Below are positions 1 through 64,000 of a DNA stretch of 64,000 nt, piece by piece (position 1 is the first letter of the stretch; each line of letters starts with the position of its first letter). A model generated the notes under the pieces. That model saw only the letters and a program-made list of their open reading frames with translations. It was not told the DNA's origin and searched no databases. Source of the DNA: Lutibacter profundi (lineage in GTDB: Bacteria > Bacteroidota > Bacteroidia > Flavobacteriales > Flavobacteriaceae); assembly GCF_001543325.1 (NCBI RefSeq), contig NZ_CP013355.1, forward strand, positions 868,001 to 932,000, given 5' to 3'. Made by a program: the position numbers and the translations under genes.

Positions 1-188
1 TAGTGCTAACACCAACATCCGATGATACCAAGATTTCTTCTAAATTATCGAGCACATCACCATCAACAGTTGTTTTTCCGGCAACTGCTTTAGATAATTT
101 TGAGAAAAAAGATGTTTTACTTTTTTCTAACCCTTTATCTAATGTCTCTTTTTTTTCTTTCGAAAATATTCTTTTAAATAAACTCATT
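1..188 (-). CDS. ftsY: FtsY, signal recognition particle receptor (N-terminal part only)
   Basis: The minus strand opens with ATG at 188-186 and reads MSLFKRIFSKEKKETLDKGL, then a Ser/Lys-rich helix and VDGDVLDNLEEILVSSDVGV, the conserved first part of the FtsY N (four-helix) domain. About 62 codons lie in the window; the GTPase domain is beyond its left edge. FtsY docks ribosome-SRP complexes at the inner membrane. The short basic N-terminus without a long acidic A domain is usual in this phylum. The RNA partner, ffs, is encoded near 31.5 kb. It follows rpmB-rpmG-DUF4295 in the same direction and may be cotranscribed with them. The identification rests on the N-domain start only. Confidence 0.9.
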
Positions 189-273
189 TTTTTTAATTGA
201 TATGGTAAATATATAAAAGAAAAGCTACCCTCAATAATGAAAGTAGCTAGTATATAAATATATGAACAAATTT

Positions 274-426
274 TTATTTTTTGCTCAAAAAGTCTTTTAC
301 GTTCTTTGGATCCATAATAGCTTCAACAAAAGTATAAGCTCCTGTTTTTGGAGATTTTACCATTTTTATTGCTTTTGATAATCTTTTTGAACCTGTTTGT
401 AACGATGCTACTGATTTCTTTGCCAT
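274..426 (-). CDS. DUF4295 small basic protein
   Basis: A 50-residue ORF begins MAKKSVASLQTGSKRLSKAI and ends VKDFLSKK. It is rich in Lys and Ser and matches the DUF4295 family, tiny proteins of Bacteroidota encoded directly after rpmG. No enzymatic motif is present. The size, charge and fixed position between L33 and ftsY suggest a ribosome-associated role, but that is inference. It lies 42 bases downstream of rpmG. Confidence 0.85.
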   Translation of the reverse strand: MAKKSVASLQTGSKRLSKAIKMVKSPKTGAYTFVEAIMDPKNVKDFLSKK

Positions 427-468
427 GTTCCTATTGTGTTATTTGACGTTTCTTTTAGAAACCTCTAA

Positions 469-654
469 TTATTTAATTTCTTTATGAACTGTCATTTTCT
501 TCAAGATAGGATTGAATTTTTTAATTTCCATTCTATCAGGAGTGTTCTTTTTATTCTTCGTAGTAATATATCTAGAAGTTCCTGGTTTACCAGAAGCTTT
601 ATGCTCTGTACATTCTAAAATTACTTGAATTCTATTTCCTTTAGACTTTGCCAT
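469..654 (-). CDS. rpmG: 50S ribosomal protein L33
   Basis: This 61-residue protein contains the L33 core ([15 protein letters not shown], then [20 protein letters not shown] and [14 protein letters not shown]). L33 sits near the E site of the large subunit. The paired CxxC zinc ligands of the zinc-binding paralogue are absent: only one Cys, in ECTEH, is present. It is therefore the zinc-independent (C-minus) type. It follows rpmB after 12 bases, the usual L28-L33 pair. Confidence 0.96.
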
Positions 655-666
655 TTTCTAGTATAA

Positions 667-906
667 TTATTTTTTTAAAAATCCTTTTTCTCTTGCTTCT
701 TTAACTACAGCGGAGATTCCTTTTTTATTAATATTCTTTAAAGCTGATGTAGAAACTTTTAAAGTAACCCATTTATCTTCTTCAGGAATATAAAAACGTT
801 TTTTAATTAAATTAACGTTAAATTTTCTTTTAGTTCTATTCAATGCGTGAGAAACATTATTCCCAACCATTGCTTTTTTTCCTGTAAGTTCACAAACTCT
901 TGACAT
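667..906 (-). CDS. rpmB: 50S ribosomal protein L28
   Basis: This 79-residue protein begins MSRVCELTGKKAMVGNNVSH and continues with NRTKRKFNVNL and KKRFYIPEEDKWVTLKVS, the L28 signature. Length is normal for the family. The start is fixed by the conserved MSRVCELTGK. It is the first gene of an rpmB-rpmG-DUF4295-(ftsY) run on the minus strand, behind a well-formed promoter at 946-977, about 40 bases upstream of the ATG. Confidence 0.97.
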   Translation of the reverse strand: MSRVCELTGKKAMVGNNVSHALNRTKRKFNVNLIKKRFYIPEEDKWVTLKVSTSALKNINKKGISAVVKEAREKGFLKK

Positions 907-945
907 ATCTCTAGTACCTTTTTAATGTATTCTCAAAACGAGATG

Positions 946-977
946 CAAAATTAAATTTTTAAAACTAAATACACAAA
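946..977 (-). promoter_or_regulatory. Bacteroidota-type promoter of rpmB operon
   Basis: Read on the minus strand, TTTG (977-974) is followed by 20 bases and then TAATTTTG (953-946). This fits the TTTG / TAnnTTTG consensus of the primary sigma factor in Bacteroidota. The predicted transcription start lies near 940, leaving a leader of about 30 bases before the rpmB ATG. It is the only promoter in this window for which I could match both elements at standard spacing. Confidence 0.7.
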
Positions 978-986
978 CTTATTTTA

Positions 987-2231
987 CTAGTTTTTCAAAA
1001 TTTCTTTTCTCAGTAATTCTAAAGCTTTATTTGAAGCTCTTTCTATAACTTTTTCTCGAGGTTTACCAAAGAAGAATTCTTTTGAAAAAAGCATTGTTGG
1101 TGTTGCAATTGCAATAAAAACAGTACCAACTGTTTTATCGGTAATATCGGTTGTAGGCCCAGCATTACCGGTAGTTGCTACGGCATAACTTGTTTTGAAT
1201 TTTTGTTGAATTCCCTTTACCATCGCCTCTGCAACTTGTGAACTTACAACCGAATATTTTGTTATTAATTCTCTATCAACATTTAACTCATTTATTTTAA
1301 CAGATGCATGATATGCCACAATTGAACCCATAAAATAGGCTGATGAACCTGCAATTGATGTTATTTTTTTCGCAATATTACCTCCTGTACAACTTTCAGC
1401 TGTAGATAATGTTTGTTTTTTACTAGTTAATAATTTCCCAATTATAAACTCTAGTGTTTCACCATCTTCAAACCCAACAATAATATCAGGTATTAGTTTT
1501 GTTAATTTTTCAACTTCATTGTTAACCGTTTGTTTTAGTAAATCACTATTCTCTCCTTTTGCTGTTAACCGCAATCGAAGTCTGCCATACGCAGGTAAAT
1601 AGGCTAATTTTACAAATTTTGGTAAATTATCTTCCCATGTTTCAATACGTTCAGCCACCATACTTTCGCCCATACCATAGGTTAATATTGTTGTATGCAA
1701 TATAAATGGCAATTGAAATGTTTCTTTTAATTTTGGTAAAACACTTCTTTGCATTAACCCCTTCATTTCATTTGGAACTCCTGGCAAAGATATAACAACT
1801 TTACCTCTATAATTAAACCACATGCCTGGCGCCGTACCAAACTCATTTGTTAATGGGATGCATTTTGAAGGTATTAAAGCCTGGTTTTTATTGACTTCAG
1901 TAAATGGGTAGTTCATTTTTGAAAACATCTCCTTAATATGCGATAAAATTTTTTGATTTAAAATTAGCTCATCATCAAAATATTCAACCAATGTTAGTTT
2001 TGTAATATCATCTTTTGTTGGTCCCAAACCACCTGTAACAATAACAATATCAACATTGCTCTCTGCTTCTTTTAAGGCTTTTAAAATATGTTTTTTATCA
2101 TCTTGAATAGAAGTTATTTGATATACAGAAATACCAATTTTGTTTAATTCTGAGGCTATCCATTTTGAATTAGAATCGAGTATTTGTCCTATTAATATCT
2201 CATCTCCAATAGTAATTATTTCTGCATTCAT
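987..2231 (-). CDS. cinA: CinA-family protein (MoCF domain plus nicotinamide-nucleotide amidase domain)
   Basis: The 414 residues comprise an N-terminal MoCF/CinA domain (MNAEIITIGDEILIGQILDS; GGLGPTKDD near residues 67-75) and a C-terminal CinA/PncC domain (STAESCTGG near 278; ATTGNAGPT near 355). The family hydrolyses ADP-ribose and deamidates NMN, recycling pyridine nucleotides; the competence-induced name comes from Gram-positive species. Both domains look complete and length is normal. It lies upstream of rpmB on the same strand, separated by an 80-base gap that holds the rpmB promoter, so the ribosomal genes need not depend on it. Confidence 0.94.
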   Translation of the reverse strand: MNAEIITIGDEILIGQILDSNSKWIASELNKIGISVYQITSIQDDKKHILKALKEAESNVDIVIVTGGLGPTKDDITKLTLVEYFDDELILNQKILSHIKEMFSKMNYPFTEVNKNQALIPSKCIPLTNEFGTAPGMWFNYRGKVVISLPGVPNEMKGLMQRSVLPKLKETFQLPFILHTTILTYGMGESMVAERIETWEDNLPKFVKLAYLPAYGRLRLRLTAKGENSDLLKQTVNNEVEKLTKLIPDIIVGFEDGETLEFIIGKLLTSKKQTLSTAESCTGGNIAKKITSIAGSSAYFMGSIVAYHASVKINELNVDRELITKYSVVSSQVAEAMVKGIQQKFKTSYAVATTGNAGPTTDITDKTVGTVFIAIATPTMLFSKEFFFGKPREKVIERASNKALELLRKEILKN

Positions 2232-2339
2232 TCTTATAACATAATTTTGCGCTAAATATACAAATTACAACGCAACCTTTTGTAAAAATTGCATCTCATT
2301 AATAAAGATTACATTTTAATTTTAATAACCTCTACAGCT

Positions 2340-2753
2340 ATGATTATAAGTACACAGATAAGTGATAACGAACTTCTTGAAAAAATAAAAGATTGCACTT
2401 TAGATCCTAATTTATTTACACACGAAACGCAGTTAAGACTTTCTTGGATATTAATTAATAAATATGGCTTGGATGAAGCTATCACAAAAAACTGTGAACT
2501 AAAAGAACAATTTTATATAAAAGCATTAAACAGTAATAAATTTAATCTTCCTTTAAGTAAAGCGTATACTGAAATTTTGTATTTTTTTATGAATAAATCT
2601 TCTACAAAAGATTTCGACAAGTTATTGAGAGAGTTCCCACGGTTAAAATACAATTTTAAAAATTTAGTAAAAACCCATTACGGATATAACATCTTAAAAG
2701 AACATAGAAAAGAAGAAATAAAACCTTTGGGAACAATTTTATTTACATTTTAA
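2340..2753 (+). CDS. Conserved-type hypothetical protein
   Basis: The ORF is open from a TTG at 2289, but the first ATG is at 2340 and gives a 137-residue protein beginning MIISTQISDNELLEKIKDC. I recognise no family. From the ATG it is a soluble, charged, helix-rich protein with no signal peptide, Cys cluster or metal motif. It lies divergent to cinA and converges on the FAH hydrolase with 3 bases between the stops. Codon use resembles the neighbours, which favours a real gene. Using the TTG would add a hydrophobic stretch (YILILITSTAMII), so the start decides whether it is cytoplasmic. Confidence 0.6.
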   Translation: MIISTQISDNELLEKIKDCTLDPNLFTHETQLRLSWILINKYGLDEAITKNCELKEQFYIKALNSNKFNLPLSKAYTEILYFFMNKSSTKDFDKLLREFPRLKYNFKNLVKTHYGYNILKEHRKEEIKPLGTILFTF

Positions 2754-2756
2754 AAG

Positions 2757-3368
2757 CTATTTAATTTTTATTGAAAATAATTTTTGATCTTTTATTTTAC
2801 CTGTTAGCACATCATTTTCACTAACTTTACCAACACCTGCAGGTGTACCTGTAAATAATACATCTCCTTTTTTAAGCGTAAAAAATTGGGAAACATATGA
2901 GATTAGTTCATCTATCTTCCACAACATTGCATTTGTATTTCCATCCTGTACTAATTTTTCATTTTTATGCAATGTAAAAGTTAAATTATTTAAATCTCCT
3001 AAACTTTCTTTAGGTAAAAATTTACCTATAACTGCACTTCCATCAAAAGCTTTTGCTTTTTCCCAAGGCAATCCTTTTTCTTTACAATCTGCTTGAATAT
3101 CACGTGCTGTAAAATCAATCCCCAACCCTATTTCATCATAATATTTATGAGCAAATTTTTCTTCAATATACTTCCCTACTTTATTTATTTTTACCAATAT
3201 TTCTACTTCATAATGAATATCATTTGAAAACGGAGGTATAAAAAACGGTTGATTTTTAAGTAGAATAGCTGAATCTGGCTTAAGGAATATTACTGGATTT
3301 TCAGGTTTTTCATTAGCTAATTCTTCTATATGCTTGGCGTAATTACGTCCAATACAAATAATTTTCAT
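2757..3368 (-). CDS. Fumarylacetoacetate hydrolase (FAH) family protein
   Basis: This 203-residue single-domain FAH protein starts MKIICIGRNYAKHIEELANE. The HYEVE motif (His52, Glu54, Glu56) and the downstream IGLGIDFTARDIQ motif supply metal and catalytic residues, and TGTPAGVGKV marks the C-terminal substrate loop. The short form, without the N-terminal SH3-like domain, resembles acylpyruvases/oxaloacetate decarboxylases of the FAHD1/YcgM type rather than true fumarylacetoacetase. The exact substrate is not readable from sequence. It follows menB on the same strand after 47 bases, but no link to menaquinone synthesis is implied. Confidence 0.85.
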   Translation of the reverse strand: MKIICIGRNYAKHIEELANEKPENPVIFLKPDSAILLKNQPFFIPPFSNDIHYEVEILVKINKVGKYIEEKFAHKYYDEIGLGIDFTARDIQADCKEKGLPWEKAKAFDGSAVIGKFLPKESLGDLNNLTFTLHKNEKLVQDGNTNAMLWKIDELISYVSQFFTLKKGDVLFTGTPAGVGKVSENDVLTGKIKDQKLFSIKIK

Positions 3369-3415
3369 GTTATTTAATTTTAAAATTAATGCTAGTATTT
3401 CTCTTAACTAAAAAT

Positions 3416-4255
3416 CTAAGGAATCCATTTTTTTTCAAAATTTGGTTTCCGTTTTTCTAAAAATGCGTTTCTACCTTCTTTAGCTTCATCTGTCATATAA
3501 GCTAAACGAGTTGCTTCTCCTGCAAAAACCTGCTGTCCAACCATACCATCATCTGTTAAATTCATTGCAAATTTTAACATTCTAATAGACGTTGGCGATT
3601 TAGCTAATATTTCTTGAGCCCATTCATACGCAGTATCTTCTAATTCATTATGAGGAATTACAGCATTTACCATTCCCATTTCTAAAGCTTCTTGTGCTGA
3701 ATAATTTCTTCCTAAGAAAAAGATTTCACGTGCCTTTTTTTGCCCAACCATTTTTGCTAAATATGCTGATCCATAACCGCCGTCAAAACTAGTTACATCA
3801 GCATCGGTTTGCTTAAAAATCGCATGTTCTTTACTTGCCAAAGTTAAATCACAAACCACATGCAAACTATGTCCACCACCAACAGCCCAACCTGGAACAA
3901 CTGCTATTACAGGTTTTGGCATAAAACGAATTAGCCGTTGAACTTCTAATATATTTAACCTGTGATAACCATCTTCTCCCACATAACCTTGATGTCCACG
4001 TGCCTTTTGATCTCCACCACTACAAAACGAATAAACCCCATCTTTTGTTGAAGGGCCTTCAGCAGAAAGTAATACAACTCCAATTGAAGTATCTTCTTGA
4101 GCATCATAAAATGCTTCATACAACTCCTTAGTAGTTTTTGGTCTAAATGCATTTCTTACATTTGGTCTATTAAATGCAACACGAGCAACACCATTACACT
4201 TTTTATAAGTTATATCTTCATATTCCTTGACTGTTTTCCAATTTATTTTACTCAT
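3416..4255 (-). CDS. menB: 1,4-dihydroxy-2-naphthoyl-CoA synthase
   Basis: This 279-residue crotonase-fold enzyme cyclises o-succinylbenzoyl-CoA in menaquinone synthesis. The sequence shows the oxyanion-hole and substrate motif FCSGGDQKARGHQGYVG, the PGWAVGGGHSLHVVCDLTLA core, TSFDGGYGSAYLAKMVG, and the C-terminal FLEKRKPNF tail typical of MenB rather than generic enoyl-CoA hydratases. Length is normal. The other men genes lie about 7-11 kb away on the same strand (10899-14582), separated by plus-strand genes, so this copy needs its own promoter. Confidence 0.95.
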   Translation of the reverse strand: MSKINWKTVKEYEDITYKKCNGVARVAFNRPNVRNAFRPKTTKELYEAFYDAQEDTSIGVVLLSAEGPSTKDGVYSFCSGGDQKARGHQGYVGEDGYHRLNILEVQRLIRFMPKPVIAVVPGWAVGGGHSLHVVCDLTLASKEHAIFKQTDADVTSFDGGYGSAYLAKMVGQKKAREIFFLGRNYSAQEALEMGMVNAVIPHNELEDTAYEWAQEILAKSPTSIRMLKFAMNLTDDGMVGQQVFAGEATRLAYMTDEAKEGRNAFLEKRKPNFEKKWIP

Positions 4256-4408
4256 TTCAATAAAAATTAAAGTGTAAAAATAATGTATTTAAATGGGTAA
4301 AAAAAAGGATTATATCAAAACCTATAGTTTATAAATCTATCTAAACTCCAAAAACAGAATCTAACGGCAAATTCAAAAATACAAATAGATTCTTATTCAA
4401 AATTTAAC

Positions 4409-4416
4409 TAGTTTTG
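4409..4416 (+). promoter_or_regulatory. Candidate -7 element (TAGTTTTG) of the COG2509 gene
   Basis: TAGTTTTG matches the Bacteroidota -7 consensus TAnnTTTG and ends only four bases before the ATG at 4421. If used, the mRNA would begin at or near the start codon. No TTTG was found at the expected -33 distance. Confidence 0.4.
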
Positions 4417-4420
4417 TCAT

Positions 4421-5977
4421 ATGATTCAGGAAATTCAATTACGAATTAATTTAAATGAAGAAAAACAAGCAGACATTTTAACTAAAAAAGCTGCACTTCT
4501 ATTACATATAGATGAAACTGAAATTTCGGCTATAAAAATACTTCGTAAATCTATTGATGCTCGTAAATCTATCATTATTTTTAACTACAAAGTAGCCGTT
4601 TATATCAACGAAAAACCTGAAAAATCTTCTACTTATATTTTTAATTATAATGATGTTTCTTCAGCCAAAGAAGTCCACATTATTGGTTTTGGCCCTGCTG
4701 GAATGTTTGCCGCATTGCGTTGTATCGAATTGGGTTACAAACCTATTGTTTTAGAACGAGGCAAAAAAGTAAATGAAAGAAGACGCGATTTACGTGCTAT
4801 TAATCAGTTTCATGAAGTGAATGAAGATTCTAATTATTGCTTTGGAGAAGGCGGTGCAGGCACCTATTCCGATGGGAAATTATATACCAGAAGTTTAAAA
4901 CGAGGTGATGTTCGCAGAATTTTTGAAAATCTAGTATTTCACGGTGCTACTGAACAAATTTTGATTGATGCTCATCCACATATTGGGACTAATAAATTAC
5001 CAAAACTAGTTACAAATATTCGTGAAACCATTTTAAAACATGGTGGTGAAATTCATTTTGAAAGTAAAGTTATTGATTTTAAAATTAAAAATAACAAGCT
5101 GAATTCCATTATATTACAGAACAATAAAGAACTTCCGGTACATGTTGTAATATTAGCAACGGGGCATTCAGCACGAGATATTTATTATTTATTGTATAAA
5201 AAAGATATTTCACTTAAAGCAAAATCTTTTGCTATGGGAGTTCGTGTTGAGCATCCTCAGCAAATTATTGATTCCATTCAGTACCACTGCAAAGGAGAAC
5301 GAGATGAATTGTTGCCAGCAGCTTCTTATAATTTAGTTCAGCAAGTAAATGAGCGTGGCGTATATTCATTTTGCATGTGTCCTGGCGGATTTATTGTACC
5401 AGCAGCAACAGCTAACGGTGAAATTGTGGTAAATGGAATGTCTCCTTCTAAAAGAAATAATAAATATGCAAATTCAGGAATTGTAGTTGAAATTAATGCT
5501 GAAAAAGATTTGTATAAGTACGAAAAATTTGGAGTACTAAAAGGATTAGAATTCCAAAAAGATTTAGAAAAAATGGCTTTTAATGCTGGTGAAAAAACAC
5601 AAACAGCTCCTGCACAACGCTTAACTGATTTTGTTGAAGGACGTTTATCTAATAGTTTGAATACAACATCCTATCAACCAGGACTTAAATCTGCTCCTCT
5701 GCATTCACTATTACCTAAAATTATTGGAGGAAGATTACGAAAAGGTTTTAAAGCATTCGGACAAAAAATGAATGGATTTTATACGCAAGAAGCTAATGTT
5801 ATAGGCGTAGAATCTAGAACTTCTTCTCCTATTAATATCCCAAGAAAAGACAATTTAGAACATCCTGAAATTGAAGGTCTTTTCCCTTGTGGAGAAGGTG
5901 CTGGTTACGCAGGAGGTATTGTTTCTGCTGCGATGGATGGAGAACGTTGTGCTGAGGCAGCCATACAAAAATTATAG
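4421..5977 (+). CDS. FAD-dependent oxidoreductase, COG2509 family
   Basis: The protein has 518 residues. After a roughly 85-residue N-terminal extension the Rossmann dinucleotide motif VHIIGFGPAGMFAALRC (GxGxxG at 89-94) is followed by LERGKKVNERRRD, CFGEGGAGTYSDGKLYTR and, near the C-terminus, GLFPCGEGAGYAGGIVSAAM, which closes the FAD site. This arrangement is that of the uncharacterised COG2509 FAD-dependent dehydrogenases; the substrate is unknown. No signal peptide or membrane segment is visible, so it is probably cytoplasmic. It is monocistronic, divergent from menB and followed by the katG promoter region. Confidence 0.88.
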   Translation: MIQEIQLRINLNEEKQADILTKKAALLLHIDETEISAIKILRKSIDARKSIIIFNYKVAVYINEKPEKSSTYIFNYNDVSSAKEVHIIGFGPAGMFAALRCIELGYKPIVLERGKKVNERRRDLRAINQFHEVNEDSNYCFGEGGAGTYSDGKLYTRSLKRGDVRRIFENLVFHGATEQILIDAHPHIGTNKLPKLVTNIRETILKHGGEIHFESKVIDFKIKNNKLNSIILQNNKELPVHVVILATGHSARDIYYLLYKKDISLKAKSFAMGVRVEHPQQIIDSIQYHCKGERDELLPAASYNLVQQVNERGVYSFCMCPGGFIVPAATANGEIVVNGMSPSKRNNKYANSGIVVEINAEKDLYKYEKFGVLKGLEFQKDLEKMAFNAGEKTQTAPAQRLTDFVEGRLSNSLNTTSYQPGLKSAPLHSLLPKIIGGRLRKGFKAFGQKMNGFYTQEANVIGVESRTSSPINIPRKDNLEHPEIEGLFPCGEGAGYAGGIVSAAMDGERCAEAAIQKL

Positions 5978-6150
5978 AATTAATTTCTTATCTACTCTAC
6001 AAATAAAATAATGCTGTATTTTTAAATTATTTATAATAATTAATATTGAAGTTCAACAATATAATTTTAATATTTATATATAAATAATATCTATTGCTTT
6101 TAACGATGTAATCAAAATAATTTTTTTAAGTTTAAGGTACAAAAAAATAA

Positions 6151-8343
<2,193 letters not shown>

Positions 8344-8390
8344 ATATGTTTATGTTGTAATAATAACCAGAATAAAGTATTTAAATAGGA

Positions 8391-8432
8391 AAAAGTACAG
8401 TTTTTTGTAAAAAAATTGTACTTTTCTTTTTT
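8391..8432 (+). terminator. Rho-independent terminator of katG
   Basis: AAAAGTACA (8391-8399) pairs with TGTACTTTT (8417-8425) across a 17-base loop and is followed by CTTTTTT. It lies between katG and the next co-oriented gene. Confidence 0.6.
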
Positions 8433-8473
8433 ACAATATTGAATATTCTAAAAAAACTATTTAATTTTAGCCT

Positions 8474-9676
8474 ATGAAATTTACCTCACTAAAAAGCATT
8501 TACATACTGCTCATTGTTTTCATTTCAAATTATAACTACGCTCAAAATATTCAAATTAAAAAATTTGATTCACAAGAGTTAGAAAATGATAGGTATTTAA
8601 AGATATATATCCCCGATAGTTACCAAATTGATTCTACAAAGGTTTATCCTTTAACAATTGTGTTAGATGCTGAGTATTTATTTGATGTTTATGTAGGAAA
8701 TTCTATCCTATTTGCAAAAAAAGATAAAGCCCCTGAACAAATAATTGTTGGTATCAATCAGAACTACAACGAAGAACGTTACACTGATTGTTCGTATTCT
8801 AAAGAAAATAGTTTACCTAACTATGAAGGAGAATCTTTTTATAGATTTATTAGAGGAGAACTTCTTGATTATTTTGAAGAAAATTATCGCATTTCACCCT
8901 TTAAAACAATTGTTGGTAATACGCTTACTGCAAATTTTATTAATTATTTTTTAATTGAAGAATACCCTGGATTTAATGCTTTTATAAATATCAATCCATA
9001 TTACGCATTAGATATGCCAACTATGCTTCAGCAAAAAACAGAAACGCTAAACGATGAAAATATTTATTATTATCTAAGCAATAGCAAGTACAATTCTGAA
9101 AAAAGAAAAGATTTAATAAAAGTGACACACTCTGTATTAAATAACATTAAAAATTCAAAATTCAAATATAAATTTGATCAGTTTGATAATAGTTCAAAAA
9201 CAGCATCTATAGGGCAATCAATGCCAAGTGCTTTGGCATTTATTTTTGAGATGTATTCAGCCATATCAAAAGAAGAATTTGAGAAAAACATAAAAGACCT
9301 ATCTCCTCCTGATGCTATTGCATATTTAGAAAATAAATATGTAGAAATTGATTACTTATTTGGTAGTAATTTAAAAATTAGAGAGAAAGATATATTTGCA
9401 ATTGAGTCTATTATTATAGATAAGGAAAACGGTGATTATTTAAAGAATTTTGGCGAAATGATAAACAAATTATACAAAGATTCACCACTTGGCGATTATT
9501 ATATTGGTAGGTATTATGAAACTGGAGGAAAATACAAACAAGCTTTAAGATATTATAAAAACGGGTATATGAAATTACCTGAAGACGACCCTAACTCTGA
9601 TGGATATTACGAAAATATTGAACGAGTTTTAGACAAACGCAATGGAACATACATAGAACAAAACGAAGAAAATTAA
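8474..9676 (+). CDS. Secreted degenerate alpha/beta hydrolase (esterase family) with C-terminal repeat region
   Basis: This 400-residue protein has a signal peptide (MKFTSLKSIYILLIVFISNYNYAQ). Residues about 25-250 follow the COG2819 esterase pattern: LKIYIPDSYQ, YPLTIVLDAEYLF, IIVGINQ, then the nucleophile elbow. The elbow reads IVGNTLTANF, with Thr150 where the GHSxGG serine should be. The expected histidine region reads SIGQSMPSALAFIF, without His. It is therefore likely a non-catalytic homologue. The C-terminal part (GDYYIGRYYETGGKYKQALRY in two pieces) resembles a single TPR-like helical repeat. Seven bases separate it from the protease gene that follows, so the two are probably cotranscribed and both exported. 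Confidence 0.75.
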   Translation: MKFTSLKSIYILLIVFISNYNYAQNIQIKKFDSQELENDRYLKIYIPDSYQIDSTKVYPLTIVLDAEYLFDVYVGNSILFAKKDKAPEQIIVGINQNYNEERYTDCSYSKENSLPNYEGESFYRFIRGELLDYFEENYRISPFKTIVGNTLTANFINYFLIEEYPGFNAFININPYYALDMPTMLQQKTETLNDENIYYYLSNSKYNSEKRKDLIKVTHSVLNNIKNSKFKYKFDQFDNSSKTASIGQSMPSALAFIFEMYSAISKEEFEKNIKDLSPPDAIAYLENKYVEIDYLFGSNLKIREKDIFAIESIIIDKENGDYLKNFGEMINKLYKDSPLGDYYIGRYYETGGKYKQALRYYKNGYMKLPEDDPNSDGYYENIERVLDKRNGTYIEQNEEN

Positions 9677-9683
9677 ATTAACT

Positions 9684-10841
9684 ATGAAAAAATTATTACT
9701 TTCAATTGCGCTTGTTGCTATTTCACAATTATTTTTTGCACAAGAAGGAAATGTTGTAAACGTAAAAATACCAATCGCCGAAAAATATATATTCACACCT
9801 GTTATTGATATTGAAACATCAAATGTGAAAAACCAAGGAAATACTGGTACTTGCTGGAGTTTCTCTACCTCATCTTTTATTGAATCTGAAATTTATAAAA
9901 AAACTGGAAAGAAAATTGATATTTCAGAGATGTATACCGTTAGAAATACATACCCTGTTAAGGCTTGGGATTATGTAATGCGCCAAGGAAGAACTCAATT
10001 TGGAGAAGGTGGCTTAGCACATGATGTAATTAATTCAATTAAAAATAATGGATTGGTACCCGAAAATGCTTATTCCGGATTAATGGAAAATGCAACCACT
10101 TATAACCATTCTAAAATTGTTCCAGAACTAAAAAAAGTGTTAGATGCTTATATAAAAAATGATGAAAATGCTACGTATCCCAATTGGAAAATTGCGATAG
10201 ATTCTATATTAGATACAGATTTGGGTAAATTACCTAAAAAATTCATGTACGATGGTGTTTATTATACACCTAAATCGTTTTTGGAAATGACTCAATTAAA
10301 TCCTTCTGATTACGTAACGCTAACTTCTTTTTTACAACAACCTTTTTACACCAAATTCATTCTGAATATTCCAGATAATTTTGCCAATGGTAGTTTTTAT
10401 AATTTACCATTAGATGAGTTGGTTAAGATTGTTGATAATGCTTTAAAAAAAGGCTATACGTTGGCCTTAGATTGTGATGTTTCTGAGAAAACATTTTCTC
10501 AAAAATATGGTATTGCTGTAGAACCAAAAAATATAGATGACAATGAAAAAGCAATGACTTATATAATTACTGAAAAACAAATAACTCCTGAATTTAGACA
10601 ACAAGAATTTGAAAATTACAATACTACAGATGACCATTTAATGCATATTGTGGGTTTAGTAAAAGACCAACATAATACAGAATATTACAAAGTAAAAAAC
10701 TCTTGGGGAACTACAGGAAATAGAATTGGGAATGGAGGCTATGTGTATATGAGCAAAGCTTACTTTAAGTTAAAAACAATATCTATCTTAGTAAATAAAA
10801 ATGCTTTGGATACTACTGTGATTAAAAAACTTAACATTTAA
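9684..10841 (+). CDS. Secreted papain-like (C1, bleomycin hydrolase/aminopeptidase C type) cysteine peptidase
   Basis: The protein has 385 residues with a signal peptide (MKKLLLSIALVAISQLFFAQ). The C1 active site is complete: oxyanion Gln51 and nucleophile Cys57 in VKNQGNTGTCWSFS, the catalytic His in DDHLMHIVGLV (near residue 320), and Asn in VKNSWGTTGN (near 338). The large insertion between Cys and His domains fits the C1B/BleH group. Most BleH enzymes are cytosolic hexamers; this one has a clear export signal. It follows the degenerate hydrolase by 7 bases and ends at a strong terminator. The substrate is not predictable. Confidence 0.87.
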   Translation: MKKLLLSIALVAISQLFFAQEGNVVNVKIPIAEKYIFTPVIDIETSNVKNQGNTGTCWSFSTSSFIESEIYKKTGKKIDISEMYTVRNTYPVKAWDYVMRQGRTQFGEGGLAHDVINSIKNNGLVPENAYSGLMENATTYNHSKIVPELKKVLDAYIKNDENATYPNWKIAIDSILDTDLGKLPKKFMYDGVYYTPKSFLEMTQLNPSDYVTLTSFLQQPFYTKFILNIPDNFANGSFYNLPLDELVKIVDNALKKGYTLALDCDVSEKTFSQKYGIAVEPKNIDDNEKAMTYIITEKQITPEFRQQEFENYNTTDDHLMHIVGLVKDQHNTEYYKVKNSWGTTGNRIGNGGYVYMSKAYFKLKTISILVNKNALDTTVIKKLNI

Positions 10842-10877
10842 ATCAAACCTAACTAGCAAAACCTGTTAGGTTTGATT
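10841..10877. terminator. Bidirectional terminator between convergent genes
   Basis: AATCAAACCTAAC (10841-10853) and GTTAGGTTTGATT (10865-10877) form a perfect 13-bp stem around an 11-base loop. It lies between the C1 peptidase stop and the stop of the converging S1 gene, so it can serve both. Confidence 0.7.
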
Positions 10878-10898
10878 TAGCATACATATTCACTTTAT

Positions 10899-11321
10899 TT
10901 AGTCAAATTTATTTAAACGAATTCCATCTTCAGAAATAGTTATTAATTTTTGTCTAAACAATCCTCCTATGGCACTTTTAAATGCCTTTTTACTCATACC
11001 TAACTGATATTTAATATCGTCTGGCGCGCTTTTATCATGTAAGGCAATAAAGCCCTGCTGTTTTTTTAAAGCATTTAAAATTAAAATTTCATTTTTCACA
11101 ATAGTCTGCTTAAACCCTACTGGTTGTAAGCTCACATCTAACTTTTCATCTTCACGAATTTTTTTAATGTAACCAACTAATTTTTGACCTTCTTCAATTT
11201 TTTGATACAATTCATCCTTGTAAAGCAATCCTTCAAACTCTTCATTTATTAATACTGTAAAACCCATTCCTGTATTTCTTACAACCATTAAGTCTACTTT
11301 TTCTCCTACTTTTAAATCCAT
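10899..11321 (-). CDS. S1-domain RNA-binding protein, half-length CvfB-like
   Basis: The 140 residues hold an S1/OB-type domain (LKVGEKVDLMVVRNTGMGFT, GLLYKDELY, GYIKKIREDEKLDVSLQP) followed by a winged-helix segment (LGMSKKAFKSAIGGLFRQKL). This matches the C-terminal half of CvfB-family proteins, which are normally about 280 residues with further S1 domains in front. The upstream boundary is tight, 2 bases after the menD stop, so no N-terminal half is hidden there. It is the last gene of the thioesterase-menF-menD operon. CvfB proteins bind RNA; a link to menaquinone synthesis is only positional. Confidence 0.82.
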   Translation of the reverse strand: MDLKVGEKVDLMVVRNTGMGFTVLINEEFEGLLYKDELYQKIEEGQKLVGYIKKIREDEKLDVSLQPVGFKQTIVKNEILILNALKKQQGFIALHDKSAPDDIKYQLGMSKKAFKSAIGGLFRQKLITISEDGIRLNKFD

Positions 11322-11323
11322 TT

Positions 11324-12991
11324 TTATTCTTTTAAATTGTTGAAATATGCTTTTAATATTTTATCATTTTCTTCTCTTGGAGTAAATACCTCTAGTAATT
11401 TAGGGAATTTCGATTTATTATAAAATTTAGAAAGTTGTGTTTCAAGCTCAAATTCACTCTCTGCTTTAGTATATTCAAAATTATGCATTTTACACAAATA
11501 TTCAGCTGTTAAATTATGAGGTGTTTCAAAATAATCTAAGGCATTAGACTCTTTTGGCCCCGGAATAAATCTAAAAATACCTCCTCCTCCATTATTTAGT
11601 ACTATAATTCTAAAATTAACAGGAATATAGTTGTTCCAAAGTGCATTACTATCATAAAAAAAGCTAATATCACCTGTAATAAACACCGTGTTTTCTTCTA
11701 CTGCAAATGCCGCACCAATGGCTGTACTTGTACTACCATCAATACCGCTTGTACCTCTATTGCAAAATACATGTAACGTTTTGTTTATATCAAACAATTG
11801 GGAATATCTAATTATTGAACTATTACCAAGCTGCAATTGTGAATTATTTGAAATTGAAGGTAATACTTTACTAAATACTTTTAAGTCTGAAAACTCACAG
11901 GTTTCTAAAAAATCTTGATGCTTTTTTAATCTAATTTCTTTCTTTTGTAACCAATAATTTTGATAATTACTTTTAGTTGTTTTTGTTAAAAAGAAAAACT
12001 GACTAAAAAATAATTGTGCTGATATTTTAAAATGGTGTGATAAACAATGAAATGTATCAAAAGCTCTTTTAGCATCAGCATGCCAATGATGTACTGGTTT
12101 ATACTTACGAAGATGCTGTTTTATTTTTTTTGAAACAATTAATCCACCCAAACTTAGTAAAATATCTGGTCTAAATTTCTCAAGTTCATCATCATTTAAA
12201 GGGAAAATTAATTTATCAATGCTATTTATAAATTTGGAATGTGAAATATTCGATGTATTCTCTATTAAAACTAATACTGAAGGATCTTTCACTAAATGTT
12301 CTAACTGGGTTTGCAGTAGTTCATCAGGAAAATGCGCTCCAACCAATACCATTTTTTTTGTAGAGGCATTCCATACATCAGCATATTTTTGAAGTTCATC
12401 TACTTCCAAAGGAATCTCATCTATTAAGCTAGTTTTCAACTCTTCAACAACAACTTCTTTTTTATAGTTTACGTATTCTTTTTCATACAAAGGCTCATCA
12501 AAAGGTACATTTATATGTGCTGGCCCTTTTTTATGTATTATCGTTTCAATTGCTTTTTTTATATTTTCAGTATCATTTTTAGTTCCTAAATTTGCAGAGT
12601 ATAAAATATGATTTTCAAATACATTTTCTTGTTTAATTGTTTGTCCGTCTCCAATATCAATTAAATGAGAAGGTCTATCTGCTGAAATAATCAGTAAAGG
12701 AATATTACTGTAATATGCCTCCGCAATTGCAGGGTAATAATTTAATAATGCAGAACCCGATGTGCATAGCAATGCAACAGGTTTTCTTGTTTGTTGTGCA
12801 ATTCCTAATGCAAAAAAAGCAGCACAACGCTCATCAACTATAGATAGTGTTTTAATTTTTTCCGAATCATTAAACCCAATAATTAACGGTGCATTTCGTG
12901 ATCCTGGAGATATTACAATGGTATTTATATTAAAATTTTCACAGTTTTTTACAACTAACTGAGCTAATTTATTTTTTGGAAATTGACGCAT
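11324..12991 (-). CDS. menD: SEPHCHC synthase, menaquinone pathway
   Basis: This 555-residue thiamine-diphosphate enzyme joins isochorismate with 2-oxoglutarate. The N-terminal domain shows VISPGSRNAPLIIGF and VDERCAAFFALGIAQ with the catalytic Glu of the TPP site. The C-terminal domain shows GTSGIDGSTSTAIGAAFA and VLNNGGGGIFRFIPG, the Mg-TPP motif. Length is typical. It is preceded by menF (75-base gap) and followed by the S1 gene (2-base gap) in one minus-strand operon. Confidence 0.95.
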   Translation of the reverse strand: MRQFPKNKLAQLVVKNCENFNINTIVISPGSRNAPLIIGFNDSEKIKTLSIVDERCAAFFALGIAQQTRKPVALLCTSGSALLNYYPAIAEAYYSNIPLLIISADRPSHLIDIGDGQTIKQENVFENHILYSANLGTKNDTENIKKAIETIIHKKGPAHINVPFDEPLYEKEYVNYKKEVVVEELKTSLIDEIPLEVDELQKYADVWNASTKKMVLVGAHFPDELLQTQLEHLVKDPSVLVLIENTSNISHSKFINSIDKLIFPLNDDELEKFRPDILLSLGGLIVSKKIKQHLRKYKPVHHWHADAKRAFDTFHCLSHHFKISAQLFFSQFFFLTKTTKSNYQNYWLQKKEIRLKKHQDFLETCEFSDLKVFSKVLPSISNNSQLQLGNSSIIRYSQLFDINKTLHVFCNRGTSGIDGSTSTAIGAAFAVEENTVFITGDISFFYDSNALWNNYIPVNFRIIVLNNGGGGIFRFIPGPKESNALDYFETPHNLTAEYLCKMHNFEYTKAESEFELETQLSKFYNKSKFPKLLEVFTPREENDKILKAYFNNLKE

Positions 12992-13066
12992 TTACATTCT
13001 AAATAATTGTTGCAAAGTTACGGAAAGTTATTCTAGTTATAATCTAATAAAAATAAGTTTAACTAT

Positions 13067-14143
13067 TTATAAAACTTTTTTCATTACCGCTGCTTTTAAA
13101 ACTGTTTCTTGCCACTCCTTTTCTGGTTTACTATCTGTGGTAATACCTCCTCCTATATAAATGGAAGCAATCTTATTATTCACTTGCATACACCGTAAAT
13201 TAACAAACAAATGCGTGTTCTTTTCTATATTGAGTTCGCCTAAATAACCTGCATAATAAGCTCTATCATAATTTTCATTCTCAAAAATAAATTTAGTAGC
13301 TTCTTTTTTTGGCAAACCACAAACTGCAGGTGTTGGGTGCAATGCTTCTATTAAATTTTCTAATAAATCCGTAGTTTTTAAGTCTCCTGCTATATCTGTC
13401 CTAATATGAAGTAAATCCCCTGCTTTAACAGTATATGTCCCTGACACTTCAATATTTTTAATACTTCCTTTAATTGTATTTAAAATATAATCTGTAACAT
13501 ACTGTTGTTCTTGCACTTCTTTCTCTTTCCAAACAACATGTACCGTGTTTTTATAACGTTGTGTTCCAGCCAACGCCATTGTATTAAACTTATTTTGAGT
13601 TACATTTATCAATCTTTCTGGTGTTGCTCCCATCCACAAACCAATACTTGGATGATACCACAAATACACAAAAGCATTTTTATAGTTATTCAGCATTCTT
13701 TTGAATGTATTTTCAATATCAAAATTAGCACATTCAACAGTTTCTTTTCTTGATAAAACTACTTTTTTTATGTGACTATTTTTAAGAAAATCAATCCCTT
13801 TTTGTACTAAATGAAGGTGATTTTTTTTTGACTTTTCATTGTGAAAAACTTTATTTGTTGAATCACCTAATGTTATTTTTAAATCCTTATCTGTTGCAAT
13901 TTCAGAAGTAAGTATACGGCATTTATCAGCTGAAAATAATATTTTTTTTTCATTTTTATTAAAAGGAGCAAAAAGAAAACCTTTCGCATTAAAAGAGTTT
14001 AAAAAATGTACTTCTTTATCATTATGAATATAGGCTTTAAGAATTGTTTCATTGGGCTTTCTAAAAATTACCAATGGTTGTTTAGCATTATAAAATCTTA
14101 AAGTTTCATGAATAAATTCTGTAGTCTCTTTTTGCAATTGCAT
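13067..14143 (-). CDS. menF: Isochorismate synthase
   Basis: This 358-residue chorismate-binding enzyme converts chorismate to isochorismate. Visible motifs include KKVVLSRKETV (general-base Lys), LWMGATPERLI, MALAGTQRY, the KAGDLLHIRTDIAG block and EALHPTPAVCGLPK, ending with NLRCMQV and YIGGGITTDSKPEKEW. The short N-terminal half is usual for Bacteroidota MenF. Genomic position between a hotdog thioesterase and menD supports menaquinone rather than siderophore synthesis; a salicylate/EntC role is the less likely alternative. Confidence 0.93.
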   Translation of the reverse strand: MQLQKETTEFIHETLRFYNAKQPLVIFRKPNETILKAYIHNDKEVHFLNSFNAKGFLFAPFNKNEKKILFSADKCRILTSEIATDKDLKITLGDSTNKVFHNEKSKKNHLHLVQKGIDFLKNSHIKKVVLSRKETVECANFDIENTFKRMLNNYKNAFVYLWYHPSIGLWMGATPERLINVTQNKFNTMALAGTQRYKNTVHVVWKEKEVQEQQYVTDYILNTIKGSIKNIEVSGTYTVKAGDLLHIRTDIAGDLKTTDLLENLIEALHPTPAVCGLPKKEATKFIFENENYDRAYYAGYLGELNIEKNTHLFVNLRCMQVNNKIASIYIGGGITTDSKPEKEWQETVLKAAVMKKVL

Positions 14144-14162
14144 GTAATTTAATTGTTGAAAC

Positions 14163-14582
14163 TTATTTGTTTTCTAAAATAAAATTGGTGATTTTACAAA
14201 TTGAAATCATTCTATTTTTGTCATCTTCAATCTTAATTTCAACCAAATGAATTGTTTTTCCTTTGTGAATAATTTTTGCTGTTGCAGTAACAACACCACT
14301 TTTAACACTTCTTAAATGATTTGCTGAAAACTCAATACCTCTAACACTGTATTTATCTCTATCAATTGCTAACAATGATGTTGGACTCCCAACACTTTCA
14401 GCTAGTGCCATTGTTGCTCCACCATTTAAAATTCCATCAGGCTGATGTACTCTGTAATTTACAGGCATTGTAGCCACTAAATAGTCATTACCTAAATCTA
14501 CATATTTAATATTTAACGTTTCCATTAAGGTGTTTTTACACATGTTATTTAATAACTCAAGTATTGATTCTTTCTTACTCAT
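14163..14582 (-). CDS. PaaI-type hotdog thioesterase, probable DHNA-CoA thioesterase
   Basis: The protein has 139 residues with the hotdog-fold acyl-CoA thioesterase pattern: MPVNYRVHQPDGILNGGATM (HQPDGILNGG substrate loop), ALAESVGS (catalytic acidic residue in the central helix) and SANHLRSVKSGVVTATAK. As first gene of the menF-menD operon it is the natural candidate for the MenI step, hydrolysis of 1,4-dihydroxy-2-naphthoyl-CoA. The family alone would also allow phenylacetate-type substrates. It ends 19 bases before menF. Confidence 0.85.
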   Translation of the reverse strand: MSKKESILELLNNMCKNTLMETLNIKYVDLGNDYLVATMPVNYRVHQPDGILNGGATMALAESVGSPTSLLAIDRDKYSVRGIEFSANHLRSVKSGVVTATAKIIHKGKTIHLVEIKIEDDKNRMISICKITNFILENK

Positions 14583-14628
14583 AAAAAATTGTTATGCTGT
14601 AAAAATAAGAATTTAAAACTTTAAATAG

Positions 14629-14636
14629 TACCTTTG
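14629..14636 (+). promoter_or_regulatory. Candidate -7 element (TACCTTTG)
   Basis: TACCTTTG fits TAnnTTTG and lies 23 bases before the ATG at 14660. It argues for that ATG over the upstream TTG at 14645. A -33 TTTG was not found. Confidence 0.45.
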
Positions 14637-14659
14637 CTCAAGAATTGTATTTGTTTAAA

Positions 14660-15151
14660 ATGGCTTATAAAATTAGAGTAATATTAGATGTTGAAAATGA
14701 TGTAATTAGAGATATTGTTATTAATAAAACTGTTAATTTAGAAGATTTTCATTTAATTATTGCCAAATCTTTTGGTTTTAAAGGGCAAGAAATGGCATCT
14801 TTTTATAAAACGAATAACAATTGGGAACAAGGTGAGGAAATACCATTGTTTGACATGTCTGAAAATGGAAATTCTATAGCTATGAACTCATTTTTAGTGA
14901 AAGATATTTTTAAAAATGTAGGTGATAAATTAATTTATGTTTATGACTTTATGGCTATGTGGACTTTTTTTGTTGAACTTTCAGGGATTTCTGAAGATGA
15001 AATAGAAGATTTCAAAATAACATTCTCTTTTGGAAATACACCTGACCAAGCTCCTGAAAAAAAATTTATTGCTGAAAAATTAGATGATGTTTTTGATGTT
15101 TTTGATGATGAAAATAATTTTGAAAATATTGATGATTATGATATTTACTAA
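14660..15151 (+). CDS. pRiA4b ORF-3-like / IS1096 passenger-type family protein
   Basis: Starting at the ATG after a candidate -7 element, the protein has 163 residues: MAYKIRVILDVENDVIRDIV, then EDFHLIIAKSFGF, MASFYKTNNNWEQGEEIPLF, VYDFMAMWTFFVELSGI and an acidic C-terminal tail (about 12 Asp/Glu in the last 25 residues). This is the plasmid pRiA4b ORF-3-like fold, whose family names come from mobile-element passengers. Chromosomal single-domain copies like this are common in Bacteroidota and their function is unknown. No transposase or inverted repeats flank it. It converges on the next gene. Confidence 0.75.
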   Translation: MAYKIRVILDVENDVIRDIVINKTVNLEDFHLIIAKSFGFKGQEMASFYKTNNNWEQGEEIPLFDMSENGNSIAMNSFLVKDIFKNVGDKLIYVYDFMAMWTFFVELSGISEDEIEDFKITFSFGNTPDQAPEKKFIAEKLDDVFDVFDDENNFENIDDYDIY

Positions 15152-15154
15152 TAC

Positions 15155-15176
15155 AAATTAACCAAGGTTGGTAATT
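15155..15176. terminator. Possible weak bidirectional hairpin
   Basis: AAATTA-ACC and GGT-TGG-TAATTT fold back with a three-base bulge between two convergent stop codons. The stem is short and AT-rich. Confidence 0.35.
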
Positions 15177-16238
15177 TTAGTGTATAATATAAATATTTAC
15201 ATTTTCGTAATTTCTTGTCACAAAATCAAATGCTACTTTTAAAATATCTCCCATAGAATTACAATGTTTAAAATTTTTATCTTTTGTATAAGCATTTAAA
15301 TCCATTTTTAGTTGATTTATTTTTTCGGGTGTAGAAATTTTATCATTACACATGCAATCTAACAATGCATTAATCCTATCTTGAGAACCTTTAATTCTAC
15401 GTGCAATTGCAGATCGTTCTTCTCTTTTATACTGCTCAATAGATTCTTCTTGTAAATTTTCAGACACCATTTTAACAAATGGATAATTTTCTTTAAAAAA
15501 CTGAGGAAAATAAACTTTTAAATTCCCCTCAAAACTCTGTTGATCAAAATCCATTGCTCGAATACGGTATTCAACTTGGTCAAAATCATATGAAGCAACA
15601 ATAACATAGTTATAAGAACGCATATCTCCTAACAACCGAATCATACATCGCTCATTAAATTTTACAAATTCTTTTGACAACCGTTTTTTCCCTTTAACAG
15701 AAACTGTTTTCATATTTTCAATTAAAAACTGATCGCCGGGAATTCCTAACACATGCTCTTCAATTAACGTATCCTTATAAACTAAAAAATTAATATTATT
15801 GGGAGATAAAATATGTTCTAACTCCAAGCCGTAAACCCTAGAAGCATCTGCTTTTTTCACATACAAATACGTATGGTTATCATTTAAAATATTTCTAACT
15901 TTTACTCTAAAAGGTTTAGAGTTACCAAAAGTGCAATAATCTATAGCATCAACGGTTAAAAAGGGTAAAGAATTTTCACTTCCATCTCCGTGTAAAATCA
16001 TATACATTCTTTTCAAACTTAAATCTATTTCATCACGTTCATGTTCGGCATAATACACTCTTATCCATAAAGTATCATCTCCATTTTTATCATAAACCTC
16101 AACACCTCCAACAAAACGAAGCAAGTCATCATAAAACACAGGAATTTTAATATTCCTATTGTATTCTGTTAAATAATTATACAGTTGTTCATTAATTGGA
16201 TATGCTGGTTTTTTCTTTGAAATTAATTTTTCATCCAT
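15177..16238 (-). CDS. Conserved hypothetical protein, possibly kinase-like
   Basis: From the ATG at 16238 (a TTG six bases upstream is also in frame) this is a 353-residue soluble protein starting MDEKLISKKKPAYPINEQLY. I do not recognise a named family. It includes VYDKNGDDTLWIRVYYAEHE, a run of short beta-like segments, LLGDMRSYNYVIVASYDFDQ and IRAMDFDQQSFEGNL, and a helical C-terminal third. The AMDFDQ with nearby LLGDMRSYN loosely recalls the metal-binding and catalytic segments of atypical protein-kinase or aminoglycoside-phosphotransferase folds, but no P-loop is evident and I would not assign activity. No signal peptide. It is divergent from the ABC transporter pair. Confidence 0.75.
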   Translation of the reverse strand: MDEKLISKKKPAYPINEQLYNYLTEYNRNIKIPVFYDDLLRFVGGVEVYDKNGDDTLWIRVYYAEHERDEIDLSLKRMYMILHGDGSENSLPFLTVDAIDYCTFGNSKPFRVKVRNILNDNHTYLYVKKADASRVYGLELEHILSPNNINFLVYKDTLIEEHVLGIPGDQFLIENMKTVSVKGKKRLSKEFVKFNERCMIRLLGDMRSYNYVIVASYDFDQVEYRIRAMDFDQQSFEGNLKVYFPQFFKENYPFVKMVSENLQEESIEQYKREERSAIARRIKGSQDRINALLDCMCNDKISTPEKINQLKMDLNAYTKDKNFKHCNSMGDILKVAFDFVTRNYENVNIYIIH

Positions 16239-16329
16239 GTTCAAAATCTATAGTCACTTCCAAATTTAGTATATTGCTGTAACAATTTTGTATAAATGTC
16301 GTCTTAATTTTATACTAAACAAAAAAATA

Positions 16330-17229
16330 TTGGAAACAATCTTATCTCTTCGTAATCTCAATAAAAAATTTGGACATATTCATGCTGTTAATAATTTATC
16401 CTTTGATATTAAAAAAGGAAATGTATATGGTATTTTAGGCCCAAACGGAAGTGGAAAATCAACCACATTGGGTATTATTTTAAACGTTGTAAACAAAACT
16501 TCTGGCAGTTTTAATTGGTTTAATGGTAATTTATCTACGCATCAAGCTCTAAAAAAAGTGGGTGCAATAATAGAGCGCCCTAATTTTTATCCTTATATGA
16601 CTGCCATTCAAAATTTAAAATTAGTTTGTAAAATAAAAGAAATTCCTTTTACTAAAATTGAAGAGAAACTAAAAATCGTCAATCTGCATGAAAGAAGAAA
16701 CAGTAAATTCAAAACGTTTTCTTTAGGTATGAAACAACGATTAGCCATAGCTTCAGCATTATTAAACGACCCTGAAATTTTAATTTTAGATGAACCTACA
16801 AATGGATTAGACCCACAGGGTATTCATGAAATTAGAAAAATAATTAAAGATATTGCGACTAACGGAACTACAATTTTACTAGCTTCACACTTACTAGATG
16901 AAGTTGAAAAAGTATGCTCTCATGTAGTAGTTATTAGAAATGGTATTAAATTATATGCGGGTAGCGTTGATGAAATAACAGCCTCTCAAGGTTTGTTTGA
17001 ACTTAAAATTGATGGTGATTTTAAAAAGCTAATTACTTTACTTTCTGATTTTGATGGAATAGCTTCAGTAAAAGTAATTGATGATAAAATAATTGCAACT
17101 TTAAGTAAGGAAATTTCAGCCTCTGAAATAAACTCTTTTTTGTTTAAAAATGGATTGGTTTTATCACATTTAATAAAGCGTAAACCAAGTTTAGAGCAAC
17201 AATTTTTAACATTAACAAACAGTAACTAA
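16330..17229 (+). CDS. ABC transporter ATP-binding protein (ABC-2 export type)
   Basis: The best start is TTG at 16330, giving METILSLRNLNKKFGHIHAV and 299 residues. The upstream TTG at 16288 would add 14 residues without family support. Walker A is GPNGSGKST (37-45), the signature FSLGMKQRL, Walker B ILILDEPTNGLD and the switch LLASHLLDEVEKVC. A C-terminal accessory region of about 90 residues follows. One base separates its stop from the permease ATG. The pair resembles bacitracin/lantibiotic-type exporters; the substrate is unknown. Confidence 0.93.
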   Translation: METILSLRNLNKKFGHIHAVNNLSFDIKKGNVYGILGPNGSGKSTTLGIILNVVNKTSGSFNWFNGNLSTHQALKKVGAIIERPNFYPYMTAIQNLKLVCKIKEIPFTKIEEKLKIVNLHERRNSKFKTFSLGMKQRLAIASALLNDPEILILDEPTNGLDPQGIHEIRKIIKDIATNGTTILLASHLLDEVEKVCSHVVVIRNGIKLYAGSVDEITASQGLFELKIDGDFKKLITLLSDFDGIASVKVIDDKIIATLSKEISASEINSFLFKNGLVLSHLIKRKPSLEQQFLTLTNSN

Positions 17230-17230
17230 A

Positions 17231-18058
17231 ATGCTACGACTTTTAAATATAGAAATTCACAAATTAAAATACAATAGAGCCAGTAGAATATTAATACTAA
17301 TTTACTTTATTCTATTAACTTCAATAGCTTTAATTGCTGCTGTTAAATTTGATATTGGCCCTATAAAATTTCATTTAGCTGAACAAGGAATTTTCAACTT
17401 CCCATACATTTGGCACTTTAATACATTTATGGCCTCCTTTTTTAAATTCTTTTTACTACTTGTTATTGTTTCAATGATGGCCAACGAATACAGTAACAAA
17501 ACACTAAAGCAAAATTTAATTGACGGGTTAAGCAAAAAAGAGTTTGTCCTCTCAAAGTTTTATACCGTTATATTACTAGCCTTAATCTCAACCATTTTTG
17601 TATTTATTGTTTCATTAATACTCGGATATATCTATTCTGATTTTACAGAATTTTCAATAGTTACAACCAATTTAGAGTATTTACTTGCTTTTTTTGTGAA
17701 ATTAGTAGCTTTCTTTTCTTTTGGACTATTTTTAGGAGTCCTTGTTAAACGTTCTGCTTTTGCCGTTGGAGCCTTGCTAATTTGGGCTATGTTTGAAAGT
17801 TTTGTAAAAGGGATGGTCTATTGGAAAACAGAAGATAATGTTGAAAGAATTATGCAGTTTTTCCCTTTAGAAGCAATGAGTAATTTAATTAAAGAGCCTT
17901 TTACACGTTTAAGCGCTGTTAAAACTGTTGCTAAACAAGTAGGCGAAAACTTATCAAAAGACTTTTCTGTGCAACCTTTAGACATTCTAATTGTAATTAT
18001 TTGGACCATTATCTTTATTTATCTTTCTTATGTATTACTCAAAAAAAGAGATTTGTAA
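17231..18058 (+). CDS. ABC-2 type transporter permease
   Basis: This 275-residue integral membrane protein has about six hydrophobic segments, including ILILIYFILLTSIALIAA, FFKFFLLLVIVSMMA, VILLALISTIFVFIVSLIL, LVAFFSFGLFLGVLV and ILIVIIWTIIFIYLSYVLL. The phrase MMANEYSNKTLKQNLIDGLSKKEFVLSKF between the second and third helices is typical of ABC-2 permeases. It is translationally adjacent to the ATPase gene and probably forms a 2+2 exporter in the inner membrane. Confidence 0.9.
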   Translation: MLRLLNIEIHKLKYNRASRILILIYFILLTSIALIAAVKFDIGPIKFHLAEQGIFNFPYIWHFNTFMASFFKFFLLLVIVSMMANEYSNKTLKQNLIDGLSKKEFVLSKFYTVILLALISTIFVFIVSLILGYIYSDFTEFSIVTTNLEYLLAFFVKLVAFFSFGLFLGVLVKRSAFAVGALLIWAMFESFVKGMVYWKTEDNVERIMQFFPLEAMSNLIKEPFTRLSAVKTVAKQVGENLSKDFSVQPLDILIVIIWTIIFIYLSYVLLKKRDL

Positions 18059-18086
18059 ATAATTATTAATTTTTAATAGATATTCA

Positions 18087-18094
18087 TACATTTG
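18087..18094 (+). promoter_or_regulatory. Candidate -7 element (TACATTTG) upstream of the first T9SS giant
   Basis: TACATTTG fits TAnnTTTG and lies 27 bases before the ATG at 18122, supporting that start over the GTG at 18110. No -33 match was found. Confidence 0.4.
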
Positions 18095-18121
18095 GAGAAT
18101 TACTAGCAAGTGAAATCCTGT

Positions 18122-21100
18122 ATGAAAAAATTACTAACAATCCTTTCTTTTTTATGTGTATTACAAAGTTTTTCCCAAGGGGAAGCTAATTTCTGGTACT
18201 TTGGTGAAAATGCTGGATTAGATTTTAATAGTGGTTCTCCTGTTGCACTTAATGACGGCCAATTAAATACTTTTGAAGGGTGCTCATCTTTCTCAGATTC
18301 AAATGGCAACTTATTGTTTTATTCTGATGGAACTACAATATGGAATAAAAACCACACTGTAATGCCTAATGGTTTTGGGTTAAAAGGACATCCTTCTAGC
18401 ACACAATCTGCTATGATTATTCCACGCCCCGGAAGCACAAATGAATACTATCTTTTTACTGTTGGATCTGCAGTATCTGGAGGTGAATTTGGATTTAATT
18501 ATTATACTATTGATATGAATGCTGATGGTGGATTAGGTGATATTGTAGCTGGGCCTATTGATCTTTCTGGACTTAAATCAAATTTATGGACAGAAAAAGT
18601 TGCTGCCATTAAAGGAGGTGATTGCAATACTTTTTGGGTGCTCTCTTATGCTGAAAATCAATTTTATGCTTACAAAGTTTCTAGCACTGGAGTTAACTCA
18701 AATGCTGTAACTTCAACAACTTCACACACTGCTGATGACAGAAGAGGCTACTTAAAAATAGCTCCAAATGGCAAAAAAGTAGCTATTGCGCATATGGCTG
18801 ATATGAAACTCCTACTTTATGATTTTGACAATACAACTGGAATAGTAACCAATGAAAAAAGTTTGCCTCTTGTTTTTCCTGAAAATAAACCCTACGGTGT
18901 TGAGTTTTCTGCAAATAGCGAAAAGTTATACGTAAATGCTTCAAACGACTATTATAGCAACATATTCTCTGAGTGGAATAATCCTAGTAACCACTTATCA
19001 ACTTTATACCAATTTAATCTAAGCTCAAATATAATTGAAGATATTATTGACTCTAGAGAAATTATAGATTCTAGAAATTTATATAGAGGAGCACTACAAT
19101 TAGGTCCTGATCAAAAAATTTATAGAGCCCTTTCTGAAACATATAATATTGGAATACCTTATCTTGGCGTTATTGAAAACCCAGAAAAGGATGGAATTTT
19201 ATGTAATTATAAGCACAAAGAAATCTCTTTAGGTATTAAAAATTCAACACAAGGATTACCTCCTTTTATTGCTTCAATTTTTTCACAAATAGAGATTACA
19301 AGTGTAGATGATCAGGGTACAACAACGGTTTTAAATGACCAAACAACACATGTATGCGTTGGAGATAGCTTTGATATAATTCCTGAACCTTTAACAGGTA
19401 CTTCAACCTACAAATGGTTTTTTAATAGTGATACTACTCCTTTTTCGAATTCAAAAAATTTAACTTTTACAAATATTAACACCTCTGCAAGTGGTTTATA
19501 TTCTTTGGAAGTTTCACAAACTGATAGTTGTGGAAACATTATTATCTTAGAAGGTGAATTTTCCATAGAAGTTTATGACGTTCCTGTTGCATACCAACCT
19601 TCATCAATTGATCAATGTGATGATGATAATGATGGTTTTTATGCATTTGATTTGGCTGCTTTAAGAGATGCTGAAGTACGGAATGGTCAAAGTTCAACAG
19701 AATTTAATGTCTCTTATTTTAGAAACTTGATTGATGCTGATACAAATTCTAATGAAATTACAAATCCATACATAAATTCTTCAGCTTATAGTACAGATAC
19801 TATTATTGCCAAAATTTATAATGTTCAAAACCCTAATTGTTATAATACCAAAAGCCTTACCATTCAAGTATTTGAAACACCCAAGCCCTCTTTAACAATA
19901 CCTGTTTTAGGTCAATGTGATTCTAATTTAGTTGGGACAGATATTGACGGTATTGAAATTTTTGATTTAACCTTAAAAGAGCCTGAAATTTTAAACGGAC
20001 AATTAGCTACAGATTTTACGATTACTTATTTTCTAGATGCTACTTTAAATAATCCCATTCCAAATCCTGCAACTTTTCAAAATACGATAAGAACACAACC
20101 TATTTATGTAAAAATAGTAAATACTTTAAATCCTAATTGTAGTGCTGTTACTAATTTTGATATTGAAGTATTTGAATTGCCAACTGTAACATCATCAGCT
20201 AATTTAAAGCAATGTGATGATGACACCGACGGATTTAGTACTTTTAATTTAACAGAGGTAAATGAAAAAATTTCTACAAATTCAACCAATGAAAATTTCA
20301 CCTATTTCACAACATCTTTAGCTGCAGACACAAATGATAATACTAAATTAATAACCAATCCAACTGCATATATCAACCAAAATGTGACAACAGATACGGT
20401 TTGGACTCGAATAGAAAACAATAATGGGTGCCACCGTGTTGCTGAAATAAATTTAACCGTTTCAACAACTGGTATTCCTCCTTCTTTTAAACAAAGAGCG
20501 TTTTATGAATGTGATGATTTTATAGATGTACTTAATAACGAAAGAGACGGAGTAACATCCTTTAACTTTAGTGGCATTACCAATGACGTAAAAGCCCTTT
20601 TTCCTGCCAATCAGCAATTAATTATCACTTATTATAGAAATGAAGCTGATGCTTTATCTGAATTAAACCCAATTGTTGACCCCTCAAATTATAGAAATAT
20701 AGGATATTCTAGTCCTCAAATTATACACATAAGAATTGATAGTGAACTAGATAATGATTGTCTTGGAATTTGGCCTCGTATTACCTTAAATGTTGAACCT
20801 GTACCTATTGCTAATAGCGTAACTATATACAGACAGTGTGATGATGATTTTGATGGGTTTTTTCCTTTTGATACAACAAATATTCAAACAACCGTTTTAA
20901 ACGGACAAACAGGAATGACTGTTTCTTATTTTGACCAAAACGGAAACGCTTTACCAACTCCACTACCTAACCCTTTTTTAACTAAAAGTCAAACCATTAC
21001 AATTAGAGTTACCGATAACAATTCTATTGACCCTGATGGTGCTTGTTTTGACGAAACTACATTAGAATTTATTGTTGATAAAAAACCCGTGGCATACACA

Positions 21101-22105
21101 GTCCCAGATTTTGTTGAATGTGACGATAACATAGATGGTATTATCTCTTTTGACACTTCCACTATTCAAACTACTGTTTTAAACGGGCAAACAGGAATGC
21201 TTGTTTCTTATTTTGATCAAAACGGGAATTTACTTCCAAGTCCACTACCAAACCCTTTTATTACTGAAACAAAAACAATTACAATAAAAGTTGAGAATGA
21301 GTTAAATGGTACTTGTACAGCTGAAACAACTCTAAATTTTATTGTAAATGAAAAACCTCAATTTGAATTATACCCTACAGCAATTTATTGTTTAAATCTA
21401 CCTCCTATTACTGTAGAAACATTCAATGCCTTAGATAATTACACTTATGAATGGAAAAATGAAAGTGGCATCATTATAAGTACAAACTTTGATGCTGTTA
21501 TTTCTAAAGCAGGGAAATATACCGTTATTGCAACTTCAACTGAAGGGTGTCAATCTTTTCCTCAAACCATAACCATTGAAGCTTCAATAATTGCAACTAT
21601 TACCTTAGATGATATTACAATTGTTGATGATTCAGATAATAATTCTATAACAATCTCAACCACAAATTTAGGAATTGGAGATTATGAATTTGCAATTCAA
21701 AAAACAAATGAGTTTATGGGAGCATTTCAAGATGAACCTTATTTTGAAAACCTAATGCCTGGTATTTATACTGTTTTTGTTCGTGATAAAAATAGTTGTG
21801 GTATTGCTCAAATTGATGTCTCAGTTATTGGATTTCCTAAATTTTTCACTCCAAATAATGATGGATATAATGATACTTGGCTTGTGTTAGGTGTAAATGA
21901 AAATTTCTATGCCAACTCTAATATTTATGTTTTTGACAGATTTGGAAAGTTAATTACTCAAATTGACCCTAAAAGCAATGGCTGGGATGGTATATTTAAT
22001 GGGAGACAACTACCTGCTACAGACTATTGGTTCTCTGTTGAGTTAATTGACAATAATGGAAATATAAGAAGCAGGAAAGGTCATTTTAGCCTTATTAGAA
22101 GATAA
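18122..22105 (+). CDS. T9SS type B sorting domain protein, multi-repeat cell-surface protein
   Basis: The 1327 residues begin with a signal peptide (MKKLLTILSFLCVLQSFSQ). Residues about 20-400 form a propeller-like domain (ANFWYFGENAGLDFNSG, CSSFSDSNGNLLFYSDG, STQSAMIIPRPGS). Then come at least six modules of roughly 90-120 residues, each opening with a Cys-Asp signature such as QCDDDNDGFYAFDL, QCDDDTDGFSTFNL or ECDDNIDGIISFDT. The C-terminus (from about residue 1240, FFTPNNDGYNDTW to GHFSLIRR) is the gliding-motility-associated type B sorting domain (TIGR04131-like), so export by the type IX system is expected. Asp-rich modules may bind calcium; that is inference. The next gene is a paralogue. 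Confidence 0.92.
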   Translation: MKKLLTILSFLCVLQSFSQGEANFWYFGENAGLDFNSGSPVALNDGQLNTFEGCSSFSDSNGNLLFYSDGTTIWNKNHTVMPNGFGLKGHPSSTQSAMIIPRPGSTNEYYLFTVGSAVSGGEFGFNYYTIDMNADGGLGDIVAGPIDLSGLKSNLWTEKVAAIKGGDCNTFWVLSYAENQFYAYKVSSTGVNSNAVTSTTSHTADDRRGYLKIAPNGKKVAIAHMADMKLLLYDFDNTTGIVTNEKSLPLVFPENKPYGVEFSANSEKLYVNASNDYYSNIFSEWNNPSNHLSTLYQFNLSSNIIEDIIDSREIIDSRNLYRGALQLGPDQKIYRALSETYNIGIPYLGVIENPEKDGILCNYKHKEISLGIKNSTQGLPPFIASIFSQIEITSVDDQGTTTVLNDQTTHVCVGDSFDIIPEPLTGTSTYKWFFNSDTTPFSNSKNLTFTNINTSASGLYSLEVSQTDSCGNIIILEGEFSIEVYDVPVAYQPSSIDQCDDDNDGFYAFDLAALRDAEVRNGQSSTEFNVSYFRNLIDADTNSNEITNPYINSSAYSTDTIIAKIYNVQNPNCYNTKSLTIQVFETPKPSLTIPVLGQCDSNLVGTDIDGIEIFDLTLKEPEILNGQLATDFTITYFLDATLNNPIPNPATFQNTIRTQPIYVKIVNTLNPNCSAVTNFDIEVFELPTVTSSANLKQCDDDTDGFSTFNLTEVNEKISTNSTNENFTYFTTSLAADTNDNTKLITNPTAYINQNVTTDTVWTRIENNNGCHRVAEINLTVSTTGIPPSFKQRAFYECDDFIDVLNNERDGVTSFNFSGITNDVKALFPANQQLIITYYRNEADALSELNPIVDPSNYRNIGYSSPQIIHIRIDSELDNDCLGIWPRITLNVEPVPIANSVTIYRQCDDDFDGFFPFDTTNIQTTVLNGQTGMTVSYFDQNGNALPTPLPNPFLTKSQTITIRVTDNNSIDPDGACFDETTLEFIVDKKPVAYTVPDFVECDDNIDGIISFDTSTIQTTVLNGQTGMLVSYFDQNGNLLPSPLPNPFITETKTITIKVENELNGTCTAETTLNFIVNEKPQFELYPTAIYCLNLPPITVETFNALDNYTYEWKNESGIIISTNFDAVISKAGKYTVIATSTEGCQSFPQTITIEASIIATITLDDITIVDDSDNNSITISTTNLGIGDYEFAIQKTNEFMGAFQDEPYFENLMPGIYTVFVRDKNSCGIAQIDVSVIGFPKFFTPNNDGYNDTWLVLGVNENFYANSNIYVFDRFGKLITQIDPKSNGWDGIFNGRQLPATDYWFSVELIDNNGNIRSRKGHFSLIRR

Positions 22106-22196
22106 AAATACAATATTTTTTCATTTTTTCCTGTTATAAATTATTAATACTAAGAGATTTATATTATATTTATAACTATTGGAAAGAATTTTTGCC

Positions 22197-25100
22197 ATGA
22201 AAAAAATAATTGTCTTATTGTTAACACTATTTCCAATTATTTTAGCTTCACAAAATGAAGCTGCTATATGGTATTTTGGAAATCAAGCTGGACTAGATTT
22301 TAATAGTGGAGTTCCTGTTGTTCTTACAAATGGACAATTAGATACTTATGAAGGCTGTGCCTCTATTAGTGATTCTTCAGGTAATTTACTTTTTTATACA
22401 GATGGTGTTTCTGTTTGGAATAAAAACCATACAATAATGGCAAATGGAACAGGATTGGATGGCAATTCTTCTAGTTCTCAATCTGCAATTATCATTCCTA
22501 AACCCAACAACGCTAATCAATATTATATTTTTACAGTTGATGATAACCCATTACCAATAGGCGGACAGTTAGGAATCAATTATTCAACTATTGATATTAC
22601 CTCTAATGCAGGTTTAGGTGCTGTTATTTCAAAAAATAATTTAGTTAAACAATATGCTTATGAAAAAATAACAGCTGTGCGACACGCAAATAATAATGAT
22701 TTCTGGGTTATTTCTTTTGTGAAAGATTCTTTTTATGCTTGGCTTGTTAGTGGAACTGGTGTAAATACTACTCCTGTGATTAGTTCAACTGGTATTAGTT
22801 CAACAAATGCCTCGCGAGGATATCTAAAAACATCAATTGATGGTTCTAAAATTGCAAGTGCAAATTTTGGAAATAATGGAACTTTAATGCTTTACAACTT
22901 TGATGCTTCAACTGGGATTGTAAATAATGAAATACAACTCAACTTTGATGATCCTGCTGATATTCCGTATGGTGCTGAATTTTCAAAATTTGGAACAAAA
23001 TTATATGCTACTACCTGCAGATTACCTGGATCGGGTGTAGGCCCTCCTGGAAGATTATATCAATTTGATTTGTCAAATGCCAATGCAAGAACATTAATTG
23101 AAGACCAAAATGAGTACACACGAGGAGCCTTACAATTAGCAATTGACGGTAAAATATACCGAGCACTTTCAAAGGTAACAACCGCTCAAAACCAAGCGAG
23201 TGGCTCTCAATATTTAGGTGTTATAAATGATCCTGAATTGGTTGGGTTGGCTTGTAATTATACTTCTAATGCCATTGATATAACAGTAGCAGGTGCATTT
23301 CCTACTCATAAAGTATTTGAAGGATTACCTCCTTTTATGTCTTCTTACTTTTTATTACCTTCCATTACAGCAAATAATGTTTGTTTTGGTGATAGTACAC
23401 TATTTAGCTTTAATTCAACTACACCTCCTTCAAGTATTACTTGGAATTTTGGGGATCCTTCAACAGGTATTAACAACACTTCTACATTAATAAACCCTAC
23501 TCATGTATTTTCATCATCAGGAGTTTTTTCAGTTACAGCCGATGTTGTAATAACTGGTGTTCCAATTACACTTAATTTAGAAGTTACAGTCTACAATGTA
23601 CCAACTATTACATCTCCCGTTTCTCTTATTCAATGTGATGATGACTTAGATGGTATTGTTAACTTTAATTTATTAGAAGCAAATACATTAATTACAACAG
23701 ATTCACCAACGCCTACTATTTCCTATTTCCTTACTGAAATTGATGCCATAAACAATACAAATCCTATTTCAAATGTAACTACTTTCTCTGGTAGCACTGG
23801 TGATGCTGTTTGGGCAAGAGTGGTTAATAATGTTGGATGTTTTGATACAGCTGAAGTACAACTAAATGTAACTTCAACGCAAATCCCTGCCAGTTTAATG
23901 GTTACTTTTGATGAATGTGATGATGCAACTGATGGTAATGATACGAATGGACTCACTACTTTTGACTTTAGTAGTGCAACAGTTCAAATTCTTAATGCGC
24001 TTCTTCCTACCACAAATCTCTCTGTTTCGTATTATGAAAATATTGCTGATGCGCTTGCTCAACTTAATAGTATTGACCCTACAAACTATACAAACACAAC
24101 ACCTAACTCGCAACAAATTGTAGTAAGAGTTGATGATTTAACTAATGGTTGTTTTGGATTGGGTTACCACGTTACATTAAATGTAAATCTTATTCCCCAA
24201 TTTGAGCTAGATACCTCAGCTGATTTTTGCAATGATGGTACAACATCAATTATTGGCGTTCAAAATCCTGCTGCTGTTTATACCTACGTTTGGGAAAATA
24301 GTGCTGGTACCGTTGTTGGAAATACATCTGCCATATCTGTAACCTCTTCTGATACCTATACCGTTACTGCAACTGATACCACTGGTAATAATTGTCAGAA
24401 TTCAAAAAGAATTATTGTTAATATTTATGATATTCCGGTAGTTACATCTCCCGTTTCTCTTACTCAATGTGATGATGACCTAGATGGTATTGTTAATTTT
24501 AATCTAAATGAAGCCAACTCGCTAATATCTTCTGAAAGTCCATTCCCTAGTTTCTCTTACTTTTTAACCCAAAACGATGCTATAAACAACACAAACCCCA
24601 TTTCAAATGTAACAACCTTTTCTGGTAGCACTGGTGATGCTGTTTGGGCAAGAGTGGTTAATAGTAACGGATGTTTTGATACGGCGGAAGTACAACTAAA
24701 TGTAACTTCAACGCAAATCCCTGCTGGTTTAATGGTTACTTTTGATGAATGTGATAATGCAAATGATGGTAATGATACGAATGGGCTCACTAATTTTGAC
24801 TTTAGCAGTGCAACTGAGCAAATTAAAACAGCCCTATTACCTGAAACAAACTTAACTGTTTCGTATTATGAAAATATTGCTGATGCACTTGCTCAACTTA
24901 ATAGTATTGACCCTACTAACTATACAAATACAACACCTAACTCGCAACAAATTGTAGTGAGAGTTAACGATTTAACAAACGACTGTTTTGGATTAGGTTA
25001 CCACGTTACATTAAATGTAAATCCTACTCCTCAATTTCAGCTAGATACCACAGCTGATTTTTGCAATGATGGTACAACATCAATTATTGGCGTTCAAAAT

Positions 25101-27419
25101 CCTGCTGCTATTTATACCTACGTTTGGGAAAATAGTGCTGGTACTGTTGTTGGAAATACATCTGCCATATCTGTAACCTCTTCTGATACCTATACCGTTA
25201 CTGCAACTGATACCACTGGTAATAATTGTCAGAATTCAAAAAGAATTATTGTTAATATTTATGATATTCCGGTAGTTACATCTCCCGTTTCTCTTACTCA
25301 ATGTGATGATGACCTAGATGGTATTGTTAATTTCAATCTAAATGAAGCCAACTCGCTAATATCTTCTGAAAGTCCATTCCCTAGTTTCTCTTACTTTTTA
25401 ACCCAAAACGATGCTATAAACAACACAAACCCCATTTCAAATGCAACTGCTTTCTCTGGTAGCACTGGTGATGCTGTTTGGGCAAGAGTGGTTAATAGTA
25501 ACGGATGTTTTGATACGGCAGAAGTACAACTAAATGTAACTTCAACGCAAATCCCTGCTAGTTTAATGGTTACTTTTGATGAATGTGATGATGCAACTGA
25601 TGGTAATGATACGAATGGGCTCACTACTTTTGACTTTAGCAGTGCAACTGAGCAAATTAAAACAGCCCTATTACCTGAAACAAACTTAACTGTTTCGTAT
25701 TATGAAAATATTGCTGATGCACTTGCTCAACTTAATAGTATTAACCCTACTAACTATACAAATACAACACCTAACTCGCAACAAATTGTAGTAAGAGTTA
25801 ACGATTTAACAAACGACTGTTTTGGATTAGGTTATCACGTTACATTAAATGTAAATCCTACTCCTCAATTTCAGCTAGATACCACAGCTGATTTTTGTAG
25901 TGATGTTACAGCTCCAACTATTGGTGTGCAAAACCCTGCTGCTGTTTATACCTACGTTTGGGAAAATAGTGCTGGTACTGTTGTTGGAAATACATCTGCC
26001 ATATCTGTAACCTCTTCTGATACCTATACCGTTACTGCAACTGATACCAGCGGTAATAATTGTCAGAATTCAAAAAGTATTTTAGTTAATATGTATGATA
26101 TTCCTGTTGTTACATCTCCCGTCTCTCTTATTCAATGTGATGATGACCTAGATGGTATTGTTAATTTCAATCTAAATGAAGCCAATTCTCTTATATCTTC
26201 TGAAAGTCCGTTCCCTAGTTTCTCTTACTTTTTAACCCAAAACGATGCTATAAACAACACAAACCCCATTTCAAATGTAACAACCTTTTCTGGTAGCACT
26301 GGTGATGCTGTTTGGGCAAGAGTGGTTAATAGTAACGGATGTTTTGATACGGCGGAAGTAAATTTACAAGTTATTACAATTGATATCCCCAGTGATTTAA
26401 TGATTACTTTCGATGAATGTGATGATTTATTTAATGACAACGATACTGATGGTTTTGCTACTTTTGACTTTAGCAGTGCAACTGAGCAAATTCTCAATGC
26501 ACTTCTTCCTACCACAAACCTTTCTGTTTCTTATTATAAAAATATTTCAGATGCACAAGCTAAATTAAATGCTATAAACCCTAATAGCTTTAGAAATACA
26601 ATAACGAACTCGCAACAAATTTTTGCTAGAATAGACCACAATTTAATTAATTGCTACAAAATTGAACCTCTTATCTCCTTAAATGTAAATCCTGTTCCTC
26701 AATTTGATTTATTAGATACAATTGAGTTTTGTTTTCTTTCTTTAGAATATAGTATTGGTATTGAAAATCCCTCAGACGAATATGATTATCAATGGAGAAA
26801 CGAGCTGGGAAAAATGATAGGGAGCACTCCAAATATTACAATAAATTCAGAGGGATTATACACTGTTACTGCAACTAACAACAATAATTGTATAAAAACA
26901 AGAAGTATACAAGTTAATAGTATTCCTGTAACACCTTTATTAAATTTTGATAAAAATAATATTGTTCTTGCTGACAATTCTGACAACAATACAATAACTG
27001 TATTAATAGACAATTTACCTACTAGTACCTATGAATTTGCCATTGATAATAACACTTTTCAATCTAATAATTTATTTGAAAATGTACTAGCGGGTCTACA
27101 TACCATTAAAATTAGAGATGTTGAAAATTGTCTTGAATCTTCCGTAGATATTTCTGTAATTAATATTCCCAATTTTTTTACGCCTAATGGTGATGGATAT
27201 AATGATACTTGGCATGTAACAGGTATAGCGTTTCAGCCAACCTCTAATGTTTATATATTTGATAGATTTGGAAAATTAATAGCCATTTTGAATCCCTTAG
27301 GACGTGGTTGGAATGGTTTGTACAAAGGAAACCCTCTACCTTCTACAGATTACTGGTATAAAGTAGAATTAGATGATGGAAGAGTTCTAAAAGGTCATTT
27401 TAGCTTAATTAGACGTTAG
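22197..27419 (+). CDS. Giant T9SS type B sorting domain protein with 278-residue tandem repeats
   Basis: From the ATG at 22197 the protein has 1740 residues with signal peptide MKKIIVLLLTLFPIILAS. The N-terminal domain (WYFGNQAGLDFNSG) parallels its upstream neighbour. A PKD-like domain lies near 395-465 (SITWNFGDPSTGINN, THVFSSSGVFSVTADV). Four tandem repeats of 278 residues start at about 466, 744, 1022 and 1300, each with YDIPVVTSPVSLTQCDDDLD-like opening and a second ECDDATDGNDTNGL motif. The type B sorting domain runs from about 1657 (FFTPNGDGYNDTW to GHFSLIRR). It is probably a surface or released adhesin-like protein; ligand unknown. Internal repeats 1-3 are almost identical in DNA. 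Confidence 0.92.
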   Translation: MKKIIVLLLTLFPIILASQNEAAIWYFGNQAGLDFNSGVPVVLTNGQLDTYEGCASISDSSGNLLFYTDGVSVWNKNHTIMANGTGLDGNSSSSQSAIIIPKPNNANQYYIFTVDDNPLPIGGQLGINYSTIDITSNAGLGAVISKNNLVKQYAYEKITAVRHANNNDFWVISFVKDSFYAWLVSGTGVNTTPVISSTGISSTNASRGYLKTSIDGSKIASANFGNNGTLMLYNFDASTGIVNNEIQLNFDDPADIPYGAEFSKFGTKLYATTCRLPGSGVGPPGRLYQFDLSNANARTLIEDQNEYTRGALQLAIDGKIYRALSKVTTAQNQASGSQYLGVINDPELVGLACNYTSNAIDITVAGAFPTHKVFEGLPPFMSSYFLLPSITANNVCFGDSTLFSFNSTTPPSSITWNFGDPSTGINNTSTLINPTHVFSSSGVFSVTADVVITGVPITLNLEVTVYNVPTITSPVSLIQCDDDLDGIVNFNLLEANTLITTDSPTPTISYFLTEIDAINNTNPISNVTTFSGSTGDAVWARVVNNVGCFDTAEVQLNVTSTQIPASLMVTFDECDDATDGNDTNGLTTFDFSSATVQILNALLPTTNLSVSYYENIADALAQLNSIDPTNYTNTTPNSQQIVVRVDDLTNGCFGLGYHVTLNVNLIPQFELDTSADFCNDGTTSIIGVQNPAAVYTYVWENSAGTVVGNTSAISVTSSDTYTVTATDTTGNNCQNSKRIIVNIYDIPVVTSPVSLTQCDDDLDGIVNFNLNEANSLISSESPFPSFSYFLTQNDAINNTNPISNVTTFSGSTGDAVWARVVNSNGCFDTAEVQLNVTSTQIPAGLMVTFDECDNANDGNDTNGLTNFDFSSATEQIKTALLPETNLTVSYYENIADALAQLNSIDPTNYTNTTPNSQQIVVRVNDLTNDCFGLGYHVTLNVNPTPQFQLDTTADFCNDGTTSIIGVQNPAAIYTYVWENSAGTVVGNTSAISVTSSDTYTVTATDTTGNNCQNSKRIIVNIYDIPVVTSPVSLTQCDDDLDGIVNFNLNEANSLISSESPFPSFSYFLTQNDAINNTNPISNATAFSGSTGDAVWARVVNSNGCFDTAEVQLNVTSTQIPASLMVTFDECDDATDGNDTNGLTTFDFSSATEQIKTALLPETNLTVSYYENIADALAQLNSINPTNYTNTTPNSQQIVVRVNDLTNDCFGLGYHVTLNVNPTPQFQLDTTADFCSDVTAPTIGVQNPAAVYTYVWENSAGTVVGNTSAISVTSSDTYTVTATDTSGNNCQNSKSILVNMYDIPVVTSPVSLIQCDDDLDGIVNFNLNEANSLISSESPFPSFSYFLTQNDAINNTNPISNVTTFSGSTGDAVWARVVNSNGCFDTAEVNLQVITIDIPSDLMITFDECDDLFNDNDTDGFATFDFSSATEQILNALLPTTNLSVSYYKNISDAQAKLNAINPNSFRNTITNSQQIFARIDHNLINCYKIEPLISLNVNPVPQFDLLDTIEFCFLSLEYSIGIENPSDEYDYQWRNELGKMIGSTPNITINSEGLYTVTATNNNNCIKTRSIQVNSIPVTPLLNFDKNNIVLADNSDNNTITVLIDNLPTSTYEFAIDNNTFQSNNLFENVLAGLHTIKIRDVENCLESSVDISVINIPNFFTPNGDGYNDTWHVTGIAFQPTSNVYIFDRFGKLIAILNPLGRGWNGLYKGNPLPSTDYWYKVELDDGRVLKGHFSLIRR
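23592..26927 (+). repeat. Four tandem 834-bp coding repeats
   Basis: Units begin at 23592, 24426, 25260 and 26094, an exact period of 834 bp (278 codons). Units 2 and 3 share long identical stretches, unit 1 is slightly different and unit 4 diverges in its second half (after about 26355). Each unit encodes two Cys-Asp modules. The phase is kept, so copy-number change would preserve the frame. The last boundary is approximate. Confidence 0.92.
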
Positions 27420-27740
27420 CTATAATTTCTTCAAAATAGCATTTTGTAAGCCATTACTAAAATATGATTTTATTTCTAGAGTTTCTTCTTCTTTATATTT
27501 CTAATTTCCAGTAATAATAGATTTTTGTTTAAGCTACAATAACTTCAAATAGTCTATTTTAATTATTTTTAATATCGATTAAAATTATGTGTAAATTTAT
27601 CACTTCAAAAAAAAAGGTAAAATTTTTCATGTTGTAATAATCATCAATTACAATTGTATTTTTTAATCAAAAAAATTAAAGAATTCTTAAATATAAAGTT
27701 AGATAAACCAAAACAATAGAAATTAGTTTATTTTTGCGCT
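27420..27740. other. Intergenic region without gene
   Basis: This 321-base AT-rich gap between the second T9SS giant and uvrB holds no credible ORF or clear hairpin. The only element seen is the TATTTTTG at its right end. Confidence 0.6.
27729..27736 (+). promoter_or_regulatory. Candidate -7 element (TATTTTTG) of uvrB
   Basis: TATTTTTG fits TAnnTTTG and ends four bases before the uvrB ATG at 27741. Transcription would start at or next to the start codon. The -33 element was not recognised. Confidence 0.4.
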
Positions 27741-29738
27741 ATGCAATTTAAATTAGAATCTAAATTTAAACCTACTGGTGACCAACCTGAAGCAATTATA
27801 CAGTTAGTTGAAGGTATAAATTCTAATGAAAAATATCAAACTTTATTGGGAGTTACTGGTTCAGGAAAAACATTTACTGTTGCTAATTTAATTGAAAAAG
27901 TTAAAAAACCAACTTTAGTTTTAGCACATAATAAAACTTTAGCAGCTCAATTGTATTCTGAGTTTAAACAGTTTTTCCCAAATAATGCTGTAGAATATTT
28001 TGTTTCGTATTACGATTATTATCAACCTGAAGCCTATTTACCAACTACAGGAACTTACATAGAAAAAGATTTATCTATAAATGAGGATATTGAAAAACTA
28101 CGAATTAGTGCTTCTTCTGCCCTACTTTCTGGAAGAAGAGATGTTATTATTGTAGCTTCTGTATCTTGTATTTATGGAATTGGGAATCCTGTAGAATTTA
28201 AAAAAAATATTATTTCTATTGAAGTTGATGAAGTTATTTCTCGTACTTCTTTTCTACATCAATTAGTAACAAGCCTATACTCTAGAACAGAAACAGAGAT
28301 AAGTAGTGGAACTTTTAAAGTAAAAGGAGATACTATAACTGTTTTTCCATCTTATGGAGAACACGCTTATAGAATTCATTTTTTTGGAGATGAAATTGAA
28401 GAAATAGAAAGTTTTGATGTTAGTAACAATAAGGTTATTGAAAAATTTGATACCCTAAAAATATATCCAGCTAATTTATTTGTTACTTCTCCCGATGTTT
28501 TACAAAACGCCATCCATTCTATACAAGAAGACTTAGTAAAGCAATATGATTATTTCAAAGAAATTGGTAAACATCTAGAAGCAAAACGACTTAAAGAGCG
28601 TACCGAATTTGACTTAGAAATGATTCGAGAATTGGGATATTGCAGTGGCATTGAAAACTATTCTCGCTATTTAGATCAAAGAAAACCAGGCACAAGACCT
28701 TTCTGTTTACTAGATTATTTTCCTGATGATTATTTAATGATTATTGATGAAAGTCATGTTACAATTCCTCAAGTTCACGCAATGTATGGTGGCGATAGGT
28801 CAAGAAAAGAAAACTTGGTAAGTTATGGTTTTAGATTGCCTGCTGCTATGGATAACAGGCCTTTAAAATTTGATGAGTTTGAAGAAATCCAAAATCAAGT
28901 TATTTATGTTAGTGCTACACCTGCAGATTACGAATTACAAAAAACGGAAGGTGTTTTTGTTGAGCAGGTAATTAGACCAACAGGTTTACTAGACCCGGAG
29001 ATTGAAGTACGTACAAGTATCAATCAAATTGATGATTTAATTGAAGAAATTCAAATTAGAGTAGAAAAAGATGAACGTACTTTGGTAACAACACTTACTA
29101 AAAGAATGGCTGAAGAATTAACCAAATATTTTAGTAGAATTCAAATTAGATGTCGTTATATTCACTCAGACGTTGATACTTTAGAGCGTGTAGAAATTAT
29201 GGCAGATTTACGAAAAGGATTATTTGATGTACTTATTGGTGTAAACCTTTTGCGTGAAGGATTAGACCTACCTGAAGTTTCTTTGGTAGCTATTTTAGAT
29301 GCTGATAAAGAGGGGTTTTTACGCTCACATCGTTCATTAACTCAAACTATTGGTAGAGCTGCTAGGCATATTGAAGGAAAAGCAATTATGTATGCTGATA
29401 AAATTACCAAAAGTATGCAACTAACTATTGATGAAACAAACCGAAGAAGAGAGAAACAAATAGCCTATAATACCATAAACAAAATTACTCCTAGCCAAAT
29501 TATAAAAAGTATTGAAAATACACTGGCAAAAAATACGGGAGCATCCTATCGATATGATATAACTTCAAATATGGCTGCCGAAGAAGAATTATCTTATCTA
29601 CCAAAATCTGAAATAGATAAAAGAATACGTGAGAAAAGAAAACAAATGGAAGTTGCAGCTAAAGGTTTAGATTTTATGGCTGCAGCAAAATTACGTGATG
29701 AAATTAAAATTTTACAAGAAAAAATTAAAAATAAGTAA
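27741..29738 (+). CDS. uvrB: Excinuclease ABC subunit B
   Basis: This 665-residue nucleotide-excision-repair helicase has Walker A GVTGSGKT (37-44), the beta-hairpin segment [28 protein letters not shown], helicase motif [11 protein letters not shown] (near 337), motif [19 protein letters not shown] and QTIGRAARH, and a C-terminal UVR domain (near 625-662) that contacts UvrA/UvrC. All motifs are intact and the length is standard. It is transcribed alone and ends in a shared terminator with the converging aldolase gene. Confidence 0.98.
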
Positions 29739-29789
29739 GCAGTTATCAACGTAATATATCTTTTTAGATATAGTTTATTAATAACTGCT
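29738..29789. terminator. Bidirectional terminator, uvrB / transaldolase
   Basis: AGCAGTTAT (29738-29746) pairs with ATAACTGCT (29781-29789), and a smaller inner hairpin (ATATATC/GATATA) lies inside. On the minus strand it is followed by a T-rich tract. It separates convergent genes. Confidence 0.5.
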
Positions 29790-29804
29790 AACTAAACCAA
29801 CGTT

Positions 29805-30458
29805 TTAGTTTCCTTTTTTATAATCTTCTAAAAATTTAGCTAATCCTATATCTGTTAATGGGTGTTTTAATAATCCTTTTATAGAAGATAATGGCCCTGT
29901 CATTACATCTGACCCTAATTTAGCACAATCTATAATATGCATTGTATGACGTACAGATGCTGCTAAAATTTGAGTTTCAAAACCATAATTATCATAAATT
30001 AATCTTATTTCAGATATCAAATGCAATCCGTCTGTTGAAACATCATCTAACCTACCAATAAAAGGCGAAACATATGTTGCCCCTGCTTTTGCTGCTAATA
30101 ATGCTTGTCCGGCAGAAAATACCAACGTTACATTTGTTTTTATTCCTTTATCAGAAAAATACTTGCAAGCCTTAATTCCGTCCGCAATCATAGGTAGTTT
30201 AACAACAATTTGTGGATTTAAAGCTGCTAATTCTTCTCCTTCTTTTATCATTCCTTCAAAATCGGTTGCAATAACTTCAGCACTTACATCGCCATCAACC
30301 ACTTCACAAATTGCTTTGTAATGGTTTATAATATTTGTAGCACCTGTAATTCCCTCCTTAGCCATTAATGATGGATTTGTAGTAACTCCATCTAAAATAC
30401 CTAAAGCCTGTGCTTCTCTAATTTGATCTATATTGGCAGTATCAATAAAAAATTTCAT
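29805..30458 (-). CDS. Transaldolase-like fructose-6-phosphate aldolase
   Basis: The 217 residues start [20 protein letters not shown] and include [44 protein letters not shown] (Schiff-base Lys region), [20 protein letters not shown] and [11 protein letters not shown]. This is the short (about 215-residue) class of transaldolase/FSA, acting in the pentose phosphate pathway or cleaving fructose-6-phosphate. Sequence alone cannot decide between the two activities. It is monocistronic. Confidence 0.92.
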
Positions 30459-30572
30459 GTATTCTTAATTTAATAATTAATTTTATTTTATATGGTTATT
30501 GAGCGTAGTCAAAATAATATATTTCACAACTTAACATTAACTCCTCCTTCACTCAGCGACAAAAGTGCAAAG

Positions 30573-31376
30573 TTACAATTTATAATGATTCATTAATAAT
30601 TTTTCATAAATTGTATCTGGTAATATTTTTTTTAATACAATTGAAAATTTTTGCATAAAACTCCCTACTTTATAATGAACTTTTGGTTTTGATGTTTTGA
30701 TGATTTTATAAATAGCTTCTGCCATTTCAATGGGGTCGTTTCCACTATTTACATGAGTATCCATTAAATCCAAATTGCTTTGATAAACTTCTTTATAGGG
30801 CGAATTTTCAAAAACTGGTGTATGATATCTTCCTGATGCTATATTGGTAGCGAAATCGCCTGGAGCTACATTGGTAACTTCAATGCCAAAATTTTTAACT
30901 TCCATACGAATGGCTTCCGTAACAATTTCTAGCGCACCTTTGGTAGCAGAATAAATTCCTCTAAAAGGCAACCCCATATAACCTGCTATAGAAGTTACAT
31001 TAATAATCAGTCCACTTTTTTGTTTTCGCATTTGTGGTAATACCGCTTTCATTACATCAATTGCACCAAAAAAATTAGTATTAAACACCTTACGCATTTC
31101 ACTTGTAGGTGTTTCTTCAATAGAACCAGTAATTCCCATACCAGCATTATTTATCAAAATATCTAACTTTCCTTCATTTTTAATCACTTCTTCAACAGCA
31201 CTTTTTATGGTATTTACATCATTTACATCAAGAGAAACCAACTTAAAAGGATGATTTTTAATTTTAGTAGAATTTCTACTAGTTCCATAAACAATAAATC
31301 CTTTTTGAGATAAATATTCCCCAACAGATTTACCAATTCCTGAAGAACCTCCTGTAATTAAAACAACTTTAGACAT
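30573..31376 (-). CDS. Short-chain dehydrogenase/reductase
   Basis: The protein has 267 residues with the NAD(P) motif TGGSSGIGKSVG, the structural NNAGMG, the catalytic Ser in INVTSIAGYMG and the YSATKGALE Tyr-Lys pair. The C-terminal extension (VGSFMQKFSIVLKKILPDTI) is like that of the SDR group acting on lipid or retinol-like substrates, but substrate cannot be assigned. It is a single gene between ffs and the transaldolase-like gene. The 114-base gap after it contains GAGCGTAGTCAAAA, a degenerate half of the hairpin seen in the 40.9-kb repeat. Confidence 0.88.
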   Translation of the reverse strand: MSKVVLITGGSSGIGKSVGEYLSQKGFIVYGTSRNSTKIKNHPFKLVSLDVNDVNTIKSAVEEVIKNEGKLDILINNAGMGITGSIEETPTSEMRKVFNTNFFGAIDVMKAVLPQMRKQKSGLIINVTSIAGYMGLPFRGIYSATKGALEIVTEAIRMEVKNFGIEVTNVAPGDFATNIASGRYHTPVFENSPYKEVYQSNLDLMDTHVNSGNDPIEMAEAIYKIIKTSKPKVHYKVGSFMQKFSIVLKKILPDTIYEKLLMNHYKL

Positions 31377-31452
31377 AAATTAATTATTAAGGTGTAAAGT
31401 TATAAAGTTAAATTAAAGTTGAAAGCTAAAAGCCAAATAAAGTGCATAAAAA

Positions 31453-31550
31453 AAGGCAAGCTACCTACATCACACTGCTACAACCTAATACCCTTGCTGC
31501 GTTCCCGCCCTGGGGGATTCAAAGGGAGCTAGTTGTGTAGGACTTGCCAG
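31453..31550 (-). ncRNA. ffs: Bacterial small signal recognition particle RNA (4.5S type)
   Basis: On the minus strand the core reads CCAGGGCGGGAACGCAGCAA followed by GGGTA. This matches the conserved SRP domain IV loop: a GGAA tetraloop region and the asymmetric A-rich internal loop that bind Ffh. The ends pair (GGCAAG with CTTGCC), with CCTACA facing TGTAGG nearby, giving a rod of about 98 nt. A run of seven T follows the 3' arm and would end transcription. The hairpin form without an Alu domain is the small bacterial type. Its receptor gene ftsY starts at position 188. Confidence 0.92.
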
Positions 31551-31694
31551 CTGCAAATTTACAATCAATTTTTAGTTATAGCAATGATTTTTTTATAATT
31601 TTATGTAACATTTATAATTCACTGTTTACTAATAAATTACTTAAAACAATTTATTAATATTAACAATTAGCATTATATACTAAACGGTATTTAG

Positions 31695-31702
31695 TATATT
31701 TG
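31695..31702 (+). promoter_or_regulatory. Candidate -7 element (TATATTTG) of DUF4199 gene
   Basis: TATATTTG matches TAnnTTTG and is followed by a 25-base leader to the ATG at 31728. No -33 TTTG at standard spacing. Confidence 0.45.
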
Positions 31703-31727
31703 TTAAACTAAAACCTATACTTTAAAT

Positions 31728-32264
31728 ATGGAAAACCAAACAACTACACCAAAACAAATAATGTTAAACTATGGTTTAGTATTAGGCCTTACAAGTATTT
31801 TAATTAATGTTATTATTTTTGCCATTGGTAAAACTTACGACCCTCACTGGTCTGTAGGAGTTCTAGGATTTATTATTATGATAGTAATATTAGTCTTGGG
31901 AATTAAAAAAATGAAAGAAATTAATGGAGGTTACTTAGGCTTAGGCGAAGCCTTAAAAATAGGACTAGGAATTGCCCTTATCTCAGCATTAATCAGTGTT
32001 ATTTATACTCTAATTTTCACAAATTATATTGAACCAGAATATTTTACAAGAATGGCTGAAGTACAGCAACAAAAGATGTTAGAAGCTTATCCTAATTTTA
32101 CCGATGAACAGTTAGAAGCTTCTATGGCTATGACAAAAAAAATGTCAGGTCCTTTTGTAACTTCAGCAATGACAATTATTGGTAGTTTATTTTTTGGATT
32201 TATAATTGCTTTAATAGGAGGCTTGGTTATGAAAAAAACAAATGAAGAAATTGATAGTATTTAA
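31728..32264 (+). CDS. DUF4199 membrane protein
   Basis: The 178 residues have four hydrophobic segments: YGLVLGLTSILINVIIFAIG, VGVLGFIIMIVILVLGIKKM, ALKIGLGIALISALISVIYT and TIIGSLFFGFIIALIGGLVM. Between segments 3 and 4 is a charged loop (YFTRMAEVQQQKMLEAYPNF). The pattern and the GGYLGLGEALKIG phrase match DUF4199, inner-membrane proteins of Bacteroidota of unknown function. In flavobacteria it commonly precedes a GT2 glycosyltransferase as here (16 bases apart), which suggests a shared role in lipid-linked sugar transfer; that is inference. Confidence 0.88.
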   Translation: MENQTTTPKQIMLNYGLVLGLTSILINVIIFAIGKTYDPHWSVGVLGFIIMIVILVLGIKKMKEINGGYLGLGEALKIGLGIALISALISVIYTLIFTNYIEPEYFTRMAEVQQQKMLEAYPNFTDEQLEASMAMTKKMSGPFVTSAMTIIGSLFFGFIIALIGGLVMKKTNEEIDSI

Positions 32265-32280
32265 TAAAATCAAAAATTAA

Positions 32281-33228
32281 ATGGATATATCAGTAGTTAT
32301 TCCACTATTGAACGAAGAAGAATCTTTAAATGAATTATACGATTGGATTGTAAAGGTTATGCAATCCAATCGTTATTCTTATGAAATCCTTTTTATTGAT
32401 GATGGTAGTACCGATAATTCTTGGAAGGTAATTGAAAAATTATCAGAAAAAGATAGTAACGTAAAAGGAATTCGTTTTCAAAAAAACTATGGAAAATCTC
32501 AAGCATTAAATGCTGGTTTTAAAAAAGTTAAAGGCGATGTAGTAATAACTATGGATGCTGATTTACAAGACAGTCCAGATGAAATTCCAGAATTATACCA
32601 CCTCATTAAAAAAGAAAACTTCGATTTAATTTCAGGATGGAAAAAAAAGCGATACGATTCCAAAATTCGAAAAAATTTACCTTCAAAATTATTCAATGCA
32701 GCCGCACGTAAAACATCTGGATTAAAATTACACGATTTTAATTGTGGATTAAAAGCCTATAAAAATGAAGTTGTAAAAAATATTGACGTTAATGGTGAAA
32801 TGCATCGGTATATTCCTGTTTTAGCCAAAAATGCAGGATATACTAAAATTGATGAGAAAGTAGTTGCACATCAAGCTAGAAAATACGGTATTACAAAATT
32901 TGGAATAGACAGATTTATCAATGGTTTCTTAGATTTAATTACCATTTGGTTTTTATCAAAATTTGGAAAAAGACCTATGCATCTGTTTGGGCTATTAGGA
33001 ACTATCATGTTTATTATAGGATGTACTTTTGCTTTTTATTTGGGGATTGATAAATTATTTTTTAACCCTACAGGTAGGTTAATTACACAACGACCTCAGT
33101 TTTACTTGGCTTTAGTAACTATGATTATTGGAACTCAATTCTTTTTAGCTGGTTTTTTAGGCGAAATTATTTTACGCACTAAAACCGACACCAAACGTTA
33201 CACTATTTCAAGTAAAATTAATTGCTAA
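32281..33228 (+). CDS. GT2 glycosyltransferase with two C-terminal membrane helices
   Basis: The 315 residues have a GT-A catalytic domain: VVIPLLNEEESLNELY, FIDDGSTDNSW (Asp40-41), MDADLQDSPDEIP (DxD-type metal site near 92-94) and the RKYGITKFGIDRF acceptor region. Two membrane helices follow (near 233-256 and 273-296). This layout is that of dolichol/undecaprenyl-phosphate sugar transferases (DPM1/GtrB/ArnC-like), which load a sugar onto polyprenyl phosphate at the cytoplasmic face. It is likely cotranscribed with DUF4199. The sugar is unknown. Confidence 0.9.
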   Translation: MDISVVIPLLNEEESLNELYDWIVKVMQSNRYSYEILFIDDGSTDNSWKVIEKLSEKDSNVKGIRFQKNYGKSQALNAGFKKVKGDVVITMDADLQDSPDEIPELYHLIKKENFDLISGWKKKRYDSKIRKNLPSKLFNAAARKTSGLKLHDFNCGLKAYKNEVVKNIDVNGEMHRYIPVLAKNAGYTKIDEKVVAHQARKYGITKFGIDRFINGFLDLITIWFLSKFGKRPMHLFGLLGTIMFIIGCTFAFYLGIDKLFFNPTGRLITQRPQFYLALVTMIIGTQFFLAGFLGEIILRTKTDTKRYTISSKINC

Positions 33229-33257
33229 CAAATTTCTAAAAAACTACTATTTAATAG

Positions 33258-33265
33258 TATTTTTG
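33258..33265 (+). promoter_or_regulatory. Candidate -7 element (TATTTTTG) of phosphohexomutase gene
   Basis: TATTTTTG fits TAnnTTTG, 23 bases before the ATG at 33289. No -33 match was seen. Confidence 0.4.
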
Positions 33266-33288
33266 CATTAAAATTAATTTTAAAGATT

Positions 33289-35004
33289 ATGAGCACAATT
33301 TTAGAAAAAGCCAAGCTTTGGCTGTCCAACACTTTTGATGCCACTACACAACAAGAAATTAAAGAACTCATCACTAATAATCCCGAACAATTAACCGAAC
33401 GTTTTTACAAAAACTTAGAATTTGGCACAGGCGGAATGCGTGGTGTTATGGGAGCAGGTACTAACCGAATTAACAAATATACTTTAGGTAAAGCTACCCA
33501 AGGTTTATCAAATTACTTAAAACAATCGTTCCCTAATAAACCCTTAAAAGTAGCAATTGCTTATGATTGCCGCCACAATAGTCAATCATTCGCTAAAATA
33601 GTTGCCAATGTGCTGTCTGCCAATAATATACAGGTTTATTTATTTGAAGATATGCGGCCAACACCTGAATTATCATTCACCGTAAGGCATTTAGGCTGTG
33701 ATGCAGGAATTGTATTAACAGCTTCTCACAATCCCCCAGAATATAACGGATATAAAGTTTATTGGAATGATGGCGGACAAATTGTTCCTCCAAATGATAT
33801 TAATATTATCAACGAAGTAAATAGTTTAGATTTTTCTGAAATTAATTTCAATACCAATGAAAACCTAATTGAATATGTTGGTAAAGAAATTGATGATGCA
33901 TTTATAACTGCTTCTGTAAAAAATGGCACTTTTAATGTAAAAGGAAGAGAAAATCTAAAAATTGTTTTTACTTCATTACACGGAACCTCTATTAAAATAA
34001 TTCCGTTTGCCCTTGCAAAAGCAGGCTATACAGATGTTAATATTGTTGAAGAACAACGAGAACCAAATGGTGATTTTCCAACTGTTACTTCTCCAAATCC
34101 CGAAGAACCAGCGGCTTTAAAAATGGCTACAGATTTAGCCGAGAAAATAAATGCTGATATTGTAATTGGAACCGATCCTGATAGTGATAGAATAGGAATT
34201 GCTGTAAGAAATTTAGAAGGTAATATGATTCTTTTAAATGGGAATCAAACAATGAGTGTAATGACCGATTTTTTGATTAAAAATTGGCAAAAACAAGGGC
34301 TATTAAATGGAAAACAATTTGTAGGTTCAACCATAGTGTCAACTAATTTAGTCAATAAAATTGCCGAAAGTTATGGCGTTGAAACCAAAGTTGGTTTAAC
34401 AGGATTTAAGTGGATTGCCAAAATGATACGTGATGCTGAAGGCAAACAAGATTTTATAGGTGGTGGAGAAGAAAGCTTTGGCTATATGGTTGGTGGTTTT
34501 GTTCGTGATAAAGACGCTGTAACTGCTACTTTATTAGCTTGTGAAATTGCAGCAAATGCAAAAGTAACTAAAAGTTCATTTTACAAAGAATTACTTAAAT
34601 TATATGTGAAACATAATTTTTACAAAGAACATTTAATTGCTATTGTGAAAAAAGGAATGGACGGCGCTGAAATTATTAGTAAAATGATGATTGAATTACG
34701 TAAAAACCCTTTAAAAGAAATTGACGGTTCAAAAGTAACGTATTTATATGATTATCAAGCTTCAAGTAAAACCAATTTACGAACGGGTAAAGTTGAGCCT
34801 ATCAATGTTGAAAAATCTAATGTCTTAATTTATCATACTGAAGATGGTACAAAAGTTGCTGCACGACCAAGCGGAACAGAACCAAAAATAAAATTCTATT
34901 TTAGCGTAAATTTACCTTTAGACGCTATTGAAAATTCTAAAGCAATTGAAGCCAAATTGGATGCTAAAATTCAACGAATTATTAAAGAAATGAAATTAGA
35001 TTAA
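33289..35004 (+). CDS. Phospho-sugar mutase (phosphoglucomutase/phosphomannomutase)
   Basis: The protein has 571 residues of the alpha-D-phosphohexomutase superfamily. The four domain signatures are present: TASHNPPEYNGYKVYW with the phosphoserine near 146, metal loop GTDPDSDRIGIAVRN near 296, sugar-binding GGGEESFGYM, and phosphate-binding RPSGTEPKIKFYF. The length fits the PgcA-type enzymes interconverting hexose 1- and 6-phosphates. Its TAA overlaps the ATG of the downstream exporter by one base, so the two are translationally coupled. Confidence 0.94.
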   Translation: MSTILEKAKLWLSNTFDATTQQEIKELITNNPEQLTERFYKNLEFGTGGMRGVMGAGTNRINKYTLGKATQGLSNYLKQSFPNKPLKVAIAYDCRHNSQSFAKIVANVLSANNIQVYLFEDMRPTPELSFTVRHLGCDAGIVLTASHNPPEYNGYKVYWNDGGQIVPPNDINIINEVNSLDFSEINFNTNENLIEYVGKEIDDAFITASVKNGTFNVKGRENLKIVFTSLHGTSIKIIPFALAKAGYTDVNIVEEQREPNGDFPTVTSPNPEEPAALKMATDLAEKINADIVIGTDPDSDRIGIAVRNLEGNMILLNGNQTMSVMTDFLIKNWQKQGLLNGKQFVGSTIVSTNLVNKIAESYGVETKVGLTGFKWIAKMIRDAEGKQDFIGGGEESFGYMVGGFVRDKDAVTATLLACEIAANAKVTKSSFYKELLKLYVKHNFYKEHLIAIVKKGMDGAEIISKMMIELRKNPLKEIDGSKVTYLYDYQASSKTNLRTGKVEPINVEKSNVLIYHTEDGTKVAARPSGTEPKIKFYFSVNLPLDAIENSKAIEAKLDAKIQRIIKEMKLD

Positions 35005-36830
35005 TGAATTATTTTAAGAAAATTATAGCGTACGCTAAGCCATATACAAAATTTGCATGGCTTAATATCTTATTCAATATTTTGTACGCTATTTTTAATG
35101 TACTAACCATTGTTGCCTTTATTCCTGTATTAAATATTTTGTTTAAACAACAAAATAAAATTGAAGCAGCTCCTGTTTATAAAGGAATTTTCTCTTTAGG
35201 AAAGTATGCTCAAGACAGTTTCTATTATTTTATTTCTCAAAAAATTGAAACTGAAGGCGTTATAAATACATTGGTTTTTGTATGTCTACTAACACTATTT
35301 TTGTTTTTCTTTAAAAACTTTTTTAGATATTTAGCATCATTTTCGTTATCGTTTTTACGAAATGGTGTTGTTAAAGATTTGCGAGATAGTATTTATCAAA
35401 AAATTATTGAATTGCCTATCGCCTATTTTTCAGAAAAAAAGAAAGGTGATATTATTGCTCGTATGACTTCTGATGTTCAAGAAATTGAAAATTCATTTTT
35501 AACTTCTCTAGAATCTGTAGTTAGAGAGCCATTAACCATTTTAATTTCATTAATAATTATGTTAGTTATCAGTACTAAACTAACCTTGTTTGTATTTATA
35601 TTATTACCTATTTCAGGATTTATTATCTCTTCCATTAGTAAAAAATTAAAAGCACAATCACTAAAAGCACAACAAGAAACGGGTAATTTTTTATCGTTTA
35701 TTGAAGAAACTTTAACCGGTTTACGAGTGATAAAAGGATTTAATGCAGAAGATAAAATAAAAGATAAATTTAAAAATTCCACCAATAATTTTAGACTATT
35801 AATGAACAGTGTTTTACAACGTAAAACACTCGCTTCTCCAATGAGTGAATTTTTAGGTTCAGCCACAATCATTTCAATATTATGGTATGGCGGAAAATTA
35901 GTTTTAGGAGATCACAGCACGTTACGACCTGAACAATTTTTAACTTATATTGGGTTGTTTTATTTAATTTTAAATCCTGTAAAAGCCTTAACCACATCTT
36001 TTTACAACATACAAAAAGGAAATGCTTCTGCTGAACGTATTTTAGATATTTTAGAAACCGAAAATACCATTGTTGATAAACCAAACGCTATTAATAAAAA
36101 ATCATTTGACAAAAGTATTTTGTTCGAAAACATTTCATTTAAATACAAAGATGAATATGTTCTAAATAACTTTTCATTAGAACTAAAAAAAGGGCAAACG
36201 GTTGCATTGGTTGGACAATCAGGAAGTGGAAAATCTACTTTAGCAAATTTAATTACTCGATTTTATGATGTAAATAAAGGAACTATTAAAATTGATGGAA
36301 TTGATATTAAAGATATTTCTCAAAAATCATTAAGAGGGTTAATGGGTATTGTAACTCAAGATTCTATTTTATTTAATGATACTGTTAAAAATAACATTAG
36401 TTTAGGCGTTGAATCTGCCACTGATGCTCAAGTAATTGAAGCTGCAAAAATTGCCAATGCACATGAATTTATTAAAGATTTACCTGAACAATATGAAACT
36501 AATATTGGCGATAGTGGCAATACGCTTTCTGGTGGACAAAAACAACGATTGAGTATTGCCAGAGCAGTACTTAAAAACCCTCCAATAATGGTTTTAGATG
36601 AAGCAACTTCAGCTTTAGATACTGAAAGTGAACAGTTGGTACAAAAAGCACTCGAAAAAATGATGGAAAACAGAACATCGTTAGTAATTGCTCACCGTTT
36701 ATCAACCATTCAAAAAGCAAATTTAATTGTAGTAATGAAAAAAGGTGCAATTGTTGAACAAGGTAAACACAGCGAATTATTAGCAAAGAAAGGTGAATAC
36801 TTTAAGTTAGTTACCATGCAATCACTTTAA
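35004..36830 (+). CDS. MsbA-like ABC exporter (membrane and ATPase domains fused)
   Basis: The 608 residues comprise a six-helix type IV ABC membrane domain (about 1-340; coupling motifs GDIIARMTSDVQEIENSF and EETLTGLRVIKGFNAE) and a nucleotide-binding domain with Walker A VGQSGSGKST (near 403), Q-loop GIVTQDSILFNDTV, signature LSGGQKQRLSIARA, Walker B IMVLDEATSALD and H-loop IAHRLST. Half-size exporters of this kind flip lipid A core, glycolipids or drugs. Coupling to the mutase and to the nearby GT2 gene fits an envelope-lipid role, but substrate is unproven. Confidence 0.93.
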   Translation: MNYFKKIIAYAKPYTKFAWLNILFNILYAIFNVLTIVAFIPVLNILFKQQNKIEAAPVYKGIFSLGKYAQDSFYYFISQKIETEGVINTLVFVCLLTLFLFFFKNFFRYLASFSLSFLRNGVVKDLRDSIYQKIIELPIAYFSEKKKGDIIARMTSDVQEIENSFLTSLESVVREPLTILISLIIMLVISTKLTLFVFILLPISGFIISSISKKLKAQSLKAQQETGNFLSFIEETLTGLRVIKGFNAEDKIKDKFKNSTNNFRLLMNSVLQRKTLASPMSEFLGSATIISILWYGGKLVLGDHSTLRPEQFLTYIGLFYLILNPVKALTTSFYNIQKGNASAERILDILETENTIVDKPNAINKKSFDKSILFENISFKYKDEYVLNNFSLELKKGQTVALVGQSGSGKSTLANLITRFYDVNKGTIKIDGIDIKDISQKSLRGLMGIVTQDSILFNDTVKNNISLGVESATDAQVIEAAKIANAHEFIKDLPEQYETNIGDSGNTLSGGQKQRLSIARAVLKNPPIMVLDEATSALDTESEQLVQKALEKMMENRTSLVIAHRLSTIQKANLIVVMKKGAIVEQGKHSELLAKKGEYFKLVTMQSL

Positions 36831-36850
36831 TAATTGACAATTGTCAATTA
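36831..36850. terminator. 20-bp perfect palindrome after the ABC exporter
   Basis: TAATTGACAATTGTCAATTA is a perfect palindrome immediately after the exporter stop. It can form a 10-bp stem only without loop, so a smaller hairpin with loop, or a protein-binding site, is possible. It is also a plausible remnant of a repeat. Confidence 0.4.
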
Positions 36851-36904
36851 TCAATGCTGTTATAACTAAGCATTTTTTGCGAATGAAGTTATCAATTTAT
36901 TTGT

Positions 36905-36957
36905 AGTTCCTGTCATGAAATTACTTCAGTTTTCTATTGAAAACTTCGTAATGACGA
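36905..36957. repeat. Degenerate hairpin repeat (GTCAT...ATGAC type)
   Basis: CCTGTCATGAAATTACTTCA and GAAAACTTCGTAATGACG form an imperfect inverted pair around TTTTCTATTG. It resembles the GTCATTCTGAA-type hairpins at 38440-38518 and 45870-45963. It lies between convergent stops and could also help end transcription. Confidence 0.5.
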
Positions 36958-36969
36958 ATTCTGAAATTA

Positions 36970-38400
36970 TTAATTGTTAATCTTTTTCAGCCCTAATTTA
37001 TTAGCTTTTTTAAGCATAAAAGCATAAGCTTCCTCATAATTATTTGCTATTTCGCCTTCTAAAATAGCTTCTTTAATGGCATCTTTAATCTGCCCTATTT
37101 CTCTACAAGGCTTTAAATTAAAAGTGTTCATAATTAATTCGCCTGAAATTGGTGGTTGGAAATTACGAATATGATCTCGTTCTTCAACTTCTTTAATTTT
37201 TTGACGAACGATTTTAAAATTACGGTGATATTTTTTAAATCGTGAAGGGTTTTTAGTGGTAATATCTGCCTCACACAAGGTCATTAAACTTTCAATATCA
37301 TCACCTGTATCAAAAACCAGTCTTCTAACTGCTGAATCTGTAACTTCCGTAGCCAACACAATAGGTCTAGAACTTAAAAATACCATTTTTTGAACAAATT
37401 TCATTTTTTCATTCAAGGGCATTTTTAAACGTTTAAATAATTTGTATACCATTTTTGCCCCAACAAATTCGTGTCCGTGAAAAGTCCATCCAATTGTTTT
37501 GTGAAATTTTTTGGTAGGTGCTTTCCCTATATCATGTAATAAAGCAGCCCAACGCAACCACAAATCGTTAGTGTTTTTAGAAATATTATCTACTACTTCT
37601 AGGGTGTGATAAAAATTATCTTTGTGTTTTTGCCCTTCAACTTCATCAACACCTTGTAAATTTGTTAATTCAGGTAAAAACCGTTCTAATAATTTAGTTT
37701 TATGTAATAATAAGAGCCCTACTGATGGAACTTTAGATAACATTATTTTATTGAATTCATCTATAATGCGTTCACGTGTTATAATATCAATTCGTTTAGC
37801 ATTTCTAGTAATAGCTTTAAGTGATTCTTCTTCAATAATGAAATTTAATTGAGATGCAAACCGTATTGCACGCATCATTCGTAAAGGGTCATCAGAATAG
37901 GTAATATCAGGGTTTAAAGGTGTTTTAATAATCTTTGCTTCTAAATCATTCAACCCATTAAAAGGGTCTAATAATTTCCCAAAATCAGTCTTATTCAAAC
38001 TTAATGCCAGTGTATTAATTGTAAAATCTCTTCTGTTTTGGTCATCTTCTAATGTGCCTGTTTCAACTTTAGGATTTCTGCTATCTTTAGTATATGATTC
38101 TTTTCGTGCTCCCACAAATTCAATTTCTACATCCTCAAAACGCAACATTGCGGTTCCATAAGTTTTAAAAACTTGGACTTTCGGCTTATTCGGTAATAAT
38201 TTTGCAACCTCTTCAGCCAAATCAATCCCACTTCCAACTGCAACAATGTCTATATCTTTAGGAATTCCTCTCTTTAAGAAATAATCACGTACAAACCCAC
38301 CTATTACATAAGTTTCGATTTTTAATTTATCTGAAGCTTTTGAAATATATTTAAATATAGGATGCTTTAGAGCATCTTTATAACTGTTTTTTTCTATCAT
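36970..38400 (-). CDS. CCA-adding/poly(A) polymerase family nucleotidyltransferase with HD domain
   Basis: The protein has 476 residues. The class II nucleotidyltransferase head shows YVIGGFVRDYFLKRG (Gly34-35) and DIDIVAVGSG with catalytic Asp49 and Asp51, then EFVGARKESY, DDQNRRDFTINTLA and the DDPLRMMRAIRFASQL RNA-binding motif. A C-terminal HD domain includes LLHDIGKAPTKK (near 287). In Bacteroidota this single protein is annotated as the tRNA CCA-adding enzyme, with the HD domain giving phosphatase or phosphodiesterase repair function. A poly(A) polymerase cannot be excluded. It is divergently separated from tsaC by 164 bases containing a repeat. Confidence 0.9.
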   Translation of the reverse strand: MIEKNSYKDALKHPIFKYISKASDKLKIETYVIGGFVRDYFLKRGIPKDIDIVAVGSGIDLAEEVAKLLPNKPKVQVFKTYGTAMLRFEDVEIEFVGARKESYTKDSRNPKVETGTLEDDQNRRDFTINTLALSLNKTDFGKLLDPFNGLNDLEAKIIKTPLNPDITYSDDPLRMMRAIRFASQLNFIIEEESLKAITRNAKRIDIITRERIIDEFNKIMLSKVPSVGLLLLHKTKLLERFLPELTNLQGVDEVEGQKHKDNFYHTLEVVDNISKNTNDLWLRWAALLHDIGKAPTKKFHKTIGWTFHGHEFVGAKMVYKLFKRLKMPLNEKMKFVQKMVFLSSRPIVLATEVTDSAVRRLVFDTGDDIESLMTLCEADITTKNPSRFKKYHRNFKIVRQKIKEVEERDHIRNFQPPISGELIMNTFNLKPCREIGQIKDAIKEAILEGEIANNYEEAYAFMLKKANKLGLKKINN

Positions 38401-38439
38401 GTTATTCTATAAACAATAGGTGTCATTAAAAAAAATAAA

Positions 38440-38518
38440 CGCCATTCTAATCTTGTTTCAGAATCTCATCAAACTAATTGTATAGTATAATTTGAACCTA
38501 AACAAGTTCAGGTTAACG
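38440..38518. repeat. Degenerate REP-like hairpin (CTTGTTTCAG / AACAAGTTCAGG)
   Basis: The left arm contains CGCCATTCTAATCTTGTTTC followed by AGAATCT, and the right arm TGAACCTAAACAAGTTCAGG then TTAACG. The arms are imperfectly complementary and look like a decayed copy of the flavobacterial motif with GTCATTCTGAACTTGTTTCA. It occupies most of the gap between the CCA-type gene and tsaC. Confidence 0.55.
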
Positions 38519-38564
38519 GAACATCATATTTTTAATAAACTCCTATTTTAGCTTTTAAAATTTA

Positions 38565-39128
38565 TTATTCACGAAGCACTATCAATTCTCCATTTTCAGC
38601 TACTTTTAAAATAGTTGAAGACTTCACATTTATTTCCTCGCGATGCAAATTTACAATATAGTCAACGCTATCCAAAATTGAAGTATCAATTTCATTAAAA
38701 CTTTTAGGAGTCAATGTACCACTTATATTTGCCGAAGTTGAAACAATAGGTTTTCCAAACTTTGCTATTAATTGATTACAAAATTCTTGTTTTACTATTC
38801 TAATAGCAACAGTGTTATCACTTGCTACTACATTTTTAGCTAAACCAACCGGATTTTTATAAATAATGGTAGTTGGTTTGTTAGTTTTAGATAACAAATT
38901 AATTATTTCTTTAGAAATAGATGAAATATACCTTTTAAGCATTTCAATATTATTCACTAAAATAATTAAACTTTTACTTTCTGAGCGTTTTTTAATTTTA
39001 AAAATATTTTTAACAGCTTCTTTTGAAGTAGCATCACAACCAATTCCCCATACAGTATCTGTTGGATACAAAAGTATTTTTTTATTTTTTAAAATTTCTA
39101 AGGCCTTATTTATCTCTGTATTTTTCAT
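38565..39128 (-). CDS. tsaC: Threonylcarbamoyl-AMP synthase (TsaC/YrdC domain)
   Basis: The 187 residues form a single YrdC domain: LLYPTDTVWGIGCDATSKEA, IFKIKKRSESKSLIILV (KxR and Ser ATP/bicarbonate site), NKPTTIIYKNP and KPIVSTSANISGT. It makes L-threonylcarbamoyl-AMP for the t6A37 modification of ANN-decoding tRNAs. The short form lacks the C-terminal Sua5 domain. Its ATG overlaps the last base of the upstream glycerophosphotransferase-like gene, so translation is coupled although functions look unrelated. Confidence 0.92.
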   Translation of the reverse strand: MKNTEINKALEILKNKKILLYPTDTVWGIGCDATSKEAVKNIFKIKKRSESKSLIILVNNIEMLKRYISSISKEIINLLSKTNKPTTIIYKNPVGLAKNVVASDNTVAIRIVKQEFCNQLIAKFGKPIVSTSANISGTLTPKSFNEIDTSILDSVDYIVNLHREEINVKSSTILKVAENGELIVLRE

Positions 39129-40165
39129 TAATATTTTCCAAATATTTTATGAATTTTTAATTTTCTTAAAAATGATAGTTTTCTCTTTTCTGGAACACCA
39201 TTTTTGGTAATGTATTTTAAACTAGCTTCAACCATTCTTAACGCAGATTTACCATCATTATAAGGATGATATTGCTGTGCAATTTTTAATCGTTTTTCTT
39301 TAAAATTATCGGCTTTAAGATTTGATTCAATTTTACTTGAAAGGTTTTTATATTCATTAGAATTATCCCAAAGAATATTTTTAGAATTACTTTTAAATGT
39401 AATAACAGGTTTATTTAACAGCAAAAACTCATAAACTACAGATGAAGTATCACTCACCATAATATCAGCCATTAGTAAAAACTTAATAATATTGCGTTCT
39501 TCTTCAAAAATTATATTAGCTGTTGATTTTGCTAGTTGTTTATATTCCTCAATTAATTCAACAGCCATTAAATCATGAAACTTTATTAAAATTAAATATT
39601 TCCTGTTTTTTGATAATTCCTTAAATTCTTCAATTAAAAATGATGCCGAAGTTAATGATGGGGAGAATGTTGGTGCATATAAAACTATTATTTTTGCCTT
39701 AAATTTTAATAACAACTCTTTCTTAATTACATTATATTTATGAAGTTCTTCACCATAAATATCTAATTTTGGCCAACCTGTTTCAAGTACTTCAAAATTT
39801 TTAAACTTTTGCTTAAGCTCTAAAAATTTCTTTGTAAAATAAGGGCCTTGCGTTAAATACAAATCAAAATAATGTCTAATTCTAAAATGTCCTTTTTTTT
39901 CACCTGCCAAGCCATGAAATATTTGGACTTTTAACCCTCTTAAATAATAGGGCACTTCATTTCCTGGCACAAAAATAACATCACTTTTAAATTCTTTCAC
40001 CTCTTTCATATCTGATGTAAAAGGCTCATTTTGAAAAGGGAATTGTTTTTGAATGGTTTTTCTAACAAACCACAAATATGAAAAGTTTTTTTCTTTTAGA
40101 ACTTCCATAATAGGCTTTAAAATTCCAAAAGCATACGGATTTTGACAAAAAAGAACCGTTTTCAT
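39128..40165 (-). CDS. CDP-glycerol glycerophosphotransferase family protein (TagB/TagF-like)
   Basis: The protein has 345 residues with GT-B-like motifs of the TagF/TagB family: QIFHGLAGEKKGHFRIRHY (His-Gly site), ETGWPKLD, IVLYAPTFSPSL, LIKFHD and DTSSVVYEFLLLNKPVITFK (CDP-phosphate site). In Gram-positive bacteria these enzymes build teichoic acid by transferring polyol phosphates. In Gram-negatives, homologues act in capsule or O-antigen decoration. No membrane helix; probably peripheral. The gene lies 4 bases after a nucleotidyltransferase gene that could supply the activated substrate. Confidence 0.85.
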   Translation of the reverse strand: MKTVLFCQNPYAFGILKPIMEVLKEKNFSYLWFVRKTIQKQFPFQNEPFTSDMKEVKEFKSDVIFVPGNEVPYYLRGLKVQIFHGLAGEKKGHFRIRHYFDLYLTQGPYFTKKFLELKQKFKNFEVLETGWPKLDIYGEELHKYNVIKKELLLKFKAKIIVLYAPTFSPSLTSASFLIEEFKELSKNRKYLILIKFHDLMAVELIEEYKQLAKSTANIIFEEERNIIKFLLMADIMVSDTSSVVYEFLLLNKPVITFKSNSKNILWDNSNEYKNLSSKIESNLKADNFKEKRLKIAQQYHPYNDGKSALRMVEASLKYITKNGVPEKRKLSFLRKLKIHKIFGKY

Positions 40166-40169
40166 AAAA

Positions 40170-40850
40170 CTAAACTAACTTATTAGCATTTTTAAGATCT
40201 TCTTTAAAATCTACTTCAATACAATTGTATTTGGAAATATCAATTGCTTTAATTTTTAAATTATTTTCTTCAATTGCCATTTCCAATCCTTTTTCAAAAT
40301 AATCGGTATCATCACATTTTTCCAATTGAGAAATAAAAACGTCCAAATCATTTGAAGATATAAAATTAATCCCCACAGCTTCACCCAAGCCATTTTTAAC
40401 TTCTTTAGATAGTTTATTTACAACATTATTTTTTAGCGTGTATTTAACTTCCTCTTCTGCTACCCTCATGGTGTTTACAGCTATAAATGAATTATTTTTT
40501 TTAATATCGTCTTGTAAAACTGATAGTAATTTTTCATCAAAAACAACATCTCCATTAAACCATAAAATAGCTTTTCCTCTGTGTTTTTTTAACGCTTGTA
40601 ATAAACTTTTTGAGGTATTTGTTCTATCAAAAAAGGGATTATATACGTAATTCACTTCAGGAAAACGTTCCATAATTAAATCTTTTTTAAAACCTACAAC
40701 CGTGGTTACATCATTAATATCAAAATACTTGGTAATATTTTTAAGTTGTTTTGCCATAATACTTTCACCATCTTTTAAAAGTGTTAATGGCTTAGGAAAA
40801 GGATTTCCTAATCTAGACCCAATACCTGCAGCAAGAATAACTATTTTCAA
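40170..40850 (-). CDS. NTP-transferase (LicC/cytidylyltransferase-like)
   Basis: This 226-residue single-domain nucleotidyltransferase starts MKIVILAAGIGSRLGNPFPK, the GxGxRx(n)PK NTP-binding motif. Further motifs are KPLTLLKDGESIM, VVGFKKDLIMERFPEV, ILWFNGDVVFDEKLL (metal Asp) and the acidic CIEVDFKEDLKNA end. The pattern resembles the LicC phosphocholine cytidylyltransferase and related glycerol/ribitol-phosphate cytidylyltransferases. With the adjacent TagF-like gene it suggests synthesis of a CDP-activated alcohol or polyol phosphate, though the substrate is unproven. Confidence 0.82.
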   Translation of the reverse strand: MKIVILAAGIGSRLGNPFPKPLTLLKDGESIMAKQLKNITKYFDINDVTTVVGFKKDLIMERFPEVNYVYNPFFDRTNTSKSLLQALKKHRGKAILWFNGDVVFDEKLLSVLQDDIKKNNSFIAVNTMRVAEEEVKYTLKNNVVNKLSKEVKNGLGEAVGINFISSNDLDVFISQLEKCDDTDYFEKGLEMAIEENNLKIKAIDISKYNCIEVDFKEDLKNANKLV

Positions 40851-40861
40851 ATGTTTTATTT

Positions 40862-41072
40862 TAATGTTTTAGAGGTCAGTAGATAGTTTCATACAATTAA
40901 TTTAATAATTCTATTTGTTTGTGTCAGGTCGAGCGCAGTCGAGACCTATTTATGTGTGATATAGTTCTCGACTGCGCTCGAACAGACAAATTATTTTGCA
41001 TTACACTTTTTATATTCCGTGTTTTACCATTTCAAATTTACATGTAATTATCTACTGACCTCTATAATGTTT
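40862..41072. mobile_element. MITE-like element copy 1 with 8-bp target duplication
   Basis: The 195-bp element (40870-41064) has perfect 16-bp terminal inverted repeats, TAGAGGTCAGTAGATA at 40870-40885 and its complement at 41049-41064. TAATGTTT flanks it directly on both sides (40862-40869 and 41065-41072), an 8-bp target-site duplication. Inside, TCGAGCGCAGTCGAGA (40929-40944) and its complement (40966-40981) form a perfect 16-bp stem. There is no ORF. A second copy lies at 50565-50725. Confidence 0.88.
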
Positions 41073-41114
41073 TATAAATTCAAGCAAAAATAAGACATTA
41101 AAATTTAATTCTAT

Positions 41115-41930
41115 TTACACAGCAACATCATTTTCACGAAGGGCATCATTTAACGAGGTTTTTTTATTGGTACTTTCCTTTCGTTTTCCTATAATCATAG
41201 CACAAGGCACATTAAATTCTCCTGCCGTAAATTGTTTTTTATAACTCCCCGGAATTACCACTGAACGTGCAGGCACTCTTCCTTTTAGCTCAATTGGTTT
41301 GTCTCCAGTAACATCAATAATTTTAGTACTCATTGTTAAAACTACTCCTGCTCCCAAAACAGCCTCTTTTTCAACACGTACACCTTCTACCACAATACAA
41401 CGTGACCCTATAAATACATCATCTTCTATTATTACTGGTGCAGCTTGCAAAGGTTCTAAAACACCACCAATACCAACACCACCACTTAAATGTACATTTT
41501 TACCTATTTGAGCACAACTACCAACGGTTGCCCATGTATCAACCATCGTTCCTTCATCAACATACGCCCCAATATTTATATAACTTGGCATTAAAATAGT
41601 TCCTTTAGAAATATAGGCTCCATAGCGTGCAACTGCAGGTGGTACAACTCTAATTCCTTTTTCTTTATAGCCTGTTTTGAGTGGAATTTTATCATGGTAC
41701 TCAAAAATACCTACTTCCTGAGTTTCCATCTTTTGTATTGGAAAATATAGAACCACCGCTTTTTTAATCCATTCGTTAACCTGCCAACCATTATTTGTAG
41801 GTTCTGCAACTCGTAACTTTCCACTATCTAATAAACTAATAACACTTCTTATAGCTTGTTTAGTTGAAGTATTTTTTAATAATTCTCTATTTTCCCAAGC
41901 GTTTTCAATTTGTTCTCTTAACAACTTCAT
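41115..41930 (-). CDS. dapD: 2,3,4,5-tetrahydropyridine-2,6-dicarboxylate N-succinyltransferase
   Basis: This 271-residue left-handed beta-helix enzyme of the succinylase branch of lysine/diaminopimelate synthesis has N-terminal helical domain KLLREQIENAWENRELL, then RVVPPAVARYGAYISKGTIL, MPSYINIGAYVDEGTMVDTW, GKNVHLSGGVGIGGVLEPLQ and DVFIGSRCIVVEGVRVEKEA hexapeptide repeats. Length and motifs are standard. It stands alone, 264 bases from the next co-oriented gene, with the MITE copy 1 in that gap. Confidence 0.96.
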   Translation of the reverse strand: MKLLREQIENAWENRELLKNTSTKQAIRSVISLLDSGKLRVAEPTNNGWQVNEWIKKAVVLYFPIQKMETQEVGIFEYHDKIPLKTGYKEKGIRVVPPAVARYGAYISKGTILMPSYINIGAYVDEGTMVDTWATVGSCAQIGKNVHLSGGVGIGGVLEPLQAAPVIIEDDVFIGSRCIVVEGVRVEKEAVLGAGVVLTMSTKIIDVTGDKPIELKGRVPARSVVIPGSYKKQFTAGEFNVPCAMIIGKRKESTNKKTSLNDALRENDVAV

Positions 41931-41989
41931 ATTTTAACTTCTTTATATGGCAAATATAAAATTAAAATAGTTTTATATTTCAATTTTTG

Positions 41990-41997
41990 TAAATTTG
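41990..41997 (+). promoter_or_regulatory. Candidate -7 element (TAAATTTG) of ruvX
   Basis: TAAATTTG fits TAnnTTTG. It overlaps the upstream in-frame TTG at 41995, which argues that translation starts further on, at 42025. Confidence 0.45.
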
Positions 41998-42024
41998 AAC
42001 ACTTTTAAAATTTATGTTAGTATT

Positions 42025-42435
42025 TTGGGTAGAATTTTAGCAATTGATTTCGGAGAAAAAAGAACTGGAATAGCAGTAACTGATGAATTACAAATTATTG
42101 CATCTGGACTTACAACTATTCAAACTAAAAATATTTTTTCTTTTTTAACTGAGTATTTAAAAAATGAAAAGGTTGAATTATTTGTTGTGGGCGAACCTAA
42201 ACAAATGAATAATAAGCCCAGTGAGAGCGAACAGTTTATAGCGCCTTTTGTTCAAAAATTAAAAACAACTTTTCCTAAAATTCCTATAAAAAGAATAGAT
42301 GAACGTTTTACTTCAAAAATGGCTTTTCAAACGATGATTGATAGTGGTTTAACTAAAAAACAGCGTCAAAACAAAGCATTGATTGACGAAATAAGTGCAA
42401 CTATAATTTTACAATCTTATTTAAATTATAAATAA
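42025..42435 (+). CDS. ruvX: Putative pre-16S rRNA nuclease / Holliday junction resolvase, YqgF family
   Basis: From TTG at 42025 the protein is 136 residues, beginning GRILAIDFGEKRTGIAVTDE after the initiator Met. Family members start at exactly this point, and a -7 element covers the earlier TTG at 41995. The RNase H-like fold shows the first catalytic Asp in AIDFGEKRTG, VVGEPKQMNNKPSE, the Glu in RIDERFTSKMA and the Asp in LIDEISATIIL. The family processes pre-16S rRNA 5' ends; recombination roles are debated. It is followed after 3 bases by the DUF1919 gene. Confidence 0.9.
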   Translation: MGRILAIDFGEKRTGIAVTDELQIIASGLTTIQTKNIFSFLTEYLKNEKVELFVVGEPKQMNNKPSESEQFIAPFVQKLKTTFPKIPIKRIDERFTSKMAFQTMIDSGLTKKQRQNKALIDEISATIILQSYLNYK

Positions 42436-42438
42436 TAA

Positions 42439-43092
42439 ATGTTAAGGATTACATCTGTATTTATAAGGCGGAAATTTAGAAGAATCTTCAAAAATTTTTT
42501 AAACAAAAAAGATATAAAATCTTTAAAAAATAAAGAATTTGTAATAATTGCAAATAATTGCTGGGGCGGTGAAGTTTATCAATGGTATAAAAAACCTTAT
42601 AATTCTCCTTTTGTTGGGCTATTTCTGTATAGTCCTTGTTTTATAAAGGTTGTTTCCAAATTTGACCATTATATGTCTAAAAAATTAAAATTCACTAAAA
42701 TATCGAAATATTTAAAAGAAGAACAAAACTACCCAATAGGTTTAATTGGTGATGCTGAAATTCATTTTTTACACTACAAAACAGAAGAGGAAGCTATTGA
42801 AAAATGGAATAGAAGAAAAAATAGAATGTTAGAAGTCACAGACAAAAACAATTACTTTTTTAAACTATGCGATATGTATAATACTGATGAAAATATTTTA
42901 AATGAATTTCATAAATTGCCCTATAAAAATAAAGTATCGTTTGGTATAAAAGATTACGCTTCATTAAAAGATAAAAATCATATTAAAATAAATGAAGTAG
43001 ATAAAAAAACTGGAAAGCATGTTCCAAATGGTGTAAAACTATACAAACTCACCTTTTTATACTTTGATATTACAAACTGGCTAAAGAATTAA
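42439..43092 (+). CDS. DUF1919 family protein (exopolysaccharide-associated)
   Basis: The protein has 217 residues with the DUF1919 layout: EFVIIANNCWGGEVYQWYKK, YNSPFVGLFLYSPCFIKVV, YPIGLIGDAEIHFLHYKTEE and EAIEKWNRRKNRML. The family is found in capsular or exopolysaccharide loci and has no proven activity. The very basic N-terminus (RRKFRRIFKNFLNKK) is not a signal peptide. It is inserted between ruvX and def, with 3 bases to ruvX, so it may be cotranscribed with a housekeeping gene; this looks like a later arrival. Confidence 0.85.
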   Translation: MLRITSVFIRRKFRRIFKNFLNKKDIKSLKNKEFVIIANNCWGGEVYQWYKKPYNSPFVGLFLYSPCFIKVVSKFDHYMSKKLKFTKISKYLKEEQNYPIGLIGDAEIHFLHYKTEEEAIEKWNRRKNRMLEVTDKNNYFFKLCDMYNTDENILNEFHKLPYKNKVSFGIKDYASLKDKNHIKINEVDKKTGKHVPNGVKLYKLTFLYFDITNWLKN

Positions 43093-43124
43093 TTTTCATA
43101 ATTTTTTTAATAAACTAATCTTTG

Positions 43125-43132
43125 TACTTTTG
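43125..43132 (+). promoter_or_regulatory. Candidate -7 element (TACTTTTG) of def
   Basis: TACTTTTG fits TAnnTTTG and lies 17 bases before the def ATG at 43150. The expected -33 site is a T-run without the G. Confidence 0.45.
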
Positions 43133-43149
43133 CAATCCAAAAAAATAAT

Positions 43150-43737
43150 ATGATATTACCAATTATTGCATATGGCGATCCTATTTTGAGAAAAGTAGGA
43201 ATTGAGATTGATAAAGATTACCCTAACCTTGCTGAGCTTATTGAAAACATGAAAGAAACAATGGTAAATGCTCAAGGTGTTGGCTTGGCTGCTCCTCAAA
43301 TTGGCAAAGCTATTCGGCTTTTTATAATAGACACTTCCCCATTTGCAAATGATGAAGAGTTAGAAGATGGTGAACGTGAATTTTTAGCTAATTTTAAAAA
43401 AATATTTATCAATGCTAAAATTGTAAAAGAAGAAGGTGATGAATGGGCTTTTAGTGAAGGTTGCCTTAGCATCCCAGAAATTAGAGAGGAAGTTTTTAGA
43501 GAAGAAAAAATTACCATTGAATACGTAGACGAAAATTTTAAAAAACATACTGAAACTCTTGATGGGCTAGCTGCAAGAGTAGTACAACACGAATATGACC
43601 ATATTGAAGGAATTTTATTTACCGATAAAATTTCATCTTTAAAAAAACGATTAATTAAAAAGAAATTAGAAAATATTTCAAAGGGAAAAGTAAACCCTGA
43701 TTATAGAATGAAATTTCCCTTATTAAAAAGAAAATAA
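43150..43737 (+). CDS. def: Peptide deformylase
   Basis: The 195 residues carry the three metal-site motifs: GVGLAAPQIG, EGCLSIPEI (Cys ligand) and QHEYDHIEGILF (HExxH-type ligands with catalytic Glu). It removes the formyl group from nascent N-terminal Met using Fe2+. The insertion FANDEELEDGEREFLANF between motifs 1 and 2 is common in Bacteroidota. It is followed closely by DUF5606 and mazG, forming a def-DUF5606-mazG run. Confidence 0.97.
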   Translation: MILPIIAYGDPILRKVGIEIDKDYPNLAELIENMKETMVNAQGVGLAAPQIGKAIRLFIIDTSPFANDEELEDGEREFLANFKKIFINAKIVKEEGDEWAFSEGCLSIPEIREEVFREEKITIEYVDENFKKHTETLDGLAARVVQHEYDHIEGILFTDKISSLKKRLIKKKLENISKGKVNPDYRMKFPLLKRK

Positions 43738-43741
43738 ACTT

Positions 43742-44179
43742 ATGGAATTAAAAGACATAGTAGCAATTACTGGAAAACCCGGACTGTATGAAATTAAAGC
43801 ACAATCTAAAGGAGGAATTATTGTAGAGTCGTTACTTGATCGTAAAAAATTTCCTATTACAGCTACACATAATATTAGTGCTTTAAATGAAATTGCAATT
43901 TTTACATATGAAGAGGAAATTCCACTGCGTATCGTATTTAAAGCCATTAGCGAAAAGGAACATGGGAAAAAAGCTATCAATCCTAAAGAAAGTGGTAAAG
44001 TTTTAACTTCTTACTTTCGCGAAATTTTACCAAATTTTGATGAAGAACGCGTGTACACTTCAAACATAAAAAAAGTTTTACAATGGTATAACTTACTAGC
44101 TTCAAATAATTTCGATTTCTCTTCAATCAAAGAACAAGAAGAAGAGCAAGAAGAGAATCAAAAAACAAAAGAAGCCTAA
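43742..44179 (+). CDS. DUF5606 family protein
   Basis: The 145 residues begin MELKDIVAITGKPGLYEIKA, with the small SH3-like barrel suggested by KGGIIVESLLDRKKFPITAT and the helical C-terminal half (KVLTSYFREILPNFDEERVY). The end is a Glu/Gln-rich tail. It matches DUF5606, a family always beside peptide deformylase and mazG in this phylum, of unknown function. Four bases separate it from def and two from mazG. Confidence 0.9.
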   Translation: MELKDIVAITGKPGLYEIKAQSKGGIIVESLLDRKKFPITATHNISALNEIAIFTYEEEIPLRIVFKAISEKEHGKKAINPKESGKVLTSYFREILPNFDEERVYTSNIKKVLQWYNLLASNNFDFSSIKEQEEEQEENQKTKEA

Positions 44180-44181
44180 TT

Positions 44182-44961
44182 ATGCATACAAGAGAACAGC
44201 AACTTAAAGCCATAAATCAATTATTGGATATTATGGATGAGTTACGTTCTAAATGCCCTTGGGATCAAAAACAAACATTTCAATCTCTTAGACATTTAAC
44301 CATTGAAGAAACCTATGAGTTGGGCGATGCTATCCTTAAAAATGACTTTCAAGAAATAAAAAAAGAGTTAGGAGATTTGTTGCTCCATATTGTCTTTTAC
44401 GCAAAAATAGGTTCTGAAACCAATAATTTTGATATTGCTGATGTAGCAAACTCAATTGCTGAAAAATTGATTTATCGACACCCTCATATCTATGGTGATG
44501 TTACTGTTAAAAATGAAGATGAGGTTAAACAAAATTGGGAAAAACTAAAATTAAAAGAAGGAAAAAAATCGGTGTTAGAAGGTGTTCCAACTTCACTTCC
44601 ATCTATGGTAAAAGCAAACAGAATACAAGAAAAAGTTGCTGGAGTAGGTTTTGATTGGGAAAAACCTGAACAAGTTTGGGAAAAAGTGCAAGAAGAATTA
44701 GGTGAACTAAATGACGAAATTAAAAAAGGAAATAACGATAATATTGAAGCTGAATTTGGAGACGTCTTATTTTCTATGATTAATTATGCACGTTTTATTA
44801 ACGTAAATCCTGAAAATGCACTTGAAAGAACAAATATAAAATTCATAAAACGCTTTCAATATTTAGAAGAAGCAGCTAAAAAAGAAGGCAAATCTCTTCA
44901 TGATATGTCACTTACCGAAATGGACGTATTTTGGAACGAATCAAAAAAAATGTACAAATAA
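44182..44961 (+). CDS. mazG: Nucleoside triphosphate pyrophosphohydrolase MazG
   Basis: The 259 residues contain two MazG domains. The first has CPWDQKQTFQSLRHLTIEE, EEIKKELGDLL-type Glu/Asp metal motif and HRHPHIYG-like YRHPHVYGD variant (IYRHPHIYGDV). The second has WEKVQEELGELNDEIKKGN and EAEFGDVLFSMINYARFINV, the ExxE-12-ExxD motif. The enzyme hydrolyses all NTPs and helps limit ppGpp and mutagenic nucleotides. This is the full-length two-domain form. It ends the def operon. Confidence 0.96.
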   Translation: MHTREQQLKAINQLLDIMDELRSKCPWDQKQTFQSLRHLTIEETYELGDAILKNDFQEIKKELGDLLLHIVFYAKIGSETNNFDIADVANSIAEKLIYRHPHIYGDVTVKNEDEVKQNWEKLKLKEGKKSVLEGVPTSLPSMVKANRIQEKVAGVGFDWEKPEQVWEKVQEELGELNDEIKKGNNDNIEAEFGDVLFSMINYARFINVNPENALERTNIKFIKRFQYLEEAAKKEGKSLHDMSLTEMDVFWNESKKMYK

Positions 44962-45021
44962 TAATTTCTATTTCTAATCTCTCAAAATATTTTTCTATTT
45001 TAGTAATATAAATTCGTTAAA

Positions 45022-45753
45022 ATGGGTAAAATTGTAATAATTACCGGTGGTAGTAAAGGATTAGGTTTTGGATTAGCAAATGTGTATCATCAAAATGGAT
45101 ATCGTGTAATTTCAATATCAAGGAGCAACATTAAAAAACTATATACGGTAGAACAATATCAATGTGATCTTAGTAAAACTGATACTATTGATGGCGTAAT
45201 GACAGAAATATTCTCACATTTAGATAAAAATAGCACAACCCATTTAACATTAATTAATAATGCTGGAGATTTAGGAACAATAAATACCATAGATAAACTA
45301 TCTCCATCAGAAATTAATTATACCATTCAGGTAAATTTGGTTGCACCTCTTATTTTAAATGCACTCTTTATCAAATTATCAAAAGATTGGAATTCTAAAA
45401 AGCAGATTTTCAATATTTCTTCTGGCGCGGCTGTAAATCCCTATGAAAGTTGGTCACTTTATTGCGCTTCAAAAGCTGGTGTAGATATGATGACTAAAGT
45501 TATTTCCAAAGAGCAAAAAGAAATAAATAACGGTGTTAGCGTAGTTTCAATATATCCGGGAATTGTAGATACTGATATGCAAACTAAAGCGAGAAATACC
45601 CCTCATGAAAACTTTAAATCTGTGCAACGTTTTATAGATTTTTATAAACATGGCGATTTATTTACACCAAAAGAAGTGGCAGAGAAAATTTATAAACTAG
45701 ATATTTCTGGTGCATTAAAAAACGGACAAATATTAGATATTAGAAATGTTTAA
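45022..45753 (+). CDS. Short-chain dehydrogenase, sepiapterin/benzil reductase-like
   Basis: The protein has 243 residues with NADP motif ITGGSKGLGFGLA, LINNAGDLGTI, the catalytic Ser in IFNISSGAAVNPY, the YCASKAGVDM Tyr-Lys pair and YPGIVDTDMQT. The double NISSGAA and the WSLYCASKAG spacing resemble sepiapterin reductase/YueD benzil reductases rather than FabG. Substrate is not assignable. It is separated from mazG by 60 bases and followed by a block of intergenic repeats. Confidence 0.87.
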   Translation: MGKIVIITGGSKGLGFGLANVYHQNGYRVISISRSNIKKLYTVEQYQCDLSKTDTIDGVMTEIFSHLDKNSTTHLTLINNAGDLGTINTIDKLSPSEINYTIQVNLVAPLILNALFIKLSKDWNSKKQIFNISSGAAVNPYESWSLYCASKAGVDMMTKVISKEQKEINNGVSVVSIYPGIVDTDMQTKARNTPHENFKSVQRFIDFYKHGDLFTPKEVAEKIYKLDISGALKNGQILDIRNV

Positions 45754-45765
45754 ATTCTTGTTTAT

Positions 45766-45851
45766 GGCGTTCCCCTTTGGGGCAGGCTTTCACTACTCGC
45801 TCTTTAATAAAACATTAAAGTAGCTCAAACAAACCGTTCAATCCTTAACGC
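45766..45851. repeat. GGCGTT...AACGC intergenic module
   Basis: The 86-bp segment opens with GGCGTTCCCCTTTGGGGCAG and closes with CAATCCTTAACGC. The ends GCGTT/AACGC are complementary, CCCC/GGGG pair near the left end, and CTTTAAT/ATTAAAG (45802-45808 and 45814-45820) form a central hairpin. The layout resembles a recurrent flavobacterial intergenic element that begins GGCGTT and ends CCCTAACGC. It follows the SDR stop and touches the next repeat. Confidence 0.6.
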
Positions 45852-45852
45852 A

Positions 45853-45989
45853 AAAGAGGCTGTCTGAAAAGTGTCATTCTGAATGTAAATGAAGAATCTC
45901 CTTGAAGTTAAATACTTACATATCAAGATGTTGAGATTTTTCACTTTGTTCAAAATGACAAGTATAATTACTTTTCAGACAGCCTCTTT
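45853..45989. mobile_element. MITE-like element with perfect 20-bp terminal inverted repeats
   Basis: AAAGAGGCTGTCTGAAAAGT (45853-45872) is repeated in inverse at 45970-45989. Between them an imperfect hairpin runs from TGTCATTCTGAATGTAAATG to CACTTTGTTCAAAATGACA. The 137-bp element has no ORF. The outer GGCTGTCTGAAAAGT recalls the ends of some IS1182-type elements, which I cannot check. No clear target duplication was found. Confidence 0.75.
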
Positions 45990-46006
45990 ATAAAATGTTA
46001 ATTCAC

Positions 46007-48460
46007 TTACAATGTTTTAGCGTTTTTAACTTTTTGTTTCAATAAAGCAATATCTATTACTTCTTTCATTTCTGAAACATAATTAAATTTCAATCCTTTT
46101 AAATAAGTTTGTTTAATTTCTTTAATGTCTTTCTCATTTTCTGCTGAAAGAATTATTTCTTTGATGTTGGCTCTTTTTGCAGCTAATATTTTTTCTTTAA
46201 TTCCGCCTACTGGCAATACTTTTCCTCGCAACGTAATTTCTCCGGTCATTGCCAAATGAGCTTTCACCTTTCTTTGTGTAAATACTGATACTAAGGAAGT
46301 TAACATAGTAATACCCGCACTTGGCCCATCTTTAGGTGTTGCCCCTTCAGGAACATGAATATGCACTTTATATTCATCTAATATTTTACTGTCAATTCCA
46401 AAATCATTCGCATTTGCTCTAATATACTCCATTGCAATTGTAGCAGATTCTTTCATTACTTTTCCTAAATTTCCGGTAATGGTTAACCCTTTACCTTTTG
46501 AAATAATAGACTCAATAAATAAAATATCACCTCCTACTTGTGTCCAAGCCAAACCAGTAACTACACCTGCAACATTATTACTTTCATATTTATCTCGTTC
46601 CAAATGTGATGGACCTAATACTTTTTCAATAGTTTCAATAGAAATTTTAACTTCATAATCCTCTTCCATAGCAATAGATTTTGCAGCATAACGCACCATT
46701 TTAGCAATTTGTTTTTCCAAACCTCTTACTCCAGATTCACGCGTATAGGCTTCAACAATTTTTTCTAGTTGTTTTTTACCAATTTGCAAATGTTCTTTTG
46801 TTAATCCATGTTCTTTTAACTGCTTAGGTAATAAATGACGTTTTGCTATTTCTACTTTTTCTTCAATGGTATAACCTGAAACATTGATAATTTCCATTCT
46901 GTCACGTAATGCCCAAGGAATAGTAGATAAACTATTGGCAGTTGCAATAAATAACACCTTAGATAAATCGTAATCTAGCTCTAAATAATTATCGTAAAAA
47001 GTAGTGTTTTGCTCTGGATCTAACACTTCTAACATTGCTGAAGAAGGATCTCCATTATGACTAGAAGATGCCAGTTTGTCAATTTCATCTAACACAAAAA
47101 CCGGATTTGATGTTCCTGCTTTTTTAATATCCTTAATAATTCTACCTGGCATTGCTCCAATATAAGTTTTTCTATGTCCACGTATTTCAGCTTCATCACG
47201 TAATCCACCTAAAGACATTCTAACATATTTTCTACCTATAGATTCGGCAATTGATTTCCCTAAAGAAGTTTTCCCTACACCTGGAGGGCCGTACAAACAA
47301 ATTATTGGAGATTTCATATCTCCCTTTAATTTAAGTACTGCTAAATGCTCAATAATTCGCTCTTTCACTTTTTCTAACCCAAAATGATCTCTATCAAGAA
47401 TTCTTTGAGCGCGTTTTAAATCAAATTTATCATCTGAATATTCGTTCCAAGGTAAGTCTAACAATAAATCTAAATAATTACGCTGAACAGAATATTCTGC
47501 AACTTGTGGATTCATACGTTGTAAACGCCCCAACTCTTTTTCAAATGTTTCTTTAACATCATCATTCCATTTTTTAGTTTTGGCTCTTTCTCGCATTTCT
47601 TCCAACTCTTCATCATAAGAAACACCTCCTAATTCTTCTTGAATTGTTTTGAGCTGTTGATGCAAATAATATTCACGCTGTTGTTGATCCATATCAGAGC
47701 GTGTTTTAGATTGAATATCACTCCGTAATTCTAAACGTTGTAATTCTGCATCCATCTTTTTTAACGTAAGTAACGCTCTTTCTTTTAAGTTTTTAGTTTC
47801 TAACAATTCTTGTTTTTCTGCTACTTTTAAATTCATGTTAGAAGAAACAAAATTGATTAAAAAAGGCTTACTTTCTATATTTTTAATTGCAAAAGTAGCT
47901 TCTGTTGGCAAATTAGGATTCTCTTTAATAATACGAACAGCCATTTCTTTAATAGAATCTATAATAGCCTCAAATTCAGGCTCGTTTTCTTCAGCACGAT
48001 CTTCTATATATGGTTTTGTTATAGCCTGAATATACGGTTCCTCTTGCACAAAACTATCCACTTCAAATTGCTTTTTCCCTTGAATAATTACGGTCGTATT
48101 TCCGTCGGGCATTTTTAGCATTCGTAAAATACGAGCAACTGTACCAATTTTATGAATATCATTAATTGTTGGATCTTCTATGGCCTCATTTTTTTGAGCT
48201 ACAACCCCAATAATTTTATTCCCTTTATTGGCTTCTTTAATTAATTGAATTGATTTATCTCTTCCAGCTGTAATTGGAATTACCACCCCTGGAAATAGCA
48301 CCGTATTACGCAATGGTAATATTGGCAATACATCAGGAACATCTTCTTTGTTTATTTCCTCTTCATCTTCAGGCGTCATTAAAGGTATTAAATCTGCATC
48401 TTCATCTAAAATATGCTGTAATGACATATTGTCTAATTTTAAAAATTTTGAATTGCTCAT
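46007..48460 (-). CDS. lon: ATP-dependent protease Lon (LonA)
   Basis: The protein has 817 residues with N-terminal LAN domain ([20 protein letters not shown]), a coiled helical linker, AAA+ module with Walker [10 protein letters not shown] (near 390), Walker [10 protein letters not shown], and the protease domain with the catalytic Ser in [11 protein letters not shown] (near 710) and Lys in [20 protein letters not shown]. It degrades misfolded and regulatory proteins as a hexamer. The acidic N-terminal extension ([13 protein letters not shown]) is common in Bacteroidota. It is monocistronic; a 502-base gap lies upstream and repeats lie downstream. Confidence 0.97.
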
Positions 48461-48962
48461 AGTCTATATCTGGTCATTTTGTCATTAATAATTTCAATCT
48501 TAAAGAAAATATCAACTTAAAAATAATTTATTTTTCTGATTATCAATATTTTATATTTAAAATAAATATATTTCTACAACTTAAATTTCAATTGTTATGC
48601 CAAATAAGATAATATCAAACAATATTTTTATATAATTTTAAATATAACTGTAATAGTTTATAAATAGTAATGTATTTTATATAGAAATAGATTTTTAAAA
48701 GCCCCATTTTACATTTTGAAAAAAACTTTAAATTCGAGTGAATTTCACGACGGAAGTTCATGAAATTACGATTGAGAATAGTGCTTTTATATGTGCAAAT
48801 ACTTCAGCTAACTCAAAACCTAACAATTTTACAACCTACGCATGATTCTTCAAACACGCAATCTATAAAATTTGAATATTTTAATCTTCTGATAGATTTT
48901 TTAAAATAAACTTTTAAGTGTTTTTTATTGAATAGATTAGGGAAAGAAAATCTTAGAAAAAC
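48461..48962. other. Intergenic region upstream of lon, no gene supported
   Basis: The 502-base gap is extremely AT-rich next to lon, then less so from 48735. It should hold the lon promoter, but I could not place a TAnnTTTG box with confidence. A short stretch (48741-48772) reads GTGAATTTCACGACGG followed by AAGTTCATGAAATTACG and includes small inverted repeats (GTGAAATTCAC-like). A 49-codon ORF is judged spurious. Confidence 0.5.
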
Positions 48963-49367
48963 TTATATACAAAAATACTTTTCACATATTTCTTCTAACA
49001 CTCCTTTAGTAAGAGGTTTACTTCTAAACTCTCTAATTTCTTTAATGTTTTTGGCTTTTTCTCTATCATCAGGATCTAGAGAAGTGGTTAACATTACTAT
49101 TACTACCTCCTCACGGTGTTTTATATCCAATTCATTATATTTATCAAGAAACTCCCAACCATTCATCCCCGGCATGTTGATATCAAGAAAAATTAATCGG
49201 CATAGTTTCTCTTCTTCTTTTGAATTAATGAGATTTAAAGCCTGTTTTGCGTTTTGCATAGTCACTATATTTTTAACATAGCCCGTTTGCTCTATAATCA
49301 ACTTATGAAGGTAATTAACTGGTTCTTCATCATCAATTAGTAATATACAGTTTAATGCTTGTTTCAT
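48963..49367 (-). CDS. Single-domain response regulator
   Basis: The 134-residue receiver domain has Asp12-Asp13 (LLIDDEEPVNYL), phosphoacceptor Asp62 (LIFLDINMPGMNG), Thr94 (VMLTTSLD) and Lys117 (FRSKPLTKG). There is no DNA-binding output domain, so it acts by protein contacts or as a phosphate relay. Its ATG overlaps the stop of the upstream histidine kinase by four bases (ATGA), showing translational coupling. The HDEE-type N-terminus and length resemble the receiver partners of bacteriophytochrome kinases. Confidence 0.93.
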   Translation of the reverse strand: MKQALNCILLIDDEEPVNYLHKLIIEQTGYVKNIVTMQNAKQALNLINSKEEEKLCRLIFLDINMPGMNGWEFLDKYNELDIKHREEVVIVMLTTSLDPDDREKAKNIKEIREFRSKPLTKGVLEEICEKYFCI

Positions 49368-50476
49368 AAATTATTTGAATTTAAAATTGTAAAGTAAAAT
49401 GTACTTCCCTTGTTAGGGACAGAGTCTACCCAAATTTTACCACCGTGCAATTCCACAATTTTTTGGCAGAAGGCAAGCCCTAAACCAAAACCTTTATATT
49501 CAGTTCGGGCATTTAATTGTTGGTAAATTATAAATATTTTCTTCTTATGTTCTTCAGCTAAACCAATTCCGTTGTCCTGAACAGAAAATTTCCAATAGTT
49601 ACCTTCCTTTTCTGAAGAAATTTTAATTTGAGGTGCTGTACCTTCCTTCCTAAACTTAATAGCATTACTTATTAAATTCTGAAATAATATGCTTAATTCT
49701 AATTCACAACCATATACTTGAGGCAATTTATCAATAATAAATGTAGTATTTGTTTCTGCAATAGAAAAGGCAAAATCGTACTGAATTTCAGTTACTAATT
49801 TGTTGCAATCAACCATAGAGAGTTTACGTTCCCTCCCAATACGTGCATAATCAAGTAAACCCCTAATTAAAAAACGCATACGACTAGATGCTTTTGTAAT
49901 AAATTGAAGGTACTTGTCTGCATTTTTATCTAACCGTCCTTTATACTGTTCGTTCAACAATTCAACAAATCCAGTTACTGTGTTTAATGGCTCTTGTAAA
50001 TCATGTGCAGCGATATAAGTGAATTGCTCAAGTTCCTTATTTTTATTTTTAATAGCTGTTAGTGATTGTTGAAGTTTATTGACAAGATGAACTCTTGCAG
50101 AAACATCTCGTATGGAAGCCGAAATAAATATTTTATTTTCCAATTTAATAGGATTTAAACCAATTTCTATAAAAAATTCACTACCATCCTTTCTTTTTAC
50201 CAAAAAGTCCTTGCTTTCTGACATTTCTCGTCTTACAGGCGCTCTGAGGTATTTATCAATTATAAGGCGCGTATGTACAATACGTTCTGGAATTAAATAT
50301 TCTACTTTCTTCCCAACAAGTTCTTCTCTCTCATATCCAAAGAGTTTTTCTACTTGGTGATTTATTTTAACAATAATTCCGTTCTTATCAACCAGCAGTT
50401 CTGCATTGGGTGCAAACAGAAACATCTCTTTGTATATTGTTTCAGTATCCAAAAAATTACAATTAATCTTATACAA
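49364..50476 (-). CDS. PAS-domain sensor histidine kinase
   Basis: The protein has 370 residues and no membrane segment. One PAS domain (about 14-128: AELLVDKNGIIVKINHQVEK, LFGYEREELVGKKV, FLVKRKDGSEFFIEIGLNPI) is followed by HisKA with His158 in YIAAHDLQEPLNTVTGFVEL, then HATPase with NLISNAIKF (N-box), DNGIGLAEEHKKKIF (G1) and KGFGLGLAFCQKIVELHGGK (G2). It is a cytosolic sensor; the AAHDLQEPL H-box is the phytochrome-associated type. No light-binding GAF domain is present. It pairs with the single-domain receiver. The TTTTT-rich upstream region contains repeat copy 2. Confidence 0.93.
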   Translation of the reverse strand: MYKINCNFLDTETIYKEMFLFAPNAELLVDKNGIIVKINHQVEKLFGYEREELVGKKVEYLIPERIVHTRLIIDKYLRAPVRREMSESKDFLVKRKDGSEFFIEIGLNPIKLENKIFISASIRDVSARVHLVNKLQQSLTAIKNKNKELEQFTYIAAHDLQEPLNTVTGFVELLNEQYKGRLDKNADKYLQFITKASSRMRFLIRGLLDYARIGRERKLSMVDCNKLVTEIQYDFAFSIAETNTTFIIDKLPQVYGCELELSILFQNLISNAIKFRKEGTAPQIKISSEKEGNYWKFSVQDNGIGLAEEHKKKIFIIYQQLNARTEYKGFGLGLAFCQKIVELHGGKIWVDSVPNKGSTFYFTILNSNNL

Positions 50477-50825
50477 ATTTAAAAAAAAATGATAAATATT
50501 CTTTTTTATGAAGATATTTATGATGGAAGTATTACTGATTTCTTTAGATTAAGTAATAATTTTTTAGAGGTCAATAGATAGTTTCATACAATTAATTTAA
50601 TAAATTCTATTTATGTGTGATATAGTTCTCGACTGCGCTCGAACAGACAAATTATTTTGCATTACACTTTTTATATTCAGTGTTTTACCATTTCAAATTT
50701 AGATGTAGTTATCTACTGACCTCTAAAATTTTTAATAAAAAAAATATATTAAAAGTAACCAAAAAAAATTAAATATCTGAATTTAAATGTATTACGAAGT
50801 TCGCAACCCTTTTACTTTTACGCTT
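50477..50825. other. Intergenic region holding the second MITE-like copy
   Basis: This 349-base gap between the kinase start and the YwqK-like gene end contains the element at 50565-50725. The rest is AT-rich with no ORF or clear terminator. Confidence 0.7.
50557..50733. mobile_element. MITE-like element copy 2
   Basis: The 161-bp element (50565-50725) has the same ends as copy 1, TAGAGGTCAATAGATA left (one mismatch) and the perfect complement of TAGAGGTCAGTAGATA right. It is flanked by TAATTTTT (50557-50564) and AAATTTTT (50726-50733), an 8-bp duplication with one difference. Compared with copy 1 it lacks 35 bp between two CTATTT repeats, which removes the left arm of the inner hairpin. The remaining sequence is nearly identical. 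Confidence 0.85.
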
Positions 50826-51495
50826 TCAGTTTGCTCTCTTTACCCGTTTTCCGTTTTCAAAATACTCCCATTTCCCTACTTTCTCATCATTTTCATACAC
50901 TCCACTATAAATAAGTTTTCCTTGTAAATTATAATATTTTGCAAGTCCTTGTAACTTACCTTTAACATAATTCAAATCATCTAACAAATTACCATTATCT
51001 GCAAAACGTTTTGTATTTCCGTGTAACTTTCCATTTCTATAGTTTAAAATTTCAGTAATTTTACCAGAACTGTAGTATGTTTTAACTTCTCCATCCAATA
51101 AGCCATTTATATAACTTTCTTCGGATAATATTGTTTTCCCATCAGAATTATAATATATCCACTTACCAATTCTTTTTTTACCTACCATTGCTCCTTTACT
51201 TTCCAAAATTCCTTCTACGGTATAAAATTTAACTTTTGCTAAACTGTCTTCTTCTCTAAAGGTTTTAAGGAAATTTAGAACTTTTAGCACTATAATATCT
51301 AAAAACACCTACTTCCTTTCCATTTTTAAACTGACCAACATAGCGCACATTTCCATTGTTGTACTTTTTTTTCCATATGCCAATTCTTTCCCCTTTAGAA
51401 TTGAATTGATTAATTTTAGCTTGAGCCTGTATATTATGTAGGCTCATTGTTAAAATTGTAACGGTATAGATTAATATGTTAGTTATTTTTCTCAT
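50826..51495 (-). pseudogene. Frameshifted YwqK/MORN-repeat secreted protein
   Basis: Two overlapping reading frames form one protein. The first (51495-51265) encodes a signal peptide (MRKITNILIYTVTILTMSLH) and GERIGIWKKKYNNGNVRYVG, ending VFRYYSAKSSKFP-stop. The second resumes KTFREEDSLAKVKFYTVEGI and continues with repeated GKKRIGKWIYY, GLLDGEVKTYY, GKLHGNTKRF, GKLQGLAKYY, VGKWEYFENG units to 50826. A single-base shift near 51263-51270 (CCTTAAAACC) joins them; the stop TAA is created there. Whole-protein length would be about 222 residues. The family is the YwqK-like antitoxin/MORN variant group. It could be a mutation, a sequencing error, or +1 frameshifting at CCT-TAA. It is the last gene of the DUF1028-haem operon. 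Confidence 0.75.
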
Positions 51496-51502
51496 TTATC
51501 AA

Positions 51503-51940
51503 TTAATACTTCTCAATTGTATTAATCCAATCAAGAAATAATTTGTTTTGTGACTCATTCAATGCAGCATTTTCATGAATTAATAAATAACTAGTTAACG
51601 GCATTTCACGGTTTTTTATTACTTCTTTTAACTCTTTTACAATGTGATTTTTTTGGTCTTTATTATATGTTGTCCACTCAGAAAAGTTTAAGTGTTCTTT
51701 GGCTTCGTTAATATGCTGAGCCAAATACCATGAAAATGGTGCAATTTTATTGTACCAAGGGTAAACCGTTGAATTTGAATGACAATCTGCGCACGAAGTT
51801 TTAATTAGCTGCTGTACTTCATCTGGAATTTGGAGTTCTGTAGTAATATCATTTGTATAATCTTTTGAATTATTTTTTTGAGGTTTAATAAATTGAATTA
51901 AAACCAATACAGCTATAATTCCTAAAAGTATTTTTTTCAT
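51503..51940 (-). CDS. Haem-binding domain protein (CxxCH, Haem_bd type)
   Basis: The 145 residues start with a membrane anchor or signal segment (MKKILLGIIAVLVLIQFIKP) and then carry one c-type haem motif, Cys50-Ala-Asp-Cys53-His54 (TSCADCHSNSTVYPWY). Helices follow with FSWYLAQHINEAKEHLNFSE, and a Met-containing EMPLTSYLLIHENA near the C-terminus could supply the sixth ligand. It matches the Haem_bd family, periplasmic and of unclear role. It is 2 bases after the DUF1028 gene and 7 before the YwqK-like gene, so the three form an operon. Confidence 0.88.
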   Translation of the reverse strand: MKKILLGIIAVLVLIQFIKPQKNNSKDYTNDITTELQIPDEVQQLIKTSCADCHSNSTVYPWYNKIAPFSWYLAQHINEAKEHLNFSEWTTYNKDQKNHIVKELKEVIKNREMPLTSYLLIHENAALNESQNKLFLDWINTIEKY

Positions 51941-51942
51941 TT

Positions 51943-52929
51943 TTATAAATTTAATATTTCTTTTAATTGCTTTTCTGAAACTTTCAACAATTTTGCCTTT
52001 AACAATCTAGGTATTAATTCTCTCCACTTATTATTTTGCTCAAAAATTAATTTAAAAATTTGTGTTGCTTCAGTTAACTCTCCATTATTAGCTAAGGTAA
52101 CTGCATACCAATATTTCATTTCCAAATTATTAGGATTTAGTTGTTGAGCTTTCATATAATATTCTTTTGCTAGCTTATTATTACCTGTCTCAACGGCTAA
52201 ATCTCCTTTATTCATATACTCGTACGCTGTATGAATTGTTAACAATCGTCTCATTTCTTTTAACGGATTTTCATTATCTTCAACACGTAAATCTACAACT
52301 TTATCTTCCCAACTATTTCCTGTGCTTTTTGCTTTTACAACTAAAATTGCAGCTGATTGTTTTCCTCTAATATCTCCACCTTCTTTTTGGGCTGCTTCTA
52401 AAGCTATCAATAAGCGTTCTGCCAAAGCACCTTTTGAATTTTTAAAAGCTTTTGCCATTGCTGGCCAAACCGTACTTTTTTCCATTAAATTCGCCTGAAC
52501 TGAAAAATTATCACCAACAATATGCCCTGCCATTTCTATACAGTTTTTTCCTGTATAGGCAGCTACATTCCCTTGCACATCTAAAATTGCTAATTGCCTA
52601 ACTTCTCTTCCCTCATCCAATTCTAACAATGATTCTACAGCCATTTTAGGGGTTAAACCGTTTTTCAACAAACTCAACCCTCTAGGGCCAAACGATGGAT
52701 TTATAAACGATTGTGTTGCCACTACTCCTACTCCTGCTTCTCCCCAAGCAACTAAACTACCTACTGAAAACCAGTGCGATTGTACAGCAACTCCCATTTC
52801 ACCTGTAACTGTATCTCGTGCTACAATAGAATAAGTATGTGCAAACGGTTCTTTTTTTGAATAAAATTGTTGAGAGTTCCCTTCAAAATTCATCATAAAT
52901 ATTAAAATTATTATACTAAATGACTTCAT
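51943..52929 (-). CDS. Secreted DUF1028 (Ntn-hydrolase-like) protein with TPR region
   Basis: The protein has 328 residues with a signal peptide (MKSFSIIILIFMMNFEGNSQ). The DUF1028 domain spans about 28-215: TYSIVARDTVTGEMGVAVQS, HWFSVGSLVAWGEAGVGVVA, TQSFINPSFGPRGLSLLKNG and GGDIRGKQSAAILVV. The C-terminal 100 residues look like TPRs (YEYMNKGDLAVETGNNKLAK, AQQLNPNNLEMKYWYAVTLA). DUF1028 proteins resemble Ntn hydrolases, with unproven activity. It is the first gene of a three-gene operon with the haem protein and the YwqK-like gene. Confidence 0.88.
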   Translation of the reverse strand: MKSFSIIILIFMMNFEGNSQQFYSKKEPFAHTYSIVARDTVTGEMGVAVQSHWFSVGSLVAWGEAGVGVVATQSFINPSFGPRGLSLLKNGLTPKMAVESLLELDEGREVRQLAILDVQGNVAAYTGKNCIEMAGHIVGDNFSVQANLMEKSTVWPAMAKAFKNSKGALAERLLIALEAAQKEGGDIRGKQSAAILVVKAKSTGNSWEDKVVDLRVEDNENPLKEMRRLLTIHTAYEYMNKGDLAVETGNNKLAKEYYMKAQQLNPNNLEMKYWYAVTLANNGELTEATQIFKLIFEQNNKWRELIPRLLKAKLLKVSEKQLKEILNL

Positions 52930-52988
52930 AATTTGTTATTTTTAGGGTTTAAAGATACTATTCTTTTATATAATTAAAGACATATTTT

Positions 52989-53117
52989 ATGGTGGCTATT
53001 TCAAATTTTTGGTTTTATACAATTGCAATTGTAGTGATACTACATATAGTAATTGGTTTTATATATCTAGTGTACAAATTATCTCCTAAAAAAAAGGATA
53101 AATCTAAAAATAAATAA
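52989..53117 (+). CDS. 42-residue single-helix membrane protein
   Basis: The ORF reads MVAISNFWFYTIAIVVILHI, then VIGFIYLVYKLSPKKKDKSK and NK. One membrane helix (about residues 8-29) is followed by a strongly basic tail, giving an N-out/C-in orientation by the positive-inside rule. It is divergent from the DUF1028 operon and 137 bases before purB. A helix plus LSPKKKDK end is a plausible conserved small protein, but I recognise no family. Too short to be found by standard cut-offs. Confidence 0.6.
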   Translation: MVAISNFWFYTIAIVVILHIVIGFIYLVYKLSPKKKDKSKNK

Positions 53118-53254
53118 TCTTATAGTTCCGTTTTATAGCTCCATGATGTTCACATAATGAAAAGGCAAATTTTAAGTTGAATAAAGAGTTTATAAAACAA
53201 TTCATTTTTATCTTAATTTCATTAATTTTACATTTTTCAACACAAACTAAAAAA

Positions 53255-54598
53255 ATGATTTTAACCAATTTAAATGCCATATCGCCAATTGATGGTAGAT
53301 ACAGAAATAAAGTAGAAAGTTTAGCGCAATTTTTTTCAGAAGAAGCACTTATCAAGTATCGAGTAAAAGTAGAAATTGAATATTTTATTGCTTTATGTAA
53401 AATTCCATTACCTCAATTAATCAAATTTAATACTTCTGAGTTTGACAAGCTAAGGGCTATTTACTTAAAATTCTCTTCTGAAGATGCACAAAAAATAAAA
53501 GATATTGAGAAAATAACCAACCATGATGTTAAAGCTGTTGAGTATTTTATCAAAGAAAAATTTGATGCGTTAAATTTTCAGAAATACAAAGAATTTATTC
53601 ATTTTGGCTTAACTTCACAAGACATAAATAATACCGCAACACCGCTTTCAATAAAAGATGCTTTTAATGGTGTTTATTACCCTCAATTAGCTACTCTTAT
53701 AGAAAAATTAAAAGAATTAGCAACTGCTTGGAAAAATATACCAATGCTTGCCAGAACTCATGGACAACCTGCATCACCTACAAGGTTAGGAAAGGAAATT
53801 TATGTTTTTGTAGAAAGAATTGAACAACAAGTAAAACAGCTACAAAACATTCCTTATGCAGCGAAATTTGGTGGAGCAACAGGAAATTTTAATGCTCATA
53901 AAGTTGCTTATCCAACTATTGATTGGAAACAATTTGGAACTAGCTTTGTTGAAAAAGTGTTAGAGTTACATCATTCATTTCCAACTACTCAAATTGAACA
54001 TTACGATCATTTAGCTGGTATTTTTGACGCTCTAAAACGTATAAACACCATATTAATTGATTTTAATAGAGATATTTGGACCTATGTTTCTATGGAGTAT
54101 TTTAAACAAAAAATTAAAAAAGGTGAAGTGGGTTCTTCTGCAATGCCTCACAAAGTAAATCCAATAGATTTTGAAAATTCAGAAGGAAACTTAGGAATTG
54201 CAAATGCCCTTTTTGAGCATTTATCTGCAAAACTTCCTATTTCGCGTTTGCAACGTGATTTAACAGACTCTACAGTTTTAAGAAATATTGGCGTACCCAT
54301 TGCTCACACAATTATTGCATTTAATTCTACGTTAAAAGGATTGAATAAATTATTAATTAATGAAGAAAAATTTGCCGAAGATCTTGAAAATCATTGGGCT
54401 GTAGTAGCTGAAGCTATTCAAACTATATTGCGTAGAGAAGCATATCCAAATCCTTATGAGGCTCTTAAAGGTTTAACAAGAACCAATGAAAAAATTACAC
54501 AAAAATCTATGTCCGATTTTATTGAAACCTTAGAAGTTTCTGAGATTATTAAAAAAGAATTAAAAGCTATAACACCAAGTAATTATACAGGAATTTAA
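53255..54598 (+). CDS. purB: Adenylosuccinate lyase
   Basis: Starting at the ATG at 53255 the protein is 447 residues, MILTNLNAISPIDGRYRNKV. The reading frame is open upstream to 53177, but the extension is hydrophobic and not part of the family. Motifs: TNHDVKAVEYFIKEKF, FGLTSQDINNTATPL, ARTHGQPASPTRLGKEI (general acid/base His) and the signature GSSAMPHKVNPIDFEN with the catalytic Ser. PurB acts twice in purine synthesis (SAICAR and adenylosuccinate cleavage). Its TAA directly precedes the lipoprotein ATG. Confidence 0.96.
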   Translation: MILTNLNAISPIDGRYRNKVESLAQFFSEEALIKYRVKVEIEYFIALCKIPLPQLIKFNTSEFDKLRAIYLKFSSEDAQKIKDIEKITNHDVKAVEYFIKEKFDALNFQKYKEFIHFGLTSQDINNTATPLSIKDAFNGVYYPQLATLIEKLKELATAWKNIPMLARTHGQPASPTRLGKEIYVFVERIEQQVKQLQNIPYAAKFGGATGNFNAHKVAYPTIDWKQFGTSFVEKVLELHHSFPTTQIEHYDHLAGIFDALKRINTILIDFNRDIWTYVSMEYFKQKIKKGEVGSSAMPHKVNPIDFENSEGNLGIANALFEHLSAKLPISRLQRDLTDSTVLRNIGVPIAHTIIAFNSTLKGLNKLLINEEKFAEDLENHWAVVAEAIQTILRREAYPNPYEALKGLTRTNEKITQKSMSDFIETLEVSEIIKKELKAITPSNYTGI

Positions 54599-54964
54599 AT
54601 GAAAAAATTTATACTTATTTTCGCTATATTAATATCCATAATATCGTGTAAAAACGATGAATTAAATCCCGACCGTTTTAAAACTGGAACTTTTGAAATC
54701 CCTGAAGGTAAGGGCTATAAAAAAACAATTATCATTAGACAAGATTCTCTTCAAATTGAAAAATACGAAGACAGAATTGACTCACTTTCAATTGTTTGGA
54801 AAAATAATTTTAATTACACACTTCAAATATTACATCCAAAAAATGCCATTGATGAAGAACCTATTCATGTTAAAATTACAAGCCTTAAAAACAATTCTTA
54901 TGAGTTTGAAGCAGTAATTGGACATTCTAATTTTATACAAAAAGGAACAATTTTTAAAAAATAA
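54599..54964 (+). CDS. Small lipoprotein of unknown function
   Basis: The 121 residues begin with a lipoprotein signal (MKKFILIFAILISIISCKND), Cys17 being the acylated residue. The mature part has alternating beta-like segments (KTGTFEIPEGKGYKKTIIIR, SLQIEKYEDRIDSLSIVWKN, HVKITSLKNNSYEFEAVIGH), suggesting a small beta-barrel or lipocalin-like fold. No family is recognised with certainty. It starts directly at the purB stop and precedes terC by 8 bases, making a purB-lipoprotein-terC run. Confidence 0.75.
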   Translation: MKKFILIFAILISIISCKNDELNPDRFKTGTFEIPEGKGYKKTIIIRQDSLQIEKYEDRIDSLSIVWKNNFNYTLQILHPKNAIDEEPIHVKITSLKNNSYEFEAVIGHSNFIQKGTIFKK

Positions 54965-54972
54965 ATTGATCT

Positions 54973-55740
54973 ATGGAAATATTCTTGCTAGTAGATACTT
55001 GGGTAGCATTATTAACACTTACTTTTTTAGAAATTATATTGGGTATTGATAATATTATTTTTATATCTATAACTGCTGGAAAACTACCTTCTAACCAAAT
55101 TAAAAAAGCTACAAGAATTGGTTTGTTACTAGCGCTTGTATTTAGAATTATACTCTTATTTGGCGTTTCCTATTTAATTTCAATGAAAGAACCTTTCTTT
55201 TCTATTGATTTATCTTGGCTAAAGATTGGTATAACTGGTCAAAGCGTTATTTTAATACTTGGCGGACTCTTTTTATTATATAAAAGCACCAGTGAAATTA
55301 GAGACAAAGTTGAAGGTATTGAATACTCTAAAAATAGCATAACAAAAAAGAAGCCTTCAACTTTAAAAATGGTGATTATTCAAATTGTAATGGTTGATAT
55401 TGTTTTTTCATTTGATTCAGTTTTAACGGCAGTTGGTATGACAAATGGTATTCCAGGAGCTTTAATAATAATGATAACTGCTGTAATAATTTCAATGATT
55501 ATTATGATGATTTTTGTTGTACCAGTTAGTACGTTTGTGAATGAACATCCTACCATTCAAATGTTAGCATTATCTTTTTTAATTTTAATTGGTTTTATGT
55601 TAATTACTGAAGGTGCTCATTTATCTAATGCTGAAATATTCCATCAACACGTTGGCGCTATACCAAAAGGGTATCTATATTTTGCTATCGCTTTTTCATT
55701 AGGTGTGGAAGCGTTAAACATGAAAGTTAGAAAGAAATAA
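54973..55740 (+). CDS. TerC family integral membrane protein
   Basis: This 255-residue protein has about seven membrane helices. Family motifs are LTLTFLEIILGIDNIIFISI (with conserved Glu and Asp in the membrane), IGITGQSVILILGGLFLLYK, VMVDIVFSFDSVLTAVGMTN (second acidic pair) and FLILIGFMLITEGAH. TerC proteins of this short type include manganese exporters and metal-insertion helpers for exported proteins; the tellurite link comes from other members. Specificity cannot be read here. It ends the purB run. Confidence 0.92.
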   Translation: MEIFLLVDTWVALLTLTFLEIILGIDNIIFISITAGKLPSNQIKKATRIGLLLALVFRIILLFGVSYLISMKEPFFSIDLSWLKIGITGQSVILILGGLFLLYKSTSEIRDKVEGIEYSKNSITKKKPSTLKMVIIQIVMVDIVFSFDSVLTAVGMTNGIPGALIIMITAVIISMIIMMIFVVPVSTFVNEHPTIQMLALSFLILIGFMLITEGAHLSNAEIFHQHVGAIPKGYLYFAIAFSLGVEALNMKVRKK

Positions 55741-56004
55741 ATAATCTCAATCTAGTAACTATTTCAACTATCTATTTCTAAATATTTTACGTGTATAAAG
55801 CGGGTAAATCCATTTGTATTAATGTAATTGTTATTTTTAGATACATTAATACTATTAAATATTTTTTTTTTTGTAATTTTAATAGCCATATTAAAATAAG
55901 TTCTTTTTAAAGCACAGAACTTTTATTTATTTTTTTTGAATTTTGTGTTATAAATGTTACATAAGTGTGTGCCATTTATTACTCATTTAGAATACAACCT
56001 CAGT

Positions 56005-56012
56005 TACATTTG
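56005..56012 (+). promoter_or_regulatory. Candidate -7 element (TACATTTG) of the efflux operon
   Basis: TACATTTG fits TAnnTTTG and lies 22 bases before the ATG at 56035. It makes the earlier in-frame ATG at 55954 unlikely. The -33 element was not identified. Confidence 0.5.
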
Positions 56013-56034
56013 CCACAAACTAAAAACAAAAACT

Positions 56035-57345
56035 ATGCAAAGTAAGTATATACTATTTATTATAATTTTTATCTATAACATTCTTAATGTCAGAGCTCAA
56101 CAAGAAAAATTAATTTCATTTGATGAGGTATTAAATAAGGTTAAAGAAAATAATTACACCATCAAAATTTCTAATCAAAATTTTGAAGTTGCAAAAGCTG
56201 ATTTTAATCAAACTAATTCCGTTTTATTACCAAATATTGCTATTTCTCATACTGGAATTTCAACTACAAACCCTTTAATGGCCTTTGGTTCAAAGCTAAA
56301 TCAAGAAATTTTAACACAAGCCGATTTTAATCCAGCACTCCTAAATAACCCCGATAAGGTTAATAACTTTGCTACCAAAATTGAAATACAACAGCCTCTT
56401 TTTAATGCTGATGGTTTGTTTATGCGAAAAGCAGCTAGATCAAAAATGAACGCGGTGGAGTTACAAATGTCAAGAACCAAAGACTATATAAAATTAGAGG
56501 TTATTAAAGCATATATGCAATTACAAATTGCATATAAAGCTGTTGAAGTACTTGAAAAAGCAACAGAAGCCGCCCTAGAAAATAAAAAAATTGCAGAAAA
56601 CAACTTTAAACAAGGTTATTTACAAAAAGCCGATGTACTTTCAGTTGAAGTTCATGTTACCGAAGTTCAAAATCAACTACATAACACCAAAAGTAATTTA
56701 AAAAATGCTTCCGATTATTTAAATTTTTTAATGGGCGCTACTACAAATGAAACATTAAAACCCTTAACACCACTAGTTCCACATCTAGATTTAGACATCT
56801 ACAATAAACAATTATCAACAACTAGAGCTGATATTGAAGCTATGGAAAAGAGTACTGAAGCTTATAACAACATGTACAAAGCTGCTAAAATGAGTTATTT
56901 ACCAAAGTTGAATGCTTTTGGAAGTTATGAAATGTATGACACTAAATTATTTGGAACCAATGCCAAAGGTTATACCGTTGGTGCTCAATTATCTTGGAAT
57001 GTTTTTGAAGGGTATAAACGTATTGGTAAAACTCAAAAAAGTAAAGCTGAACTTGAAAAATCAGAAATTAGTTTAAACCAATATAAAAATAAAAGTTTGC
57101 TAGAATTTAACAAAGCAAAACGACAACTTAAAGATGCAGAAAACAAATTAAACCTAACCAATCTTGCTGTAGAGCAATCTAATGAAGCTCTTAGAATTAG
57201 AACAAATAGATTTAAACAAGGATTAGAAAAAACTTCAGATTTATTAAATTCTGAAACTCAATACCTACAAAAACAGTTAGAATATCTACAAACTGTTTTT
57301 AATTACAATTATACAAAAGCTTATGTAGAGTTTTTAATAAAATAA
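56035..57345 (+). CDS. TolC-family outer-membrane efflux protein
   Basis: From the ATG at 56035 the protein has 436 residues with a signal peptide (MQSKYILFIIIFIYNILNVR, cleaved near AQQ). Two OEP repeats are visible: a first coiled-coil half (NYTIKISNQNFEVAKADFNQ to MSRTKDYIKLEVIKAYMQLQ) and a second (DIEAMEKSTEAYNNMYKAAK to LEYLQTVFNYNYTKAYVEFL). The beta-strand segments carry PNIAISHTGI and YTVGAQLSWNVFEGYK. It is the outer channel of the tripartite pump encoded by the next two genes. Confidence 0.92.
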   Translation: MQSKYILFIIIFIYNILNVRAQQEKLISFDEVLNKVKENNYTIKISNQNFEVAKADFNQTNSVLLPNIAISHTGISTTNPLMAFGSKLNQEILTQADFNPALLNNPDKVNNFATKIEIQQPLFNADGLFMRKAARSKMNAVELQMSRTKDYIKLEVIKAYMQLQIAYKAVEVLEKATEAALENKKIAENNFKQGYLQKADVLSVEVHVTEVQNQLHNTKSNLKNASDYLNFLMGATTNETLKPLTPLVPHLDLDIYNKQLSTTRADIEAMEKSTEAYNNMYKAAKMSYLPKLNAFGSYEMYDTKLFGTNAKGYTVGAQLSWNVFEGYKRIGKTQKSKAELEKSEISLNQYKNKSLLEFNKAKRQLKDAENKLNLTNLAVEQSNEALRIRTNRFKQGLEKTSDLLNSETQYLQKQLEYLQTVFNYNYTKAYVEFLIK

Positions 57346-57402
57346 TGCTATTTGATAAACACTAAGTAATAAAATAAACTTGACCATTAAATTTCTAAAA
57401 AA

Positions 57403-58485
57403 ATGAAAAACATTATACGAATAATATTAGCAACAACTTTAATTTTAGTAACAAGTTGCGGAAAAGATAAAACAAAAATAATTGACAATAGACAAACTGT
57501 AAATGTAAAAGTAAGCACTCCTTCTCAAGAAAATGGTTCTTATATTACTGCAAGTGGTAAAATTGAGGCTGTTCAAAATGCCACTCTTAGTACAAGAATG
57601 ATGGGATATGTGAATAACATTTATGTAAAAGTTGGTGACAAAGTATCTAAAGGTAAACTTTTAATTAGTATAAATAGCGCTGACATCTCAGCACAAAAAG
57701 CCCAAGTTGATGCTTCAATTACTGAAGCTACTGCTGCCTTTAAAAATGCCGAAAAAGATTACAAACGATTTGTAGCACTTTTTAATGAATCCAGTGCATC
57801 TCAAAAAGAAATGGATGATATTACAGCTAATTATGAAATGGCAAAAGCAAGATTAGAAGCTGCGAATCAAATGAAGAATCAAATTAATGCGCAGCTTTCA
57901 TACACTAACATTACAGCACCATTTAATGGTGTTATCACGGGGAAATTTATTAATAAAGGTGATATGGCCAACCCTGGCATGCCTCTAATAAGTATGGAGA
58001 CTCCAAGTAAATTTCAAGTAACCGCTTTGGTGCCAGAATCTAAAATTACTTTAATAACAAAAGGAGAAACTGCAACTATTCTCATAAAATCAACAAATAA
58101 AACTGTTACTGGTAAGGTAACGGAAGTTAGTACCTCCGCTCAAAATACAGGTGGACAATATCTCGTTAAAGTAATTTTAAACAAAACCAATGTTAAATTA
58201 TTCTCAGGTATGTATACATCTATACAATTCCCTATCAATAAAACAAGTAAAAACACCAAACAGTCAGCACCAATTTTAGTACCTAAAAAATCATTGATAA
58301 AACAAGGTCAGCTAATTGGTATTTATACAATTGGAGATGATAATATTGCCATATTAAGATGGCTTAGAATTGGAAAGTCTTTTGGAGACAAGGTTGAAGT
58401 ACTCTCTGGCTTATCAGCTACTGAACAATATATAGTTTCAGCTGATGGAAAATTGTTTAATGGAGCTAAGGTTAGTATTCAGTAA
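57403..58485 (+). CDS. RND efflux periplasmic adaptor lipoprotein (HlyD/MFP family)
   Basis: The protein has 360 residues with a lipoprotein signal ending at Cys19 (LILVTSCGKD). The adaptor layout is complete: lipoyl half-motif (ASGKIEAVQNATLSTRMMGY, VKVGDKVSKGKLLISI), alpha-hairpin (KAQVDASITEATAAFKNAEK to LEAANQMKNQ), second lipoyl half (YTNITAPFNGVITGKFINKG), beta-barrel and membrane-proximal domains. It bridges TolC and the RND pump in the periplasm. It follows tolC by 57 bases. Confidence 0.93.
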   Translation: MKNIIRIILATTLILVTSCGKDKTKIIDNRQTVNVKVSTPSQENGSYITASGKIEAVQNATLSTRMMGYVNNIYVKVGDKVSKGKLLISINSADISAQKAQVDASITEATAAFKNAEKDYKRFVALFNESSASQKEMDDITANYEMAKARLEAANQMKNQINAQLSYTNITAPFNGVITGKFINKGDMANPGMPLISMETPSKFQVTALVPESKITLITKGETATILIKSTNKTVTGKVTEVSTSAQNTGGQYLVKVILNKTNVKLFSGMYTSIQFPINKTSKNTKQSAPILVPKKSLIKQGQLIGIYTIGDDNIAILRWLRIGKSFGDKVEVLSGLSATEQYIVSADGKLFNGAKVSIQ

Positions 58486-58516
58486 GTATTTTACTCGCTC
58501 ATAAAAATATAAAATT

Positions 58517-61500
58517 ATGCAAGAAGGAATTTCAGGTAAAATAGCACATATTTTCATCAATTCTAAATTAACAATATTATTGATGATAGCCTTAATGGCA
58601 ATAGGTATTTATAGCTCATTTTTAATACCTAGAGAAGAAGAACCACAAATTATTGTTCCAATGGCTGATGTATTAGTTGGCTATCCCGGAGCAAGCCCTA
58701 AGGAAATAGAAAGTCGTATTATTAAACCTCTTGAAAAAGTTATTTCAAACATAAAAGGAGTTGAACATATTCATAGTATTGTTATGAACGGGCAAGCTAT
58801 GATGGTTATCCAATTTTATGTTGGAGAAAACACAGAAGATTCGTACTTAAAATTATACGATGAGCTAATGCATCATCAAGGGATGTTACCTAAGGGAGCC
58901 AGTCAACCTTTAGTTAAAACTCGTGCTATTGATGATGTACCAATGCTTGGGCTTACATTTTGGAGTAAAGACTACACCGATTTTCAACTACGCCAAATAG
59001 CTGAAGAAGTTACTTCAGAAATTAAAAAAGTAAAAGATGTCTCAATTACAAAAGTAATTGGAGGTAGAAATAGAGAACTTAAAGTAGTATTAGACATGGA
59101 TAAAATGGCTGAGCTAAATATAGATCCTCTTTCTATTATGCAAATGATAAATGCTAATAATAGTAGTTCTCAATCTGGGAGTTTTGTCAATAATGATCAA
59201 GAATATTTGATAACCACAGGGAAATTTTTAAATTCAGCTGATGATGTAAAAAATTTGGTTGTAGGTATTTCTAAAAATACACCTATATATTTAAAACAAG
59301 TAGCAACAGTAATAGATGGTCCTGAAACACCTAGAAGCTACGTTTCATTTGGTTATGGAAAAGGAAATGAATTTTTTAATAAAAACCAAGGAGAATACCC
59401 TGCGGTAACCATCTCAGTAGCAAAAGTAAAAGGAGCTGATGCTATGAAAATTTCTGAAAAAATACTTGCAAAAGTTGATTTTTTAAAGGAAAATTTAATT
59501 CCTAATGATGTTCATGTTGATATAACCAGAAATTACGGAGAAACTGCTTCACACAAAGTTGGTGAATTACTACTCCACTTGGGAGTTGCTATTTTAGCCG
59601 TTACTATTTTAGTTATGTTAGCTATGGGATGGCGCGGCGGATTAGTAGTCTTTTTCTCTGTACCTCTAACTTTTGCATTAACGCTATTTAGTTATTATTT
59701 ATTAGGTTACACATTGAACAGAATAACGCTTTTTGCCTTAGTTTTTGTTGTAGGAATTGTAGTTGACGATAGTATTATAATTGCCGAAAACATGCATAGA
59801 CATTTTAAAATGAAGCGTTTACCGTTTATGCAAGCAGCCATATACGCTATTAATGAAGTTGGAAACCCTACAATACTAGCAACTTTTACCGTAATTGCAG
59901 CTATATTACCAATGGCCTTTGTATCTGGAATGATGGGACCTTATATGAGCCCAATGCCAATTGGTGCATCTATAGCTATGATACTTTCCTTGTTTGTAGC
60001 CTTAACAGTAACTCCATATTTAGGTTATCACTTGTTACAAGAAAAAGAAAAACAGCAAGGTAAAAAAGAAAAAGGAATTAAAACAAATTGGATTTACAAA
60101 ATATATGAAAAAACTGAACGCCCTTTTTTAGATAATAAAATAAAAAGGTGGACTATGCTTGGTTCTATTGCTTTACTTTTAGCTATATCAATAGGCATGT
60201 TTTTTACAAAATCTGTAGCTGTAAAAATGTTGCCTTTTGACAATAAAAATGAATTTCAAATAGTAGTTGATATGCCTGAAGGCACAACGTTAGAACGAAC
60301 AGCTGCTGTAACAAAAGAAATTGCACAAATAGTATCAACAATACCAGAAGTAGTAGATTATCAAAATTATATTGGAACCTCTTCTCCTATCACTTTTAAT
60401 GGTTTAGTTAGGCATTATGACGTACGTGCAGGTAGCAATATGGCAGATATACAGGTAAATTTATTACACAAATCTGAAAGAGATTTACAAAGTCATGATA
60501 TTGCTAAAATTGTACGTACAAAACTTAAAAAATTATCTAAAAAATACAATGCAAATATAAAAGTGGTAGAGGTTCCACCAGGACCTCCTGTATTATCAAC
60601 TTTAGTTGCAGAAGTATATGGGCCTAACTACAAAGAACAAATTAATGTAGCAAAGCAACTAAAAGATATTTTAAAAAATACAGCAAATGTTGTTGACGTT
60701 GACTGGATGGTTGAAGCTCCTCAAACTGAGTATAAGTTAATTGTTGATAAAGAAAAAGCAATGTTAAACGGTATTGCACCTCAGCAAATTGTTGAAAATT
60801 TAACATATTTACTAAAAGAATACCCTATTTCTAATTTGTATGATGAAAACTCATTCAATCAAGTTGCAATTGTAATGGGGCTTAATGATAGTGACAAAAC
60901 TAGCTTGCAAAATATTTTAAATCTCAAAATTAGAAGCAAACAAGGAAATGTTATACCTATTAGTGATTTGGTAAAAGTTGTAAAAGACACTTTACAAAAA
61001 ACTATATTTAGAAAAGATCAAAAACAGGTTGTCTATGTAACTGCGGATATGGCAGGAGGTTTAGAGAGTCCCGTTTACGCTATTTTAGGAATGAAAGAAA
61101 AGCTACAAAAAATTAAACTTCCAAAAGGATATAAATTAAATGAACTTTATATGGAACAACCATCTGACGAAAGTAATTTCACCATCAAATGGGATGGAGA
61201 ATGGCAAATTACACTAGAAGTTTTTAGAGATTTAGGAACTGCATTTTTAGTAGTTATTCTTATTATTTATATGCTAATTGTTGGGTGGTTTCAAAATTTT
61301 AGAACACCGCTGGTTATGATGGTTGCAATACCTCTTTCTTTAGTTGGAATAGTATTTGGTCACTGGATATTTGGAGCTTTCTTTACAGCTACATCATTTA
61401 TTGGTATGATTGCTTTGGCTGGTGTAATGGTAAGAAATTCAGTATTGTTAATTGACTTTATTGAGATTAGATTAAATGACGGTGTTCCCATAAAACAAGC

Positions 61501-61717
61501 AATTATAGATGCTGGCGCAGTTAGAACTACACCTATTTTATTAACCACAGGTGCTGTAGTAATTGGAGCTTCAATTATTTTATTTGATCCTATTTTTCAA
61601 GGTTTAGCTATATCTCTGGTTGCAGGTGCCATTGTATCAACCCTTTTAACACTTATTGTAGTGCCCGTAATTTACTATATGTCTGAAAAAAACAAATGGA
61701 ATTCTAAAGAAAATTAA
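58517..61717 (+). CDS. RND-family efflux transporter (AcrB superfamily)
   Basis: The protein has 1066 residues in the usual 12-helix arrangement: TM1 NSKLTILLMIALMAIGIYSS, first periplasmic loop beginning EEEPQIIVPMADVLVGYPGA, TM2-6 near 345-500, an inter-half loop with KKEKGIKTNWIYKIYEKTER, TM7, second periplasmic loop and TM8-12. TM4 contains Asp417-Asp418 (VGIVVDDSIIIAENMHRH), the proton-relay pair of drug/organic-compound RND pumps; the metal pump CusA has only one. This argues against a simple copper/silver pump, although the downstream genes look metal-related. The family member is CusA/HAE-intermediate. Confidence 0.94.
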   Translation: MQEGISGKIAHIFINSKLTILLMIALMAIGIYSSFLIPREEEPQIIVPMADVLVGYPGASPKEIESRIIKPLEKVISNIKGVEHIHSIVMNGQAMMVIQFYVGENTEDSYLKLYDELMHHQGMLPKGASQPLVKTRAIDDVPMLGLTFWSKDYTDFQLRQIAEEVTSEIKKVKDVSITKVIGGRNRELKVVLDMDKMAELNIDPLSIMQMINANNSSSQSGSFVNNDQEYLITTGKFLNSADDVKNLVVGISKNTPIYLKQVATVIDGPETPRSYVSFGYGKGNEFFNKNQGEYPAVTISVAKVKGADAMKISEKILAKVDFLKENLIPNDVHVDITRNYGETASHKVGELLLHLGVAILAVTILVMLAMGWRGGLVVFFSVPLTFALTLFSYYLLGYTLNRITLFALVFVVGIVVDDSIIIAENMHRHFKMKRLPFMQAAIYAINEVGNPTILATFTVIAAILPMAFVSGMMGPYMSPMPIGASIAMILSLFVALTVTPYLGYHLLQEKEKQQGKKEKGIKTNWIYKIYEKTERPFLDNKIKRWTMLGSIALLLAISIGMFFTKSVAVKMLPFDNKNEFQIVVDMPEGTTLERTAAVTKEIAQIVSTIPEVVDYQNYIGTSSPITFNGLVRHYDVRAGSNMADIQVNLLHKSERDLQSHDIAKIVRTKLKKLSKKYNANIKVVEVPPGPPVLSTLVAEVYGPNYKEQINVAKQLKDILKNTANVVDVDWMVEAPQTEYKLIVDKEKAMLNGIAPQQIVENLTYLLKEYPISNLYDENSFNQVAIVMGLNDSDKTSLQNILNLKIRSKQGNVIPISDLVKVVKDTLQKTIFRKDQKQVVYVTADMAGGLESPVYAILGMKEKLQKIKLPKGYKLNELYMEQPSDESNFTIKWDGEWQITLEVFRDLGTAFLVVILIIYMLIVGWFQNFRTPLVMMVAIPLSLVGIVFGHWIFGAFFTATSFIGMIALAGVMVRNSVLLIDFIEIRLNDGVPIKQAIIDAGAVRTTPILLTTGAVVIGASIILFDPIFQGLAISLVAGAIVSTLLTLIVVPVIYYMSEKNKWNSKEN

Positions 61718-61741
61718 TTTTTAACCTAATACTATATTATT

Positions 61742-62047
61742 ATGAAATTGATTATAATTACAGCTGTAAAAGAGTTTGAAAAAGATATTATACATATTCT
61801 TAAAAACTCAGATATTACCATTTTTTCATACAATGAAATTATTGGTTACCGAAATATTCCACGTGAAGCCAATATAGATAATTGGTTTCCTGGAGAACGA
61901 AAAGAAAATAAATCTATCATGTTTTATGCATTTGTAAAAAAAGAAGAAACAGATGAATTATTTGAACGCATTAAAATTTTCAATGAAAAACAAGAATCGT
62001 TATCTAAAATTCATATATCTATTTTAAATATTGAAAAATCTAACTAA
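61742..62047 (+). CDS. Small PII-like/ferredoxin-fold protein of RND locus
   Basis: The 101 residues start MKLIIITAVKEFEKDIIHIL and contain ITIFSYNEIIGYRNIPREAN, then IMFYAFVKKEETDELFERIK and a final strand SKIHISILNIEKS. The beta-alpha-beta, beta-alpha-beta order is that of PII and DUF3240-type proteins, which often sit next to RND pumps. The T-loop region (IPREANIDNWFPGERKENK) lacks the classical uridylylated Tyr in context. I infer a regulatory ligand-sensing role; no enzymatic motif. It follows the pump by 24 bases. Confidence 0.65.
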   Translation: MKLIIITAVKEFEKDIIHILKNSDITIFSYNEIIGYRNIPREANIDNWFPGERKENKSIMFYAFVKKEETDELFERIKIFNEKQESLSKIHISILNIEKSN

Positions 62048-62058
62048 AAACTAAAAAA

Positions 62059-62247
62059 ATGAAACAAAGAATTATAAGAGCATTTGCAGGAACATTTATA
62101 TTGGTTAGTTTACTACTAGCCATAAAACTCAACAATTTAAATTGGTTGTGGGTAACAGCCTTTGTGGGAGCAAATTTATTACAATCATCTATAACTAAAT
62201 GGTGTCTTTTAGAAGTTATATTATCTAAATTAGGTGTAAAAGATTAA
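62059..62247 (+). CDS. DUF2892 inner-membrane protein
   Basis: The 62 residues have two hydrophobic helices (AFAGTFILVSLLLAIKLNNL and WLWVTAFVGANLLQSSITKW). RIIRAFAGTFIL, the W-pair and CLLEVILSKLG fit DUF2892 (YgaP-type) small membrane proteins, which are often appended to rhodanese or transport genes. Cys49 in the second loop (KWCLLEVIL) is in the position where family members keep a Cys. It lies 11 bases after the PII-like gene. Function unknown. Confidence 0.75.
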   Translation: MKQRIIRAFAGTFILVSLLLAIKLNNLNWLWVTAFVGANLLQSSITKWCLLEVILSKLGVKD

Positions 62248-62256
62248 TATGTTTTG

Positions 62257-62264
62257 TACTTTTG
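62257..62264 (+). promoter_or_regulatory. Candidate -7 element (TACTTTTG) upstream of small secreted gene
   Basis: TACTTTTG fits TAnnTTTG; a start site near 62270 would precede the ATC codon at 62284. No -33 match was seen. Confidence 0.4.
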
Positions 62265-62283
62265 TACAACAATTTTATAAGCA

Positions 62284-62604
62284 ATCAAACAGGTTATTAA
62301 AAATATTATAGCAATTGCATTTATAACAACTGTATTGTTTCCAATAACAATACAGTTTTCTCATGCTTTAAGTAAACATGAATATACAGCTAGTAATAAC
62401 CAACAAAAAACATTTTTAGATACTCCAAAAACAAATTGTAGTATTTTTCATCATCAAATAAATGTTAATGCAATTGATTTTTCCGTAAACTTTTCATTTA
62501 CAGAACCTTCATCTAAATATGAGAAAATTTACTTTGTAAAAAATCAAATTTCCATATTTAATTTTCACTATAAATCTTCGAGAGCACCTCCAGCTTATTG
62601 TTAA
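62284..62604 (+). CDS. Small exported protein, apparently starting at a non-ATG codon
   Basis: The frame is open from a stop at 62278-62280 to the TAA at 62602-62604. No ATG, GTG or CTG occurs before residue 18 (TTG at 62335), yet the region before it encodes IKQVIKNIIAIAFITTVLFP, a textbook signal peptide. I therefore place the start at ATC 62284 (106 residues), with low certainty. The mature part is short, with His and Cys (FSHALSKHEY, CSIFHHQINV), and ends SRAPPAYC, a tail seen in small Bacteroidota proteins encoded just before TonB-dependent receptors. It is 40 bases upstream of the receptor. Confidence 0.6.
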   Translation: MKQVIKNIIAIAFITTVLFPITIQFSHALSKHEYTASNNQQKTFLDTPKTNCSIFHHQINVNAIDFSVNFSFTEPSSKYEKIYFVKNQISIFNFHYKSSRAPPAYC

Positions 62605-62644
62605 TCAATTATTTTAAAATTTTAACAATAAATCTCAAAAAAAA

Positions 62645-64000
62645 ATGAAAAACTTTATTTTAATCCTATTCATAGGGTTATCTAGTTTGTATATACAAGC
62701 TCAAAACAACTTATCTGGAAAAGTAACAGATAACAACAACAAACCACTAAGTAATGTTGATGTTTACATTGGCGAACTTCACAAAGGAACTTCAACAAAT
62801 GAAAACGGTGAATACTTTATAACCAATTTACCAAATACAACTGTGTCAGTTACTGCTTCCTTTATTGGTTTTCAAAAACAAACTAAAACAATTGACATAT
62901 CATTACATAACACGTTAAATTTTGTTTTAAATGAAGCTGTTTTTAAAATGGATGAAGTCATAATTTCAACACCATTTAATAAATTACAATCTGAAAATGT
63001 AATGAAAGTTGAAAGAGCAAGCATTCAGCAATTAAAAAATAAAGGTGCCGCAACATTAATTGAGGGTATTAGTTCTATACCTGGAGTTTCTCAAGTATCT
63101 ACAGGTGTTGGTATTGGTAAACCCGTTATAAGAGGTTTAAGAGGAAATAGAGTTTTGGTATATTCTCAAGGATTACGCTTGGAAAATCAACAATTTGGTG
63201 AAGAACATGGTTTGGGTATTAATGAATCGAGTATTGAAAGTGTTGAAGTTATTAAAGGGCCTGCCTCACTATTATATGGGTCTGATGCTCTTGGAGGCGT
63301 TTTATTTTTTAATCCATTACGATTTGCCGACGACAATACTTTTAAACTAGATATTAATCAAAAATATTTATCAAATACAGAAGGTTCAAGTACTTCATTC
63401 GGATTTAGAAAATCATATGAATCATGGAAATTTTTAGTAAATAGCACATATCAATCTCATAGTGACTATAAAATACCCAGTAAATTAAGAGTTACAAATT
63501 CTAGATTTAAAGAAACGGTATTTAATACCGGTATTAATTACAACAACAAACTTGTTTCTAGTACTTTACGGTTAAATTTTAACAATACAATTATAGGTAT
63601 TCCAGAAGAAATTGGCCTGCAAACTTCTACAAAAACACATACATATCCTTATCAAGATTTAACGAATAAAATGATAAGTTTAAATACTATTATTTTTCTA
63701 CCTAACTCTAAAATAATCTCTACTTTTGGATACACATTTAATGACCGAAAAGAAATTGAGGAACCTAACACTATTGCAAACCCATTACCTGCGTTACATT
63801 TAAAACTTAAAACGTATAGTTATGATGTAAAATGGCATTTACCTAAACTAAAAAACTTTGAATCTATTTTAGGAGTTCAAGGAATGCATCAAAAAAATAA
63901 AACGCTAGGTATTGATGTACTTATTCCAAATGCACAGACAAACGATTTTGGTGTATTTTTAACTGGAAACTATACCCAAAACGAAAATAGCTTTCAAGGC
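62645..64000 (+). CDS. TonB-dependent receptor with carboxypeptidase-like N-terminal domain (3' end outside window)
   Basis: The first 452 codons are present. A signal peptide (MKNFILILFIGLSSLYIQAQ) is followed by a CarboxypepD_reg-like domain (NLSGKVTDNNNKPLSNVDVY, STNENGEYFITNLPNTTVSV, GFQKQTKTIDIS). The plug domain follows: GAATLIEGISSIPGVSQVST, KPVIRGLRGNRVLVYSQGLR, IESVEVIKGPASLLYGSDAL. Then come the first strands of the barrel. The pattern is that of an outer-membrane importer of a siderophore, cofactor or metal complex rather than a SusC-type sugar receptor. Its position behind an RND pump suggests an unusual import/export unit. Confidence 0.9.
   Translation, partial: MKNFILILFIGLSSLYIQAQNNLSGKVTDNNNKPLSNVDVYIGELHKGTSTNENGEYFITNLPNTTVSVTASFIGFQKQTKTIDISLHNTLNFVLNEAVFKMDEVIISTPFNKLQSENVMKVERASIQQLKNKGAATLIEGISSIPGVSQVSTGVGIGKPVIRGLRGNRVLVYSQGLRLENQQFGEEHGLGINESSIESVEVIKGPASLLYGSDALGGVLFFNPLRFADDNTFKLDINQKYLSNTEGSSTSFGFRKSYESWKFLVNSTYQSHSDYKIPSKLRVTNSRFKETVFNTGINYNNKLVSSTLRLNFNNTIIGIPEEIGLQTSTKTHTYPYQDLTNKMISLNTIIFLPNSKIISTFGYTFNDRKEIEEPNTIANPLPALHLKLKTYSYDVKWHLPKLKNFESILGVQGMHQKNKTLGIDVLIPNAQTNDFGVFLTGNYTQNENSFQG

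Follow-up and report, generated by a model that had tools for sequence, protein, structure and literature searches.

A family of short transposons sharing ends with IS1595-family insertion sequences and carrying a nested REP doublet in Lutibacter profundi and other Flavobacteriaceae

The window, a 64-kb stretch of the Lutibacter profundi genome, contains a 195-bp segment with inverted ends, duplicated flanks and an internal hairpin, and a shorter relative of it. What are these elements, what moves them, and what is the hairpin? A sequence-only reading had proposed a non-autonomous transposon family with two copies in the window and common 16-bp ends. The ends bear this out, as the motif TAGAGGTCAGTAGATA at three or fewer mismatches occurred four times in the window compared with 0.39 expected, and 0/100 shuffles reached four, which ruled out chance occurrence of the ends. 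Copy 1 (40870–41064, + strand, 195 bp) has the perfect 8-bp duplication reported on each side, TAATGTTT at 40862–40869 and 41065–41072. Copy 2 (50565–50725, + strand, 161 bp) has terminal inverted repeats at 50565–50580 (+, one mismatch) and 50710–50725 (−), and its flanks TAATTTTT (50557–50564) and AAATTTTT (50726–50733) form a near duplication, 7/8, missing from the earlier description. As that description had it, neither copy contained an ORF (none of at least 80 aa), and this also ruled out that the two copies were part of a larger repeated gene family, an outcome it had named as fatal to its own proposal. A degenerate half of the hairpin motif had been placed near 30503. The motif is present, at 30501–30512, but as a single weak match with no MITE context where 0.6 are expected by chance in the window, and so is indistinguishable from a random hit. 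A nucleotidyltransferase-like ORF (40170–40850, −; window positions 40848–40862) starts with TTG 11 bp from copy 1, which lies upstream of it, and the hairpins of copy 1 would fall within the leader of that gene.

The L. profundi genome, from a deep-sea bacterium, is one contig of 2,966,978 bases. Searching it with copy 1 recovered 12 full or nearly full copies (L001–L012) and further fragments, and 10 of the 12 had target duplications of 7–8/8: seven were 8/8 (L001, L002, L003, L005, L007, L008 and L009) and three were 7/8 (L004, L006 and L010). Flanks matched at only 4/8 and 3/8 in L011 and L012. Before the flanks were read, the right end of L007 and the left end of L012 were each shifted by 2 bp so that they coincided with the terminus of the inverted repeat. 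Family elements were about 195 bp long (161–197 bp), free of ORFs and bounded by the 16-bp inverted ends. The target sites were AT-rich, and in a simple ORF scan none of the copies lay inside an ORF of at least 90 aa. Compared with L003, the L. profundi copies showed 70 substitutions and 5 indels. The elements are short, non-coding and repeated in the genome, and they have terminal inverted repeats and target duplications; the family is a MITE family. One decayed copy lies in two pieces at 2649.0–2649.2 kb. A transposase between two decayed copies at 2646–2649 kb was considered and rejected, as the ORFs there were not transposase-like by eye. L059 (G000:C1:584244-584415), a MITE-like stretch holding a single REP arm, occurs as two tandem copies about 117 bp apart. 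In the published account of the L. profundi genome, the terms transposase, insertion sequence, palindrom and mobile do not appear.

A comparison with empty sites in relatives had been proposed as a check, and we looked for such sites by searching 38 genus genomes with window positions 39900–42450. The alignments of the two flanks share exactly 8 bp in G036, and the target is therefore present once there (G036:C57:8496-8503). Joined flanks crossed the junction in 7/15 aligned loci (L262, L271, L272, L273, L275, L277 and L280), most cleanly in L262 (G011), L273 (G036) and L277 (G019), while the joined-flank alignments of the other 8/15 fell short of usefully crossing it. Empty sites for copy 1 are thus present in related genomes, and the second outcome that had been named as fatal to the proposal did not arise either.

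The helper transposase had been reported as lying outside the window, and a probable partner was found elsewhere. Searched at one or fewer mismatches, the 16-bp end was found in 38/397 Flavobacteriaceae genomes, with reversed control matches in 13/397, so that genomes with a single match are near background. Several inward-facing pairs of the same ends as those of the MITE lie 958–960 bp apart in other genera. IS-sized elements with 8/8 duplications were L149, L150, L151, L152 (two), L158, L130, L120 and three in G711. A reading frame of about 300 codons runs without interruption in L150, L152 and L158 but not in L149 and L151. The proteins of L150 and L152, the two tested, matched PF12762 at 4.9e-16 and 1.8e-16 and NF033547, IS1595 family transposase, at 5.9e-44 and 2.3e-47; the autonomous partner encodes an IS1595-type DDE transposase. 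The intact ISs have 8-bp target duplications that match at 8/8, and duplications of this length are typical of the IS1595 family. Ends of that family typically start with GG, whereas those found here start TAGAGG. In L152 (G294) two ISs point the same way, at 58–1016 and 1029–1987, only 12 bp apart and each with its own 8/8 duplication.

An intact IS with matching ends, which had been suggested as a search target, was found in other genera, and no such transposase was found in L. profundi. The L. profundi genome had no protein match to the IS transposase (6/38 genus genomes did) and no match to the PF12762 profile (4/38 did). Within the genus, Lutibacter genome G034 has a 960-bp relative whose ends begin TTGAGGTC, whose duplications are 8/8 and whose transposase is 67% identical to the query. 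Because no IS1595-family transposase was found in its genome, the L. profundi MITE family looks stranded. Among the loci scanned, no genome held both a MITE and an IS of these ends, a weak result, given that elements were detected through their ends. An order-wide search found the end in 15/395 genomes, and the loci scanned included the three G711 ISs and no MITE with a duplication of at least 7/8. An exact end-pair scan of viral contigs returned 0.

The hairpin described inside copy 1 is a REP heterodimer, a REPIN-like pair of TGTC-footed palindromes, and this nested doublet recurs at a near-fixed spacing across genera. On the short-linker side of copy 1, the terminal inverted repeat (40870–40885, +) and short linker (40886–40921, +) lead to an arm of GG-stem type (40922–40947, +) with its TGTC foot at 40922–40925, and the distance from end to foot is 52 bp including the inverted repeat. 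The second arm, of GT-stem type (40964–40988, −), has its foot, GACA on the + strand, at 40985–40988 and is followed by the long linker (40989–41048, +) and the terminal inverted repeat of that side (41049–41064, −), a foot-to-end distance of 76 bp including the inverted repeat. The inverted pair TCGAGCGCAGTCGAGA occupies 40929–40944 and 40966–40981. Copy 2 has lost the GG-type arm and keeps the GT-type arm (50625–50649, −) with one motif at 50627–50642. Loss of the hairpin by deletion between CTATTT repeats, as originally proposed, is still the best reading, with one arm left in place, because both arms are kept in 10/12 L. profundi copies.

REP doublets of this kind also occur outside the MITE. 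The motif TCGAGCGCAGTCGAGA at one or fewer mismatches was present in 24/38 genus genomes and its reversed control in none, and the paired form GAGCGCAGTCGAGA-N8..36-TCTCGACTGCGCTC was present in 80/397 Flavobacteriaceae genomes, representing 65/237 genera, with 0 matches for the reversed control. In those 80 genomes the core pair mostly occurred without transposon ends. MITE ends flanked both sides in 0/30 examples (one per genome), and an end-like sequence stood on one side of L191. In 20 further examples most alignments stopped near the feet, a few continued for up to about 30 bp more, and one example was a MITE. Feet bound the pairs, with TGTC in 49/60 arms and CGTC in 1/60. Variable stem positions paired in 60/60 and 59/60 of these arms compared with shuffle maxima of 44 and 38, and each arm therefore forms its own hairpin. 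The two arms of one standalone doublet shared stem letters in 0/30. One long hairpin between both arms was thus rejected as the selected structure, though MITE L325, with equal arms, runs counter to the standalone pattern. Conserved-foot palindromes, hairpin arms and inverted doublets repeated in genomes are the marks of REP and REPIN sequences; we call these CGTC-like rather than members of the CGTC-tagged superfamily because the foot is TGTC. Rfam gave two weak matches, neither of which reached the gathering score. Recent copying is suggested for some standalone doublets, since three in G217 (L315–L317) share their inter-arm spacer at 83–90% identity. The REP arms of several MITE cores from different genera have a longer inserted loop (AAGATAAACTAAA-like): L057 (G000:C1:2649012-2649210), L160, L124, L223, L224 (G094) and L138 (G174).

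We examined the layout of ends and core at 90 loci, comprising the listed places of the 16-bp end outside L. profundi except G087:C45, the G011 loci and three contigs. Spurious re-pairings were dropped (L165 201–571, L179 848–1291 and both L234 rows), as was L228 (108 bp) for being too short, and pairs of 150–330 bp with duplications <6/8 went uncounted (L227, L142, L138, L124, L223, L131 and L153), of which L142, L138, L124 and L223 carried the core. The doublet or one arm was present in 16/17 end pairs of 150–330 bp with duplications of at least 6/8, and the core was present in 0/11 end pairs of 942–961 bp, the size of the IS. The short elements came from eight genera (G174, G312, G090, G120, G369, G011, G420 and G094) and CSMAG_274, a MAG without a genus; G011 (Lutibacter) supplied 4 of the 17, elements of one genus are not independent, and the lineages are few and all chosen through one end sequence. 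The exception was G261 (L125/L161), a 193-bp element with the same ends, an 8/8 duplication and no REP core, in a genome with no match to the resident REP pattern. Derivation of the MITE from an IS by partial deletion of the transposase gene was rejected, as the IS-sized elements have no core and the linkers are unlike the IS reading frame by eye.

Distances from foot to end were 45–54 bp on one side and 71–77 bp on the other in 21/24 elements (G120b re-measured), and ten hand-picked values, one per lineage with Lutibacter twice, gave 49.4 (sd 2.1) and 74.7 (sd 1.9). The three exceptions were G011_241 (50/92), G369c (57/172) and G174 (30/50, with an 8/8 duplication). G094 and G120b have extra DNA inside the core, yet their feet lie at 48–53 and 75–77 bp. 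In L325, which was detected through its core and not its ends, the sequences most like the ends, with four mismatches each, lie at 52 and 77 bp, and the flanks match at 5/8. As a side observation to which we attach no weight, 50 + 76 bp is about 12 helical turns.

The layout was also polarised. Leaving out G174b, the short-side arm had stem GG in 13/15 elements, the long-side arm had GT in 13/15, and both held in 11/15; GG+GT occurred in 0/30 standalone doublets, but in 2/19 end-less doublets of the second set. Base 17 was G in 12/16 on the short side, like the downstream end of the IS (7/8), and A in 12/16 on the long side, like the upstream end (8/8). The ends of G420 were reversed in polarity. 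Linkers were more alike than shuffles inside single genera, for G011 against CSMAG_274 and, weakly, for the one pair G011_261 and G174. Compared in register, the long side of L. profundi weakly resembled those of G011 and CSMAG_274, and two pairs with G312 stood out for the short side, a comparison over just 19 bases.

We consider it very probable that the MITE family has been moved in trans by the 958–960-bp IS1595-family ISs and goes back to one old chimera with a REP doublet whose spacing was kept. IS ends and a REP doublet would have fused once in an ancestor, and the product would then have spread through the Flavobacteriaceae, multiplying in genomes with a helper IS and becoming stranded in those, such as L. 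profundi, that had lost it. Extra DNA within the core would be tolerated while the foot-to-end distances mostly stay. We favour one old chimera, rather than repeated capture, as the likely origin because the elements have lengths and polarity in common despite little shared linker sequence. There is moderate evidence that the spacing is selected, most simply through transposition: linkers with nearly no similarity left should have drifted in length if length were neutral, because indels occur (5 to 70 substitutions). Probably the spacing is kept because transposition needs it. More speculatively, doublet and spacing may be kept because the ends of so short an element meet via hairpin extrusion or a bound host protein; that hairpins or such a protein bring the ends together is our guess.

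The one-arm L. profundi copies L010 and L011 are both singletons, which agrees with a need for the core and does not prove it. Copy 2 of the window still has its 7/8 duplication with one arm lost, which may count against a need for the full core, and the core is not strictly needed because the G261 element has the ends and an 8/8 duplication without it. Points against a single chimera moved by the IS are the 3/24 breaks in spacing, the joint GG+GT pattern in only 11/15 elements and its presence in 2/19 end-less doublets, the reversed G420 ends and the 5/8 flanks of L325. We advance tentatively, and regard as doubtful in its full form, the proposal that these elements are a cross-genus MITE class of DDE-type transposons in which the REP doublet has taken on a polarised structural role. 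Its feet would be held at about 50 and 76 bp from the ends, and extrusion or binding of the hairpins would then allow both ends of a ~195-bp element to come together.

The strongest competitor, though an unlikely one in our estimation, is that the core is kept for a role in host or element RNA, as a terminator or mRNA-end hairpin, with the spacing frozen by descent and not selected. Folding of the strand is much more stable than that of shuffled sequences (DNA parameters, z −10.05), a start codon lies just downstream of copy 1, and MITE hairpins commonly act in RNA according to the excerpted text of PMC3733652. However, a terminator scan found 0 intrinsic-terminator-like sites at copy 1, near-fixed distances to the ends are not predicted by an RNA role, and the indels among the L. 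profundi copies speak against lengths that are simply frozen.

Repeated independent capture, in which each genus took up a resident REP doublet anew and the layouts are alike by chance or because the transposase prefers a certain size, seems to us clearly improbable. Material for capture is at hand, as REP doublets were resident in 11/12 genomes examined (MITE hosts and G361), linkers are mostly unrelated between genera, GG+GT doublets exist without the ends too, and the G420 MITE core has the CGA and CGG variants in a genome with a mix of such REPs. Capture anew does not readily give foot-to-end distances that are near-fixed and asymmetric on both sides in 21/24 elements, the assignment of GG to the short arm and GT to the long arm in 13/15 each, or the weak in-register similarity of the long-side linkers of L. 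profundi, G011 and CSMAG_274. That standalone doublets are MITEs that lost their ends is very improbable, for although decayed MITE pieces surround REP arms in L. profundi at 2646–2649 kb and 2290.7 kb, the core pair spans 65/237 genera, 0/30 one-per-genome examples have ends on both sides, and shared similarity mostly stops near the feet.

A DDE-type MITE whose REP doublet keeps a conserved position offers one route for the spread of such palindromes, and a cross-genus MITE class, if there is one, would be a vehicle, unassigned before, for REPs without their own transposase. The lineages offer a natural series for asking whether hairpins in very short transposons help the ends meet, and L. 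profundi a MITE family without any detectable helper. In the open-licence literature, the titles and abstracts listed for IS1595, MITEs, REPs and RAYT/REPIN of Bacteroidetes held no description of this MITE family, and we found no paper joining IS1595, MITE and Flavobacteria. Papers whose text matched the core letters were unrelated, judged by title.

The MITE has its ends and 8-bp duplications in common with the IS1595-family ISs; it lacks a transposase, and they lack the REP core. Prokaryotic MITEs are described in the excerpted text of PMC10969869 as short, ORF-free, intergenic elements with terminal inverted repeats and target duplications that are moved in trans. The family reported here has the same traits and in addition a REP doublet at a conserved internal place in several genera. 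CGTC-tagged REPs, in the excerpted account of Di Nocera et al. (PMC3733652), are small palindromes, often in head-to-head dimers, also found in Bacteroidetes and without a dedicated transposase; the doublets here are alike as dimers of tagged palindromes and differ in the foot, predominantly TGTC. The same excerpt mentions a small number of REP dimers that lie within longer palindromes, A. variabilis GTAG-15 and H. neapolitanus CGTC-1, and QMITE2 of Coxiella burnetii is a MITE with a GTAG REP (PMC10969869, likewise excerpted). In all of these, as in the elements described here, a longer element with inverted repeats encloses a REP or REP dimer. The transposase family of the outer ends and a layout shared across genera, which are not part of those excerpted descriptions, are given here.
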